Positions 1-40,457 of a stretch of DNA of 40,457 nucleotides are shown piece after piece. Positions within the stretch are counted from its first letter, which is position 1; every line of letters begins with the position of its first letter. The notes below the pieces were generated by a model. That model was not told the origin of the DNA. It made no database searches and saw only the letters and a list, made by a program, of their open reading frames with translations. This DNA comes from Terriglobales bacterium (GTDB lineage Bacteria; Acidobacteriota; Terriglobia; Terriglobales; Acidobacteriaceae). Made by a program: the position numbers and the translations under genes. The DNA lies in NCBI GenBank assembly GCA_025927855.1, contig JAICKN010000005.1:1-40457 (forward strand), written 5' to 3'.

Positions 1-2415
1 AAGCAGTACGGCGGGAACATCACCAGCCAGATGAAGCGGCTCGGGGCATCGGTGGACTGGGACCGCGAATACTTCACCATGGACGAAAATCTTTCGCGCG
101 CCGTGCGCGAAGTTTTTGTCCGTTTATACGAAGAAAAGGACAAAGACGGAAACAGACTGATCTATCGCGCCAAGTACATCGTGAACTGGTGCCCGCGTTG
201 CGAAACGGCGATCTCCGACCTCGAAGTGAAGCATGAAGAAGTTGGCGGGAAGCTGTGGGAGATTCGTTATCCCGTCATCGGAACAAAGCCCGGAAGCGAT
301 GAGTTCATCACCGTCGCTACCACGCGGCCGGAAACAATGCTGGGTGATACGGCCGTCGCTGTGAATGAAAGAGACGAGCGATATAAGCACCTGCACGGCA
401 AAAAAGTTTTGCTGCCGCTGATGGACCGCGAAATCCCGATCATCACCGACGAACTTGCGCAGCCGGAGTTCGGCACAGGCGCGGTGAAGGTGACGCCAGC
501 GCATGATCCCAACGATTTTCAGGCTGGCCTGCGTCACAACCTGCCGCAAATTGAGTTGATGGACGAACACGCGGTGATGAACTCGAATGCGGGAGTGTAT
601 TCGGGGTTAGATAGATATGCCGCCCGCAAACGCGTGCTGGAAGATTTGGCCGCGGGGAACTTTCTGGTTGGAGAAAAAGAGCACACGCTCGCTATCGGTA
701 AATGCGACCGCTGCGGAACGGTAATCGAGCCGCGGCTTTCCACGCAGTGGTTCATCAAGATCAAACCATTGGCGGAAAAGGCCATTGAGGCAGTGGAGTC
801 GGGCGAGATCACGATTGTTCCGGAAAATTACCGCACGATTTATTTGAACTGGATGCGCAACATCCACGACTGGTGCATCTCGCGCCAATTGTGGTGGGGA
901 CACCGCATTCCTGCGTGGCACTGCTCGAAGTGCAAAGAAACGATCGTTGCCCGCGAAGAACCGGCGAAGTGCACGAAATGTGGCAGCGCGGAATTGAAGC
1001 AGGACACAGACGTTTTGGATACATGGTTTTCGTCCGGATTGCTGCCCTTCACGACTTTGGGTTGGCCCGATAAGACGCGCGATCTTGACGTGTTTTATCC
1101 GAACCAGCTGATGATCACAGGTTTTGACATCCTGTTCTTCTGGCTGGCGCGCATGATTATGTTCGGCTGCCACTTCATGCAAGGGCACGAACAGGATGCG
1201 GCGGTGAAAGCTGCAAGCGGGAATGGCGACGCGAAGAACGACAGCGTACCGTTTCGTCATGTCTATATCCACATGCTGGTGCGCGACGCCGACCGGCAGA
1301 AAATGTCGAAGACCAAGGGAAATGTGGTTGATCCGCTGGATGTGATTCAGCGTTTCGGTACCGATGCGACGCGATTCACTTTGGCTGCCATGGCCGCTCC
1401 CGGAACTGATGTCGCATTCAACGAAAGCCGGACGGAGGGCTATCGCGCGTTCGCCAATAAAATTTGGAATGCCGCGCGCTTCATGTTCATGAATGTGGAG
1501 CGGATCAAGGGCCGCACTCCTTGGATAGAAACTGGGGCCGACTCCAATATCCTTCATGTTGGAGTTGCTGGTTTTAAAGCAGATACTCTCGAAGACCGCT
1601 GGATACTTTCACGCTTCAATCGCACCGCCAAAGATGTGAACGATGCATTGCAAACTTTTCGATTCCACGAAGCCGCCAACCGTATCTATGATTTCTTCTG
1701 GGGTGAATTCTGCGACTGGTATCTGGAGCTAATCAAGCCACGACTGAATTGTGAAGAAGAAGTTGCCAGTAGAGCTTGCTCGAATTTTGTGAACTTGTTT
1801 GAAGCTTCGTTGCGGCTTCTACATCCGGTTATGCCGTTCATTACAGAAGAGATCTGGCATTCAATGCAGAATGGCGAGCCTGCCCTAAAGTCCATTGCGT
1901 TGGCGGCATATCCACTAACAGACGAAAAGCAGATTGATATAGCAGCGGAAATGGAAATGGCCATTCTGCAAGAACTGATTGTGAACGTCCGCAATCTGCG
2001 TGCGGAGTTGAAGGTCGAACCAAAACAAAAGGTTCCTATCCAGATATTTACCGTCGATTCAAGCGTGCGTTCGCTGCTTGAAAAAAACCAGAGCGCAATG
2101 GAGCGGCTTGCGAATGTGGACGCTGTTACGTTTTCGAAAGAGTCTCTGACGAAACTGCCGAGCACGCGCAGCACGGCGCGATTCGATGTACATGTAATCT
2201 ATGAAAAGAAAATTGACATCGCCGCCGAGCGCGAGCGGTTGATAAAGGAACTGGAAAAGATTGAAAAAGAGATGGCTAATGGCCAGCGTCAATTGGGCAA
2301 CGAAGGATTTCTATCCAAAGCCCCCGCGCACGTGGTGGAAGGGCTGCGCAGGCGCGCGGAAGAATTGAAGATTCTTCGCGAAAAGTCGCAGTTGAGTTTG
2401 TCGCAGCTAAAATAA
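1..2415 (+). CDS. valS: Valine--tRNA ligase (5' end outside window)
   Basis: This gene charges tRNA-Val with valine in the cytoplasm. The reading frame is open from base 1, so 804 C-terminal residues are visible and the N-terminal HIGH motif lies upstream. The editing domain is marked by TTRPETMLGDTAVAVN (about residues 98-113). Cysteine pairs typical of the zinc-binding insertions follow (CDRCG; CSKC and CTKCG). The second class I signature is KMSKTKGN at 1300-1323, with Thr in place of the commoner Ser in KMSKS. The anticodon-binding domain and a charged C-terminal coiled coil (about residues 735-804) close the protein. A hydrophilic insert of about 20 residues sits shortly before KMSKT (near 1174-1245). 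nadC follows 41 bp downstream on the same strand. The family call is secure. Confidence 0.97.
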   Translation, partial: KQYGGNITSQMKRLGASVDWDREYFTMDENLSRAVREVFVRLYEEKDKDGNRLIYRAKYIVNWCPRCETAISDLEVKHEEVGGKLWEIRYPVIGTKPGSDEFITVATTRPETMLGDTAVAVNERDERYKHLHGKKVLLPLMDREIPIITDELAQPEFGTGAVKVTPAHDPNDFQAGLRHNLPQIELMDEHAVMNSNAGVYSGLDRYAARKRVLEDLAAGNFLVGEKEHTLAIGKCDRCGTVIEPRLSTQWFIKIKPLAEKAIEAVESGEITIVPENYRTIYLNWMRNIHDWCISRQLWWGHRIPAWHCSKCKETIVAREEPAKCTKCGSAELKQDTDVLDTWFSSGLLPFTTLGWPDKTRDLDVFYPNQLMITGFDILFFWLARMIMFGCHFMQGHEQDAAVKAASGNGDAKNDSVPFRHVYIHMLVRDADRQKMSKTKGNVVDPLDVIQRFGTDATRFTLAAMAAPGTDVAFNESRTEGYRAFANKIWNAARFMFMNVERIKGRTPWIETGADSNILHVGVAGFKADTLEDRWILSRFNRTAKDVNDALQTFRFHEAANRIYDFFWGEFCDWYLELIKPRLNCEEEVASRACSNFVNLFEASLRLLHPVMPFITEEIWHSMQNGEPALKSIALAAYPLTDEKQIDIAAEMEMAILQELIVNVRNLRAELKVEPKQKVPIQIFTVDSSVRSLLEKNQSAMERLANVDAVTFSKESLTKLPSTRSTARFDVHVIYEKKIDIAAERERLIKELEKIEKEMANGQRQLGNEGFLSKAPAHVVEGLRRRAEELKILREKSQLSLSQLK

Positions 2416-2456
2416 ATGTAAGGCAGCCGGAGAGCTGTCTGCAAGACCGCAAAATT

Positions 2457-3335
2457 ATGGACTGGAATAGCCGCCGCATTACCGCCGTCCTGGAGAACGC
2501 GCTGCTCGAAGACCGGGCCACGCGCGATGCGACCAGCTATGCCTGCATTGATTCCAACCAGCGGGCATCGGCGACCATCCTTGCCAAGCAGGATTGCATT
2601 CTTGCGGGCATCGGATGCGTGGCTCGCATTCTGGATGTGTTTGCCACGCTTGATGGAGCAGTCACCAGCCACTATGAAGTAACCACTCATCAGGAAATTT
2701 TTGACGGAGTGCGCCTGCATCCCCGGCAGTCGGTTGCGGTCATTCAGCACAATGCCCGGGTCATTCTTTCCTGCGAGCGGGTCATCCTCAATTTTCTGCA
2801 GCGGATGAGCGGTATCGCCACCACCACCCGTAAATATGTGGAGGCGGTTTCGGGTACGAAGGCCCGCATTCTCGATACGCGCAAAACTGTACCCGGCCTG
2901 CGTGCCATTGAAAAATATGCCGTCCGCTGCGGCGGCGGCCAGAACCACCGTCTCGACCTCTCCGACGGGGTGCTCATCAAGAACAATCACATTGCGCTCG
3001 CCGGAGGAATTGCTCCCGCGCTCGAACGTGCCCACAAAAACCGCCGGGGCAACCAGCCTATTGAAATTGAAGTGCGCACCCGGAAGGAGCTGGAAGAAGC
3101 CATCGCGTACGGCGCGGAGGCAATTTTGCTCGATAACATGAGTGTGGAAGAGGTAAAGAGCGCGGTGGAGTTCTGTTCCACCCAGAACCGCCGCCTGCCG
3201 CTCGAATGCTCCGGCGGAATCACGCTGGAAAATGTTCGCGCCTACGCCCAAACCGGCGTGGATTTCATCTCCGTGGGCGCGCTCACCCATTCCGTGCAGG
3301 CCGTGGACCTGAGCCTGCGCGTCGCGCCGGTTTAA
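2457..3335 (+). CDS. nadC: Nicotinate-nucleotide diphosphorylase (quinolinate phosphoribosyltransferase)
   Basis: The 292-residue product matches NadC, which converts quinolinate and PRPP to nicotinate mononucleotide in de novo NAD synthesis. Visible signatures are the central RKTVPGLRAIEKYAV stretch, CGGGQNHRLDLSDGVLIKNNHI with its substrate-contacting His, Arg and Lys residues, the barrel motif EAILLDNMS, and LECSGGITLENV near the C-terminus. The length is normal for the family (about 280-300). The ATG at 2457 gives an N-terminus of the usual size, although no strong ribosome binding site is visible. It lies 41 bp after valS and could be co-transcribed with it. No nadA or nadB is present in the window. 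Confidence 0.96.
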   Translation: MDWNSRRITAVLENALLEDRATRDATSYACIDSNQRASATILAKQDCILAGIGCVARILDVFATLDGAVTSHYEVTTHQEIFDGVRLHPRQSVAVIQHNARVILSCERVILNFLQRMSGIATTTRKYVEAVSGTKARILDTRKTVPGLRAIEKYAVRCGGGQNHRLDLSDGVLIKNNHIALAGGIAPALERAHKNRRGNQPIEIEVRTRKELEEAIAYGAEAILLDNMSVEEVKSAVEFCSTQNRRLPLECSGGITLENVRAYAQTGVDFISVGALTHSVQAVDLSLRVAPV

Positions 3336-3352
3336 CTTCTCACCATGGGCAA

Positions 3353-3417
3353 GTAGCGCCGCCGTCCCGGCGGCAAGAGTTGAATTCAGTGTTCAGCCGG
3401 CGGGACGCCGGCGCTAC
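3353..3417. repeat. REP-like imperfect inverted repeat after nadC
   Basis: Two 21-base arms, 3353-3373 and 3397-3417, are inverted copies of each other apart from two C/G swaps. Each has the form GTAGCGCC-SSCGTCCCG-SSGG, and they are separated by 23 bases containing GAATTC. From general familiarity with acidobacterial and related genomes, GC-rich GTAGCGCCGGCGTCCCGCCGG-type elements are dispersed intergenic repeats. The element may also act as a transcript-stabilising hairpin or weak terminator between nadC and birA, but no T-run follows it. Only one copy is present in this window. Confidence 0.7.
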
Positions 3418-3579
3418 GAACGACAAGCGCACAATGCGCGACTGTGCACGCTCTAAACAACTTAGATCATCTCGCCAGGTTTCATTTAGGAACTATCAAG
3501 AGGAAAACCGTCCATTGCCGTTGCTGTTTCGTGCAAGGTAACCGATAATTCGGGCATTACTTCTAAAAGCAAAAGAACT

Positions 3580-4590
3580 TTGTCACGCCGCGCTGCAACC
3601 AACCGCCCGGCGCAACAAACCGACGCCCGCTTGGGACAGATTGTCCGCGTACTCTCGAATTACTCCACGATGGTCATCAGCGGCGCCAAACTCGCCGCCG
3701 AAATCGGGGCCACGCGTGCCGAAGTGTGGCGGCTGGTGCAGCAGTTGCGCCACTATGGAGTCTCCATCGAAGGCCGTCCGGCCACGGGCTACCGCCTGCG
3801 CTCCATACCGGACCTGCTGCTGCCGGAAATTGTCGCGCCCCTGATACGCGGCACAATCTTCAGCCATTTTATTCATCACTATTACCGTATTGGGTCCACA
3901 AACACTACTGCGCTTGAAGCCGCCGCCGCCGGCGCGCCTGAGGGCAGCGTCTTTTTGGCCGAGCAGCAAACTTCAGGCCGCGGGCGCGGCTCCCATAGCT
4001 GGAACTCACAGCGCTCTTCGGGGATTTATTGTTCGGTCATCTTGCGCCCGGCCATGCCGCCCTCTGAGGCGCTGGTATTTTCCCTGGCGGCCGGGCTGGC
4101 TGTTCAGGCCGCAATTCAGAGTTTCCGCGTGCCTGTGGATTTGAAATGGCCCAACGACCTTTTGATCGGGGGCCGCAAGGTATGCGGCATTCTGACGGAA
4201 ATGGCCGCCGAGGCGACCCGCGTCCGCCACATCGTAATCGGAATTGGAATCAACGTTAACCAGATCACGTTCCCTCCCGAGCTGCAAAATTCTGCCATCT
4301 CCCTCCAACTGGCCACGGGCAAAGAGTGGTCGCGCGTGGAGCTTTGCGCCGCTTTGTTAAAATCACTCGACCAGGAATACCGGACGCTGCTCGAACGGCC
4401 CAACGCGCGGGAGTCGGTTTTACTAAGGTTCCAGGAGCGGTCTTCCTACGTAAAGGGACGAAAGATTTACGTCGAAGAAAATGGCGGCTACCACGGCACC
4501 ACCTACGGGCTCGATGACCGCGGATTTCTTCGCGTGCATACGCCCGACGGCATTCGGTTGGTCCTGAGCGGCTCTATTCGCGCGGTTTGA
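3580..4590 (+). CDS. birA: Bifunctional biotin--[acetyl-CoA-carboxylase] ligase / biotin repressor type
   Basis: The product (336 residues from a TTG start) attaches biotin to the carboxyl carrier protein of acetyl-CoA carboxylase. It has an N-terminal winged-helix segment (about residues 15-75, containing AKLAAEIGATRAEVWRLVQQL) and so is a group II BirA that may also regulate transcription. The catalytic domain shows the biotinyl-AMP loop QQTSGRGRGS (129-138) and the KWPND motif (189-193) with its lysine, followed by GGRKVCGILTEM. A C-terminal SH3-like domain ends near 336. TTG at 3580 keeps the whole helix-turn-helix. The next in-frame ATG (3669) would cut into it. coaX follows after 114 bp. 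No biotin operator could be recognised upstream. Confidence 0.94.
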   Translation: MSRRAATNRPAQQTDARLGQIVRVLSNYSTMVISGAKLAAEIGATRAEVWRLVQQLRHYGVSIEGRPATGYRLRSIPDLLLPEIVAPLIRGTIFSHFIHHYYRIGSTNTTALEAAAAGAPEGSVFLAEQQTSGRGRGSHSWNSQRSSGIYCSVILRPAMPPSEALVFSLAAGLAVQAAIQSFRVPVDLKWPNDLLIGGRKVCGILTEMAAEATRVRHIVIGIGINVNQITFPPELQNSAISLQLATGKEWSRVELCAALLKSLDQEYRTLLERPNARESVLLRFQERSSYVKGRKIYVEENGGYHGTTYGLDDRGFLRVHTPDGIRLVLSGSIRAV

Positions 4591-4704
4591 TAATCTTGTT
4601 CGATAAGCAGATTGAATAAATTGACACGCTGGAGTTTGGAATTCGCCAGCGGGACGACGGCGGCAATCGCCCATTCAAAATCAGAAGCGCCGGGATCACA
4701 ACTT

Positions 4705-5679
4705 ATGCTGCTGGTTCTCGATGTAGGCAACACCAACACGGTGCTCGGAGTCTTCGCCAAGGCCACGAACCTGCATCCGCAGCGCAGCGCCGCCGGCACT
4801 CCGGCGCATTATGATTTGCTGGTGGCCAACTGGCGGGTTTCTACCATCGTCCGCCAGACCACCGACGAATATGGCGTCGTCTTCCGGCAGCTTTTTTCCA
4901 TGGCATCGCTGCAGGCTTCGGAAATTGACGGCATCATCATCTCTTCCGTCGTGCCGCCGCTCGATTCAACTTTGCGCCAGGTCTGCGAACGCTATTTCCA
5001 TAAGAAACCGCTGTTCATTGAACCCGGAGTGAAAACCGGAATGCCTGTGTTGTACGACAATCCGGCCGAGGTGGGCGCCGACCGCATCGTGAACTCCGTT
5101 GCGGCATTTGAAAAGTACGGCGGACCCTGCATTGTGGTGGATTTTGGTACGGCCACAACCTTCGATTGTGTTTCGCCGCGCGGGGAATATCAGGGCGGAA
5201 TTATCTGCCCCGGCATTGGGATTTCCGCCGAGGCGCTCTTTGCCCGCACCGCCCGCCTGCCCCGCGTGGATATCCGCAAACCCGCTCAGCTCATTGGCAG
5301 CAACACTGTCGGCAGCCTGCAATCCGGCTTGTACTATGGCTATCTTTCTCTCGTGGATGGAATTGTTAAATTGCTGTTGGATGAGATGGGCAACGATACA
5401 AAAGTGGTCGCCACCGGCGGCTTGGCCTCGCTGATCGGTCCAGGCTCACAATACATCGAGCACGTGGACGAGTTTCTGACCCTGCAAGGCCTGCGCGTCA
5501 TCTGGGAACGGAATGCCAACGCAAAGCCTGCCCGGCAGCCTGCGGTGAAAAGCGTCACAACGGCAGCCGCCACTGCGCAGCAATCATCTTCTGCTGAGAA
5601 ACCGCTCCCGGCGAAAACGGTCTCCGCGAAACAAATTCCCGCCAAGCCTTGGCCCAGCGGCAAGTCCCGGTCGCATTAA
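4705..5679 (+). CDS. coaX: Type III pantothenate kinase
   Basis: CoaX phosphorylates pantothenate in the first step of coenzyme A synthesis. The start at ATG 4705 places the phosphate-binding motif DVGNTN at residues 6-11, as in the family. An in-frame TTG at 4612 would add 31 unlike residues and is less likely. Other signatures are VGADRIVNSVAAF (123-135), VVDFGTATTFD and GGIICPGIGISAEALFARTA. At 324 residues the protein is longer than the usual 255-265. There is an extra loop of about 15 residues after LGVFAKATN, and a tail of about 56 residues after RVIWERN (from about residue 269) rich in Ala, Lys, Pro and Ser. The tail looks disordered. The next gene starts 3 bp after the stop, so the two are almost certainly one operon. 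Confidence 0.95.
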   Translation: MLLVLDVGNTNTVLGVFAKATNLHPQRSAAGTPAHYDLLVANWRVSTIVRQTTDEYGVVFRQLFSMASLQASEIDGIIISSVVPPLDSTLRQVCERYFHKKPLFIEPGVKTGMPVLYDNPAEVGADRIVNSVAAFEKYGGPCIVVDFGTATTFDCVSPRGEYQGGIICPGIGISAEALFARTARLPRVDIRKPAQLIGSNTVGSLQSGLYYGYLSLVDGIVKLLLDEMGNDTKVVATGGLASLIGPGSQYIEHVDEFLTLQGLRVIWERNANAKPARQPAVKSVTTAAATAQQSSSAEKPLPAKTVSAKQIPAKPWPSGKSRSH

Positions 5680-5682
5680 ATC

Positions 5683-6393
5683 GTGGAAAATTATTTCAAT
5701 TATTTCACCGAGGTAGAAGAGCAGTTCCAGCGCCGCCGCGGCACGATTCTCCTGCTTTCTACCCTTGATTGGGCGCTCATAGAGACCTGGAAGGATGCGG
5801 GGATTCCGCTCGCCGCAGTGCTGCGCGGCATTGACGCCGCATTCGACCACTACGCAAGCCGCCCTTCCAAAACCCGCAAGGTCAACAGCCTTGCCTACTG
5901 CGCGCAGGAAGTTCTGGCCGCCGCAGAAGAAATGAAAGAAGCAGCGGTGGGAGCGCTCCGCGAAGGAGAAGCCGGCGAAAAGCCCGCAGCGTTTCAGAGT
6001 TCCGAAATTGCGGCATTTCTTCGCCGGAACGCCGCTCAGCTTGAATCCGCCGGGCTGCCCCAGGGCGGGACGATTTCTCCAAAAACTGTGGCCACGGATG
6101 CGGCAAAAAATCTCAAGGACCTCGCCTCCAGCCTGGAATCTGCCGCCACGCCTGCCCGTTTGGAAGACTTGGAGCGCCGCCTTACCGCCATGGAAGAAAA
6201 ATTGTTTGCCGCACTGCTGGCCGCCACGCCAGATGACGATATCATCGAAGTCCGCGCCGCCGCCGACCGCGAGCTTGCCCCCTATCGCGGCAAAATGATT
6301 GCCTCGCAAATAGACCAGTTGCAAAAGCAATATTTGCAAAAGAAGCTGCTGGAAACGTACCGCCTGCCGCGTTTAAGCTTGTTTTACATGTAA
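5683..6393 (+). CDS. Conserved-looking protein of unknown function between coaX and rlmD
   Basis: A 236-residue product from a GTG start, 3 bp after coaX and 1 bp before the methyltransferase gene, so translational coupling is likely. I do not recognise the family. The N-terminus (MENYFNYFTEVEEQFQRRR) leads into a compact region with LSTLDWALIETWKDAGIPL and VLRGIDAAFDHY, a pattern that could form a small helical domain. The middle is Ala/Glu-rich and probably helical or coiled coil (about residues 75-190). The C-terminus is charged and ends RLPRLSLFYM. There is no signal peptide or membrane segment, so it is probably cytoplasmic. Tight packing in the operon and normal codon character support a real gene. 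Function cannot be assigned. Confidence 0.82.
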   Translation: MENYFNYFTEVEEQFQRRRGTILLLSTLDWALIETWKDAGIPLAAVLRGIDAAFDHYASRPSKTRKVNSLAYCAQEVLAAAEEMKEAAVGALREGEAGEKPAAFQSSEIAAFLRRNAAQLESAGLPQGGTISPKTVATDAAKNLKDLASSLESAATPARLEDLERRLTAMEEKLFAALLAATPDDDIIEVRAAADRELAPYRGKMIASQIDQLQKQYLQKKLLETYRLPRLSLFYM

Positions 6394-6394
6394 A

Positions 6395-7747
6395 TTGCGA
6401 CCAGACCCGCACTGGCGTTTGGATCACCGGAAAATCTTGGAACTTACGATCGAAAAACTCGTGTATGGCGGGGAAGGCCTGGCGCGCATTCCAGCCAATG
6501 AAGCAGCCGCAGGAAAGGCCGTATTCGTGCCATTCGTCCTCCCCGGTGAGCAGGTCAACGCCATCATCACCGAAGAAAAGTCCGGGTTCGCCCGCGCGCG
6601 GCTTGAGAGCGTGCTGCAAGCGTCTCCTCAGCGCATTGCAGCGTTATGCCCATATTTCCAGCGCTGTGGCGGATGCCACTACCAACACGCGGACTACGAT
6701 CATCAACTGCAAATTAAATCAGAAGTTCTGCGGGAAAATTTCCGCCGCCTGGCAAAACTTGAGCTGCAGGTTCCCTTGCAGGCGCACGCCTCGCCGCCGT
6801 GGAACTACCGCAACCGCACCCGCCTCAAAGCGCAAACCGCGCCGCAATTCGCGCTGGGCTATTACCGCTTCGGCTCGCATGAATTTATGCCCATTCAGCA
6901 ATGCCCGATCAGTTCCCCTCTGCTGAACCGGGCCATTGAAGCCATCCATACTTTCGGCCGGGAAAATAACACGCCCACTGGAATACAGGAACTTGAGCTA
7001 TTCGCCAACGCAGAAGATTCCGAACTGTGTGTCGAGATCCACTGCGCTCCATCCAGCGCAATTCCGGAAACGATGCGCTGGGCCGAAGCTTTGCGTTCAA
7101 ACTTTCCCCCGATTCGAGGAGTGTCCGTTTTTCAGCAGAATCCGGTAAAGCGTGAAGAAGTCATGGCCGCCTCCACAGGAACTACGCATCTCACCTACCG
7201 TGTATCCGCTGAAACCGCATATCAGGTTAGCGCGGGAGCTTTTTTCCAGGTAAACCGCCATCTCATCCGCGAGCTGCTCGAAATCGTCACCTCCGGCCTC
7301 TCCGGCCAACTGGCGCTCGACCTTTACGCCGGCTCTGGACTCTTTTCCACCGTGCTGGCCTGCACTTTTGCACAGGTGATCGCGGTTGATCCATCACCGA
7401 CCTCGCACTCCGATCTCCGCTACAATTCTCCGCCGAACGTGAAGGTGATTCGCGCCACGGCGGAGCAGTACCTGGCCAAACATAAAGAGCAACGCAAAAA
7501 ACAGGAGCATCTACGCCCGGATGTGGTCATCGTAGACCCGCCGCGGAACGGGCTTGGCGATCGCGTAACAGAAGCGCTCGTGGAGCTGGGGCCGCGGCAG
7601 ATGGTTTATGTTTCATGTGACCCAGCTACGCTGGCCCGCGATCTGCGGCGTTTGCTTGCTGCCGGGTACCGTATCGCGCAGGCCCATCTGGTAGATATGT
7701 TCCCTCAGACCTACCACATGGAAACTGTTCTCCATCTGGCGCGCTAA
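6395..7747 (+). CDS. rlmD: 23S rRNA (uracil-5-)-methyltransferase, RlmD/RumA type
   Basis: A 450-residue SAM-dependent RNA m5U methyltransferase. An N-terminal TRAM-like domain (about residues 14-70) contains EKLVYGGEGLAR. The iron-sulfur cluster cysteines are visible as CPYFQRCGGC (Cys85, Cys91, Cys94) with the fourth in QQCPI (Cys170). The methyltransferase fold has LDLYAGSGLFS, VDPPRNGL and the nucleophile motif SCDPATLARDL with Cys408. The family includes RlmD (U1939), RlmC (U747) and TrmA. The Fe-S cluster argues against TrmA, but RlmC, RlmD or a dual RlmCD specificity cannot be separated from sequence alone. The start is TTG at 6395, 1 bp after the preceding stop. An in-frame alternative further on would truncate TRAM. 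Confidence 0.9.
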   Translation: MRPDPHWRLDHRKILELTIEKLVYGGEGLARIPANEAAAGKAVFVPFVLPGEQVNAIITEEKSGFARARLESVLQASPQRIAALCPYFQRCGGCHYQHADYDHQLQIKSEVLRENFRRLAKLELQVPLQAHASPPWNYRNRTRLKAQTAPQFALGYYRFGSHEFMPIQQCPISSPLLNRAIEAIHTFGRENNTPTGIQELELFANAEDSELCVEIHCAPSSAIPETMRWAEALRSNFPPIRGVSVFQQNPVKREEVMAASTGTTHLTYRVSAETAYQVSAGAFFQVNRHLIRELLEIVTSGLSGQLALDLYAGSGLFSTVLACTFAQVIAVDPSPTSHSDLRYNSPPNVKVIRATAEQYLAKHKEQRKKQEHLRPDVVIVDPPRNGLGDRVTEALVELGPRQMVYVSCDPATLARDLRRLLAAGYRIAQAHLVDMFPQTYHMETVLHLAR

Positions 7748-7776
7748 ACCGTCCTTCGCAAATCAGGTCCACAACC

Positions 7777-10368
7777 TTGAACGAATTTCAGCCCTCGTTC
7801 CCGGCGAATCCGGAAGCCGTGCGCACCCGCCAGCCTTTACTCTGGGCCGCATTCGCCTATGCGGCTGGCCTTTTCTTCAGCTTCTATTGCCGGCGGCCAG
7901 CGATGTGGTGGATTCTCTCCGGCCTGGCCTTTGCCGCCTTCGGCAGCTACTTCCTTCGCCGCCGCGCTCTTTTCTCGCGTGCTCTTGCTCTCGCCAGCGT
8001 GTTCGCCGCCGCCGCGATCATCATGCAGATTTTCCGCCCTGCCGACCCCGGCCACGGCATTCTGCCCTTTGCCACTCATCAGGAAATTCTGGTCACCGCT
8101 CACGTAACCAAAGAAGGTGCCTGGGAAGAGCATGGCCCCGGAGAATTCCGCCAATTGCTGGATGTTGAAACGGAAAAAGTTCAGAAAGCCGGAACGAGTT
8201 ATCCCGTTCGCGCCGGGGTCCGCCTGGGAATTTATGCTAAAAGTTCCAGCTCAGCTTCCCTGCCGCCAAACCTTCACTACGGCCGGCACATTCAATTTCT
8301 CGGCAAGCTTTCCGTACCGCACAATTACCGCGACCCCGGCGTCTTCGATTACCGGGAGTATCTTTCGCAACATGCAATTGCGGCGGTCGGCTCCGCCAAA
8401 TGGGAAGGCGTACAACTGCTCCCCGGTTTCTGCGGCAACCGCGCGGAATTCTGGCGGAACCGCGTTCATTCCGGCATCATCGCCAAAATTCAGCGGCTGT
8501 GGCCGCCAGCGCAAGCCGCTCTCATGAACGCCATGGTGGTGGGCGATGAAAGCTTTCTAACACTGCCTACGAAAATCAACTTCCAGCGCACCGGGACTTA
8601 CCACCTGCTGGTAGTTTCCGGCATGAACGTCGGCATTCTCGCCTATGTGGTCTTCTGGGTCTTTCGGAAGTTGCGGCTTAATGAAGTTGCCGCCGGCTTT
8701 TTCACCGTTCTCCTGATTGTTTGCTATGCCATTCTCACCGATGTGGGCCCGCCCGTTTGGCGCGCCACGCTCATGCTCATTCTGTTTTTAGGAACACGGC
8801 TTTTGTATCGCGAGCGTTCCATGCTTAACGCCATTGGCATTGCCGCTCTCGGGGTGCTCGTGGCCGACCCGCGCGCCCTTTTTGGCGCGAGTTTCCAGAT
8901 GACGTTCCTTTGCGTCCTGTTGATTGCGGGCATCGGCATGCCGGTGCTCGACCGCACCTCGCAGCCGTTTTTGCGTGGATTGCGGCAACTTGCCTCCACT
9001 GCGTATGACGCTCATCTCTCGCCGCCAGTGGCGCAATTTCGCCTCGATCTGCGCATGCTTGCGCAAAGGCTGCAACCGGCGCTTGGGCCGCGCGTCCTGC
9101 CGCTGCTCGCATTTTCTTTCCGGTTTCTGCTCGCTGGCTTTGAAATTCTTTTTATCTCGGCCCTCATGCAAATCGGCTTGGCCCTGCCCATGGCATATTA
9201 TTTTCACCGCGTCACCATCACCGCCATGGGCGCGAACCTCCTTTCCCTGCCCCTTATGGAAATTATGATGCCCGCCGCCGTGCTTGCAGTTTTTATCGGC
9301 TATTTCTCCATTCTGCTGGCAAAACTCCCTGCCTTCGTTGCGGGCTTGGCGCTGGAAGGCATTACTCATGCCATTCGTCTCTTCGGGGGCCTTCGCATCT
9401 CCGATGCCAGAGTGGCGACACCCTCTTTGCTTGTGGTCCTCGCCGCGTCTTCGGCCATTGCAGTGGCCCTTCTGCTGGCCAGAAAACGGCTCGCACATTG
9501 CTTTGCCGGCGTCGCGATCATGGGCTTGAGCGCATTGTGGATCGCAGCCGTCCCCGCGCCCCCGCAATTTAGGCGGGGCGCGCTCGAAGTCACCGCGATT
9601 GATGTGGGACAAGGAGATGCACTGCTGGTTGTTTTCCCCGAAGGTCACACGCTGCTCGTGGACGCAGGCGGCCTGCCGCAATGGGCACATTCGGATTTCG
9701 ATGTGGGAGAAGAAGTCGTCTCGCCATATCTTTGGTCGCGCGGCATCAGCCACCTCGATGCCGTCGCTATTACCCATCCTCATGCCGACCACATTGGAGG
9801 CATGGCGGCGGTGCTGGAAAATTTTCAGCCGCGTGAGCTTTGGATGGCGGCCAACACGCGCGGCCCGGAGATGGAGCGCCTGCTCCGCGAAGCCCGCCAA
9901 CTTGGCATCACCATCGTGCCGCACACCGAGGGCGACCAATTTACAGAAGGGAAAGTCGTATTTCATATACTCGCTCCCGGCCCGTCGGACGAGGAAAATG
10001 CGCGGAACGCGAATGAAATTTCTTTGGTGATGAAGATTACCTACGGAAACACTTCCGCGCTGCTGGAAGGCGATGCGGAGAAAAAAGCCGAACGCCATAT
10101 TGCGGAGGAAGACGCTCGCGCCGACTTGCTGAAAGTAGCGCACCACGGGAGCGCGACTTCAACCATTCCGGAGTTCCTGAATGCGGTGCATCCCCAGTTC
10201 GCTGTAATTTCAGTGGGCGCCAATAATGTGTACGGGCATCCGCGGCGCGAAGTGCTGGAGCGGCTGGCTGAGGCCCATGTGTTCACCTATCGCACCGACA
10301 TCGAAGGCGCGGTTTCTTTTTATCTGGACGGAAAAACCGTGACCCCGGCTCTGCCCGCCTTGCAATAA
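7777..10368 (+). CDS. comEC: ComEC/Rec2 competence DNA-uptake channel with metallo-beta-lactamase domain
   Basis: An 863-residue inner-membrane protein with the full ComEC architecture. It has N-terminal membrane helices, an OB-like periplasmic domain (about residues 95-230), the polytopic Competence domain (about 245-590, with GTYHLLVVSGMNVGILAYVV) and a C-terminal metallo-beta-lactamase-like domain. That domain carries DVGQGDALLV (from 609), the metal-site motif THPHADHIGG (666-675) and KVAHHGSATS. The family carries single-stranded DNA across the inner membrane during natural transformation, and the C-terminal domain is thought to degrade the non-transported strand. The TTG start at 7777 is 29 bp after rlmD. 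An upstream gap of about 200 bp after its stop marks the end of the plus-strand run. comF occurs about 6 kb away. Confidence 0.95.
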   Translation: MNEFQPSFPANPEAVRTRQPLLWAAFAYAAGLFFSFYCRRPAMWWILSGLAFAAFGSYFLRRRALFSRALALASVFAAAAIIMQIFRPADPGHGILPFATHQEILVTAHVTKEGAWEEHGPGEFRQLLDVETEKVQKAGTSYPVRAGVRLGIYAKSSSSASLPPNLHYGRHIQFLGKLSVPHNYRDPGVFDYREYLSQHAIAAVGSAKWEGVQLLPGFCGNRAEFWRNRVHSGIIAKIQRLWPPAQAALMNAMVVGDESFLTLPTKINFQRTGTYHLLVVSGMNVGILAYVVFWVFRKLRLNEVAAGFFTVLLIVCYAILTDVGPPVWRATLMLILFLGTRLLYRERSMLNAIGIAALGVLVADPRALFGASFQMTFLCVLLIAGIGMPVLDRTSQPFLRGLRQLASTAYDAHLSPPVAQFRLDLRMLAQRLQPALGPRVLPLLAFSFRFLLAGFEILFISALMQIGLALPMAYYFHRVTITAMGANLLSLPLMEIMMPAAVLAVFIGYFSILLAKLPAFVAGLALEGITHAIRLFGGLRISDARVATPSLLVVLAASSAIAVALLLARKRLAHCFAGVAIMGLSALWIAAVPAPPQFRRGALEVTAIDVGQGDALLVVFPEGHTLLVDAGGLPQWAHSDFDVGEEVVSPYLWSRGISHLDAVAITHPHADHIGGMAAVLENFQPRELWMAANTRGPEMERLLREARQLGITIVPHTEGDQFTEGKVVFHILAPGPSDEENARNANEISLVMKITYGNTSALLEGDAEKKAERHIAEEDARADLLKVAHHGSATSTIPEFLNAVHPQFAVISVGANNVYGHPRREVLERLAEAHVFTYRTDIEGAVSFYLDGKTVTPALPALQ

Positions 10369-10458
10369 TGCAGAAAAGCAGCGCGCCGGCCCGGCCGCAA
10401 AGCAGTCGGCACGAGGCTGGCCTATAGTCACCTACTTTATCCAGAACCTCTCAAACCT

Positions 10459-10520
10459 GTCATCCTGAGCGAAGGAATCACGCGCAATCAGCGCGGGATT
10501 GTGCAGTCGAAGGATCCCTT
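10459..10520 (+). repeat. Dispersed REP-like element, copy 1
   Basis: Begins GTCATCCTGAGCGAAGG and ends TGCAGTCGAAGGATCCCTT, with a central palindrome (AATC..CGCGC / GCGCG..GATT). The same conserved ends, with a different core, recur in reverse orientation at 15966-16022 and, more diverged, at 28975-29035. All three lie between genes. This kind of element, with ends reading GTCATCCTGAGCGAAG and TCGAAGGATCCCT, is commonly met in acidobacterial intergenic DNA (general knowledge, not checked here). Confidence 0.75.
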
Positions 10521-10603
10521 GCACTTTAACAGCAGCTCCAGTTTTCAAGGAATTCTCTCGATATTGCCGTGGCAGAAGAGTCCTCATCGCCACACATTAG
10601 ATT

Positions 10604-10873
10604 TCAAGCGTCTTCTGCCCCATCCGTAATCGGCCTGCGGTTCTCTTCAATAATCCGGCGCGCTTCCTCAGCGTCTTCTTCTCGCACCAGAATCACAACC
10701 CCACCAACACCGGGCAGAATGTCCTGCGGCGCTTCGAGGTTGGCTACATCGCATTCGATTCCTGACGACTCCAGCAGTCCCCGGACAACCATCGTCTCTG
10801 ATTCCTGGTCGGAATCGAACACGCGCACCAGCTTCTCATTGGGATTCGGTTTGCCATCCGCGTAGCTCGCCAT
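10604..10873 (-). CDS. Small DUF2007-like protein (putative signal-transducing protein)
   Basis: An 89-residue product starting at ATG 10873, chosen because a good Shine-Dalgarno stretch (AGGAGAA) lies about 10 bases upstream. A GTG 27 bases earlier has no such site. The core reads LVRVFDSDQESETMVVRGLLESSGIECDV, followed by VVILVREEDAEEARRIIEE. This beta-alpha-beta pattern resembles DUF2007 (PF09413-type) domains, where a short sequence compares two positions of a protein chain. No membrane segment is present. The molecular role of the family is not established. It lies downstream of yggS on the same strand, with a 181-bp gap holding a hairpin-rich element, so shared transcription is uncertain. 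Confidence 0.85.
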   Translation of the reverse strand: MASYADGKPNPNEKLVRVFDSDQESETMVVRGLLESSGIECDVANLEAPQDILPGVGGVVILVREEDAEEARRIIEENRRPITDGAEDA

Positions 10874-10911
10874 AGCTTTCGGTTCTCCTGAATTCGTCAC
10901 AGCCAGTCTTT

Positions 10912-11000
10912 AGGAAGGCACGGCTCTAGCCTTTAGCCTGCCCGGAACGAAGCCAATAGGGGCCCGAAGCCCCCAAAACACCGGAGCTTCAGCCCTGAGC
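10912..11000. repeat. GC-rich hairpin cluster between yggS and the DUF2007-like gene
   Basis: The segment contains GGGGC-CCGAA-GCCCC (a 5-bp stem) followed by AAAA, and flanking words such as CTAGCCTTTAGCC and GGAGCTTCAGCCCTGAGC. These resemble the GGGCTGAAGCCC/GCTTTAGCC repeats common in acidobacterial intergenic DNA. It may be a decayed dispersed repeat or a weak hairpin attenuating transcription from yggS. No convincing U-run is seen on the minus strand. Confidence 0.4.
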
Positions 11001-11054
11001 ACTCGTTACTTGTATTCGATTCCAAATTCCTGCTTGGGGCAGCTTAATGCGAGG

Positions 11055-11753
11055 TCAAATTCTTCTCTCGCCAAAAATGGCTGTTCCAATCCTCACGCAG
11101 GTGGAGCCTTCCTCAATCGCCACAGAGAAATCGTGGGACATTCCCATGGAAAGAGTACGCATTGAGACGCCAGGGAGATTTCGCGCATTAATCGCGTCGC
11201 GCAACTCGCACAGGCGCCGGAAAAATGGCCGCGATTGTTCCGGGTCTTCTGTAAATGGCGGCACCGTCATCAATCCGTCAATCGAAAGATTCTCCAATCG
11301 CGGTGCTGCCTGCAAAATTTCCTCTAATTCGCCGCCGTCCGGCGGCAGCCCGCTCTTCGCAGCCTCGCCGCCAATATTGATCTCAATCAATATTGGGATT
11401 TTCTTTCCCATGGACTGCGCTGCCGCATTCAGCCTCTCCGCCAGCCGCAGAGAGTCCACCGAATCCACCGCCGAAAATAGTTCCGCTGCCTTTGCGGCTT
11501 TATTGCTTTGCAAATGGCCAATCATGTGCCATTGCGTACTCGACAAATTGGCCAGTGCGGATGACTTGGCCTGGAATTCCTGTACACGGTTCTCCCCAAA
11601 CAATCTCACCCCAGCCGCGTAGGCCTCTCGAATCGCCTCTGGTGAAACGGTCTTGCTCACCGCCATCAGCAAAATATCTTGGGGATCGCGCCCCGCGTGC
11701 CGGGCAGCAGCCGCAATCTTCTCCCTCACTCTCGCGATGTTTTCAGCAATCAT
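11055..11753 (-). CDS. yggS: Pyridoxal phosphate homeostasis protein, YggS/PLPBP family
   Basis: A 232-residue protein with the alanine-racemase-like barrel of the YggS family, which binds pyridoxal 5'-phosphate and buffers its level without a known catalytic reaction. The PLP lysine is Lys34 in LLMAVSKTVSPEAI. Further signatures are LFGENRVQEF, WHMIGHLQSNKAAKA, ILIEINIGGEAAKSG, GLMTVPPF and LSMGMSHDFSVAIEEGSTCVRIGTAIFG. The length is normal. The ATG at 11753 gives the standard N-terminus. In many bacteria this gene sits near division or proline genes, but here its neighbours are a DUF2007-like protein and an OPT transporter. The family call is secure and the physiological role is by analogy. 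Confidence 0.95.
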   Translation of the reverse strand: MIAENIARVREKIAAAARHAGRDPQDILLMAVSKTVSPEAIREAYAAGVRLFGENRVQEFQAKSSALANLSSTQWHMIGHLQSNKAAKAAELFSAVDSVDSLRLAERLNAAAQSMGKKIPILIEINIGGEAAKSGLPPDGGELEEILQAAPRLENLSIDGLMTVPPFTEDPEQSRPFFRRLCELRDAINARNLPGVSMRTLSMGMSHDFSVAIEEGSTCVRIGTAIFGERRI

Positions 11754-11897
11754 GATCTTCAGCAGTAATGCACCAGTAAACCATGCGCGAGTAAACCAGG
11801 AAAGAGCTGAAACAAAGCCCAGGATGAGGAGAAAAAGCTAAAAGAACATTCGCTGCGGACACGAACTAGATATCTTCTTCGTCCGCAGGATTTCCGT

Positions 11898-13952
11898 TTA
11901 CATGATGGCGGTGGGCGGCGCAGGCTCATTCGGATCGCCCGCGCTGAACAGCGGCAAGCCGATCATCAGCGCAGCCAGGCCGATGATTACGGCCGTGCCC
12001 GCAATGTATGACGGATGCGCGAAGATTTGCGCGCGCGTCCACGCGGGGGCAAATTGCAGTCCGGCCCACAACAACCCGAGCACCGCTTCGCCGGCAATCA
12101 ATCCGGAGGAAGTCAGCACTCCGGCATTTTCCACGCGGGCCCGTTGCGCTGCATTGAGCCCCTTCCGCTTGGCCATCCAGTCGCCAATTGCGCGAATCAC
12201 GCCGCCCAGAAAAATAGACGCCGTGGTCTCAAACGGCAGGTACATGCCCACCGCGACCAGCATGGGGCTGCGCACTTCCATCAGGATAAGGCCAACGCCA
12301 AACAGAATCCCGACCACAACCAGAGGCCATGCCATGTTGCCGCCTACAATTCCCATCGCCAGCGCAGCCATTAAGCCTGCCTGCGGCGCGGGCAGCTCGC
12401 GGCTGCCAAAGCCCACGCCGCCAGCTTTGATGTTGCCTTGATATAGCAGCAACAGAGGGAAATACATCACCAGGCTGGCCACGACAACCGCAATCAATTC
12501 TGCAATCTGAATCGAACGCGGCGTACCACCCAAGATGTAGCCGACCTTGAAGTCCTGCAGCAGCTCCCCGGCAACTGCCGAGGAAACGCAAACCACCGCC
12601 GCGACACCCAACACTGCGACCACCCCGGAGTTCCCGGAGACGCCCAGCGCAACCATCAGCAGCGCGGCAATCAAAAGCGTAGAGAGCGTCAAGCCAGAGA
12701 TAGGATTGTTGGAAGAGCCGATCAGCCCCACAAGGCTGCCGGAAACAATCGCAAAAAAGAAACCCACCACAAGCATGATTACGGCGGCCAGAATGGCAGG
12801 CCATACCAGGCCGGAAAGGTACATGTACAGAACGCACATAAGGCCGAACGTCACCGCTATAAGCGCAAATACGAATTTGAAGCTCATGTACTGTTCGGTG
12901 CGGGAAAGTTGCGATCGCTGTTCAGCGCTTTGGCGCATGTCGGAAAAAGCTTTGCGCAGGCCTGTACTCAGATTTTTGCCCATCTTGATCAACGTCCACG
13001 CCGCGCCTACTAGCATGCCGCCCACGGCGATGGGGCGCACGATCGCGCTCCATATTGCCTGCGCCATGGCCGCCCAATTGTCAGGCGTGTCTGCAGGAAG
13101 ATAGTGTCGAACCTGCGGTCCCAAGAAAAATATGATGAGCGGAACCATCAGCCCCCAGGCCAGCACGCTTCCAGAAAATTGCAGCGCGGCGAGTCGCAGC
13201 CCAATGATGTAGCCCACGCCTAAATACGCCGGGCTTACGGATGGAGCAGCTATAGTCGTGGCTCCGCCGGCGGCAACAACATTCGCGCCCGCCTTGGTTG
13301 GAAGCTTCACCTGGCTGTGCCCCAGGGTGCCAACGTTGAGATAAAAATCGCGGTCGGCGGCAAACAGTCCCCAGCGGCCAAGCATGTAAACGACGCCGCC
13401 TACACCGATGTTCCAGAACAGATACTTTGCGGCTTCCGCGCCGCGACGTCCTGCTTTATGAATTTCCGATGCAGCCACCGACTCCGGGAAGGGCAGTTCA
13501 GGATCTTCGACCATGAAGCGGCGCACAAGAGAGATGAACAACACGCCCAGAACGCTGCCCACCAGAATCAACGCAGCCGATTTCCAATATGCATGGCGGA
13601 CATCGAATGAAGACCATGCGCCTGACATCAAAAATGCTGGAATGGTAAAAATTGCGCCAGCCGCCACACCCTCGCCGATGGAGCCGGCGGTACGGGCGAT
13701 GTTTTCTTCGAGCAGTGAGCCTTTCCACACGCGCAGGACTGCCATGCCGATGACCGCGGCAGGATAAGTAGCGGCGATGGTGATTCCAGCGCGGAGGCCG
13801 AGGTACGCATTGGCCGCGCCCAGGACAACGGTCATGACCAGGCCCAGCAGCACCGCGCGCAAAGTGAATTCGCGCATTTGCATGTGCGCTGGGACGAAGG
13901 GTTGATGCGCGATCTTGGATCCAGCAGGAGCGGCGATTTCAGGTGTGCTCAT
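11898..13952 (-). CDS. OPT-family oligopeptide transporter
   Basis: A 684-residue polytopic inner-membrane protein with about 14-16 hydrophobic segments. The N-terminal core MREFTLRAVLLGLVMTVVLGAANAYLGLRAG is typical of the bacterial OPT family, as are VGSVLGVLFISLVRRFMV and PFPESVAASEIHKAG. A long cytoplasmic loop (about residues 315-350, rich in Arg, Gln and Ser) separates the halves. OPT proteins import oligopeptides, or in some plant and fungal members metal-chelator complexes. The substrate here is unknown. The gene is transcribed away from the 366-bp gap containing a parS-like palindrome. It is probably monocistronic, since the next minus-strand gene (yggS) begins 144 bp past its stop. 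No clear ribosome binding site precedes the ATG. Confidence 0.9.
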   Translation of the reverse strand: MSTPEIAAPAGSKIAHQPFVPAHMQMREFTLRAVLLGLVMTVVLGAANAYLGLRAGITIAATYPAAVIGMAVLRVWKGSLLEENIARTAGSIGEGVAAGAIFTIPAFLMSGAWSSFDVRHAYWKSAALILVGSVLGVLFISLVRRFMVEDPELPFPESVAASEIHKAGRRGAEAAKYLFWNIGVGGVVYMLGRWGLFAADRDFYLNVGTLGHSQVKLPTKAGANVVAAGGATTIAAPSVSPAYLGVGYIIGLRLAALQFSGSVLAWGLMVPLIIFFLGPQVRHYLPADTPDNWAAMAQAIWSAIVRPIAVGGMLVGAAWTLIKMGKNLSTGLRKAFSDMRQSAEQRSQLSRTEQYMSFKFVFALIAVTFGLMCVLYMYLSGLVWPAILAAVIMLVVGFFFAIVSGSLVGLIGSSNNPISGLTLSTLLIAALLMVALGVSGNSGVVAVLGVAAVVCVSSAVAGELLQDFKVGYILGGTPRSIQIAELIAVVVASLVMYFPLLLLYQGNIKAGGVGFGSRELPAPQAGLMAALAMGIVGGNMAWPLVVVGILFGVGLILMEVRSPMLVAVGMYLPFETTASIFLGGVIRAIGDWMAKRKGLNAAQRARVENAGVLTSSGLIAGEAVLGLLWAGLQFAPAWTRAQIFAHPSYIAGTAVIIGLAALMIGLPLFSAGDPNEPAPPTAIM

Positions 13953-14319
13953 AAGTTAAGGCCCGCAATTTTTGAGTGCAGATATTTCCTCTCGCGCGAA
14001 GGAATGCGAACGGCGCAACTTAGCACGGGTGTGAATCAGTTTACAAGCCTGCGAAGCAAAGTGGCAGTGGAGCAAAGATTTGAATGCGGGAAGAACGCAA
14101 TAATTTGTGGTGAAGGCGCCGCTCAACGTTCCACGTGGAACATAAGTGGAAAAGCCGATTCGGGAGAAAGAAGCGCAAGCTGCTGGCAGCTTTGGGTTTA
14201 CGGCACCGACCCGGAGCGGTCTCGAAAAGTTCTTCCGCGCGCAGAAGCGCAGAGCGGCCCCAAAGGAGACTTGTCAAATTGAAGTTAAATGTGATCGCAA
14301 TGGGCTTAGGAAAGAGCCG
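13953..14319. other. Gene-free gap upstream of the OPT transporter gene
   Basis: About 370 bases without a supported gene, although short open frames cross it on both strands. It must hold the promoter of the OPT gene, but no convincing -35/-10 pair was recognised. The outstanding item is the 14-bp palindrome at 14128-14141, listed separately. The part from about 14150 to 14290 has an open frame on the plus strand without a plausible start or family resemblance and may be a decayed gene. That is not supported further. Confidence 0.5.
14127..14142. promoter_or_regulatory. parS: parS-like ParB/Noc-type binding site
   Basis: The sequence CGTTCCACGTGGAACA contains a perfect 14-bp palindrome, GTTCCACGTGGAAC. 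It matches the widely conserved chromosomal parS consensus TGTTNCACGTGNAACA at 15 of 16 positions, the exception being the first base (C for T). It lies in an intergenic gap, as many parS sites do. The related Noc site replaces the central CG-containing core, so ParB is the better fit. A chance match or an unrelated palindromic operator remains possible. Confidence 0.65.
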
Positions 14320-14538
14320 TTAGACTTTTTCGTTCTCATTCGCGGCAAAATGCTGCCGGACCTGTTCGGCAAAGGCATCTGCGGTAAAGGTATTAAGGGA
14401 GGGAATCCCTTTTAATTGCCGCACCAAATTCAGGAAGTTTTTGGAGGGTTCTGAAATATCTTTCGCCTGGATATCGGTCACTTCGAACAATTTCTTGCCC
14501 GCATCGGGAAGCCTGCAAAGAGTTTCCGCGATTTTCAT
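14320..14538 (-). CDS. Small protein of unknown function, last gene of the cdd operon
   Basis: A 72-residue product. Its ATG overlaps the TGA of the preceding gene (ATGA) and a strong GGAGGA lies 8 bases upstream, inside the end of that gene. This is good evidence for a translationally coupled real gene despite its size. The sequence reads MKIAETLCRLPDAGKKLF at the start, then ISEPSKNFLNLVRQLKGIPSL and FAEQVRQHFAAN. It looks helical and soluble, with no signal peptide or membrane segment. I do not recognise a family. Its link to the membrane/GAF-like protein suggests a partner or modulator of that protein, but this is inference. Confidence 0.72.
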   Translation of the reverse strand: MKIAETLCRLPDAGKKLFEVTDIQAKDISEPSKNFLNLVRQLKGIPSLNTFTADAFAEQVRQHFAANENEKV

Positions 14539-15446
14539 AATTCTTTTCCTCCGATGCTCTTATTAATTATAAGCGATATCACGCCGCTATACGGTAGTAA
14601 ATTGGGCACAACGCGCTCCAACTGCTTCTCAGTCCTCTTCTCTACCAATCCATCTACATTTAAGGTCCAAACTGCTTTCTTTTCACCGTTTTCAGCGGTC
14701 AGGAGCACGGGAATAGAAATGATCCAGCGCAAGTCCGGATGGACTTTTTTCAACTCATGGTCTGCAATTACGCTTTTTCCCCAATCCTCCCGGAAAACGG
14801 CTATGTGAGGGCTTTCCTCGGCAAAGGAAATGCCGGTGCTTCCATAGCCAACCGGAATGGCGACAGTCAATTCTTCTTGCCGATTCATGTTGTAGGTAAA
14901 ACCCGGGGGGATGCGCATGATTCTGTGATGATCCACGCCGAATATATTGGCGCGGACCAGCTTTTGCGGCAGGGACAATCTTTCTGCTGCGTCCATCACG
15001 GCGTATTCCAGAACGCGGCGGATTTCATTCTTGATCTCGTCGGGCAGCGTGTTCGCCAAATCCAGAGTGCTGGATCTCACTGTTACGGGCAATGTGAGGG
15101 CCTTAGCATTTTCTTTTACCTGTTCGCCTGTGCCTTTTTTGAACACATAGATAAGTAAAGCGATAAGAGTGATGAAAAGAAGGGCAACGAAGGCGGCAAG
15201 CCGCCAACCAGCCATTTTGGAGTCGGCCAGAAAATAGCCAGCAACAATCAAAACCGCAAGTACAGCGCAAAGTACAGTCGAGCGGGAGATTCCAATTCCG
15301 ATGGCTTTGAACAGTTCGGTTACAGGAGAGGACTCTTCCTCCTTCCCGGCTTTTTCATTGTCCCGCTGCCCGTCTTCAGGCTGCCCATTTTGCTGCCGCT
15401 CGTCTTCCTGGGCGTCTATGGTTTGGTTCTGCTCATCGTGTGTCAT
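14535..15446 (-). CDS. Two-helix membrane protein with GAF-like cytoplasmic domain
   Basis: A 303-residue protein. The first 40 residues are very acidic and polar (rich in Gln, Asp and Glu). Two hydrophobic segments follow (about 58-75 and 82-106), then a soluble C-terminal domain of about 190 residues. Motifs there such as MRIPPGFTYNMN, ELTVAIPVGYGSTGISFAEE and a final AVWTLNVDGLVEK resemble the strand pattern of GAF sensor domains (inference; not a confident family hit). The short loop between the helices suggests that both ends are cytoplasmic. Its ATG overlaps the last 14 bases of cdd and its stop overlaps the small gene after it, so three genes form one coupled operon. Function is unknown. 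A ligand-sensing role is possible. Confidence 0.8.
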   Translation of the reverse strand: MTHDEQNQTIDAQEDERQQNGQPEDGQRDNEKAGKEEESSPVTELFKAIGIGISRSTVLCAVLAVLIVAGYFLADSKMAGWRLAAFVALLFITLIALLIYVFKKGTGEQVKENAKALTLPVTVRSSTLDLANTLPDEIKNEIRRVLEYAVMDAAERLSLPQKLVRANIFGVDHHRIMRIPPGFTYNMNRQEELTVAIPVGYGSTGISFAEESPHIAVFREDWGKSVIADHELKKVHPDLRWIISIPVLLTAENGEKKAVWTLNVDGLVEKRTEKQLERVVPNLLPYSGVISLIINKSIGGKEL

Positions 15447-15849
15447 TCAGGCGAAAACCCTCGGGAAGAAGTTCGGAAATAGATAAATCGAGGGGCCCAC
15501 TGCTGCCACGGAAAAGAACCCGGGCATCAGTTCCAAATTCATAAATGTTCTGGCGGCACGCGCCACAGGGAGAGCAGACTACATCTTCCCCGGCGGTCAC
15601 GGCAAGGGCGCGAATCTGCATGTTCTTGCCTTCGTGAAACACCGCATTTGCAATGGCCGATTGCTCCGCGCAGGTCGTAACGCGGTATGAGGAATTTTCC
15701 ACGTTACAGCCGGCATACACGTTGCCTTTTTCGGTCAACACCGCCGCGCCGACAAAAAAATGGGAGTAAGGAGCGTAGGCGTTGGCCCGGGCTTCCTGGG
15801 CGCGCCGCACGAGCAGTTCCCGCTCGGTCGCAGAAATGGCATTAGGCAT
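15433..15849 (-). CDS. cdd: Cytidine deaminase
   Basis: A 138-residue homotetrameric-type cytidine deaminase, which converts cytidine and deoxycytidine to uridine and deoxyuridine in pyrimidine salvage. The zinc site is complete: TTCAEQSA with Cys60 and catalytic Glu62, and PCGACRQ with Cys95 and Cys98. Other family signatures are AYAPYSHFFVGAAV and YAGCNVENSSY. The ATG at 15849 gives the standard N-terminus. The frame stays open 45 codons further upstream, but that extension runs into a dispersed repeat and is not expected to be coding. The 3' end overlaps the membrane/GAF-like gene by 14 bp, an unusual partner for cdd. Confidence 0.94.
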   Translation of the reverse strand: MPNAISATERELLVRRAQEARANAYAPYSHFFVGAAVLTEKGNVYAGCNVENSSYRVTTCAEQSAIANAVFHEGKNMQIRALAVTAGEDVVCSPCGACRQNIYEFGTDARVLFRGSSGPLDLSISELLPEGFRLNDTR

Positions 15850-15965
15850 TGCAGTGAATTTACAGTAAAGCGGGATTTTCTGCACAGGAAGTTGTGGGTT
15901 GGAAGTACTTTTCAAAAGGCGCGAAGACAGGTTTGTGTTTCCGTGAAGACATGAACTCAGGCGGT

Positions 15966-16022
15966 AGGGATCCTTCGACTGCATTGATCTTTGCGAACGA
16001 AATCAACTTCGATCAGGATGAC
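15966..16022 (-). repeat. Dispersed REP-like element, copy 2 (inverted relative to copy 1)
   Basis: On the plus strand this reads AGGGATCCTTCGACTGCA, then a variable core, then GATCAGGATGAC. That is the reverse complement of the conserved ends of the element at 10459-10520. The core contains TTGAT and ATCAA arms around a TTCG/CGAA region, so the hairpin is kept with a different sequence. It lies upstream of cdd, within the divergent gap. Confidence 0.72.
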
Positions 16023-16045
16023 AAGGCTCGGAATGACAAATCATT

Positions 16046-16081
16046 AGCAGAGTGCTATTCAAAAGCTGAGTGCTATTCAAA
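16046..16081. repeat. 18-bp tandem duplication
   Basis: Two adjacent 18-bp units, 16046-16063 and 16064-16081, read AGC(A/T)GAGTGCTATTCAAA with a single mismatch. They follow directly after the dispersed element copy 2. This could be a slippage product or a pair of protein-binding sites. Nothing else supports a regulatory role. Confidence 0.75.
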
Positions 16082-16111
16082 TCGGCTCAATCGGGGCGGG
16101 AATAAGCCACA

Positions 16112-16141
16112 TTGCGTCTGGCCACTTAGGGCCGCTATACT
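16112..16141 (+). promoter_or_regulatory. Possible sigma-70-type promoter for comF
   Basis: TTGCGT and TATACT are separated by 18 bases in the gap upstream of comF. The -10 lies about 145 bases before the chosen comF start, implying a long leader. The match is reasonable but was picked by eye in a GC-rich genome. Confidence 0.33.
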
Positions 16142-16285
16142 GAATAGGAATCGCCCAGGCAGGGATGCCCAAATCGCATTACTGGGCGGGGGAGGCGCGT
16201 CTTCAGCAGTAGCGACGACCCAAACCGGACTTCCGGGAACAAAGCTGCGCCGAAAGGCCACTTTGCTCGTTCCCTGGTCTTGCTG

Positions 16286-17134
16286 ATGAATGGTATCGGC
16301 GAGAGTTTGTTTGCCACGTTGTTTCCTTCCGATTGCAGAATCTGCCGTAAACCCCTTGTAAATATTTCGCGATTGCCGGTTTGCCGGGATTGCCTCTCGC
16401 AAATTCACGCCATCAGTTGCGAAGTTTGCGCCATTTGCGGGGAGAGCATTGCGACTCCCTATGCGCTCGGCATGCAGCCGGAGAAACTCCTGTGCGGTGC
16501 CTGCCGCCAGGATGAGCCGCCGTTTGCGAAGGCGGTAGCTTACGGAAGCTATAACGGGAATTTGCGGGAGTTGATCCACCTGCTCAAGTATGAGCAGGTA
16601 AAGCCGGTAGCCCAGGTTTTGGGCGCCATGCTGGCCGAGGCCATCGAAGGAATAAAAGATTCGCTCCCAGCAGAAGGCGTGGTGGTGGTTCCGGTGCCGC
16701 TGCACAAGAGCAAACGCCGTCAGCGGGCCTTCAACCAGGCAGAGATGATTGCGAGGGCCGCCCTGGATTTGCTCAAGAAGAACGGAAGCGCGGGCCTACG
16801 GACATGGATGTTGAATAAAAAAGCGCTGGTGCGCTGCCGGGCCACGCAATCGCAAATTGGGCTTACCCGCGCGCAGCGGCGCGAAAACATGCGCGGGGCA
16901 TTTGCTGTCCCTCATCCCAAGGCAGTCCAGAACCAGACCGTTTTGCTTATTGATGACGTGGTAACTACAGGAACGACGGTTGCTGAATGTGCGCGAATAT
17001 TAAGCAAAGCAGGAGCATCTAAGGTATATGTGGCCAGCGTGGCGCGGACGTTGAGGATTGAAGCCCAAGGGTTTGGCGTGGGCAGTTTTGCGCCAGAGCT
17101 TGACAGCGAGGATTTAGCGGCCACAGGTTCCTAG
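16286..17134 (+). CDS. comF: ComF-family phosphoribosyltransferase-like competence protein
   Basis: A 282-residue protein with the ComF layout. The N-terminal zinc-ribbon region holds paired cysteines (CRIC at 17-20, CRDC at 33-36, CEVC at 45-48, Cys51, and CGAC at 70-73). A phosphoribosyltransferase-like domain follows, with [22 protein letters not shown] and the PRPP loop [13 protein letters not shown] (Asp223/Asp224). ComF proteins are needed for efficient natural transformation in several bacteria and probably act in the cytoplasm with the DNA import and recombination machinery. ATG 16286 is preferred over a TTG two codons earlier. The HNH endonuclease gene follows within about 25 bp. Together with comEC upstream it suggests a competence capability, though pilus genes are not in view. 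Confidence 0.92.
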
Positions 17135-17159
17135 TGAAGTTTTGTCAGGTCGGTTAAGT

Positions 17160-17783
17160 ATGGCGAGCAATGGGCATAAATCGGCAAAAGGCATGCCGGA
17201 GAGATCGCATTCGCATGCCATCCCGCCTTCGATGGTCTCTGCCGAGCCTCATCAGGGGGCCAATGGACATGTGCTGCATGCTCCGGTGCTGGTGCTGAAT
17301 GCCTCGTATGAACCGATCAACGTGTGCGCGGCGCGGCGCGCGATTGTGCTGGTGTTGAAGGGCGTTGCCATGACGGAGGAAGAAAATGGACATTTTCTGC
17401 ATGCGGCCCGGTGGGCGCTGCGTGTGCCGTCCGTGATTCGCTTGCTTGAGTACCGCCGCATTCCGCACCAGACGCGCGCTCTTTCGCGCAAGAACATTCT
17501 GCTGCGCGACCGCAATACCTGCCAATATTGCGGCGAGGTGTTGGCATCGAGCGAGCTTACGCTCGACCACGTGATTCCGCGCTCCCGCGGAGGGTCTTCT
17601 ACCTGGGAGAACCTGGTGGCCTGCTGCCACGAATGCAACCGGCACAAGGGAAATCAATTTCCTGCGGAAGCAGGAATGAAATTGATGCGCGAGCCGCACG
17701 CGTTCAATCTGCACACCAGCCGCCATATTATGCGGCTGATGGGCCACTCGGATGACAAGTGGCGTAAGTATTTGTTCTACTGA
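17160..17783 (+). CDS. HNH endonuclease
   Basis: A 207-residue protein whose C-terminal half is a zinc-containing HNH nuclease domain. It has CQYC (Cys121, Cys124), the catalytic stretch [13 protein letters not shown] (Asp136-His137), [18 protein letters not shown] with a second Cys pair, and the closing Asn/His positions. The N-terminal half contains [28 protein letters not shown], the typical lead domain of a widespread family of free-standing bacterial HNH proteins of unknown role. ATG 17160 is used. A TTG at 17142 would add six residues. The gene begins about 25 bp after comF and ends 34 bp before the MutS-like gene, so the three may be one transcription unit. The natural substrate is unknown. 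Confidence 0.92.
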
Positions 17784-17817
17784 CAGCGGATGTGAAACTT
17801 CCGGCTGAAGACCTCCA

Positions 17818-19608
17818 TTGACTGACCACTTGTCTCCTCTACAGGAATACAGTGACCGCCTTCGCGCCCGTGAAGCGCGAGTCGCGCGCCATACCGCGAT
17901 ACACATAAGACTCGGGAATGTCCGTTTACTCCTCGCCATCATTGCAGTGGTATTTGCCTGGTTTGCCTTTAAAGCACATGTGATTTCGTTTTGGTGGCTG
18001 GCCTTGCCTTTGGCCGTCTTTATAGTCGTCGCTGAGCGCCACACGAGAATATTGCATGCCCTGGCCTCCGCTGAGCGGGCTGTAACGTTTTACCGGAATG
18101 GGATCGCACGTATTGAGGACCGCTGGGCAGGCTTGGGTGAGACCGGGGAGCGGTTCAATGATCCTCACCACATTTATGCTGCTGACCTGGATTTATTCGG
18201 GAAGGGCAGCCTCTTCGAACTGCTCTCCAGCGGGCGCACGCGCATGGGCGAGGAGAAGCTCGCAGGCTGGTTGTTAGCTCCGCCTTCCCTGGAAACGATT
18301 CATGCGCGTCATGGCGCCATTGCGGAACTGCGCCAGCTCCTGGATTTTCGCGAAGATTTGGCGGTGGCTGGTGAGGATGCGCGGGTTGGCGTGCGTCCAG
18401 CCGAATTGATGCAGTGGGCGGAGTCGCCGCCGCAGCTCCGGTCGCGCTGGCTGGGGATGATCGCTCCTCTGCTCGCGGCTTTGGCCATAGCGGGCGTGGT
18501 GATTTGGGGGACATTGGACACGGTTCTGCCCTTGCTTGTGACAATCGCAATTGAGGCGGTGATTTTTTATTCTCTGCGGAAACGATTGGATGAAATTCTG
18601 CACAAAACCGACCATGCTTTTGAAGACTTGGGGCTTCTCTCAGCTTTATTGGAACGAGTGTGCGCCACGCAAGTTCAGACTCCTCTGCTGAAATCGCTCA
18701 GCCAACAATTTGACTCTGGTTCCATTCCCGCATCGAGGGCGGTGGCCCGCTTGCGAAGCATCACCGGCCGCATCCGCGACCGCGAGAATTTGTTCCTGCG
18801 CATTTTTGATGTCCCCCTGCTGTATTCCGTGCAAGTCGCTTTCGCTGCCGAAAGCTGGCGCCGCAAGCACGGAAACAACGTTAGGCATTGGCTGGTTGCT
18901 CTGGGAGAAATGGAGGCCCTGGTCTCACTGGCTACCTACAGCTATGAGCGCCCCGCCGATCCATTTCCTGAATTTGTTACCGGGGCGGCATGTTTTGAAG
19001 GTAAACAGATTGGACATCCTTTGCTCGCGGGGGCGGATTGCGTCCGCAATGACGTAATGCTGGGCGTGCGCCCGCGCGTGCTTCTGGTCAGTGGCTCCAA
19101 CATGTCAGGCAAAAGCACCCTATTGCGTGCCGTAGGCATTAATACCGTTTTGGCCATGGCAGGCGCGCCGGTCCGGGCGCAGGGCCTCCGGCTTTCGCCA
19201 CTCCAGGTTGGCGCGAGCATTCGCGTCACCGATTCATTGCAGGAAGGAAGTTCGCGGTTTTACGCTGAGATCACGCGTCTCCGGCAGATTGTCGATCTGA
19301 CAATGGGCGGGTTCCCGGTGCTGTTCCTTCTCGATGAAGTCTTGCAGGGGACGAATTCCAATGACCGCCGTGCCGGAACTGAAGGCATTGTCGCCGGATT
19401 TTTGAAGCGTGGCGCGATTGGAATGCTGAGCACGCACGACCTGGCGCTGACTGAAATTGGCGGAAACAGGTCAGGCGACGTAGAGAACGTTCATTTCCAG
19501 GATGAGCTTAAGGATGGCCGCCTGAACTTTGATTACATCCTGCGTCCCGGGATTGTCTCCAAAAGCAATGGATTGGAACTGATGCGTTCCATCGGACTGG
19601 AAGTTTAG
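17818..19608 (+). CDS. Membrane-anchored MutS-like ATPase
   Basis: A 596-residue protein ending in a MutS-family ATPase domain. Walker A is GSNMSGKST (about 425-433), Walker B is VLFLLDEVLQGTNS (about 501-514), and the ABC-type D/H-loop region is MLSTHDLALTEI. The N-terminal mismatch-recognition domain of MutS1 is absent. Instead there are two hydrophobic hairpins (about residues 36-73 and 213-252) that should insert in the membrane, followed by a helical lever-like region with QFDSGSIPASRAVARLRSITGRI. Such MutS-like proteins with membrane helices are not the canonical mismatch-repair enzyme and their function is not established. TTG 17818 is the only start that gives the full N-terminus. It lies 34 bp after the HNH gene. 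Confidence 0.88.
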   Translation: MTDHLSPLQEYSDRLRAREARVARHTAIHIRLGNVRLLLAIIAVVFAWFAFKAHVISFWWLALPLAVFIVVAERHTRILHALASAERAVTFYRNGIARIEDRWAGLGETGERFNDPHHIYAADLDLFGKGSLFELLSSGRTRMGEEKLAGWLLAPPSLETIHARHGAIAELRQLLDFREDLAVAGEDARVGVRPAELMQWAESPPQLRSRWLGMIAPLLAALAIAGVVIWGTLDTVLPLLVTIAIEAVIFYSLRKRLDEILHKTDHAFEDLGLLSALLERVCATQVQTPLLKSLSQQFDSGSIPASRAVARLRSITGRIRDRENLFLRIFDVPLLYSVQVAFAAESWRRKHGNNVRHWLVALGEMEALVSLATYSYERPADPFPEFVTGAACFEGKQIGHPLLAGADCVRNDVMLGVRPRVLLVSGSNMSGKSTLLRAVGINTVLAMAGAPVRAQGLRLSPLQVGASIRVTDSLQEGSSRFYAEITRLRQIVDLTMGGFPVLFLLDEVLQGTNSNDRRAGTEGIVAGFLKRGAIGMLSTHDLALTEIGGNRSGDVENVHFQDELKDGRLNFDYILRPGIVSKSNGLELMRSIGLEV

Positions 19609-19661
19609 CGGTAACCGCAGCTGGAATTCCGCTGCGAACAGCCATTCGCTTTGCTTACGAA

Positions 19662-20516
19662 TTAATTCTGCGGCTTCCCGGAGGCTGGCGGAGTTTGCGG
19701 TTTTCCCTGCGGCGTAGCATTGGGAATTTCCTGGCCGCCGTAGGTGATCTTCACCTTCGACTTGAATTGCCGGTAATCGGTGTATTTCACGATCTCGCGG
19801 ATGTGCACGTCCTGCGTGGAAAAGTGAAGCACATCATCGGCGCGCGTGTAGGTAGGAAACCAATATTTGCCGTCAATTAACTGGCGCCAGGTAGTGAATT
19901 TTGGAAAAAGATTTTCGTTTTCTTTCTTCTTGCGAATGTCAGGAACAGTTTTGCCGTAGGTCTTCACAATCTGAAAGTCGTGATCGTCCACCCAGATGCG
20001 TCCCTGAAAATATCGTTTCTTCCCGACAATCTGCTTTGGGGCTATGTCGAAGACATAGCAATGCAGTTCATCTTCCTGCTGCTGGCCGACATAGAGGATG
20101 CTGTACTCGGGAATTTCATCGCTGGTCAACACGAAAGGCAGGCGGTTCTCAATGTCGTCGAGATCTTCTTCGCTCATGGAAATCCGGTTGAGGGTGGACT
20201 GGGGAGCAAAGACCACGTTTATGGATTTATGTCCCTGATCGTCGAAGGAAACATCGAAGACCTGCCGGTACTCTCCGTCTACGGTATCGCCATCGAGAGT
20301 TTGCACAGTAACGTCCTGGCGATAGGCGTAATTGTCGCGCGCTTCCTTGAATTGTTTCTCTTTCGCGGCGAAGCGCTGAATGATTTCGTCCGGTGTGATG
20401 CCCTTGGGCTGCGATGTATCGAGGGGGCCTTCCTGGGCAAATGCCCCAGCAGCAAGCGCCACCACGCACAAGGCGACAGACGAAAAGACAGCGGCAAAAC
20501 GCAAAGAGAGCTTCAT
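19662..20516 (-). CDS. Secreted LolA-like/outer-membrane-lipoprotein-sorting-type protein
   Basis: A 284-residue precursor with a clear signal peptide (about residues 1-27, ending AGAFAQ). The mature part begins with ITPDEIIQRFAAKEKQFKEARDNYAYRQDVTVQTLDGDTVDGEYRQ (split here only as positions 39-84). It continues with VDDHDFQIVKTYGK and FPTYTRADDVLHF, a pattern like the LolA/LolB-type half-barrel found in many acidobacterial periplasmic proteins. The C-terminal 25 residues are Pro/Gln/Gly-rich and probably disordered. The gene converges with the MutS-like gene (53 bp between stops) and diverges from the M20 peptidase gene. A lipid- or lipoprotein-binding role is inferred from the fold impression only. 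Its ligand is unknown. Confidence 0.8.
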   Translation of the reverse strand: MKLSLRFAAVFSSVALCVVALAAGAFAQEGPLDTSQPKGITPDEIIQRFAAKEKQFKEARDNYAYRQDVTVQTLDGDTVDGEYRQVFDVSFDDQGHKSINVVFAPQSTLNRISMSEEDLDDIENRLPFVLTSDEIPEYSILYVGQQQEDELHCYVFDIAPKQIVGKKRYFQGRIWVDDHDFQIVKTYGKTVPDIRKKKENENLFPKFTTWRQLIDGKYWFPTYTRADDVLHFSTQDVHIREIVKYTDYRQFKSKVKITYGGQEIPNATPQGKPQTPPASGKPQN

Positions 20517-20713
20517 GGAGATAGTGTAAATGGAAACAGGAATGCCGACCGCTGCTCCTTTGACCTCAGCCCTCTCCGCTCAGGGGGCGAAACCAAAGGA
20601 GCATGCGTTCAGCCAATTAGTTAGATTAAAAATGAGACCGCCAAGTTGCCGTAAAAATTACTCCCGCCGGCTGAATGGCGGGCAGGCCCGCGTTGTAAGA
20701 TGACGGTGATCTT

Positions 20714-22015
20714 ATGTCTCTAACGCCGCAAGCCGAAGCCGCCGGCCGCCGAAAAGAAGAGCAGGATGCGCAACAGGCGATCGCGCGTCTGGCGGCGCGT
20801 GCTGATGTGCGCTCGGCCATTGCGTGGCTGCGCGCACAGGAGCCGCAATTCGCGCTCTGGCAGATGGAAATCGCGAAAGTACCCGCGCCGCCCTTTGGCG
20901 AGGCCACGCGAGCAGCATGGCTGGCGGACCGCTTTCGTGAGCTGGGCCTGGATGAGGTTGAAATTGACCAGGCCGGAAATGTGCTGGGTCTGCGCCCCGG
21001 AGTTTCCAGCCATTGCATTACGCTCAGCGCGCACATAGATACTGTCTTTCCGGCAAGCACTCCGCTGAATATACGGCAGCAGGGATCGCGGCTATACGGG
21101 CCGGGAGTTTCCGATAACGGCGCGGGAGTCACTGCGCTGCTGGCAATTGCAGGCGCGCTGCGAAGCTGCAAAGTCGAACATTCCCTGCCAATTCTATTCA
21201 TTGGGAATGCCGGCGAGGAAGGCGAGGGAAATTTGCGCGGGATGCGGCATATTTTTACCGAATCCCGCTACAGGAATTCTATTCTTTCAAGCATTGTGCT
21301 CGATGGCGCAGGCGCGGACACGATTGTGGCTGAGGCTTTGGGCAGTTTGCGGTTTGAAGTCATTATGCGTGGGCCCGGAGGGCATTCGTGGAGCGACTTC
21401 GGAGCGCCGAATCCAATCCTCGCGCTGGCACATGCCATTCGGAGCTTTGCGCAGACTCCGGTGCCCACTTCTCCGAAAACAACTTTTAACGTCGGGGTAA
21501 TTCGCGGGGGCACGTCTGTGAATTCTATTCCAGAGTCGGCAAGCATCCGCGTGGACATCCGTTCCACATCCATGAGCGAGATGGAGCGGCTGGAAGAGGC
21601 ATTGCGGGAGGCGATTGCTCTTGCCGTGCAGGATGAGTCGCGGGCATCGAATGCGCGCATGGCGGGGAGCAGGAAATCTGTATCAATGGCAGGCGCGGGT
21701 TCATCCGGAACGGCGGGGCTGAGCAGCGAAATTATTTCTATTGGGAACCGCCCGGCAGGAGAACTCAATCCTAAAGCGCGTATCTTGCGGATTATTCATG
21801 CCGTGGACGCGCAACTCGGCAACACGGCGCACGTGCAGCGGGCTTCGACCGATGCCAACATTCCTTTGTCCATGGGCCGCGAGGCGATTGCAATCGGCGG
21901 AGGGGGATCAGGCGGCGGCGCGCATACGTTGCAGGAGTGGTTTGACTGCAATGGGCGCGAGCTGGGGCTGAAACGCATTTTGCTGGCGGCGCTGGCCTTG
22001 GCGGGCGCGGAATAG
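20714..22015 (+). CDS. M20-family metallopeptidase
   Basis: A 433-residue zinc aminopeptidase/dipeptidase-type protein, probably cytoplasmic. Metal ligands and catalytic residues are visible: SAHIDTVFP (His107, Asp109), GPGVSDNGAGV with the bridging Asp, GNAGEEGEGN (catalytic Glu168 and ligand Glu169) and GGGGSGGGAHTLQEW with the last ligand His404. The dimerisation domain lies between about residues 215 and 320 and includes NVGVIRGGTSVNSIPESASIRVDIR. Members cleave di- or tripeptides (PepT, PepV) or acyl-amino acids, and the substrate here cannot be set. ATG 20714 fits the family. A small CCCGCC/GGCGGG hairpin sits at 20663-20682 upstream. The OPT transporter elsewhere in the window could supply peptides. 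Confidence 0.93.
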   Translation: MSLTPQAEAAGRRKEEQDAQQAIARLAARADVRSAIAWLRAQEPQFALWQMEIAKVPAPPFGEATRAAWLADRFRELGLDEVEIDQAGNVLGLRPGVSSHCITLSAHIDTVFPASTPLNIRQQGSRLYGPGVSDNGAGVTALLAIAGALRSCKVEHSLPILFIGNAGEEGEGNLRGMRHIFTESRYRNSILSSIVLDGAGADTIVAEALGSLRFEVIMRGPGGHSWSDFGAPNPILALAHAIRSFAQTPVPTSPKTTFNVGVIRGGTSVNSIPESASIRVDIRSTSMSEMERLEEALREAIALAVQDESRASNARMAGSRKSVSMAGAGSSGTAGLSSEIISIGNRPAGELNPKARILRIIHAVDAQLGNTAHVQRASTDANIPLSMGREAIAIGGGGSGGGAHTLQEWFDCNGRELGLKRILLAALALAGAE

Positions 22016-22033
22016 GATTTGTGCGCCGGAAGA

Positions 22034-23977
22034 TCAGAAGGATGATTTTTCGCGGGTGGCGCGAAATGGAATTTTGACTACAGCCGCGAGGTCCACGGCG
22101 GTCCCATTTTTCAATGCGGGCAGAAAATGCCAGCGCATTAACGCCTCGCAGGCGTAGCGATCGAGACGGTCATCAACCCCCTGTAACACGCGCACTCCGC
22201 CCACAGAGCCATCGCTGCGAATCACCGCATAGAGCACAACTGTGCCGTGAATATGTTCCTGCATCAATTCCAGCGGATAGGCGGGATCTACTTCGTGAGT
22301 GGCTTCCGGTGCAATTAAGCCGCTCTTGCGGAGGGCCTCGCCCGATGCGTTGCCATTCAGCTCGGCAAAATGAATGACCCAACTGCCCCCCACAGAGTTC
22401 AAGTTCGGAAGATTGAGCGACATGGAATAAAACTTACGATCGCCAAAGACTTGCCGTTCGAGGGCGGTAGCTCCCGAGCCTTCTGTCGCCAGACGCTGCG
22501 TACCGCCTACGCGGGGAGGCGTGACTTTCGCCATCAGCACGGGGTTCTTCTCTGGAACATTTCCGCTGCCGGTTTCAGCGGAGCGGGTTTGCGTTGGACT
22601 TCCAGAAGACCCGACGTAAATGCCGGGCGGAACTCCCGCGATGGATTGGTGGCCGGAGTTTTGCCGGGAAGCGGAGGAGACTGTGTCCGGTGTTCCTGCG
22701 GCTCCCGCTTTTCCTTCCGGAGTAGCGGCGAAAGTTCCGCGCCGGTTGGCGACGCGGACATCCACTGCTTTTGCCGGCGCAAGAGGCTGGACGTTTAACA
22801 CAATCAATTGCCGGTTGGACTGCCGCTCGCGCACACCTTGCAGAGAAGGTGGCGGCGCGACCACAGAGTTTGCTGAATGAAGCTGCTGCGAATTGAGGCG
22901 TTGCCGCGCCGATAACAGAGCGCTATTGAGATTGGGGGCAGGAACGACGACCTGCTGGGGCAGGTTCAACCTGGACCGGCGGGAAAAATCTGCGTCAACA
23001 TCCGGCGCGGGCTGGACCACCGTTGGAGCACCTAAACTTGCCTGCAAGGGAAGGATGTTTCTTTCTGCCGCCTTTTCCAGCTTCGGCGCGGGGGCGACCA
23101 CTTGCCGATTGCCAAGATGTACATTTCTTCGTTTGCCGGAAAGGTTTGCCGCCAACTCGGGCGCCGGCCCAACGATCGCGCTTTGAGGAACCTGCAATTG
23201 ACGCAGACCCAGACTGGCCCGGGTGCGTAAATTGTCCAGCCCAGGGCTGGGCTGAACCACGTGAGGCTGCAACATAGAAACTCGGCGCGTGGGACTGCCA
23301 CTCAACTCCGGAGGCGGCGCAATGACGTGGGGAGACAAGGTAAGAGCACGGGCACTGGAGGAAAGCTGCCCGAGTGCGTCCGGCGGCACGGTTGGGATTA
23401 TGGGGTTCCAGGCAACAACATCCGGCAGGTTCAGGTCGTGGTTCGCTTTTACATCCGGCGGGGTCACAACCGTCTGGCGGCGGTTTTCAGAACCCGAAGG
23501 AACGGAAATGAGCGTCTGCCGGGAGTGTTCCGGGCCGCCCTTCGCAGCGGACGGCACCGGACGTGTGCCGGAATCAATAGGCTGCAAGTATTCAGCAGGT
23601 GAATAGTAAAGAACGTCTTCCCGCGAAGAAAAAGTTGTTGTGATGGTCGTGCGCCGCGGCAGAAAGTGGGCCAGCAACAAGGCGCAGCTGAGGAACAGCA
23701 GATGAACGCCGCACGACTGAAAAAATCCACGCCAGGGCAAGGCGGAGCCGACAAAAATGTCGGGCCAGAATTCACTGGGACGCGAAGAAAGATGCAAAGC
23801 AGCCTGGCGGCGGGGCCAGATTAAATCGGAAAAATTCTGGAGGAAAATCCGATATCGCGGTTCCAGTTCAACCCGGAGACGCAATTCAGACTCGAACCTC
23901 TGGCCCTTTCGCTCTGCGGTTTTCAAAACGGACGCATCAGACTTCATACGGAAAAAGAGTACCGGCCAGTGGCCCAT
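22034..23977 (-). CDS. TonB-like energy transducer with degenerate internal repeats
   Basis: A 647-residue protein from ATG 23977, chosen because GAGAGGAG lies 8 bases upstream. The frame continues further upstream without a better start. A cytoplasmic N-terminus of about 88 residues precedes one membrane helix (about 89-106, VHLLFLSCALLLAHFL). A long periplasmic spacer follows. From about 216 to 402 it carries roughly 25-30-residue degenerate repeats with the core VV-x-PAP-x-L (for example HVIAPPPEL, AIVGPAPEL, QVVAPAPKL, VVQPAPDV, VVVPAPNL, VVAPPPSL). The C-terminus is a TonB domain (AYPLELMQEHIHGTVVLYAV, VRVLQGVDDRLDRYACEALMRWHFLPALKNG). TonB proteins pass proton-motive energy to outer-membrane receptors. 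No exbB or exbD is nearby. The long N-terminus is atypical. Confidence 0.87.
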   Translation of the reverse strand: MGHWPVLFFRMKSDASVLKTAERKGQRFESELRLRVELEPRYRIFLQNFSDLIWPRRQAALHLSSRPSEFWPDIFVGSALPWRGFFQSCGVHLLFLSCALLLAHFLPRRTTITTTFSSREDVLYYSPAEYLQPIDSGTRPVPSAAKGGPEHSRQTLISVPSGSENRRQTVVTPPDVKANHDLNLPDVVAWNPIIPTVPPDALGQLSSSARALTLSPHVIAPPPELSGSPTRRVSMLQPHVVQPSPGLDNLRTRASLGLRQLQVPQSAIVGPAPELAANLSGKRRNVHLGNRQVVAPAPKLEKAAERNILPLQASLGAPTVVQPAPDVDADFSRRSRLNLPQQVVVPAPNLNSALLSARQRLNSQQLHSANSVVAPPPSLQGVRERQSNRQLIVLNVQPLAPAKAVDVRVANRRGTFAATPEGKAGAAGTPDTVSSASRQNSGHQSIAGVPPGIYVGSSGSPTQTRSAETGSGNVPEKNPVLMAKVTPPRVGGTQRLATEGSGATALERQVFGDRKFYSMSLNLPNLNSVGGSWVIHFAELNGNASGEALRKSGLIAPEATHEVDPAYPLELMQEHIHGTVVLYAVIRSDGSVGGVRVLQGVDDRLDRYACEALMRWHFLPALKNGTAVDLAAVVKIPFRATREKSSF

Positions 23978-24038
23978 TATAACGGCTCCTCTCAGCCGCG
24001 GCTTATGGATCGAGACTCTTTCGTGCTCTAATACCAAT

Positions 24039-24545
24039 ATGAAACCAGTGCTGCTCGCGGCTCTGCTTGCGCTTTTTATGGGAGGAGAGCATTTGATTGC
24101 GCAAAGTGCGCACAAGTCTTCCACGCCGCCCCCGGCCACGGCGGGTGCGAACGCTCCGGATTATTCGGGGATGTATACCTTCTTGAAAGACGGGGAGTTC
24201 GTGCAACTTTCAGTCGAAGAAGATGGCAGCGTGACCGGTTTCATTTCCCGCTATGGAGATGAGTCGAGCGATAGTGGCGCATTCCTGAATCAATTCTTCA
24301 AAAAAGCGTCCCTGGACGGGCAAAAACTTATGTTTACCACCAAGACGGTCCACGGGGTCTGGTTTGAATTCACGGGAATGGTGCAGTATGCAGGCGGGAA
24401 GAATCCAGATGAAGAAGGTTCGCGCGTGATTCAAGGGTCGCTCGTGGAATACAGCACCGGGCCGGGGGGCAAGCAAACTTCCAAAACGCGCCAAGTGACG
24501 TTTAAGTCATTTCCCGCGGATGTAGATTCCAACGATTCGCAATAA
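24039..24545 (+). CDS. Small secreted protein of unknown function
   Basis: A 168-residue precursor starting at ATG 24039, which gives a classic signal peptide (MKPVLLAALLALFMGGEHLIAQ). The frame is open further upstream, but that part is antisense to the TonB-like gene. After a short Ser/Pro/Ala linker, the mature protein has a beta-rich look: YSGMYTFLKDGEFVQLSVEEDGSVTGFISRYG, LDGQKLMFTTKTVHGVWFEFTGMVQYA (two stretches) and RVIQGSLVEYS. This suggests a small periplasmic beta-barrel or lipocalin-like domain. I do not recognise a named family. It is divergent from the TonB-like gene, with only 61 bp between starts, so the promoters must be close or overlapping. Confidence 0.78.
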   Translation: MKPVLLAALLALFMGGEHLIAQSAHKSSTPPPATAGANAPDYSGMYTFLKDGEFVQLSVEEDGSVTGFISRYGDESSDSGAFLNQFFKKASLDGQKLMFTTKTVHGVWFEFTGMVQYAGGKNPDEEGSRVIQGSLVEYSTGPGGKQTSKTRQVTFKSFPADVDSNDSQ

Positions 24546-24783
24546 TCGCGCAATAGACGTCAGCGCCGGAAACGGGATGCAGACCCGGCGTCCCATTCTG
24601 CTCGCTGTGGAATTTTCCCTCGCGTGCTGACATTTACCCCTATTTCCCTGCCCCTGAACCCCCTGCGACAGACACGTAGGAGTGGGCAGCCTCTTTCCTA
24701 TATTTCCGCATCAGAGCAGTTGCAGCGGTGGCGGCCTGCGTGGGGGAGATATTTGGCCAGCTTGACCGTGGGGTTCTGGGCCG

Positions 24784-26850
24784 ATGGTAATTGCAGCGGG
24801 GGAAAAAGGGGAGGGAGATGGAGTCTCGCGCGATCCTCTGAGCGCAGCTCCTTCAAATTACGGGCCGGAGCCTTGGCGTTTGATCAAGAACCTGAAGATT
24901 GAGTCGCAGACGCTGCAAGGGCGAGTGCTTTCCGGTAGCTTTGTGCTGCTGGCCGGATCGTCCCTAGTTACTCTGCTCAACTTTGCCTACAACATCGCGG
25001 TGGCGCAGTTTCTGGGACCGAGCGGGTTCGGGCATGCCACCGCTGTCTATACGCTGCTGGTTTTAATTTCCGCAGTCACGCTTTCCTTCCAGATCACATC
25101 CGCCAAACTGGTCGCGCAGCAGGAAACGCCGCAGGCAAAAAGCGCGGCATATAGAAGCTTTCAGAGAAGCGCATGGGGATGCGGCGTGTTGGCGGCGCTT
25201 CTCTTGCTGTTGTTCCGCAATGGGATCACCGCATATTTAAGGCTGCCCGGCCCCATTCTTGTGGATTTGCTGGCCATAGGCGCAGCCTTTTATGTGCCAC
25301 TGGGAAGCCGGCGCGGTTATTTGCAAGGCGTCTGCAACTTCCGAGGTCTGGCAATCAACCTGGTGCTGGAAGGATTTGTCCGGCTCTGCGGATCGCTGCT
25401 GCTGATTTTTCTGGGACTCGGCGTCACCGGCGTGATTGCCGCAAATGCGGCGGCGGTAGCTGTCGCATATTTTTCAGCGGTGTTCAGCGCTCCAATGCTC
25501 GCGCCCTCGAAGCTGCGGATTCGCGTGGCCTTCCGCGAAGGGTTGCAATCCATCGTTTTCTTTGTGGGCCAGGTGGTCATCAACAATTGCGACATTATTT
25601 TGGTCAAACATTTCTTTCCCTCGCAATTGGCCGGACTTTATGCGGCGGTGGCGCTGGTGGGGCGCGTCATATTTTCTCTTTCCTGGGCAGTCGTCAACAC
25701 GATGTTCCCGATTGTCGCGGGGGCGCGCAGCCATGAGCGCAAGGGACACCGCATTCTGGGGCTATCTCTGCTATTAGTTTTTGCCATTGGCTCAATTCTG
25801 ACCCTGGCTTTGTATCTCTCTCCACCTTCGCTCTGGGCCATCGTTTTCGGCTCACGCTTTGAAATGGCCGGCACATACACATTGTCATCTTTGCTTTCGC
25901 TCTATGCGGCAAGTACTACGATCTATTCATTGAGCGTAGTGACGATTGCCTACGAAATGTCCTACAAGATTGCGAATACAGGATGGACGCAACTGGCGTT
26001 CAGCGGCGCGCTGATTGTGGGCATATATGCCTTTCACTCATCGCTGCGCCAGGTCATCCTGGTGCAAGTGATCATGATGGCCTGCCTGCTGATAGTAGTG
26101 GCGGTGCCTTTTCTTCTTGCCACATTGAAGCAATCCCAGGAAATAACGACACATTCCTCCTATACGGGCCTTACCGTGCTGCGCCGCGTTCCAGAAGATG
26201 AAGTGATTGCAGAGTTCCTAAAAACCGATTTTCATCACCCTGAATTCGCCAGTTATCAGAAAACCCTGGCGAAGCTTGTTCAAACGCCCGATTTCAGCAA
26301 TGCCCTGGAGAATTCAACCCGGCGCGCGCTCTTCCGTTTACGGCATGGAGGCCTGTGGAGAGAGTTGCCACAGGACACGGAATGGTCCGAGGTGACGATT
26401 GGAGACCTTGACCTCAATCAAGTGCGGGTATTTCCCAGAGCGCAGTGGCGAAAAATAGCAAGCGGCGATTTCGCGGTTCCGAAAATTGTGCAATCCATCG
26501 CGAAAACCCGGAGCAGAGGCGCTGTTGACGATAAATTTATCGCCAAAATCGCGGATTTGCACAATCATATTTCCCTGCATGGGCCGGATGGCGCCGTGTT
26601 GCTGATTGGCCTGAACTATTCCGGGCCGTTCACAATCCTCGATGGCAACCACCGCATGGTGGCTTCGACGCTCATTTCACCGCAGGCAGTTTCCAATTTA
26701 CGGGTGTTCTGCGGAATTTCTCCGCGCATGATGGAATGCTGCTGGTACCAAACTAACTTCTCCACGCTCTTGCGCTACGGAACAAACTTGCTAAGGCATG
26801 CGGTCCGCGATCCTGCCGAAGAACTCGACCGGCTGTTGCAAAGCTCATAA
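24784..26850 (+). CDS. Polysaccharide flippase (MATE/Wzx-like) fused to a DGNHR (ParB/Srx-like) domain
   Basis: A 688-residue protein in two parts. Residues about 45-450 are a 12-14-helix polysaccharide-biosynthesis exporter, with LQGRVLSGSFVLLAGSSLVTLLNFAYNIAVAQFLGPSGFG at the front (two stretches), the usual entry to the Wzx/MATE-like family that flips lipid-linked sugars. Residues about 455-688 are soluble. They contain VTIGDLDLNQVRVFPRAQW and the motif ILDGNHRMVAS (Asp620-Arg624), which resembles the DG-x-HR motif of ParB/sulfiredoxin-fold domains, and then a C-terminus with paired cysteines (MECCWYQ). The ParB/Srx assignment is inference from the motif and preceding strand pattern. The ATG at 24784 is used. 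The first 40 residues are not membrane-like. No glycosyltransferases lie beside it, which is unusual for Wzx. Confidence 0.85.
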   Translation: MVIAAGEKGEGDGVSRDPLSAAPSNYGPEPWRLIKNLKIESQTLQGRVLSGSFVLLAGSSLVTLLNFAYNIAVAQFLGPSGFGHATAVYTLLVLISAVTLSFQITSAKLVAQQETPQAKSAAYRSFQRSAWGCGVLAALLLLLFRNGITAYLRLPGPILVDLLAIGAAFYVPLGSRRGYLQGVCNFRGLAINLVLEGFVRLCGSLLLIFLGLGVTGVIAANAAAVAVAYFSAVFSAPMLAPSKLRIRVAFREGLQSIVFFVGQVVINNCDIILVKHFFPSQLAGLYAAVALVGRVIFSLSWAVVNTMFPIVAGARSHERKGHRILGLSLLLVFAIGSILTLALYLSPPSLWAIVFGSRFEMAGTYTLSSLLSLYAASTTIYSLSVVTIAYEMSYKIANTGWTQLAFSGALIVGIYAFHSSLRQVILVQVIMMACLLIVVAVPFLLATLKQSQEITTHSSYTGLTVLRRVPEDEVIAEFLKTDFHHPEFASYQKTLAKLVQTPDFSNALENSTRRALFRLRHGGLWRELPQDTEWSEVTIGDLDLNQVRVFPRAQWRKIASGDFAVPKIVQSIAKTRSRGAVDDKFIAKIADLHNHISLHGPDGAVLLIGLNYSGPFTILDGNHRMVASTLISPQAVSNLRVFCGISPRMMECCWYQTNFSTLLRYGTNLLRHAVRDPAEELDRLLQSS

Positions 26851-26905
26851 CAGGTTCTCTATTCCGTAAGAACGCGACCCACGCGGCAAAAGCGCAGTTC
26901 TGAGC

Positions 26906-27409
26906 CTACTTCTTTTGCACCCTGGTAATTTGCATCTGCGGATAAGCGCGGTCCCAGTCGGAGGAAATATGCTCGAAGGTCAGCCGGAAAGTTTTGGTTT
27001 TTCCGGGAAGCAGGGGCGCAGCGCTTAGATTGCTCGCATCCGAATAAAGCCCATTCGGACCGATCACCTGGAGGGGTACATCCTGCGCCTGCACAACTTC
27101 GCCCAGCGAATTTTTGAAAACAACATGCACGGTTGCGCCGGTAACGGTTTGATTTCCGGTATTTGCAATGCCGCCCTCAATGTAAGTGACGGTTGATCCA
27201 ATAAAGTTCTGCGCCTCGCTCATCTTGACATCGGAAAGCCTAAGGCTGGACGCGTAAGGATCGGGGTGCGCTGGAGGAGTGGGCCGGGTATGTGAAATAA
27301 AAACGTAGACGCCGGCAACGATCACAACCAGGACAATTCCGAGCAAAATCGGCAGCCAGTGGGAATCCTGGTGCTCACGGGGAGAAGATGACTGAAGCAA
27401 CCCGTCCAT
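26906..27409 (-). CDS. Single-pass membrane protein with extracytoplasmic beta domain (DUF2393/FxLYD-like)
   Basis: A 167-residue protein with a short polar N-terminus, one membrane helix (about 18-38, LPILLGIVLVVIVAGVYVFI) and a Pro-rich linker. The extracytoplasmic domain of about 115 residues reads LSDVKMSEAQNFIGSTVTYIEGGIANTG, VHVVFKNSLGEVV and LLPGKTKTFRLTFEHISSDW. This is the pattern of an immunoglobulin-like FxLYD/DUF2393-type domain (tentative). Such domains often bind or stabilise partners at the envelope, but no function is known here. It lies downstream of tldE on the same strand, with a 113-bp gap between tldE's stop and its start. Confidence 0.8.
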   Translation of the reverse strand: MDGLLQSSSPREHQDSHWLPILLGIVLVVIVAGVYVFISHTRPTPPAHPDPYASSLRLSDVKMSEAQNFIGSTVTYIEGGIANTGNQTVTGATVHVVFKNSLGEVVQAQDVPLQVIGPNGLYSDASNLSAAPLLPGKTKTFRLTFEHISSDWDRAYPQMQITRVQKK

Positions 27410-27522
27410 GAGGGAATTGTACCTGAGGGCTGATTTGCCCCGGCTGAGTGGGCGCAGCTGGTTTGGTCCCGCTCGTCCGGTCTAGCTTGGCCTGGTCTAG
27501 CTGGTTCGATTCGGAGAAGCCG

Positions 27523-28899
27523 TCATTCTCCGCCGACGGTGAGGCCATCAATGCGGATGGTAGGGCAGGCGGCGGAGCTGCGGAATTCAAGATCGTTGCC
27601 GATTTCAGAAATATTGGCAAAGATATCCTTCAAATTTCCAGCGACGGTGATTTCTTCTACCGGATAAGCAAGTTCGCCGCCGGAAATCCACACGCCAGAA
27701 GCGCCACGCGAGTAATCGCCCGTCACGAGATTCGCGCCATGGCCAAGAAATTCCGTGACATAGAGCCCGTCCTGAATTCCGGCAATGATCTGCTGCGGAG
27801 TTTTCCTGCCCGGCTGCAAAAAGTAATTCCCAATACCGATACCGGGAGTTCCAGCCAGACCGCGCGCAGCGTTGGCGGTAGTTTGCAAGCCAAGTTTCTT
27901 GGCAGTGTAGGTGTTAAGCAAATATGACTTCAGCACGCCGTTCTCGACCACTAGAGTGCGGCGCGTGGGGATGCCTTCTCCGTCGAAGGGGCTGCTGCCA
28001 AAACCACCGGGCATGGTTCCATCGTCAACGATAGTCACTCCTTCGGCGGCAATTTTTTCTCCCAGCTTGCCCGCCAAAAATGAAGCGCCGCGGTAAACCG
28101 CATCGCCGTTCACGCCTTCGAAAATATGCTCGATAATGGAAACAGCCACAAGAGGATCGAACACTACCGGCACATGCGCGGTTTTCACCTTGCGAGCTCC
28201 CAGGCGGCGCAGAGTGCGCTGGGCGGCGATTTTGCCGACCTGCTCAGGATTTTCCAGCTTGCTCAAGCTGAGCGCGGAAGAAAACCAGTAATCGCGCTGC
28301 ATGGCGCCATCTTCGGTTTGCGCAATGGGAACTGCGGCAACGGAACAATGCGAACGGCGGTATTCACCGACGAATCCGTGCGAGTTGGCGAGAACTTTGT
28401 GGCCGGTAGCGGCATCGAAAGAGCCGCCATCGGAATTTTTAATGCGCGCATCGTAATCGAGCGCGGCTTTTTCGGCCCGTCTCGCATAGTTAATGCGGTC
28501 TTCATTGGGAAGCGAATAGACATCCGGGTAATACAAGCCCAACTCGGCCGGGATTGCCCCTAGTTGATCGGGTTCAGGAATACCGGCAAAAGGGTCTTCC
28601 GAAGTAATCCGCGAAAGATCCAGGGCAGATTGCACCATTCGATCCAGGCCATCGCGGGAAAAGTCGCTGGAGTAGGTGCTGGCGCCGCGCTGGCCATTGA
28701 ACACGCGCACGCCAATGGCCTTCGACCCTGATTCTTTGAGTTGCTCGACTTGTCCCAGACGTACGAGAGTAGAGAATTCATCGCCTTCACGAATAACGCA
28801 CTCGGCGGCGGTTGCGCCGCCCTTCATGGCCCGGTGGACAATGTCCTGAGCCAGGGATTTAAGGTCAGTTGCCGGTTTTTTTTCGAGAGCTATAGCCAT
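27523..28899 (-). CDS. pmbA: TldE/PmbA-like metalloprotease partner subunit
   Basis: A 458-residue member of the TldD/PmbA family. Recognisable stretches are ESGSKAIGVRVFNGQRGASTYSSDF (residues near 58-82), VPVVFDPLVAVSIIEHIFEGVNGDAVYRG, DDGTMPGGFGSSPFDGEGIPTRRTLVVENG and GASGVWISGGELAYPVEEITVAGNL. The HExxxH zinc motif of TldD is absent, as expected for the TldE subunit, which forms a heterodimer with TldD. The family degrades unfolded peptides and, in E. coli, matures microcin B17 and takes part in CcdA turnover. tldD lies upstream on the same strand, 160 bp away across a dispersed repeat. Normal length; start at ATG 28899. Confidence 0.93.
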   Translation of the reverse strand: MAIALEKKPATDLKSLAQDIVHRAMKGGATAAECVIREGDEFSTLVRLGQVEQLKESGSKAIGVRVFNGQRGASTYSSDFSRDGLDRMVQSALDLSRITSEDPFAGIPEPDQLGAIPAELGLYYPDVYSLPNEDRINYARRAEKAALDYDARIKNSDGGSFDAATGHKVLANSHGFVGEYRRSHCSVAAVPIAQTEDGAMQRDYWFSSALSLSKLENPEQVGKIAAQRTLRRLGARKVKTAHVPVVFDPLVAVSIIEHIFEGVNGDAVYRGASFLAGKLGEKIAAEGVTIVDDGTMPGGFGSSPFDGEGIPTRRTLVVENGVLKSYLLNTYTAKKLGLQTTANAARGLAGTPGIGIGNYFLQPGRKTPQQIIAGIQDGLYVTEFLGHGANLVTGDYSRGASGVWISGGELAYPVEEITVAGNLKDIFANISEIGNDLEFRSSAACPTIRIDGLTVGGE

Positions 28900-28974
28900 G
28901 CGTTATTCGTTCCAAGCATTCTACGTGGTGAGCAACTGCCAAATCGCCGCTCTTCAATGCTATCCCTAAGTAAA

Positions 28975-29035
28975 GCAGGTTCCTCGACTGTGAAGATCAT
29001 TCGCAAACGAATAATCTTCTTCGCTCGGAATGACA
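28975..29035 (-). repeat. Dispersed REP-like element, copy 3 (diverged)
   Basis: Read on the minus strand it begins GTCATTCCGAGCGAAG and ends CAGTCGAGGAACCTGC, matching the conserved ends of the elements at 10459-10520 and 15966-16022 with several changes. Its core forms a clear hairpin (GAAGAT..ATTCG with CGAAT..ATCTTC around a short loop). It lies between tldD and tldE, inside what would be a two-gene unit. Confidence 0.62.
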
Positions 29036-29059
29036 ATGTTAGTAGTTCTGCATTGATTG

Positions 29060-30517
29060 CTATTGCATGAACCCGCCGGGATCTTTTCTCGCAGTCCCGC
29101 CCACCGTGAGCCGGTCAATTTTAATGGTCGGAATGCCTACACCCACCGGCACGGCCTGCCCATCTTTGCCGCAGGTGCCAACGCCTTCGTCCAGCTTGAG
29201 ATCGTTGCCCACCATGGAAACGCGCGTGAGCACATCCGGGCCGTTGCCGATTAAAGTTGCGCCTTTAATGGGAGCGGTCACTTTGCCATCTTCAATCATG
29301 TAGGCTTCCGAAGCCGAGAAGACAAATTTTCCGTTCGTAATATCAACCTGCCCGCCGCCAAAATTTACGGCATAGATGCCGTGCTTTACGGATCGAATAA
29401 TGTCCTCGGGACTTTCCTCGCCGGCCAGCATGTAAGTGTTGGTCATGCGCGGCATGGGAATGTGCTCATAACTTTCCCGGCGGCCATTGCCGGTATCGGC
29501 CATGCCCATGAGCTTTGCGGAAAGCTTGTCGCTCAAATAACCCTTTAGAATTCCATTTTCAATCAATACGGTTTCCTGCGTGGAGTGGCCTTCGTCATCC
29601 ACATTCAAGGAGCCGCGCCGCCACGGCATTGTGCCGTTATCCACCACTGTGCACTTTTCACTGGCCACGCGCTTGCCGATAAGGCCGGCAAAAGCTGAGG
29701 TTTGTTTGCGGTTGAAATCGGCTTCCAGGCCGTGACCTACAGCTTCATGCAGCAGCACGCCGGGCCAGCCGGGGCCGAGCACAACTTCCATTTCGCCTGC
29801 CGGAGCTTCCCGCGCGTCGAGTTGCAGAATGGCCTGCCGCGCGGCCTCACGAGCGAAGTACTCCGGCGTTTTTTCGCCGAAGAAAAAGTCCAGCGCAACC
29901 CGGCCGCCGCCACCGGAGCTGCCCCGGCCGGAACTTCCCTCCGCTTTGGCGATGGCGGAAACATTCATGCGCGCCAGCGGCTGGGAATCTTCCGCAAAGG
30001 TGCCGTCGGACCCAACAACGAGGATGTGCCGTAACTCGTCTGCATAGTTGGCGCGGACTTCTTTGATTCGCGGATCATAACTTCGCGCCGCGCTATCACC
30101 GCGCATGAGCAATTCGACTTTTGCCGTCAGTTCCGCATCCACCGAAGGAAGCGGCACCGGGTACAAGCTGCGGGCGGGCTTTTGTTGAAACCCCGCAACC
30201 GTGGCCTTGGCCGGGCCGCTCGCGATCAGGGCCGCCGTCCGGGCCGCATGCAAAATCCGCTCCGGGGAAAGATCGTCCGTGTAGGCATAGCCGGTGCGCT
30301 CGCCGGAGAGGACGCGAACTCCACATCCGGCGGAAATCCCCTGCGAAGCCGTTTTCACCATGGACTCGTCGAGACTAAGCGACGTGGACGAAAGATATTC
30401 AAAATAAAGGTCGGCGTAGTCGCCTCCGGCGGAAAGGGCCGCTGCCAGATAGCGTTCGAGATCGTGCTGGGTCAGGCCATAATGCTGAAAAAAGAATTTA
30501 TTCTGTTCCACGGTCAT
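29060..30517 (-). CDS. tldD: TldD metalloprotease catalytic subunit
   Basis: A 485-residue protein from ATG 30517, chosen because it aligns with the start of known TldD proteins. The frame is open 37 codons further upstream. The zinc motif HEAVGHGLEADF is present (His257, Glu258, His262), followed by FNRKQTSAFAGLIGKRVASEKC and VVDNGTMPWRRGSLNVDDEGHSTQ. The C-terminus includes MPRMTNTYMLAGEESPEDII and FGGGQVDITNGKFVFSASEAYMIEDGK, all typical of the family. With TldE it forms a cytoplasmic peptidase that degrades short unfolded peptides and can process RiPP precursors. A Gly/Ser-rich loop near residues 215-225 is longer than usual. The divergent neighbour gene's first in-frame ATG lies only 4 bp away. 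Confidence 0.94.
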   Translation of the reverse strand: MTVEQNKFFFQHYGLTQHDLERYLAAALSAGGDYADLYFEYLSSTSLSLDESMVKTASQGISAGCGVRVLSGERTGYAYTDDLSPERILHAARTAALIASGPAKATVAGFQQKPARSLYPVPLPSVDAELTAKVELLMRGDSAARSYDPRIKEVRANYADELRHILVVGSDGTFAEDSQPLARMNVSAIAKAEGSSGRGSSGGGGRVALDFFFGEKTPEYFAREAARQAILQLDAREAPAGEMEVVLGPGWPGVLLHEAVGHGLEADFNRKQTSAFAGLIGKRVASEKCTVVDNGTMPWRRGSLNVDDEGHSTQETVLIENGILKGYLSDKLSAKLMGMADTGNGRRESYEHIPMPRMTNTYMLAGEESPEDIIRSVKHGIYAVNFGGGQVDITNGKFVFSASEAYMIEDGKVTAPIKGATLIGNGPDVLTRVSMVGNDLKLDEGVGTCGKDGQAVPVGVGIPTIKIDRLTVGGTARKDPGGFMQ

Positions 30518-30520
30518 TGG

Positions 30521-32257
30521 ATGTATGGCAAGCCGGGAAGGACTCCGGACTGTTTCATTATCCCACATCATCTTCGCCGTTCCGCGTGGCCAACGCTGGA
30601 TTTTGCCAGAATCGGGCACAGCCTCCAATGTTCATTCGTCACAGACGGCAGCGGGCGCGTGGTGTGCAATCCTGCCGTGACTCCAGACCAGCTATCCCAG
30701 ACTATTGAAGGCTTTCTCGCCGGCTCTAGGGAAGCCGTGATTACGGAAAATGGCGAGCTGGTTTTTGATCTCTCTGAATCCCGCTATTCAATTTCAGGCG
30801 AGCATCACAAATGCTTGCTGCACGTGTGGTCAGCGGAGCGGAATGTCGTCCGGCGCGTGCTTGACATGGAAATTAAACGAGACGTGCTCCGTTTCCAGGT
30901 GCAACGCCTGGGACAAACCAAGCCCGGCAAACTTGAGATTTGCCGCCGGAGGGACGCACGCACTCCCACGGCGAAGCGGATTACCCGCGTGGCTTATCGA
31001 AATAAATTAGAACGTTTGCTGGAGAGACGTTTCCCCGGATTCAAAGTCACTGATCTCGTGACCACGCCGGACCTTGAACGGTCATTTGGTCCCGTCTATA
31101 CGCGCGGCCTTTTGCAGCGAGGGCAAACAGCATTCGCCGTGCTGGGAGTAAATGCGGAAGAAACTGCGGCGTCCGTACAGGCTGCTCTGACATTCGGAAT
31201 CCTATGGCTCGACTTATGCAGGCAAGCCCATTCCGGAAAGCTCGTGGTGGAGGGGCTCAAACTTATTGCCCCTCGGGGCACATCGGCAATTCTCCGCGAG
31301 CGCATGGGGCGGTTGAACCACGCCGCTGCCAAGTGGCAGCTATATGAATTCGACGAGCAGGAAGACACCATCACGGAACTCGATGTGAGCGATAGCGGAA
31401 ATGTCTCCACACGCCTGGTTCATTGGACGGATCCGGCAGTGACTTATACGCGCTTCGCAAGCCAGATCGCCGAAGTGCGGCAGCTTATGCCGGAAGCCGA
31501 GGCGGTCGCGCTCTCGCCTGTAGAAATGGTCTTCCGGCATCGTGGACTGGAATTTGCCCGTGGCAGGCTGGCCCTGCGCATAGATTCATTTCGTGCTTCC
31601 GGCGAAATCGTATTCGGCCTCCCCCCGGCGGAACGTGTGCTGGATGAGCGGAACTATCCTGCGTTCGTGCAATTGGTGCGAAGCATTGGGGAAGCACGCC
31701 ATGCAGAGGGGCCAAAAGATAATTTGCTGTGGCGCATTCATCCGGAACGGTGGCTGGAGTCGCTGGTGTTGCGGGATGTGAGCGCTCTGGATGAGCAGTT
31801 GGATTGCGCGTTCAATTATTCCCAGGTGCCGGCGTTCTCTTCCTCGGCGCGGGCCATCATGGATGTGCTTGCTGCTACCCGGCAGGGACGCCTTGCCGTT
31901 ATCGAACTTAAAGCGGATGAGGACATTCACTTGCCGATGCAGGGCCTGGATTATTGGTCACGCGTGGCCTGGCACCATGCGCGGGAGGAATTCAAGAACT
32001 ACGGATACTTCGCGGGCCGTGAATTAACCAACGAATTGCCCTTGCTGATGCTGGTCGCTCCCGCCCTGCGCATACATCCTGCGACGGACACGCTGTTGCG
32101 CTATCTTTCTCCCGCCATTGACTGGGTATTCACCGGGATTGGCGAACAATGGCGGGAAGAGATCAAGGTGATTTTCCGCAAGCGCTCGAAAAAATCTTCG
32201 ACAAAATCAGAAACGCGCGGCCCGGAAACTTTGGAAGAGTTTGCCAAGCCCGCGTGA
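30521..32257 (+). CDS. Unrecognised protein with PD-(D/E)XK nuclease-like motif
   Basis: A 578-residue protein if it starts at ATG 30521. The frame extends further upstream, but that part is antisense to tldD. GTG codons at 30659 and 30662 are alternative starts leaving a normal-size divergent promoter region. Near the C-terminus the sequence IMDVLAATRQGRLAVIELKADED has the layout of a PD-(D/E)XK nuclease core: Asp448, then Glu462-x-Lys464 on the next strand, followed by a helix (MQGLDYWSRVAWH) like the conserved one in this superfamily. The N-terminal 400 residues are not recognised. They contain charged, mixed alpha/beta sequence without membrane segments. It is not accompanied by a methylase or helicase, so a restriction system is not supported. 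DNA repair or another nuclease role is possible. Confidence 0.82.
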   Translation: MYGKPGRTPDCFIIPHHLRRSAWPTLDFARIGHSLQCSFVTDGSGRVVCNPAVTPDQLSQTIEGFLAGSREAVITENGELVFDLSESRYSISGEHHKCLLHVWSAERNVVRRVLDMEIKRDVLRFQVQRLGQTKPGKLEICRRRDARTPTAKRITRVAYRNKLERLLERRFPGFKVTDLVTTPDLERSFGPVYTRGLLQRGQTAFAVLGVNAEETAASVQAALTFGILWLDLCRQAHSGKLVVEGLKLIAPRGTSAILRERMGRLNHAAAKWQLYEFDEQEDTITELDVSDSGNVSTRLVHWTDPAVTYTRFASQIAEVRQLMPEAEAVALSPVEMVFRHRGLEFARGRLALRIDSFRASGEIVFGLPPAERVLDERNYPAFVQLVRSIGEARHAEGPKDNLLWRIHPERWLESLVLRDVSALDEQLDCAFNYSQVPAFSSSARAIMDVLAATRQGRLAVIELKADEDIHLPMQGLDYWSRVAWHHAREEFKNYGYFAGRELTNELPLLMLVAPALRIHPATDTLLRYLSPAIDWVFTGIGEQWREEIKVIFRKRSKKSSTKSETRGPETLEEFAKPA

Positions 32258-32318
32258 GTTTTCTTAAACCAGGAGCAGAAAGTTTTTGCTTCTAATCTGC
32301 TACCCTGTTGCTTCACGC

Positions 32319-33509
32319 ATGGGCATCGGGCACAACCAGCGCAGGGTCCTGCTTCTTCTATTATTCGCAGCCAGCATCGGGCTGGCAAATTGCGGCAATC
32401 CTCGGCCGCCGGAGCCGCCATCGCTCGAATTGCCTCGCGCAGTTCGCGACCTTCGAGCCAGGCGAAAAGGCGACCAGGTTCAACTGACGTGGACAAAGCC
32501 GCAGAGAACCACCGAAGGCGAAATGATTTTGTACCTCGGGCCTACGCGGATTTGCCGGAGTTTGGCGCCGGTACTGCGGGATTGCGGCACGCCCGTGGGG
32601 GAAGTGCCACCCGCTCCACGTTCCTCTTCGTCCTCCTCCATCCAAAAGGCTTCCAAACTTCCATTGCAAATGCACCTTTCTTCCCCCGTGGATGGAAGTT
32701 ACACGGACACGCTTCCAGCCGCAAATATTTCCGATCCGGATGCCGAATATACGTTTGCACTGGAAGTTCTCAACCAGGCGCAGCGTTCCGCTGGATTTTC
32801 CAACCAGGTGCATGTTTCCGCTGTGCCCACTTTGCCGCCGCCGGTGAATTTTCATGCGCAGCTGAGTTCCAACGGAGTTCAACTCGCCTGGTCACCACAA
32901 CCGTTTTCATCCGATACGAACAGGGTTCGGCACGTGATCCGAATTTATCGACAAGAGCAAACCGCACAGGGAGAACAGAAGGCACAGAAACCCAATCGGG
33001 ATGTGATCATTGCGGCCTTGCCGCTCTCAGCCACTCAATACATGGATGCGGGTATTGAATGGGAAAAGACATATGTCTATCACGCCACTATTGCAAGTGT
33101 TGTCCAAAGCGCGGGATGTTCTAATGCAAGCAACGCAGCGGAATGTAAAACGGAATACATAGAGGGCAATGACAGTCCGAGTGTGACTGTGTTCGCTCAT
33201 GACGTGTTTCCCCCGGAGACGCCGACCGGACTGCAAGTGGTATTTGGCGGGACTGCGGGCCATTTAGTGATGGACCTGGTGTGGAACCCGGATACCGATT
33301 CCGATCTGGCTGGATACAACGTTTACCGCCAGGAACCTGGGGGCGAGTGGGAGAAGATCAATACCGCGCTTGTAAAAACATCTGCTTATTACGATGCGGG
33401 CGTCACCGCAGGAAAGACTTACAACTATTCCGTCTCTGCGGTGGACGTGCATGGAAACCAGAGCGCGCGGTCAATCCCAGCGCAGGAAACTGTTCCCTCC
33501 CAACCTTAA
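32319..33509 (+). CDS. Lipoprotein with fibronectin type III-like domains
   Basis: A 396-residue precursor starting at ATG 32319. The signal peptide ends in a lipobox (IGLANC, with Cys at about 23), so it should be a lipid-anchored envelope protein. The mature part has three beta-sandwich repeats: one beginning PRAVRDLRARRKGDQVQLTW, a second around PPVNFHAQLSSNGVQLAW, and a third at ETPTGLQVVF followed by DLVWNPDTDSDLAGYNVYR and YYDAGVTAGKTYNYSVSAVD. The last is a clear fibronectin type III domain. A Ser-rich stretch interrupts the first repeat. Such domains bind proteins or sugars at the surface. No enzyme domain is present. Start codons 33 bp upstream would give a non-lipoprotein leader and are less likely. 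Confidence 0.85.
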   Translation: MGIGHNQRRVLLLLLFAASIGLANCGNPRPPEPPSLELPRAVRDLRARRKGDQVQLTWTKPQRTTEGEMILYLGPTRICRSLAPVLRDCGTPVGEVPPAPRSSSSSSIQKASKLPLQMHLSSPVDGSYTDTLPAANISDPDAEYTFALEVLNQAQRSAGFSNQVHVSAVPTLPPPVNFHAQLSSNGVQLAWSPQPFSSDTNRVRHVIRIYRQEQTAQGEQKAQKPNRDVIIAALPLSATQYMDAGIEWEKTYVYHATIASVVQSAGCSNASNAAECKTEYIEGNDSPSVTVFAHDVFPPETPTGLQVVFGGTAGHLVMDLVWNPDTDSDLAGYNVYRQEPGGEWEKINTALVKTSAYYDAGVTAGKTYNYSVSAVDVHGNQSARSIPAQETVPSQP

Positions 33510-33649
33510 GTCTGAGCATTTCAGTCATTTGAAATTCGCGCTGCGAGGGCACAAGCTCCTTGCTCCTCTTTATGACAGCCAACTCGAGCCTGCTGCTCTG
33601 CTTCTAAAACCCGATTCCTATTTGCCGTTTGTACTCCAGATCGCTCTCA

Positions 33650-34987
33650 ATGTCCGAGTCAACCGTTCTCTTGATCAACCGCCGGCAACATGACCCTGAA
33701 CTGGAAGAACGCCTGCGGGCCGGGCAAAGCAAGCCCACGCCCCACGGCAGGTTTCGTTCGCTTGGTCTTGGACTTATAACCGGAGCGGCGGACGATGATC
33801 CTGCCGCGATTGGGACCTATGCCGCGGCAGGAGCGGCTTTCGGCCCGGCTTTATTGTGGACGGCTCCAGTTACCTTTCCCATGATGTTCTCGGTTGTTTA
33901 CCTATGTTCGAAACTTGGGCAGGTGACCGGAGAAGGGCTATTTGCAGTGATCAAGCGGCATTACCCGCGATGGTTGCTGTTTTCGGTGCTGGTGGGAGCG
34001 CTCATCGGAAATGTCATCGAGGCGGGCGCCGATATCGGCGGCATGGCTGCCGCGCTTCACCTTATTGTCCCCGTTCCCGCATGGGCAATCGTGTTGGTCA
34101 TCACCATTGCCGTTGTCCTGCTGCAAGTTCTGGGCTCGTACACGCTGATCCGCAATATTTTCCGCTGGCTCGCATTGGCCCTGCTCGCATACGTAGGGGC
34201 AGCATTTCTCGCCCAACCGGATTGGGCAACCGTTTTGAAAGATACATTCATCCCGCACATGCGTTTTAACGCGCACACATTCTCTATGCTGGTTGCCATT
34301 GTCGGAACTACCTTGTCCGCATATTTGTATAGCTGGCAATCCAATGAAGATGTAGAGGAAGACATTTCATTAGGAAGGCGGAGGTTGACCGACCGGCTGG
34401 GCACGACGCCGGAGGAACTCCGGCATTCAGCGAAAGATATTGGAATCGGCATGCTTTTTTCCAATATTGTGATGTATTTCATCATCCTTTCTACCGCGGC
34501 CACTCTGTTTAAAGTGGGAAAACACGATATCACTACCGCCGCCGATGCGGCCCAGGCCTTAACTCCCATTGCCGGCAAGCTGGCAGGCGTATTATTTGCT
34601 GCCGGAGTGGTGGGAGTCGGGTTTCTAGCGGTTCCCATTATGACGACCGGAGCTGCTTACGATCTGTGCCAGGCACTCGGCTGGAAGCACGGCCTGCACT
34701 ATCCTCCGGCTGAGGTGAAGCGCTTCAACGTTGCCATTGCAATCTTTACTGCGGCGGCAATGTTGCTGAATTTCATTGGCATCAATCCGATCAAAGCGCT
34801 GGTATGGTCTTCCGTCGTGCAAGGATTTTCTACGCCTTTTCTCATGCTGCTCATCATGCTCACCACTACCAATCCAAAAATCATGGGGAAATGGGTGAAT
34901 ACGAAAGCCATGAATATATTGGGATGGGTGACGACCATCGCGATTTTCGGCGCCAGCGCAGGCCTCATTATTGCCTGGCTCAAGTGA
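33650..34987 (+). CDS. NRAMP-like divalent metal transporter
   Basis: A 445-residue polytopic membrane protein of about 11 helices. The first helix contains GLITGAADDDPAAIGTYAAAGAAFG, which aligns with the NRAMP helix-1 motif, but the canonical DPGN is replaced by DPAA (33797-33808). In the helix-6 region the usual A-x-x-MPH metal site reads VGTTLSAYLY (34301-34330), so the metal-binding Met and His are missing. It therefore belongs to a side branch often annotated as NRAMP or divalent-metal transporter rather than a classical MntH. The ion carried is uncertain. ATG 33650 gives a short cytoplasmic N-terminus. A start seven codons earlier is possible. A 119-bp gap separates it from the FAH-family gene. 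Confidence 0.88.
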   Translation: MSESTVLLINRRQHDPELEERLRAGQSKPTPHGRFRSLGLGLITGAADDDPAAIGTYAAAGAAFGPALLWTAPVTFPMMFSVVYLCSKLGQVTGEGLFAVIKRHYPRWLLFSVLVGALIGNVIEAGADIGGMAAALHLIVPVPAWAIVLVITIAVVLLQVLGSYTLIRNIFRWLALALLAYVGAAFLAQPDWATVLKDTFIPHMRFNAHTFSMLVAIVGTTLSAYLYSWQSNEDVEEDISLGRRRLTDRLGTTPEELRHSAKDIGIGMLFSNIVMYFIILSTAATLFKVGKHDITTAADAAQALTPIAGKLAGVLFAAGVVGVGFLAVPIMTTGAAYDLCQALGWKHGLHYPPAEVKRFNVAIAIFTAAAMLLNFIGINPIKALVWSSVVQGFSTPFLMLLIMLTTTNPKIMGKWVNTKAMNILGWVTTIAIFGASAGLIIAWLK

Positions 34988-35067
34988 TGGCCGAGTAATC
35001 TCCTTTCTTAATTTTTGCGTTCTGCCTTTCAGCGGCCTGCGGGCCAATTGATAGAATCCATCGTCGG

Positions 35068-35084
35068 TGAAATGCATCATTTCA
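35068..35084. promoter_or_regulatory. Short inverted repeat upstream of the FAH-family gene
   Basis: TGAAATG-CAT-CATTTCA is a perfect 7+3+7 palindrome about 22 bases before the ATG at 35107. Its position suits an operator or a small mRNA hairpin near the ribosome binding site. A TAGAAT at 35052-35057 could be a -10 box, but no -35 was recognised. Only one copy was seen. Confidence 0.35.
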
Positions 35085-35106
35085 TCAGGAAAGAATTGAG
35101 GCCCAC

Positions 35107-35904
35107 ATGAAATATTGCCGCTTTGCGCTGAATGGGAATGCCGCTTACGGCTTGATTGAGAACACGCCGGGCAAGGAAATCATTACCCGGCTTCTGTTGG
35201 CCCCGCCAGAAACTCATGGCCAGGTCGAGGACGTGCCTAGCCGCCGGATGGAACCTCTCCCAGTGGCGGAGGCTACTCTGCTATCGCCGGTAGTTCCGTC
35301 AAAAATTGTTTGCGTTGGACGCAACTATCGCAATCACGCCGCCGAACTGGGGAACACAGTACCAGCCGAACCCATCATTTTTTTAAAGCCGCCTTCTTCA
35401 ATCATCCATCCCGGCCAATCCATCAAACGCCCGAAGATGTCCGAGCGGGTGGACTACGAAGGAGAGTTAGGAGTAGTCATCGGGAGAGCCTGCCACAGGC
35501 TCAATGGCGATGAAGACGTGAGACCCTACATTCTCGGATATACCTGCGTAAATGACGTGACCGCCCGCGACTTGCAGCAAAAAGATGAACAATGGACGCG
35601 GGCGAAAGGTTTCGATACATTTTGTCCGGTCGGCCCTGTTGTTTCGGATGAAATTGATCCGTGGGCTGGAGCGGAGGTAGAGACCAGAGTAAATGGCGCG
35701 CAGCGGCAGCGAGGAAATACACGCGATTTTATTTTCGCTCTCGACGTTTTGGTGCGCTATATCTCACAGGTCATGACGCTGTTTCCCGGTGATTTGATTT
35801 CTACCGGCACTCCGGAAGGGGTAGGACCATTGCTTGCAGGAGACCGCGTAGAAGTGCAGGCAAGCTGCGTAGGGGTACTCAGCAATCCCGTCGTGAATGA
35901 ATGA
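35107..35904 (+). CDS. Fumarylacetoacetate hydrolase (FAH) family protein
   Basis: A 265-residue enzyme-like protein with the two-part layout of small FAH proteins. A short N-terminal domain (1-60) is followed by the catalytic fold: SKIVCVGRNYRNHAAELG, PIIFLKPPSSIIHPGQSI, and the metal-binding stretch VDYEGELGVVIG with its two Glu. Next come GYTCVNDVTARDLQ with the third acidic ligand, and AKGFDTFCPVGP. ISTGTPEGVGPLLAGD closes the fold. Members cleave or isomerise C-C bonds in 2-oxo or 3-oxo diacids (fumarylpyruvate hydrolase, 5-oxopent-3-ene-1,2,5-tricarboxylate decarboxylase, oxaloacetate decarboxylase). The substrate cannot be chosen from sequence. A GAGG lies 6 bases before ATG 35107. No catabolic cluster surrounds it. 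Confidence 0.93.
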   Translation: MKYCRFALNGNAAYGLIENTPGKEIITRLLLAPPETHGQVEDVPSRRMEPLPVAEATLLSPVVPSKIVCVGRNYRNHAAELGNTVPAEPIIFLKPPSSIIHPGQSIKRPKMSERVDYEGELGVVIGRACHRLNGDEDVRPYILGYTCVNDVTARDLQQKDEQWTRAKGFDTFCPVGPVVSDEIDPWAGAEVETRVNGAQRQRGNTRDFIFALDVLVRYISQVMTLFPGDLISTGTPEGVGPLLAGDRVEVQASCVGVLSNPVVNE

Positions 35905-35950
35905 TGAGTTCCGGAAAGTCCAGATACTAGCTTATAGCGGGCTTTAGATT

Positions 35951-36955
35951 TCAGTCGTTTCGAATCTTCCCGTCCGCAGCCAACTTCTGCAACCATCGTT
36001 TTGCCGTAGCGGCTTCCGGATCATTGCCGTGATTTTTGAGAAAGTCCCGCAATGCCTGCGCAGAATCCTCATATCGTCCAACGGCGACAAGCGATTTCGC
36101 GACTAGCATTTCGATTTCGGGCGCTTTTCCTGCCGATTCGGTCAATGCAGTCTGCGAAGTCTGCAACGCGTTATCGTACTGGCCGTGATAGTAGTAAGCC
36201 TTTCCCAGGGCCCAACGCGTCTGGTATCCGCTTTTCGGATCCAACTTCAAAGATTTTTCCAGCACAGGGATCGCAGGTTCATATTTTTGCTGGTTCACCA
36301 TCGCCATTCCCAATGCTGACAGGGCCTGAGCATTGTTTGGGTCCATTTGCGTGGATTTTCGCAGTGTGCTTTCAGATCCTGCCCAATCTTGTTTTTTGAG
36401 TTGCAAGAAGCCCTCGGCATAGAGCACCTGGGGATCCTGGGGAGCAAGTTTCATCGCCTCGCCGATGTATTTATCAGCCTCATGCAGGTTGTTTTCCGCT
36501 AATGCTTTAAAACCTTTGTCGAGAGCTTCTCTTGCTTTCGGCGCCAGCAACGAAGCTGTTGTGCTGGCGGTGGCGGAATCATCGCCCTTCCTTTCCAGAA
36601 CAATATCCACATCCGCAGTCATGGGCATGGGCGCGGAAACCTCTTTTTGAGCATTCTTGTATCCAGAAGCGTTCACCTGCACCGTATAATCCCCCGGAGC
36701 AGTCAGAAACATCGCCCGCCCTCTATTAGCAGCTGCCTCGCTGGCGGGGAACCCGCTTCGACTTAAGCTGACGAATGCTGGCCCTGTCATCAATTGCCCC
36801 GATTGGTCGCGTAATGTCACGACAATTTCCGCCTGGTTACCATGGCTTGCGCTCTCATCAACGCTGCGCTGCGCAAGCGCGGGAAAGATCCAGACAAATA
36901 AAAACAGGGCCATTACTAACCGGGAATAGAGGGAAGCCGTATGGATCGTTCGCAT
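35951..36955 (-). CDS. Secreted protein with carboxypeptidase-regulatory-like domain and TPR repeats
   Basis: A 334-residue precursor with a signal peptide (about 1-29, ending FPALAQ). The first mature domain (about 42-120) contains IVVTLRDQSGQLMTGPAFVSLSR and GDYTVQVNASGYKNAQKEV, a carboxypeptidase-regulatory-like beta sandwich common in acidobacterial surface proteins. From about 140 to 325 there are about five tetratricopeptide repeats, for example AREALDKGFKALAENNLHEADKYI and ALSALGMAMVNQQKYEPAIPVLEKSL. The protein probably acts as a periplasmic scaffold. A Shine-Dalgarno AGGAG lies 8 bases upstream of ATG 36955 and a good promoter candidate sits at 36983-37012. The partner is unknown. 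The 3' end converges with the FAH-family gene. Confidence 0.9.
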   Translation of the reverse strand: MRTIHTASLYSRLVMALFLFVWIFPALAQRSVDESASHGNQAEIVVTLRDQSGQLMTGPAFVSLSRSGFPASEAAANRGRAMFLTAPGDYTVQVNASGYKNAQKEVSAPMPMTADVDIVLERKGDDSATASTTASLLAPKAREALDKGFKALAENNLHEADKYIGEAMKLAPQDPQVLYAEGFLQLKKQDWAGSESTLRKSTQMDPNNAQALSALGMAMVNQQKYEPAIPVLEKSLKLDPKSGYQTRWALGKAYYYHGQYDNALQTSQTALTESAGKAPEIEMLVAKSLVAVGRYEDSAQALRDFLKNHGNDPEAATAKRWLQKLAADGKIRND

Positions 36956-36982
36956 GGAAGAACTCCTGCGGGAGACCTAAAA

Positions 36983-37012
36983 AGTCTAGTTCCGCATGAA
37001 ATAGGCCGTCAA
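36983..37012 (-). promoter_or_regulatory. Candidate sigma-70-type promoter of the TPR-protein gene
   Basis: On the minus strand TTGACG and TAGACT are separated by 18 bases, with the -10 about 28 bases before the ATG at 36955. A leader of about 20 bases with AGGAG would result. This is the best promoter-like pair I noticed in the window. Confidence 0.5.
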
Positions 37013-37181
37013 GCTAATGATTTTCCCGTAAACCCACCATGTGGCTTGTCAAAAAGCTGTTAACAAATCGTAGGGAATGAAGCCTGTTTGGACCGGCCAT
37101 GGTGATTTGAATATGAATTGTGTCGTCTTTTCTATGTTCCCTAACGGTGATATCGTTGGTTGCAAGTTTTTGCTGCTCCCC

Positions 37182-38738
37182 ATGAAGTATTCTCATCGTT
37201 CCGTTTTTGCTCTACTGGCCGCGGTTTTGGTGTCTGTGAGCGCGATTGCAGTCCTGCCGATGCAGGCCCAACTTACCTGGAGCAAGTCCCAGAAGAATGC
37301 TCCCACTGCCGTGATCCAATCTGTACAGGTCACTCCTGCAGACAATGAAGTGACCCTCCAGATTTCTTCTTCTCGCCCCATCACACCGCAAATCTCGCTG
37401 GTGGATGCGCCTCCCAGGCTGGTCATTGATCTTCCACATACCATCATGCCGCTGCGCCAGAAGCGTTTTAACGTGCGCGACGCCCGGATTAAAGACGTGC
37501 GTGTTGATCAATACGACAATGCTCCTCCCGCTGCCCGCGCCGTTGTGGATTTGCTTGCGCCATTGAGCTACACCTGGGAAAACACCGGGAATCAACTGAT
37601 TGTCCATTTGCGTCTGGCGGAACTTAACAGGCCTGCCACGGTCCCTTCCCTTGCTCCCGTGCCCAAGCCGGATGTGATACCGGTGACACAGGGGAGTTCT
37701 GGCGCAGTGATGCTGGCGGGAAGCCGGATTGCAGGAGGATCGGCGGTCACCGCCGGATCGGACACGGCGGTGTTGCGTCTGGCCCGCGGAGGCGAAGTCC
37801 GCATCTGCCCGGGAACGACAGTCTCAGTCACTCCCTCGCAAAATGGCCGCGACCTCATGCTGGGCATGAATACCGGGGCCATGGAGGCGCACTACACTTT
37901 GCAAGCTTCCGCCGATTCAATATTGACCCCTGACTTCCGCATGATGCTTGCGGGTCCGGGTGAATTCGATTTTGCCGTCAGTTCAGATACACGCGGAAAT
38001 ACCTGCGTGCGGTCGCTGCCGGGCAATACGGCTTCCGTTATTGTTTCAGAACTGATGGGGGATGGCACTTACCAAGTCCGTCCAGGGGAACAAGTTGTTT
38101 TTCACACGGGGAATCTTGCGGCGCATGATGCGAACGCTCCGGCAAGTTGTGGCTGCCCAAAGCCCCGGCCCGCAACGATGTTGGCCTCCAACGGCCCTTC
38201 TCGTATGGCGACAGCTGGCGAAGAGAAGGCCGGGGCAATGGCTCTCGGACGCACCGAAATGGCGAAGGCGGCTCCGTCAGAAAAGACAAATCCAGCGACA
38301 ACACAACAGACGGCGGCAAAATCGAGCACCGAAAATTCCAGCATCCCGGACGACGGTCCGAGAGTTTCGCGGGAAGCGCGGGTATCGGTTGCCCTGCCTG
38401 CGGCTGCGATACCGCCGGTTAAAAATCCTGATGAAGCTCATCCGTCGGTAACGGCGTCAGTGAATTCGGCGCTTCCGCCGAGTAAGCCCAACGAAGTGCA
38501 GGTTGAGGTAGACGCGCCATTTGTCTTTCGCGCCACCGATCCTGCCCCTGATTCGGCTAGTTCAAAACAAACCGGGTTTAAACAAACTGGTTCGGCTACG
38601 GAAAAGACTGCGGGACCGTCACCCGTGGCGCAGCCTGCAACCATTGCCTTACCGCCTCCACAAGAAGCTCCAGCAAAACCAATCCACCACGGGTTCTTCG
38701 GAAAAGTTAAAGGCTTCTTTTCCGCAATATTCCGGTAG
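37182..38738 (+). CDS. Secreted AMIN-domain protein with FecR-like domain
   Basis: A 518-residue precursor from ATG 37182, which gives a good signal peptide (MKYSHRSVFALLAAVLVSVS, cleavage after MQAQ). The first domain (about 40-150) is AMIN-like: VIQSVQVTPADNEVTLQISS, PPRLVIDLPHTIMPL and RVDQYDNAPPAARAVVDL. AMIN domains target proteins to peptidoglycan or secretion machinery. The second (about 165-310) is FecR-like: GGSAVTAGSDTAVLRLARGG, GTTVSVTPS, and GTYQVRPGEQVVFHTG near its end. The remaining 190 residues are Pro/Ala/Ser/Lys-rich and probably disordered, closing with a Phe/Gly/Lys-rich end (HGFFGKVKGFFSAIFR). The frame is open 35 codons upstream, but that would spoil the signal peptide. 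A cell-envelope or regulatory role is inferred only. Confidence 0.87.
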   Translation: MKYSHRSVFALLAAVLVSVSAIAVLPMQAQLTWSKSQKNAPTAVIQSVQVTPADNEVTLQISSSRPITPQISLVDAPPRLVIDLPHTIMPLRQKRFNVRDARIKDVRVDQYDNAPPAARAVVDLLAPLSYTWENTGNQLIVHLRLAELNRPATVPSLAPVPKPDVIPVTQGSSGAVMLAGSRIAGGSAVTAGSDTAVLRLARGGEVRICPGTTVSVTPSQNGRDLMLGMNTGAMEAHYTLQASADSILTPDFRMMLAGPGEFDFAVSSDTRGNTCVRSLPGNTASVIVSELMGDGTYQVRPGEQVVFHTGNLAAHDANAPASCGCPKPRPATMLASNGPSRMATAGEEKAGAMALGRTEMAKAAPSEKTNPATTQQTAAKSSTENSSIPDDGPRVSREARVSVALPAAAIPPVKNPDEAHPSVTASVNSALPPSKPNEVQVEVDAPFVFRATDPAPDSASSKQTGFKQTGSATEKTAGPSPVAQPATIALPPPQEAPAKPIHHGFFGKVKGFFSAIFR

Positions 38739-38780
38739 GAAATGATGGCTGCGGTTTAGATAAGTTTTAAGAAAAAAGGA

Positions 38781-39077
38781 CTAGCTGCGGCGCATGGCCC
38801 GCTTTAGAGGAGTCACTCTCTCGCGGATGTCGCCGGCAAAATCACTGCCGCGTTCCATGGCTTCTTCCGCAATGTCTTTCGCTTCTTCCTTCCAATCATC
38901 GAAGGTATCGCGGGCATCGCGGTAGCGCTTCACCAGGTCCTTACGGATGCGTTTCCCGGCCTTCGGGGCGAACAAAAGCGCCGTTAGCGCGCCCGCTCCC
39001 AGGCCTATGAGCAAGAATGTAATGGCAGTTCCGGCTTTTCCTGTTCCTTCTGTCGCTTCATATGTTCCAGAACGCAT
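38781..39077 (-). CDS. YtxH-like small membrane protein
   Basis: A 98-residue protein from ATG 39077, supported by GGAGG 8 bases upstream. A start 15 codons earlier lacks a ribosome site. It has a single membrane helix with the typical Gly-rich end (ITFLLIGLGAGALTALLFAPKAGKRIRKDL), which is the hallmark of YtxH/gas-vesicle-protein-like proteins. A charged helix follows (about 45-98, RYRDARDTFDDWKEEAKDIAEEAMERG). These proteins are widespread, often stress-induced, and of unclear function. It is divergent from efp, with about 230 bp between starts, and its 3' end faces the AMIN-protein gene across 42 bp. Confidence 0.87.
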   Translation of the reverse strand: MRSGTYEATEGTGKAGTAITFLLIGLGAGALTALLFAPKAGKRIRKDLVKRYRDARDTFDDWKEEAKDIAEEAMERGSDFAGDIRERVTPLKRAMRRS

Positions 39078-39306
39078 AGCAGATCCCTCCGTTAAGTAAT
39101 GATGACTTGGATTCGCTTTCAACTATTTTAGCTGTCTGGATTCCTGGTTGACCTCATCTGCTTCTGTAATTTGAGCGAAGACGAGTTCCCAAAGCGGGCA
39201 AGTCCGTATAAGATAACGGGTTGGCCCTATATGTGCGGCGGAAATTGCGGCTCGCCCTCCTTCTGCCCGCTCATGCCTCGAATTTTTTAAGGAGAATGAA
39301 AGCAGC

Positions 39307-39867
39307 ATGTCTATTCCTGCGACCCAGCTTCGCCCTGGAATGATTATTAAACATAACAATGACCTGCATTCGGTGTTCAGCGTAGAACACCGCACGCCGG
39401 GAAACCTGCGCGCTTTTATCCAGGCAAAATTGCGCAATCTCCGCACCGGAGCCATGTTCGAGCACCGCTTCCGCTCGCCTGATCCCATTGAAAGGATCAA
39501 CGTGGACGAGGAGAACATGGAATATCTTTACAATGACGGCGACGCTTATTACTTCATGAACACGGAGAATTATGAGCAGATACCGCTAACGCGCGATACG
39601 CTGGGCGACGCGGTTGATTACCTGACGCCCAATTTGCAGATTAAGGTGGAGTTTTTTGACGGCAAGGCGGTAGGGGTGGAGTTGCCGCAAACCGTGGATT
39701 TAAAAGTGATTGAAACCGAGCCGGGGCTGAAGAGCGCGACCGCCTCAAGTGTCACCAAGCCAGCGAAGACGGAAACCGGGTTGGTGGTGCAGGTTCCGCC
39801 GTTTATCAATGAAGGGGAAACTATCCGGGTCGATACATCGGAAGGCGCATATTTGTCCCGGGCGTAA
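39307..39867 (+). CDS. efp: Elongation factor P (loop-tip residue is Asn)
   Basis: A 186-residue EF-P, which binds ribosomes stalled at polyproline and aids peptide-bond formation. All three beta-barrel domains are present: domain I (1-65), domain II (about 66-130, with YYFMNTENYEQIPL) and domain III (about 131-186, with VVQVPPFINEGETIRVDTSEGAYLSRA). The loop that reaches the peptidyl-transferase centre reads HRTPGNLRAF, placing Asn33 (codon 39403-39405) where E. coli has the modified Lys34. No EpmA, EpmB or EarP gene is in the window. An AAGGAG lies about 13 bases before ATG 39307. acyP follows after 23 bp and apt after that, all on the plus strand. Confidence 0.96.
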   Translation: MSIPATQLRPGMIIKHNNDLHSVFSVEHRTPGNLRAFIQAKLRNLRTGAMFEHRFRSPDPIERINVDEENMEYLYNDGDAYYFMNTENYEQIPLTRDTLGDAVDYLTPNLQIKVEFFDGKAVGVELPQTVDLKVIETEPGLKSATASSVTKPAKTETGLVVQVPPFINEGETIRVDTSEGAYLSRA

Positions 39868-39890
39868 TTTTCCAGGAATTTTAGCGACGC

Positions 39891-40187
39891 ATGGCACCGG
39901 AACCGGAAATTGTGACGCGGCGTTTTGTGGTGCGCGGACGCGTGCAGGGTGTGGGTTTCCGCTGGTTTGTGGAGAAGGAAGCGCGGCTGCTTGGCGTCAC
40001 CGGATGGGTGCGCAACAATGCCGATGCCACCGTAGAAGTGCTGGCCCAGGGCACAAACATTCAGTTAAGCGGCCTGCGCTCGCGATTGCAGCAGGGCCCA
40101 CGCGCCGCCCGCGTGGATGATGTTGTGGAATCCGAAGCAAAGCCGGTAAACAGCCTTACAACATTCCGCATTGAAGGAGCCTGGTGA
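39891..40187 (+). CDS. acyP: Acylphosphatase
   Basis: A 98-residue enzyme that hydrolyses acyl phosphates such as acetyl phosphate or 1,3-bisphosphoglycerate. The signature stretch [19 protein letters not shown] contains the phosphate-binding loop and catalytic Arg. [17 protein letters not shown] holds the catalytic Asn. The C-terminal strand ends FRIEGAW. The usual family Tyr after the Arg is Trp here (GFRWF instead of GFRYF), a seen variant. The length is normal. It sits between efp (23 bp before) and apt (4 bp after), so it is probably co-transcribed with both. Confidence 0.95.
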
Positions 40188-40191
40188 AGAA

Positions 40192-40457
40192 ATGGCAACG
40201 AGCGCCGAACGAAAGACTTCCGTGGATTGTGACTTGTTGAAAAGCCTGATTCGTGAAGTGCCGGACTTTCCGAAAAAAGGCATCCTTTTTTACGACATCA
40301 CCACGCTGCTTAAAGATAAGCGCGGGCTGGCCACCCTGATTGACGCGCTGGCGCAGAACTATATCGGCAAGAATATTGATTTGATCCTCGGCATGGAAGC
40401 GCGCGGATTTATTTTCGGCCCGGCCCTGGCGTACCGCCTGAATGCTGGGTTTATTCC
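40192..40457 (+). CDS. apt: Adenine phosphoribosyltransferase (3' end outside window)
   Basis: The ATG at 40192, 4 bp after acyP, opens a frame that runs off the end of the window, so only 88 codons are visible. The translation has [32 protein letters not shown], followed by [24 protein letters not shown]. These two stretches are diagnostic of Apt, which makes AMP from adenine and PRPP in purine salvage. The PRPP-binding loop and the C-terminus lie beyond the window. Compared with E. coli Apt the usual KPG (FPKPGILF) reads KKG here. A short Ser/Thr-rich start of about 12 residues precedes the conserved part. Confidence 0.93.

Follow-up and report, generated by a model that had tools for sequence, protein, structure and literature searches.

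Background

The regulation of Wzx-type flippases and their coupling to synthesis are, to our knowledge, an open question, and we know of no ordinary Wzx protein that carries a C-terminal domain of the kind reported here. MviN is a MurJ flippase. In mycobacteria, its C-terminal pseudokinase domain recruits FhaA (PMC12599244).

Members of the ParB fold bind CTP, ATP or GTP, or serve as enzymes (SerK and sulfiredoxin, Srx) or scaffolds (PMC12704722, PMC5120207). Nucleotide phosphates are bound in this fold by the GxxR of the P-motif, and mutation of the P-motif arginine abolishes NTP binding (PMC12704722). In a published screen of 28 purified ParB-fold proteins, NTP binding was not seen for 17 (PMC12704722). 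A 2025 survey of the ParB-CTPase fold, which used PF02195, listed DNA/RNA-related and enzymatic domains, CBS domains and others as fusion partners and named no transporter (PMC12704722).

In the present study, we analysed a stretch of 40,457 nucleotides (the window) from a Terriglobales bacterium of the family Acidobacteriaceae (contig JAICKN010000005.1 of assembly GCA_025927855.1). The window contains a gene in which a flippase is followed by a C-terminal domain (CTD) with a predicted ParB/sulfiredoxin-like fold. As this domain is fused to, or co-translated with, the flippase, our findings suggest that a nucleotide or small cytoplasmic ligand controls the sugar-lipid flippase of slime-polysaccharide export in soil Acidobacteria.

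Results

Gene architecture and flippase part

The frame starts with ATG and is free of stops up to its end (Table 1). An earlier note on this DNA had described a 688-residue fusion of an exporter membrane part and a soluble domain of about 230 residues, with ILDGNHRMVAS at about residues 618-628; both statements were borne out, the second to the exact residue. The sole Pfam match of the frame was PF01943 (Polysacc_synt) at residues 49-311, with E = 7e-7 and a score of 29.4 bits, above the cut-off of 28.2. The full-length AF2 model from 73 sequences (pLDDT 88.9, pTM 0.77) has 12 membrane helices within residues 44-457, in keeping with the 12-14 helices of the MOP fold, then a linker only a few residues long and, from residue 464 on, a domain that mixes alpha and beta elements. 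Foldseek matched the membrane part to MATE transporters (E = 5e-8), WzxE (TMt up to 0.76) and MurJ. The loops predicted to be inside carry more positive charge, and both ends of the membrane part are predicted to be cytoplasmic. From the 12 helices and the positive-inside loops, we infer that the CTD sits in the cytoplasm.

Table 1. Positions of the gene and its parts in the window
Feature	Position	Strand	Basis
Whole gene, flippase-CTD fusion, 688 aa	24784..26850	+	ORF translation, fused homologues
Membrane part, about residues 44-457: MOP-superfamily (Wzx-type) flippase, 12 predicted helices	24913..26154	+	PF01943, AF2, Foldseek, loop charges
Soluble CTD, residues 459-688: predicted ParB/sulfiredoxin-like fold, no curated family	26158..26847	+	AF2, Foldseek
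FPRAQW (550-555); F, P, R and W invariant	26431..26448	+	Alignment, model secondary structure
ILDGNHRMVAS (618-628), P-motif-like [DE]GNHR = GxxR (D620 G621 N622 H623 R624)	26635..26667	+	80-row alignment
DGNHR, residues 620-624	26641-26655	+	
C643-G-x-S-x-x-M-x-x-CCWY (643-655), invariant Cys and Trp past the fold core	26710..26748	+	Alignment

Recurrence of the fusion

A draw of 396 genomes from the phylum gave six further genomes of the same family with the fused frame (668-723 aa). Among named genomes, 80 related loci were detected, and a frame with DGNHR was resolved in 79 of them (all except L078); 74 of these frames are uncut fusions of at least 654 aa, and five are cut by contig ends. 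All of the loci are labelled Acidobacteria except one from a Rhodanobacteraceae-labelled MAG, the sequence of which groups inside the Acidobacteriaceae rows. The 74 uncut fusions come from genomes of the Acidobacteriaceae type. A match at L008 (genome G101; E = 8e-5), within a heptosyltransferase-like frame, was rejected as spurious.

The concern that a sequencing error (a lost stop) near position 26150 or an assembly artefact had joined two genes could appeal to the relatives with split forms and to the position of the window copy outside the usual cluster. However, intact fused frames recur in many assemblies, including the non-MAG genomes of KBS 83, KBS 89, AB60 and Acidipila rosea, and the split homologues keep both parts adjacent. 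An artefact is therefore rejected, its likelihood being negligible, and 24784-26850 is a single intact gene that has lost no stop.

Conservation of the C-terminal domain

The 230 residues of the CTD gave no family match in Pfam, NCBIfam or PHROGs, and no match to viral contigs and phage. In 80 aligned rows, the invariant positions are E471, F478, R513, W525, P529, W534, FPR.W (550-555), K588, G609, DGNHR (620-624), C643, S646, M649, CCW (652-654), L662 and Y665; an alignment of 56 sequences has 27 invariant columns. The identity of DGNHR in all 80 rows is beyond chance, since the domain as a whole shares no more than 44-55% identity with that of the window in many rows. The split forms have EGNHR in its place, and distant standalone relatives have EGHLR or DGHIR. 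The [DE]G..R pattern is kept throughout the relatives, with the arginine invariant even in distant ones; the Cys pair is not kept, its first Cys being mostly Ser or Val in the split clade.

Fold of the C-terminal domain

The domain had been read earlier as ParB/sulfiredoxin-like, and this reading stands in part. The AF2 model of the CTD from seven sequences (pLDDT 87.2, pTM 0.83) had Noc, ParB, KorB, Spo0J or Srx as all of its top 21 Foldseek neighbours in the PDB, at weak values (E = 0.08-1.2, TM at most 0.56), and SbnI at rank 34 (E = 2.0). In a viral structure library, ParB/Srx proteins ranked first (E = 0.013). The GxxR of the Box II P-motif, G621-N-H-R624, lies between a strand (E158-162) and a helix (H164-173) of the domain model. 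FPRAQW appears, by our reading of the topology, to precede a helix where ParB has its QPR stretch.

On the other hand, a link to PF02195 was not seen: the family gave no match to the window frame at E<=1 and none to 19 members at E<=10. The alignment of the CTD with genuine ParB N-domains by hhalign was not significant (probability 2.8%, E = 0.016) and had the expected register, KIADLHNHISLHGPDGAVLLIGL..GPFTILDGNHRMVAS against AMEEMAASIRASGVLQPILVRPL..GDFQLVAGERRWRAA, with the GxxR of the CTD in line with GERR of ParB. Eight unrelated cluster families all scored below ParB against the CTD, and one of the eight equalled the score of the CTD against ParB. Sequence-profile matches of the CTD in the PDB (capsid, UL13 and toxin-antitoxin proteins) were taken as chance. 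The catalytic Cys of sulfiredoxin lies within the motif FGGCHR; [DE]GNHR has Asn at the Cys position in all rows. Because the hits are consistent, the order is alpha-beta-beta-GxxR-helix and the hhalign register agrees, we favour the view that the CTD is a divergent member of the ParB/Srx fold, with no single statistic strong enough for proof. A canonical ParB (PF02195) was not found in the window genome or in G432 of the same genus, both about 90% complete; 16 of 21 relatives have one.

Split and standalone relatives

The CTD was found in 121 of 300 genomes of the family, often as short frames of 236-391 aa. In most of 20 neighbourhoods, a CTD gene of about 235-270 aa comes immediately after a flippase gene of about 430-490 aa; the CTD gene is longer where the gene caller had picked an upstream start. 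The flippase and CTD genes are thus each other's neighbours where they are split, a point that the earlier note had left to be checked; the usual overlap is of the ATGA type (4 nt; L113, L114, L119, L121, L122 and L126), within the exopolysaccharide (EPS) cluster. A quick tree of 97 CTDs places all split rows together on the same side of a single branch (SH-aLRT 86); one fusion or fission event separates the fused and split forms. The adjacent split genes and the fusion make a Rosetta-stone pair.

Two further copies (L118:9061-10080 and L130:9087-10061) have the CTD behind one apparent N-terminal membrane helix, with no flippase. They are convergent with a gene for an EPSP-synthase-like protein (the family being read from sequence) and a carboxypeptidase-regulatory-like protein, and their genomes also hold a fused copy. 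A distant relative with DGHIR (L128:1296-2336; E = 1.5e-23) comes from another acidobacterial family and adjoins a 1441-aa protein with DUF7619. Among the genomes outside Acidobacteriota, which were undersampled, distant standalone relatives of 202 aa with EGHLR were found on plasmids of Streptomycetaceae. Soluble actinobacterial relatives lie at L090:10028-10609 (Kitasatospora) and L089:7995-8600; the former adjoins genes for an RNA polymerase sigma factor and a zf-HC2 protein.

Exopolysaccharide cluster and genomic context

In the relatives, the flippase gene lies within a conserved EPS cluster, the genes of which encode a TPR protein, a PTPS-related multi-TM protein, P377, an Ig-like protein, P170, GT2, a GH99-like protein, the flippase, a STAS protein, P172 and a dTMP-kinase-like protein; many clusters also have GT4, nucleotidyltransferase-like and TPR2 genes. 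The TPR export protein (1400 aa in its full form) has PgaA/PrsT-like repeats by NCBIfam, and the GT2 is PgfS/ArnC-like (E = 6.5e-73 and 3e-45, under the cut-off). Set against a Wzx/Wzy-type EPS system, which would have a flippase, glycosyltransferases, a polymerase and an outer-membrane exporter in one cluster, GT2, GT4, the PTPS-related protein and the TPR exporter-like protein are present; a Wzy or Wzz was not recognised. In 42 loci, and in most of the split ones, the flippase or CTD has a STAS gene nearby. Of the 300 family genomes, 118 hold both the CTD and the PTPS-related gene; the CTD is present alone in 3, the PTPS-related gene alone in 10 and neither in 169; co-occurrence is thus 118 of the 131 genomes that hold either, and, as the genomes are related, a Fisher value for it is not a probability. 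Man, Glc, Gal and Xyl make up the heteropolysaccharide EPSs of Granulicella (PMC5259719); a link between these EPSs and the flippase-CTD cluster has not been made.

In the window genome, the cluster is scattered over at least three contigs. The flippase gene is alone on C216 (the window); C13 (L136) has the PTPS-related, P377, Ig-like, P170, GH99-like and GT4 genes, and C133 (L137) the nucleotidyltransferase-like, STAS, P172 and dTMP-kinase-like genes. It had been noted that no glycosyltransferase lies beside the gene, and from this it was supposed that the substrate could be something other than an O-antigen unit. The former is true in the window, but the relatives have glycosyltransferases in the EPS cluster around the gene; a substrate unrelated to polysaccharide is not supported, given this cluster and the partner genes that the window genome keeps on C13 and C133. 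The blocks of the window genome differ in their nearest clade, the PTPS-related and GT4 genes being closest to clusters of the Sulfotelmatobacter type and the flippase and dTMP-kinase-like genes to the L009-L015 types.

Downstream of the gene in the window, adjacent homologues of PmbA and TldD (a metalloprotease pair) lie on the minus strand (27523-30628), an order kept in G432, G084 and G210. A 691-aa frame (30182-32257), with no Pfam family at the cut-off and a relative at L025, overlaps TldD on the opposite strand with its first part; its true start is probably far downstream. In G432, the flippase gene adjoins the TPR and PTPS-related genes (L129), and no flippase was found in the 4 kb beyond DUF2393 of its TldD-PmbA-DUF2393 genes. 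Because the G432 flippase is in the cluster and absent from this site, the window gene was most likely relocated in the lineage of the window genome; a chimeric window contig is a less likely alternative.

Discussion

We start from the architecture, conservation, split and fused relation and EPS-cluster linkage as observed, and from a cytoplasmic placement and a CTD fold that are supported by models. The gene product would be a Wzx/MOP-type flippase of a conserved acidobacterial EPS export system, its cargo being suggested by the neighbouring genes. The CTD would be a cytoplasmic ParB/sulfiredoxin-like module that takes up a nucleotide or nucleotide-derived ligand in a putative [DE]GNHR (GxxR) pocket. 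Binding of the ligand, and possibly its hydrolysis, might gate the flippase or hold it with the cytoplasmic enzymes of synthesis, so that flipping of the lipid-linked sugar would await precursors or a signal. The shared evolution of the two parts, fused or as overlapping or adjacent genes, the cytoplasmic position and the invariant P-motif all argue for a module that acts on the flippase from the cytoplasm. We give an even chance to this reading, in which a cytoplasmic domain that binds a nucleotide or other ligand gates an EPS flippase or ties it to synthesis; the gating, the ligand and the exact cargo are its inferred parts. The two standalone copies that keep an apparent single membrane helix (L118 and L130) speak for this reading; the weak Foldseek and hhalign scores and the large share of ParB-fold proteins without NTP binding (17 of 28; PMC12704722) speak against it, and the invariant Cys, Trp and Lys, with W525 and W534, would also suit an enzyme. 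A narrower version, in which the CTD is a new ParB/Srx-fold branch and switches a flippase of lipid-linked sugars in response to an NTP (CTP, ATP or a nucleotide-sugar), is tentative and rather unlikely. If true, a MOP flippase would for the first time be known to be gated directly by a nucleotide, and a ParB-type switch would for the first time be seen in membrane transport.

The CTD might instead be an enzyme, a SerK-like phosphotransferase or another transferase, that works on the cytoplasmic face just before flipping and alters the lipid-linked sugar or a small head group there; the fusion would then channel the substrate. The 27 invariant columns include many polar and aromatic residues, the ParB/Srx fold takes in the SerK kinase (PMC5120207) and the phosphotransferase sulfiredoxin, and CTD copies exist without a flippase beside them (L118, L130, L128 and the soluble actinobacterial ones). 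The kinase-like gene next door in the cluster can be read both ways, as a sign of phosphorylation chemistry at the locus or as a P-loop kinase that could already supply it. However, SerK was unmatched by sequence, SbnI came only at the low Foldseek rank given above, and no acceptor substrate is suggested, so we consider an enzyme unlikely. Alternatively, the CTD might no longer bind nucleotides and might serve, without catalysis, as a scaffold between the flippase and glycosyltransferases or the STAS protein. Such a scaffold would have a precedent in MviN, where the C-terminal pseudoenzyme of a MOP flippase recruits a regulator (PMC12599244), and the frequent STAS gene would fit it. The strict conservation of the P-motif GxxR and of K588 would be unusual for a dead pocket, and we regard a scaffold as improbable. 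Ligand-dependent gating or coupling is favoured over both, because the P-motif arginine is needed for NTP binding in the ParB fold.

We found no publication on a flippase-ParB/Srx fusion in the open-access literature. The CTD, a conserved and probably cytoplasmic domain in which a candidate pocket for nucleotides can be named, is fused to the flippase in one clade and co-translated with it in a sister clade. It offers a tractable handle on flippase control, and the CTD would add a membrane-transporter context to the ParB/Srx fold. Acidobacteria are among the most abundant groups of soil bacteria, and the flippase-CTD marks a conserved, uncharacterised EPS cluster in those of soil.

Among known systems, the ParB-CTPase/sulfiredoxin fold (PF02195; ParB, Noc, KorB, Srx, SerK and DndB) appears to resemble the CTD in model topology, weak Foldseek neighbours and GxxR register. 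Unlike the known members, the CTD is detected neither by PF02195 nor by any other Pfam family, has no HTH or DNA-binding domain, is fused to a membrane part, and bears additional helices at its N-terminus and a helical extension with Cys at its C-terminus. A hypothetical protein of Streptantibioticus/Kitasatospora (WP_331742262.1) aligns over nearly the whole CTD (22-23% identity, pairwise E = 6e-8), but these relatives are soluble, carry EGHLR where the fusion has DGNHR, end without the helical extension that bears CCWY and lie outside polysaccharide clusters. Mycobacterial MviN (MurJ) likewise joins a MOP flippase to a C-terminal domain that has a nucleotide-binding fold and a role in regulating envelope synthesis (PMC12599244), whereas the fold of this domain is unrelated to that of the CTD and MviN serves peptidoglycan rather than EPS. 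The Wzx/PST flippases of the MOP superfamily (WzxE, MurJ; PF01943) share the 12-helix N-terminal part and, in the relatives, the setting in a polysaccharide cluster, and the fusion protein differs from an ordinary Wzx by its additional cytoplasmic CTD of 230 residues. There is nothing unusual in the flippase part; what is new to the literature and databases searched is the fused domain and its association with the flippase.

Follow-up and report, generated by a model that had tools for sequence, protein, structure and literature searches.

The locus analyzed in this work raises the question of which function is exerted by an acidobacterial protein in which, from the sequence, only a PD-(D/E)XK-like nuclease core had been recognized. 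The gene lies on the plus strand of a 40,457-nucleotide stretch of a Terriglobales bacterium (contig JAICKN010000005.1), referred to here as the window. Database searches agree with the initial annotation of an otherwise unknown protein: no Pfam or NCBIfam model reached its cut-off, and PHROGs provided no usable family name. LodA_N, R2K_3, and DUF5044 were rejected as family assignments, since each match was weak and confined to a single member. A phmmer and profile search of PDB sequences returned only 1zov (E 0.61) and the NucS protein 2vld (E 1.3). In a library of viral structures, the single match below E 0.001 was Gp54 of Bacillus phage G (E 3.3e-4), and the rows that follow include MmcB-like phage proteins. 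The literature search, which is weakened by the spelling of PD-(D/E)XK, retrieved neither a dead or tandem PD-(D/E)XK protein nor a Terriglobus endonuclease.

Reading frame and C-terminal nuclease domain

An open frame on the plus strand covers 30035 to 32257, and MDVLAATRQGRLAVIELK...QGLDYW was found in place in the window sequence. The frame given by the initial annotation is correct, but its length of 578 residues, counted from ATG 30521, is not retained, since homology with close relatives sets in around residue 4-12 of a 532-residue form that starts at GTG 30659. ATG 30521 is located 4 bases from 30517, where the divergent tldD gene probably starts (Met38 of the tldD ORF), and is unlikely to be used because a start there leaves almost no gap between the two genes. 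GTG 30659 or, alternatively, GTG 30677 is the likelier start, the exact position being uncertain, and inspection by eye revealed no convincing ribosome-binding site ahead of either. On the basis of the open frame and the start of homology, the nuclease gene is placed at 30659..32257 (plus strand; 532 residues). All residue numbers refer to this form, in which Asp402, Glu416, and Lys418 correspond to residues 448, 462, and 464 of the 578-residue form.

AlphaFold2 models, VIA-align, and hhalign delineate a PD-(D/E)XK domain with a complete predicted active site at 31655..32188 (plus strand; residues 333-510). The full-length model, computed with 13 sequences, has a pLDDT of 84.8 and a pTM of 0.72 and carries an α-β-β-β-α-β core within residues 346-501; the VIA matches to PD-(D/E)XK chains concur, so that the core postulated initially is recovered in the predicted structure. 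The Asp and the Glu-x-Lys in PD-(D/E)XK spacing, followed by QGLDYW, are present as had been described. The active-site stretch D402 ... E416-x-K418 ... Q428-x3-Y432 spans 31862..31954 (plus strand), with the codons of D402 at 31862-31864, of E416 at 31904-31906, and of K418 at 31910-31912. Besides the nuclease core, conservation of Asp402, Glu416, and Lys418 had been set beforehand as a test that could refute a nuclease assignment. In an alignment of 128 distinct rows, these three residues were kept together with E363, Q428, and Y432 in 127; the sole exception, L054, comes from a gene split across two frames, of which it is one fragment. W433, Q389, and F451 are likewise identical in all 127 rows that have a letter there. 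The alignment comprises the window protein and 127 homologues from 14 named loci and 113 fetched genomes, with identical copies counted once; its members were retrieved with a profile of alignment A1 (13 sequences).

The structure that ranks first for this domain is EndoMS: residues 346-501 superimpose on 5gke_A with a Z score of 12.0 and an rmsd of 2.4 Å over 114 aligned residues (VIA-align), followed by Can2 (8bao_A, Z 8.8). PD-(D/E)XK proteins occupy the first ranks in the structure searches. For the full-length model, Foldseek found nothing below E 0.001, its best match being the NucS structure 2vld at 2.0e-3. A relationship to NucS is also suggested by profile comparison. The profile of the active domain made from the 128 rows matched NucS with an hhalign probability of 93.3 (E 2.8e-7), pairing E363, D402, E416, K418, Q428, and Y432 with EndoMS positions 132, 165, 179, 181, 192, and 196, of which position 165 is Ala in the 5gke chain and Asp in 2vld. 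With 13-row alignments, the match of the C-terminal half to NucS was weaker (probabilities 43.7 and 36.0). The set E, D, E-x-K, and Q-x3-Y, which we take to be the catalytic set of NucS, is present in the active domain according to both the hhalign pairing and the conservation in 127 of the 128 rows. Taken together, the model and the alignment support a conserved PD-(D/E)XK nuclease domain with a full active-site set in the second of two predicted nuclease folds. An open frame of 184 residues in another genome (L141, G267:C13:170205-170633) matches the active nuclease domain alone and may be a stand-alone or a truncated form.

A predicted degenerate nuclease fold and comparison with known systems

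The first 400 residues had been considered unrecognizable. This view has to be revised, since residues 105-241 correspond to a degenerate nuclease fold and residues 1-250 match EndoMS in structure. The second PD-(D/E)XK fold, apparently dead as judged from VIA matches and missing catalytic residues, maps to 30971..31381 (plus strand; residues 105-241). Its predicted elements follow the PD-(D/E)XK order, namely, a helix (105-124), three strands (129-134, 147-154, and 157-164), a helix (170-190), and a strand (196-205). In the full-length model, residues 107-243 match PD-(D/E)XK chains with VIA-align Z scores of 8.2 to 10.0: PaqCI (10.0), EndoMS 5gkj_B (9.6), XisH (9.1), 2okf (8.7), and R.BspD6I2 (8.2). 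When the N-terminal half was folded alone, EndoMS (9.4), XisH-type proteins (8.7-8.9), and N.BspD6I (8.1-8.4) were retrieved, with lower rows occupied by RNA polymerase subunits (up to 7.5), acetyl-CoA carboxylase (up to 6.6), and Arf proteins (4.6). The level at which unrelated chains fit the dead fold is indicated by acetyl-CoA carboxylase and Arf GTPases (Z 4.4-6.6). The fold of the dead domain resembles that of XisH, the fdxN element excision factor (2inb and 2okf; Z 8.7 to 9.1), but XisH-type chains have 128-129 residues as compared to 532 in the acidobacterial protein.

The position of the catalytic Asp falls at about R149, which is an Arg in 97 of the 124 rows with a letter there, and L120 has a Glu; setting gaps aside, an Asp was found at columns 147-151 in none of the 128 rows. 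The Glu-x-Lys position lies at about residues 162-164, which are L162 and V164 in the window protein. None of the rows (102 to 125 with letters) has Lys paired with Gln or an acidic residue in the five registers tested, from 160/162 to 164/166, and acidic-x-Lys strings anywhere in 140-170 were observed in 5 of 128 rows. Since the catalytic residues are absent across the rows, the domain at residues 105-241, as modelled, is very likely inactive as a nuclease.

Two further domains complete the predicted chain. The N-terminal domain (30683..30946, plus strand; residues 9-96) is similar in position and make-up to the N-terminal domain of EndoMS, for which an eight-stranded, half-closed β-barrel with a helix is described in an excerpt of PMC8228993, as compared to the seven strands and one helix of the model here. 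Its best single-domain row in VIA-align is YojF (1njh, Z 6.8); this likeness is weak, and any kinship of residues 9-96 is tentative. Between both nuclease folds, AlphaFold2 places a small domain (31433..31615, plus strand; residues 259-319) that consists of four strands and two helices. Its G296-L297-E298 is invariant in the 13 rows of A1, and in the 128 rows G, L, and E are found in 125, 116, and 77, respectively. The models support the layout [β-domain + dead nuclease] + [small β-domain + live nuclease].

Folded alone with 14 sequences, residues 1-250 gave a pLDDT of 87.8 and a pTM of 0.63, and Foldseek ranked EndoMS 5gke_A first, with E 4.8e-4 and a probability of 0.97 over 246 columns (rmsd 16.2). 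VIA-align placed residues 4-235 of this model on EndoMS residues 9-239 (173 residues, rmsd 15.7). An rmsd of about 16 may be read as two domains that each fit singly in a changed relative orientation. At the sequence level, no similarity was detected between the N-terminal half and NucS (hhalign probability 0.3) or between the two halves (0.4; 0.7 for nuclease fold against nuclease fold), so that a duplication can be deduced from the architecture only. A match between alignments A2 and A3 that resembled an internal duplication was rejected as an artefact, the L013 row of A2 having crossed the cut into the second half.

EndoMS/NucS (5gke and 2vld; PF01939 and NF003270) is the closest known system, and it shares with the acidobacterial protein the nuclease fold and the active-site set and its order in the active domain; the order of β-domain and nuclease fold of EndoMS also recurs in the N-terminal half. 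The protein is not a member of NucS proper, because the profile cut-offs, the chain layout, and the clamp tail all differ. Pfam NucS_C gave no match up to E 1 in the 13 members, and NF003270 remained below its cut-off in the 5 of 13 members in which it matched (best E 0.036), so that neither PF01939 nor NF003270 is matched over its cut-off. The EndoMS/NucS chain consists of one β-barrel and one nuclease domain in about 250 residues, whereas the acidobacterial chain has 532 residues and two nuclease folds, the first of which is apparently dead. A C-terminal sliding-clamp motif was seen in none of 134 ORF tails with patterns of our own, and among the 7 of 128 rows that matched a looser pattern, L006 and L012 carried it close to the C-terminus. 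Unlike EndoMS/NucS, the acidobacterial gene occurs alongside MutS/MutL. Separate proteins that match PF01939 (NucS_C) over its cut-off were found in 2 of 41 relatives, on open frames of 363 and 366 residues (L075, G411:C1:35136-35333; L076, G321:C62:17231-17476); these represent further NucS-like nucleases within the same bacterial family.

A second parallel is Can1 (CRISPR ancillary nuclease 1), which likewise combines in a single chain [domain + dead nuclease-like] and [domain + active PD-(D/E)XK]. In the portions of PMC6981274 consulted, Can1 is described as a CARF domain with a dead nuclease-like half and a CARF domain with a live nuclease half in one chain that nicks supercoiled DNA, duplication and fusion being proposed as its origin. 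According to the same portions, charge reversal in the dead domain abolishes activity, which suggests a role in DNA binding (PMC6981274). However, Can1 has CARF domains, is switched on by cyclic tetra-adenylate, and serves in CRISPR defence, whereas β-domains are modelled in the acidobacterial protein, for which no CARF family was matched in Pfam or NCBIfam.

Inheritance and gene neighbourhood

The gene was identified by a single-sequence search in 116 of 396 sampled Acidobacteriota genomes (107 of 338 near-complete ones), including 44 genomes of the family and 47 of the class of the window, its own genome counted. The profile search raised the number to 118 of 396, the additional genomes G206 (E 4.2e-4) and G216 (6.4e-5) having weak, short matches. 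The 20 negatives listed, to which 260 more are to be added, are all from the same phylum only. Among 41 relatives of the same genus, family, order, or class, 38 are positive (24 of 25 in the family, 12 of 14 in the order-level family f88, and 2 of 2 other members of the class). All 29 near-complete relatives have the gene, the three misses concern genomes that are 73-89% complete, and several of the matches in fragmented genomes are partial. One match was obtained in 113 of the 116 genomes, and the two matches in G130, G273, and G352 are neighbouring pieces of a single locus; in G149, the profile finds a second, weak match in another protein. A scan of genome contigs limited to short exact peptides provided 14 loci with the titles Acidobacteria, Acidobacteriaceae, or Bryobacterales.

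Of the 115 other positive genomes, 113 were fetched (G259 and G331 were left out). In a midpoint-rooted FastTree phylogeny of 126 sequences, which omits L054 and L141, all 14 families with at least two labelled members form clades, with supports from 0.66 (f54) to 1.0; the 14 named loci, which are without family labels, were set aside in this comparison. The single locus and the tree that follows taxonomy support a vertically inherited chromosomal gene. The reading frame is broken in the assemblies of L004 (5917-7162), L013 (5683-7388), and L054 (8534-10216), through either decay or assembly error.

The window gene is flanked by tldD, a pmbA-like gene, an unnamed gene, and an Nramp-like gene. 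The divergent tldD (29060..30628, minus strand) matches NCBIfam NF008006 with 580.7 bits (cut-off 513); the match starts at residue 50 of the ORF, and the coding start is probably 30517. The pmbA-like gene beside it (27523..28899, minus strand) scores 367 bits with NF008268, under the cut-off of 438. Across the 55 loci compared, tldD is located upstream on the opposite strand in 20, the window included, and a pmbA-like gene is present in 17, with L047-L049 set aside since their 26-27% matches fall on tldD itself. The gene downstream (32286-33509) has a weak NCBIfam match to the exoglucanase CbhB, far under the cut-off, appears by eye to be lipoprotein-like with fibronectin type III repeats, and gave no tblastn match at 1e-10 in the fetched loci. 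No constant partner and no fixed repair-gene neighbour was found across the 55 loci: topA and dprA occur at two that also have truB downstream (on the same strand in L058 and on the opposite strand in L014), and a uvrC-like gene, labelled from its sequence, lies within 2 kb in 7 loci and anywhere in 12.

Proposed function and alternatives

These data lead us to propose, with moderate confidence, that the protein is a chromosomal, metal-dependent PD-(D/E)XK endonuclease, a NucS-like single chain with one active site, which probably nicks and takes part in genome upkeep. DNA is assumed to be the substrate by analogy with the nearest structures, and we further infer nicking, a repair role, and an origin by duplication of a NucS-like ancestor. 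The first nuclease fold has apparently lost its active site and would probably act as a scaffold and DNA-binding wall. By analogy with Can1, the two halves may close around DNA, so that the C-terminal site cuts one strand. A single active site per chain predicts cleavage of one strand, as in Can1, provided that the protein does not dimerise. Its task would be the upkeep of the cell's own DNA, with damaged or irregular structures being removed or marked. The protein represents a nuclease family for which neither Pfam nor NCBIfam has a model; its catalytic domain is NucS-like, and its combination of a live and an apparently dead nuclease fold is unusual. If the proposal is true, a large, little-studied phylum would possess a lineage-wide genome-maintenance nuclease that lacks a model in either database, and its chain would be a natural counterpart of a dimeric repair enzyme, fused into one polypeptide in which one half is inactivated. 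Direct comparison with EndoMS would then inform on how a nickase might arise from an enzyme that cuts both strands, in parallel to Can1.

A more specific version of this proposal is possible, if doubtful: a single-chain descendant of a NucS-like enzyme, with one active site, may recognize mismatched or damaged bases with its fused halves and nick one strand, which would give Acidobacteriota, in addition to MutSL, another way into repair that selects one strand. That the enzyme replaces canonical mismatch repair is rejected, since MutS and MutL, each present in 38 of 41 relatives, coexist with the gene; no MutL match was found in the genome of the window, which has a completeness of 90%.

The initial annotation had left the choice between a new repair and a new defence nuclease. 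A defence enzyme against phages or plasmids, either restriction-like or a solitary effector, would be in line with the weak similarity to the PADLOC candidate PDC-S11, whose matches are confined to the nuclease domain and involve model PDLC04916 in 13 of 13 members and PDLC04915 in 12 of 13, with a best E of 1e-7; for the window protein, the best E was 9.9e-5 in the 578-residue form and 8.7e-5 in the 532-residue form. The similarity covers about 55-85 residues of the nuclease domain and, near the N-terminus of the models, about 60-85 of their 347-379 positions, the remainder of which has no match; the literature consulted on PDC-S11 offers no mechanism. Shedu, Can2, and Cap4 are also among the structural neighbours (VIA-align). 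No methylase or helicase gene adjoins the nuclease gene in the window, as initially stated. Of the 18 neighbourhoods (of 55) that were read gene by gene, with 10 suspicious genes scanned for families, two have methylase or type I restriction genes within about 6 kb: L056, with HsdS and HsdR parts of type I restriction (3266-8242) 1-6 kb upstream, and L069, with two D12 methyltransferase genes (5077-7306) 1-3 kb upstream and one gene between. Within about 6 kb, a Phd/PIN pair (L005), Uma2 (L062), and Mrr_cat (L050) represent further defence- or toxin-antitoxin-type genes. However, these neighbours were picked by eye with no background rate, and their kinds vary between lineages. Furthermore, the window protein matched nothing better than E 0.07 among 50,697 phage records and nothing better than E 0.9 among 72,556 plasmid records. 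The choice can be narrowed, circumstantially, towards chromosome maintenance rather than mobile defence because of the one locus per genome in all 116 positive genomes, the presence in 38 of 41 relatives, and the tree that follows taxonomy in all 14 testable families; the restriction and methylase genes near 2 of the 18 loci are at odds with it, and a defence function is considered unlikely. Two pattern-limited scans of viral contigs (IMG/VR) gave one match (L145, 16-1524), located at the extreme end of its contig and followed by a gene that is dtd-like by eye; this is probably host DNA adjoining a prophage.

A rather improbable alternative is that the protein, like NucS, works as a dimer and cuts both strands, the dead domain being a mere spacer. 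The active domain is closest to EndoMS, which an excerpt of PMC8228993 describes as a homodimer that makes double-strand breaks, but the acidobacterial chain already has two nuclease folds and a dimer would carry four, which is an argument and not a test. An RNA-processing nuclease for tRNA or rRNA is quite improbable: in 7 of 55 loci, truB, encoding a tRNA pseudouridine synthase (family confirmed in L058 only), is the next gene downstream in the same orientation, and in L057-L061 the two genes overlap at their ends, but truB was not seen at the other 48, where tldD (20 of 55) or other genes adjoin, and the nearest structures are DNA enzymes. In L012, L014, and L057-L061, the gene is followed on the same strand by truB and a prkA-like kinase gene, presumably YeaG/PrkA.
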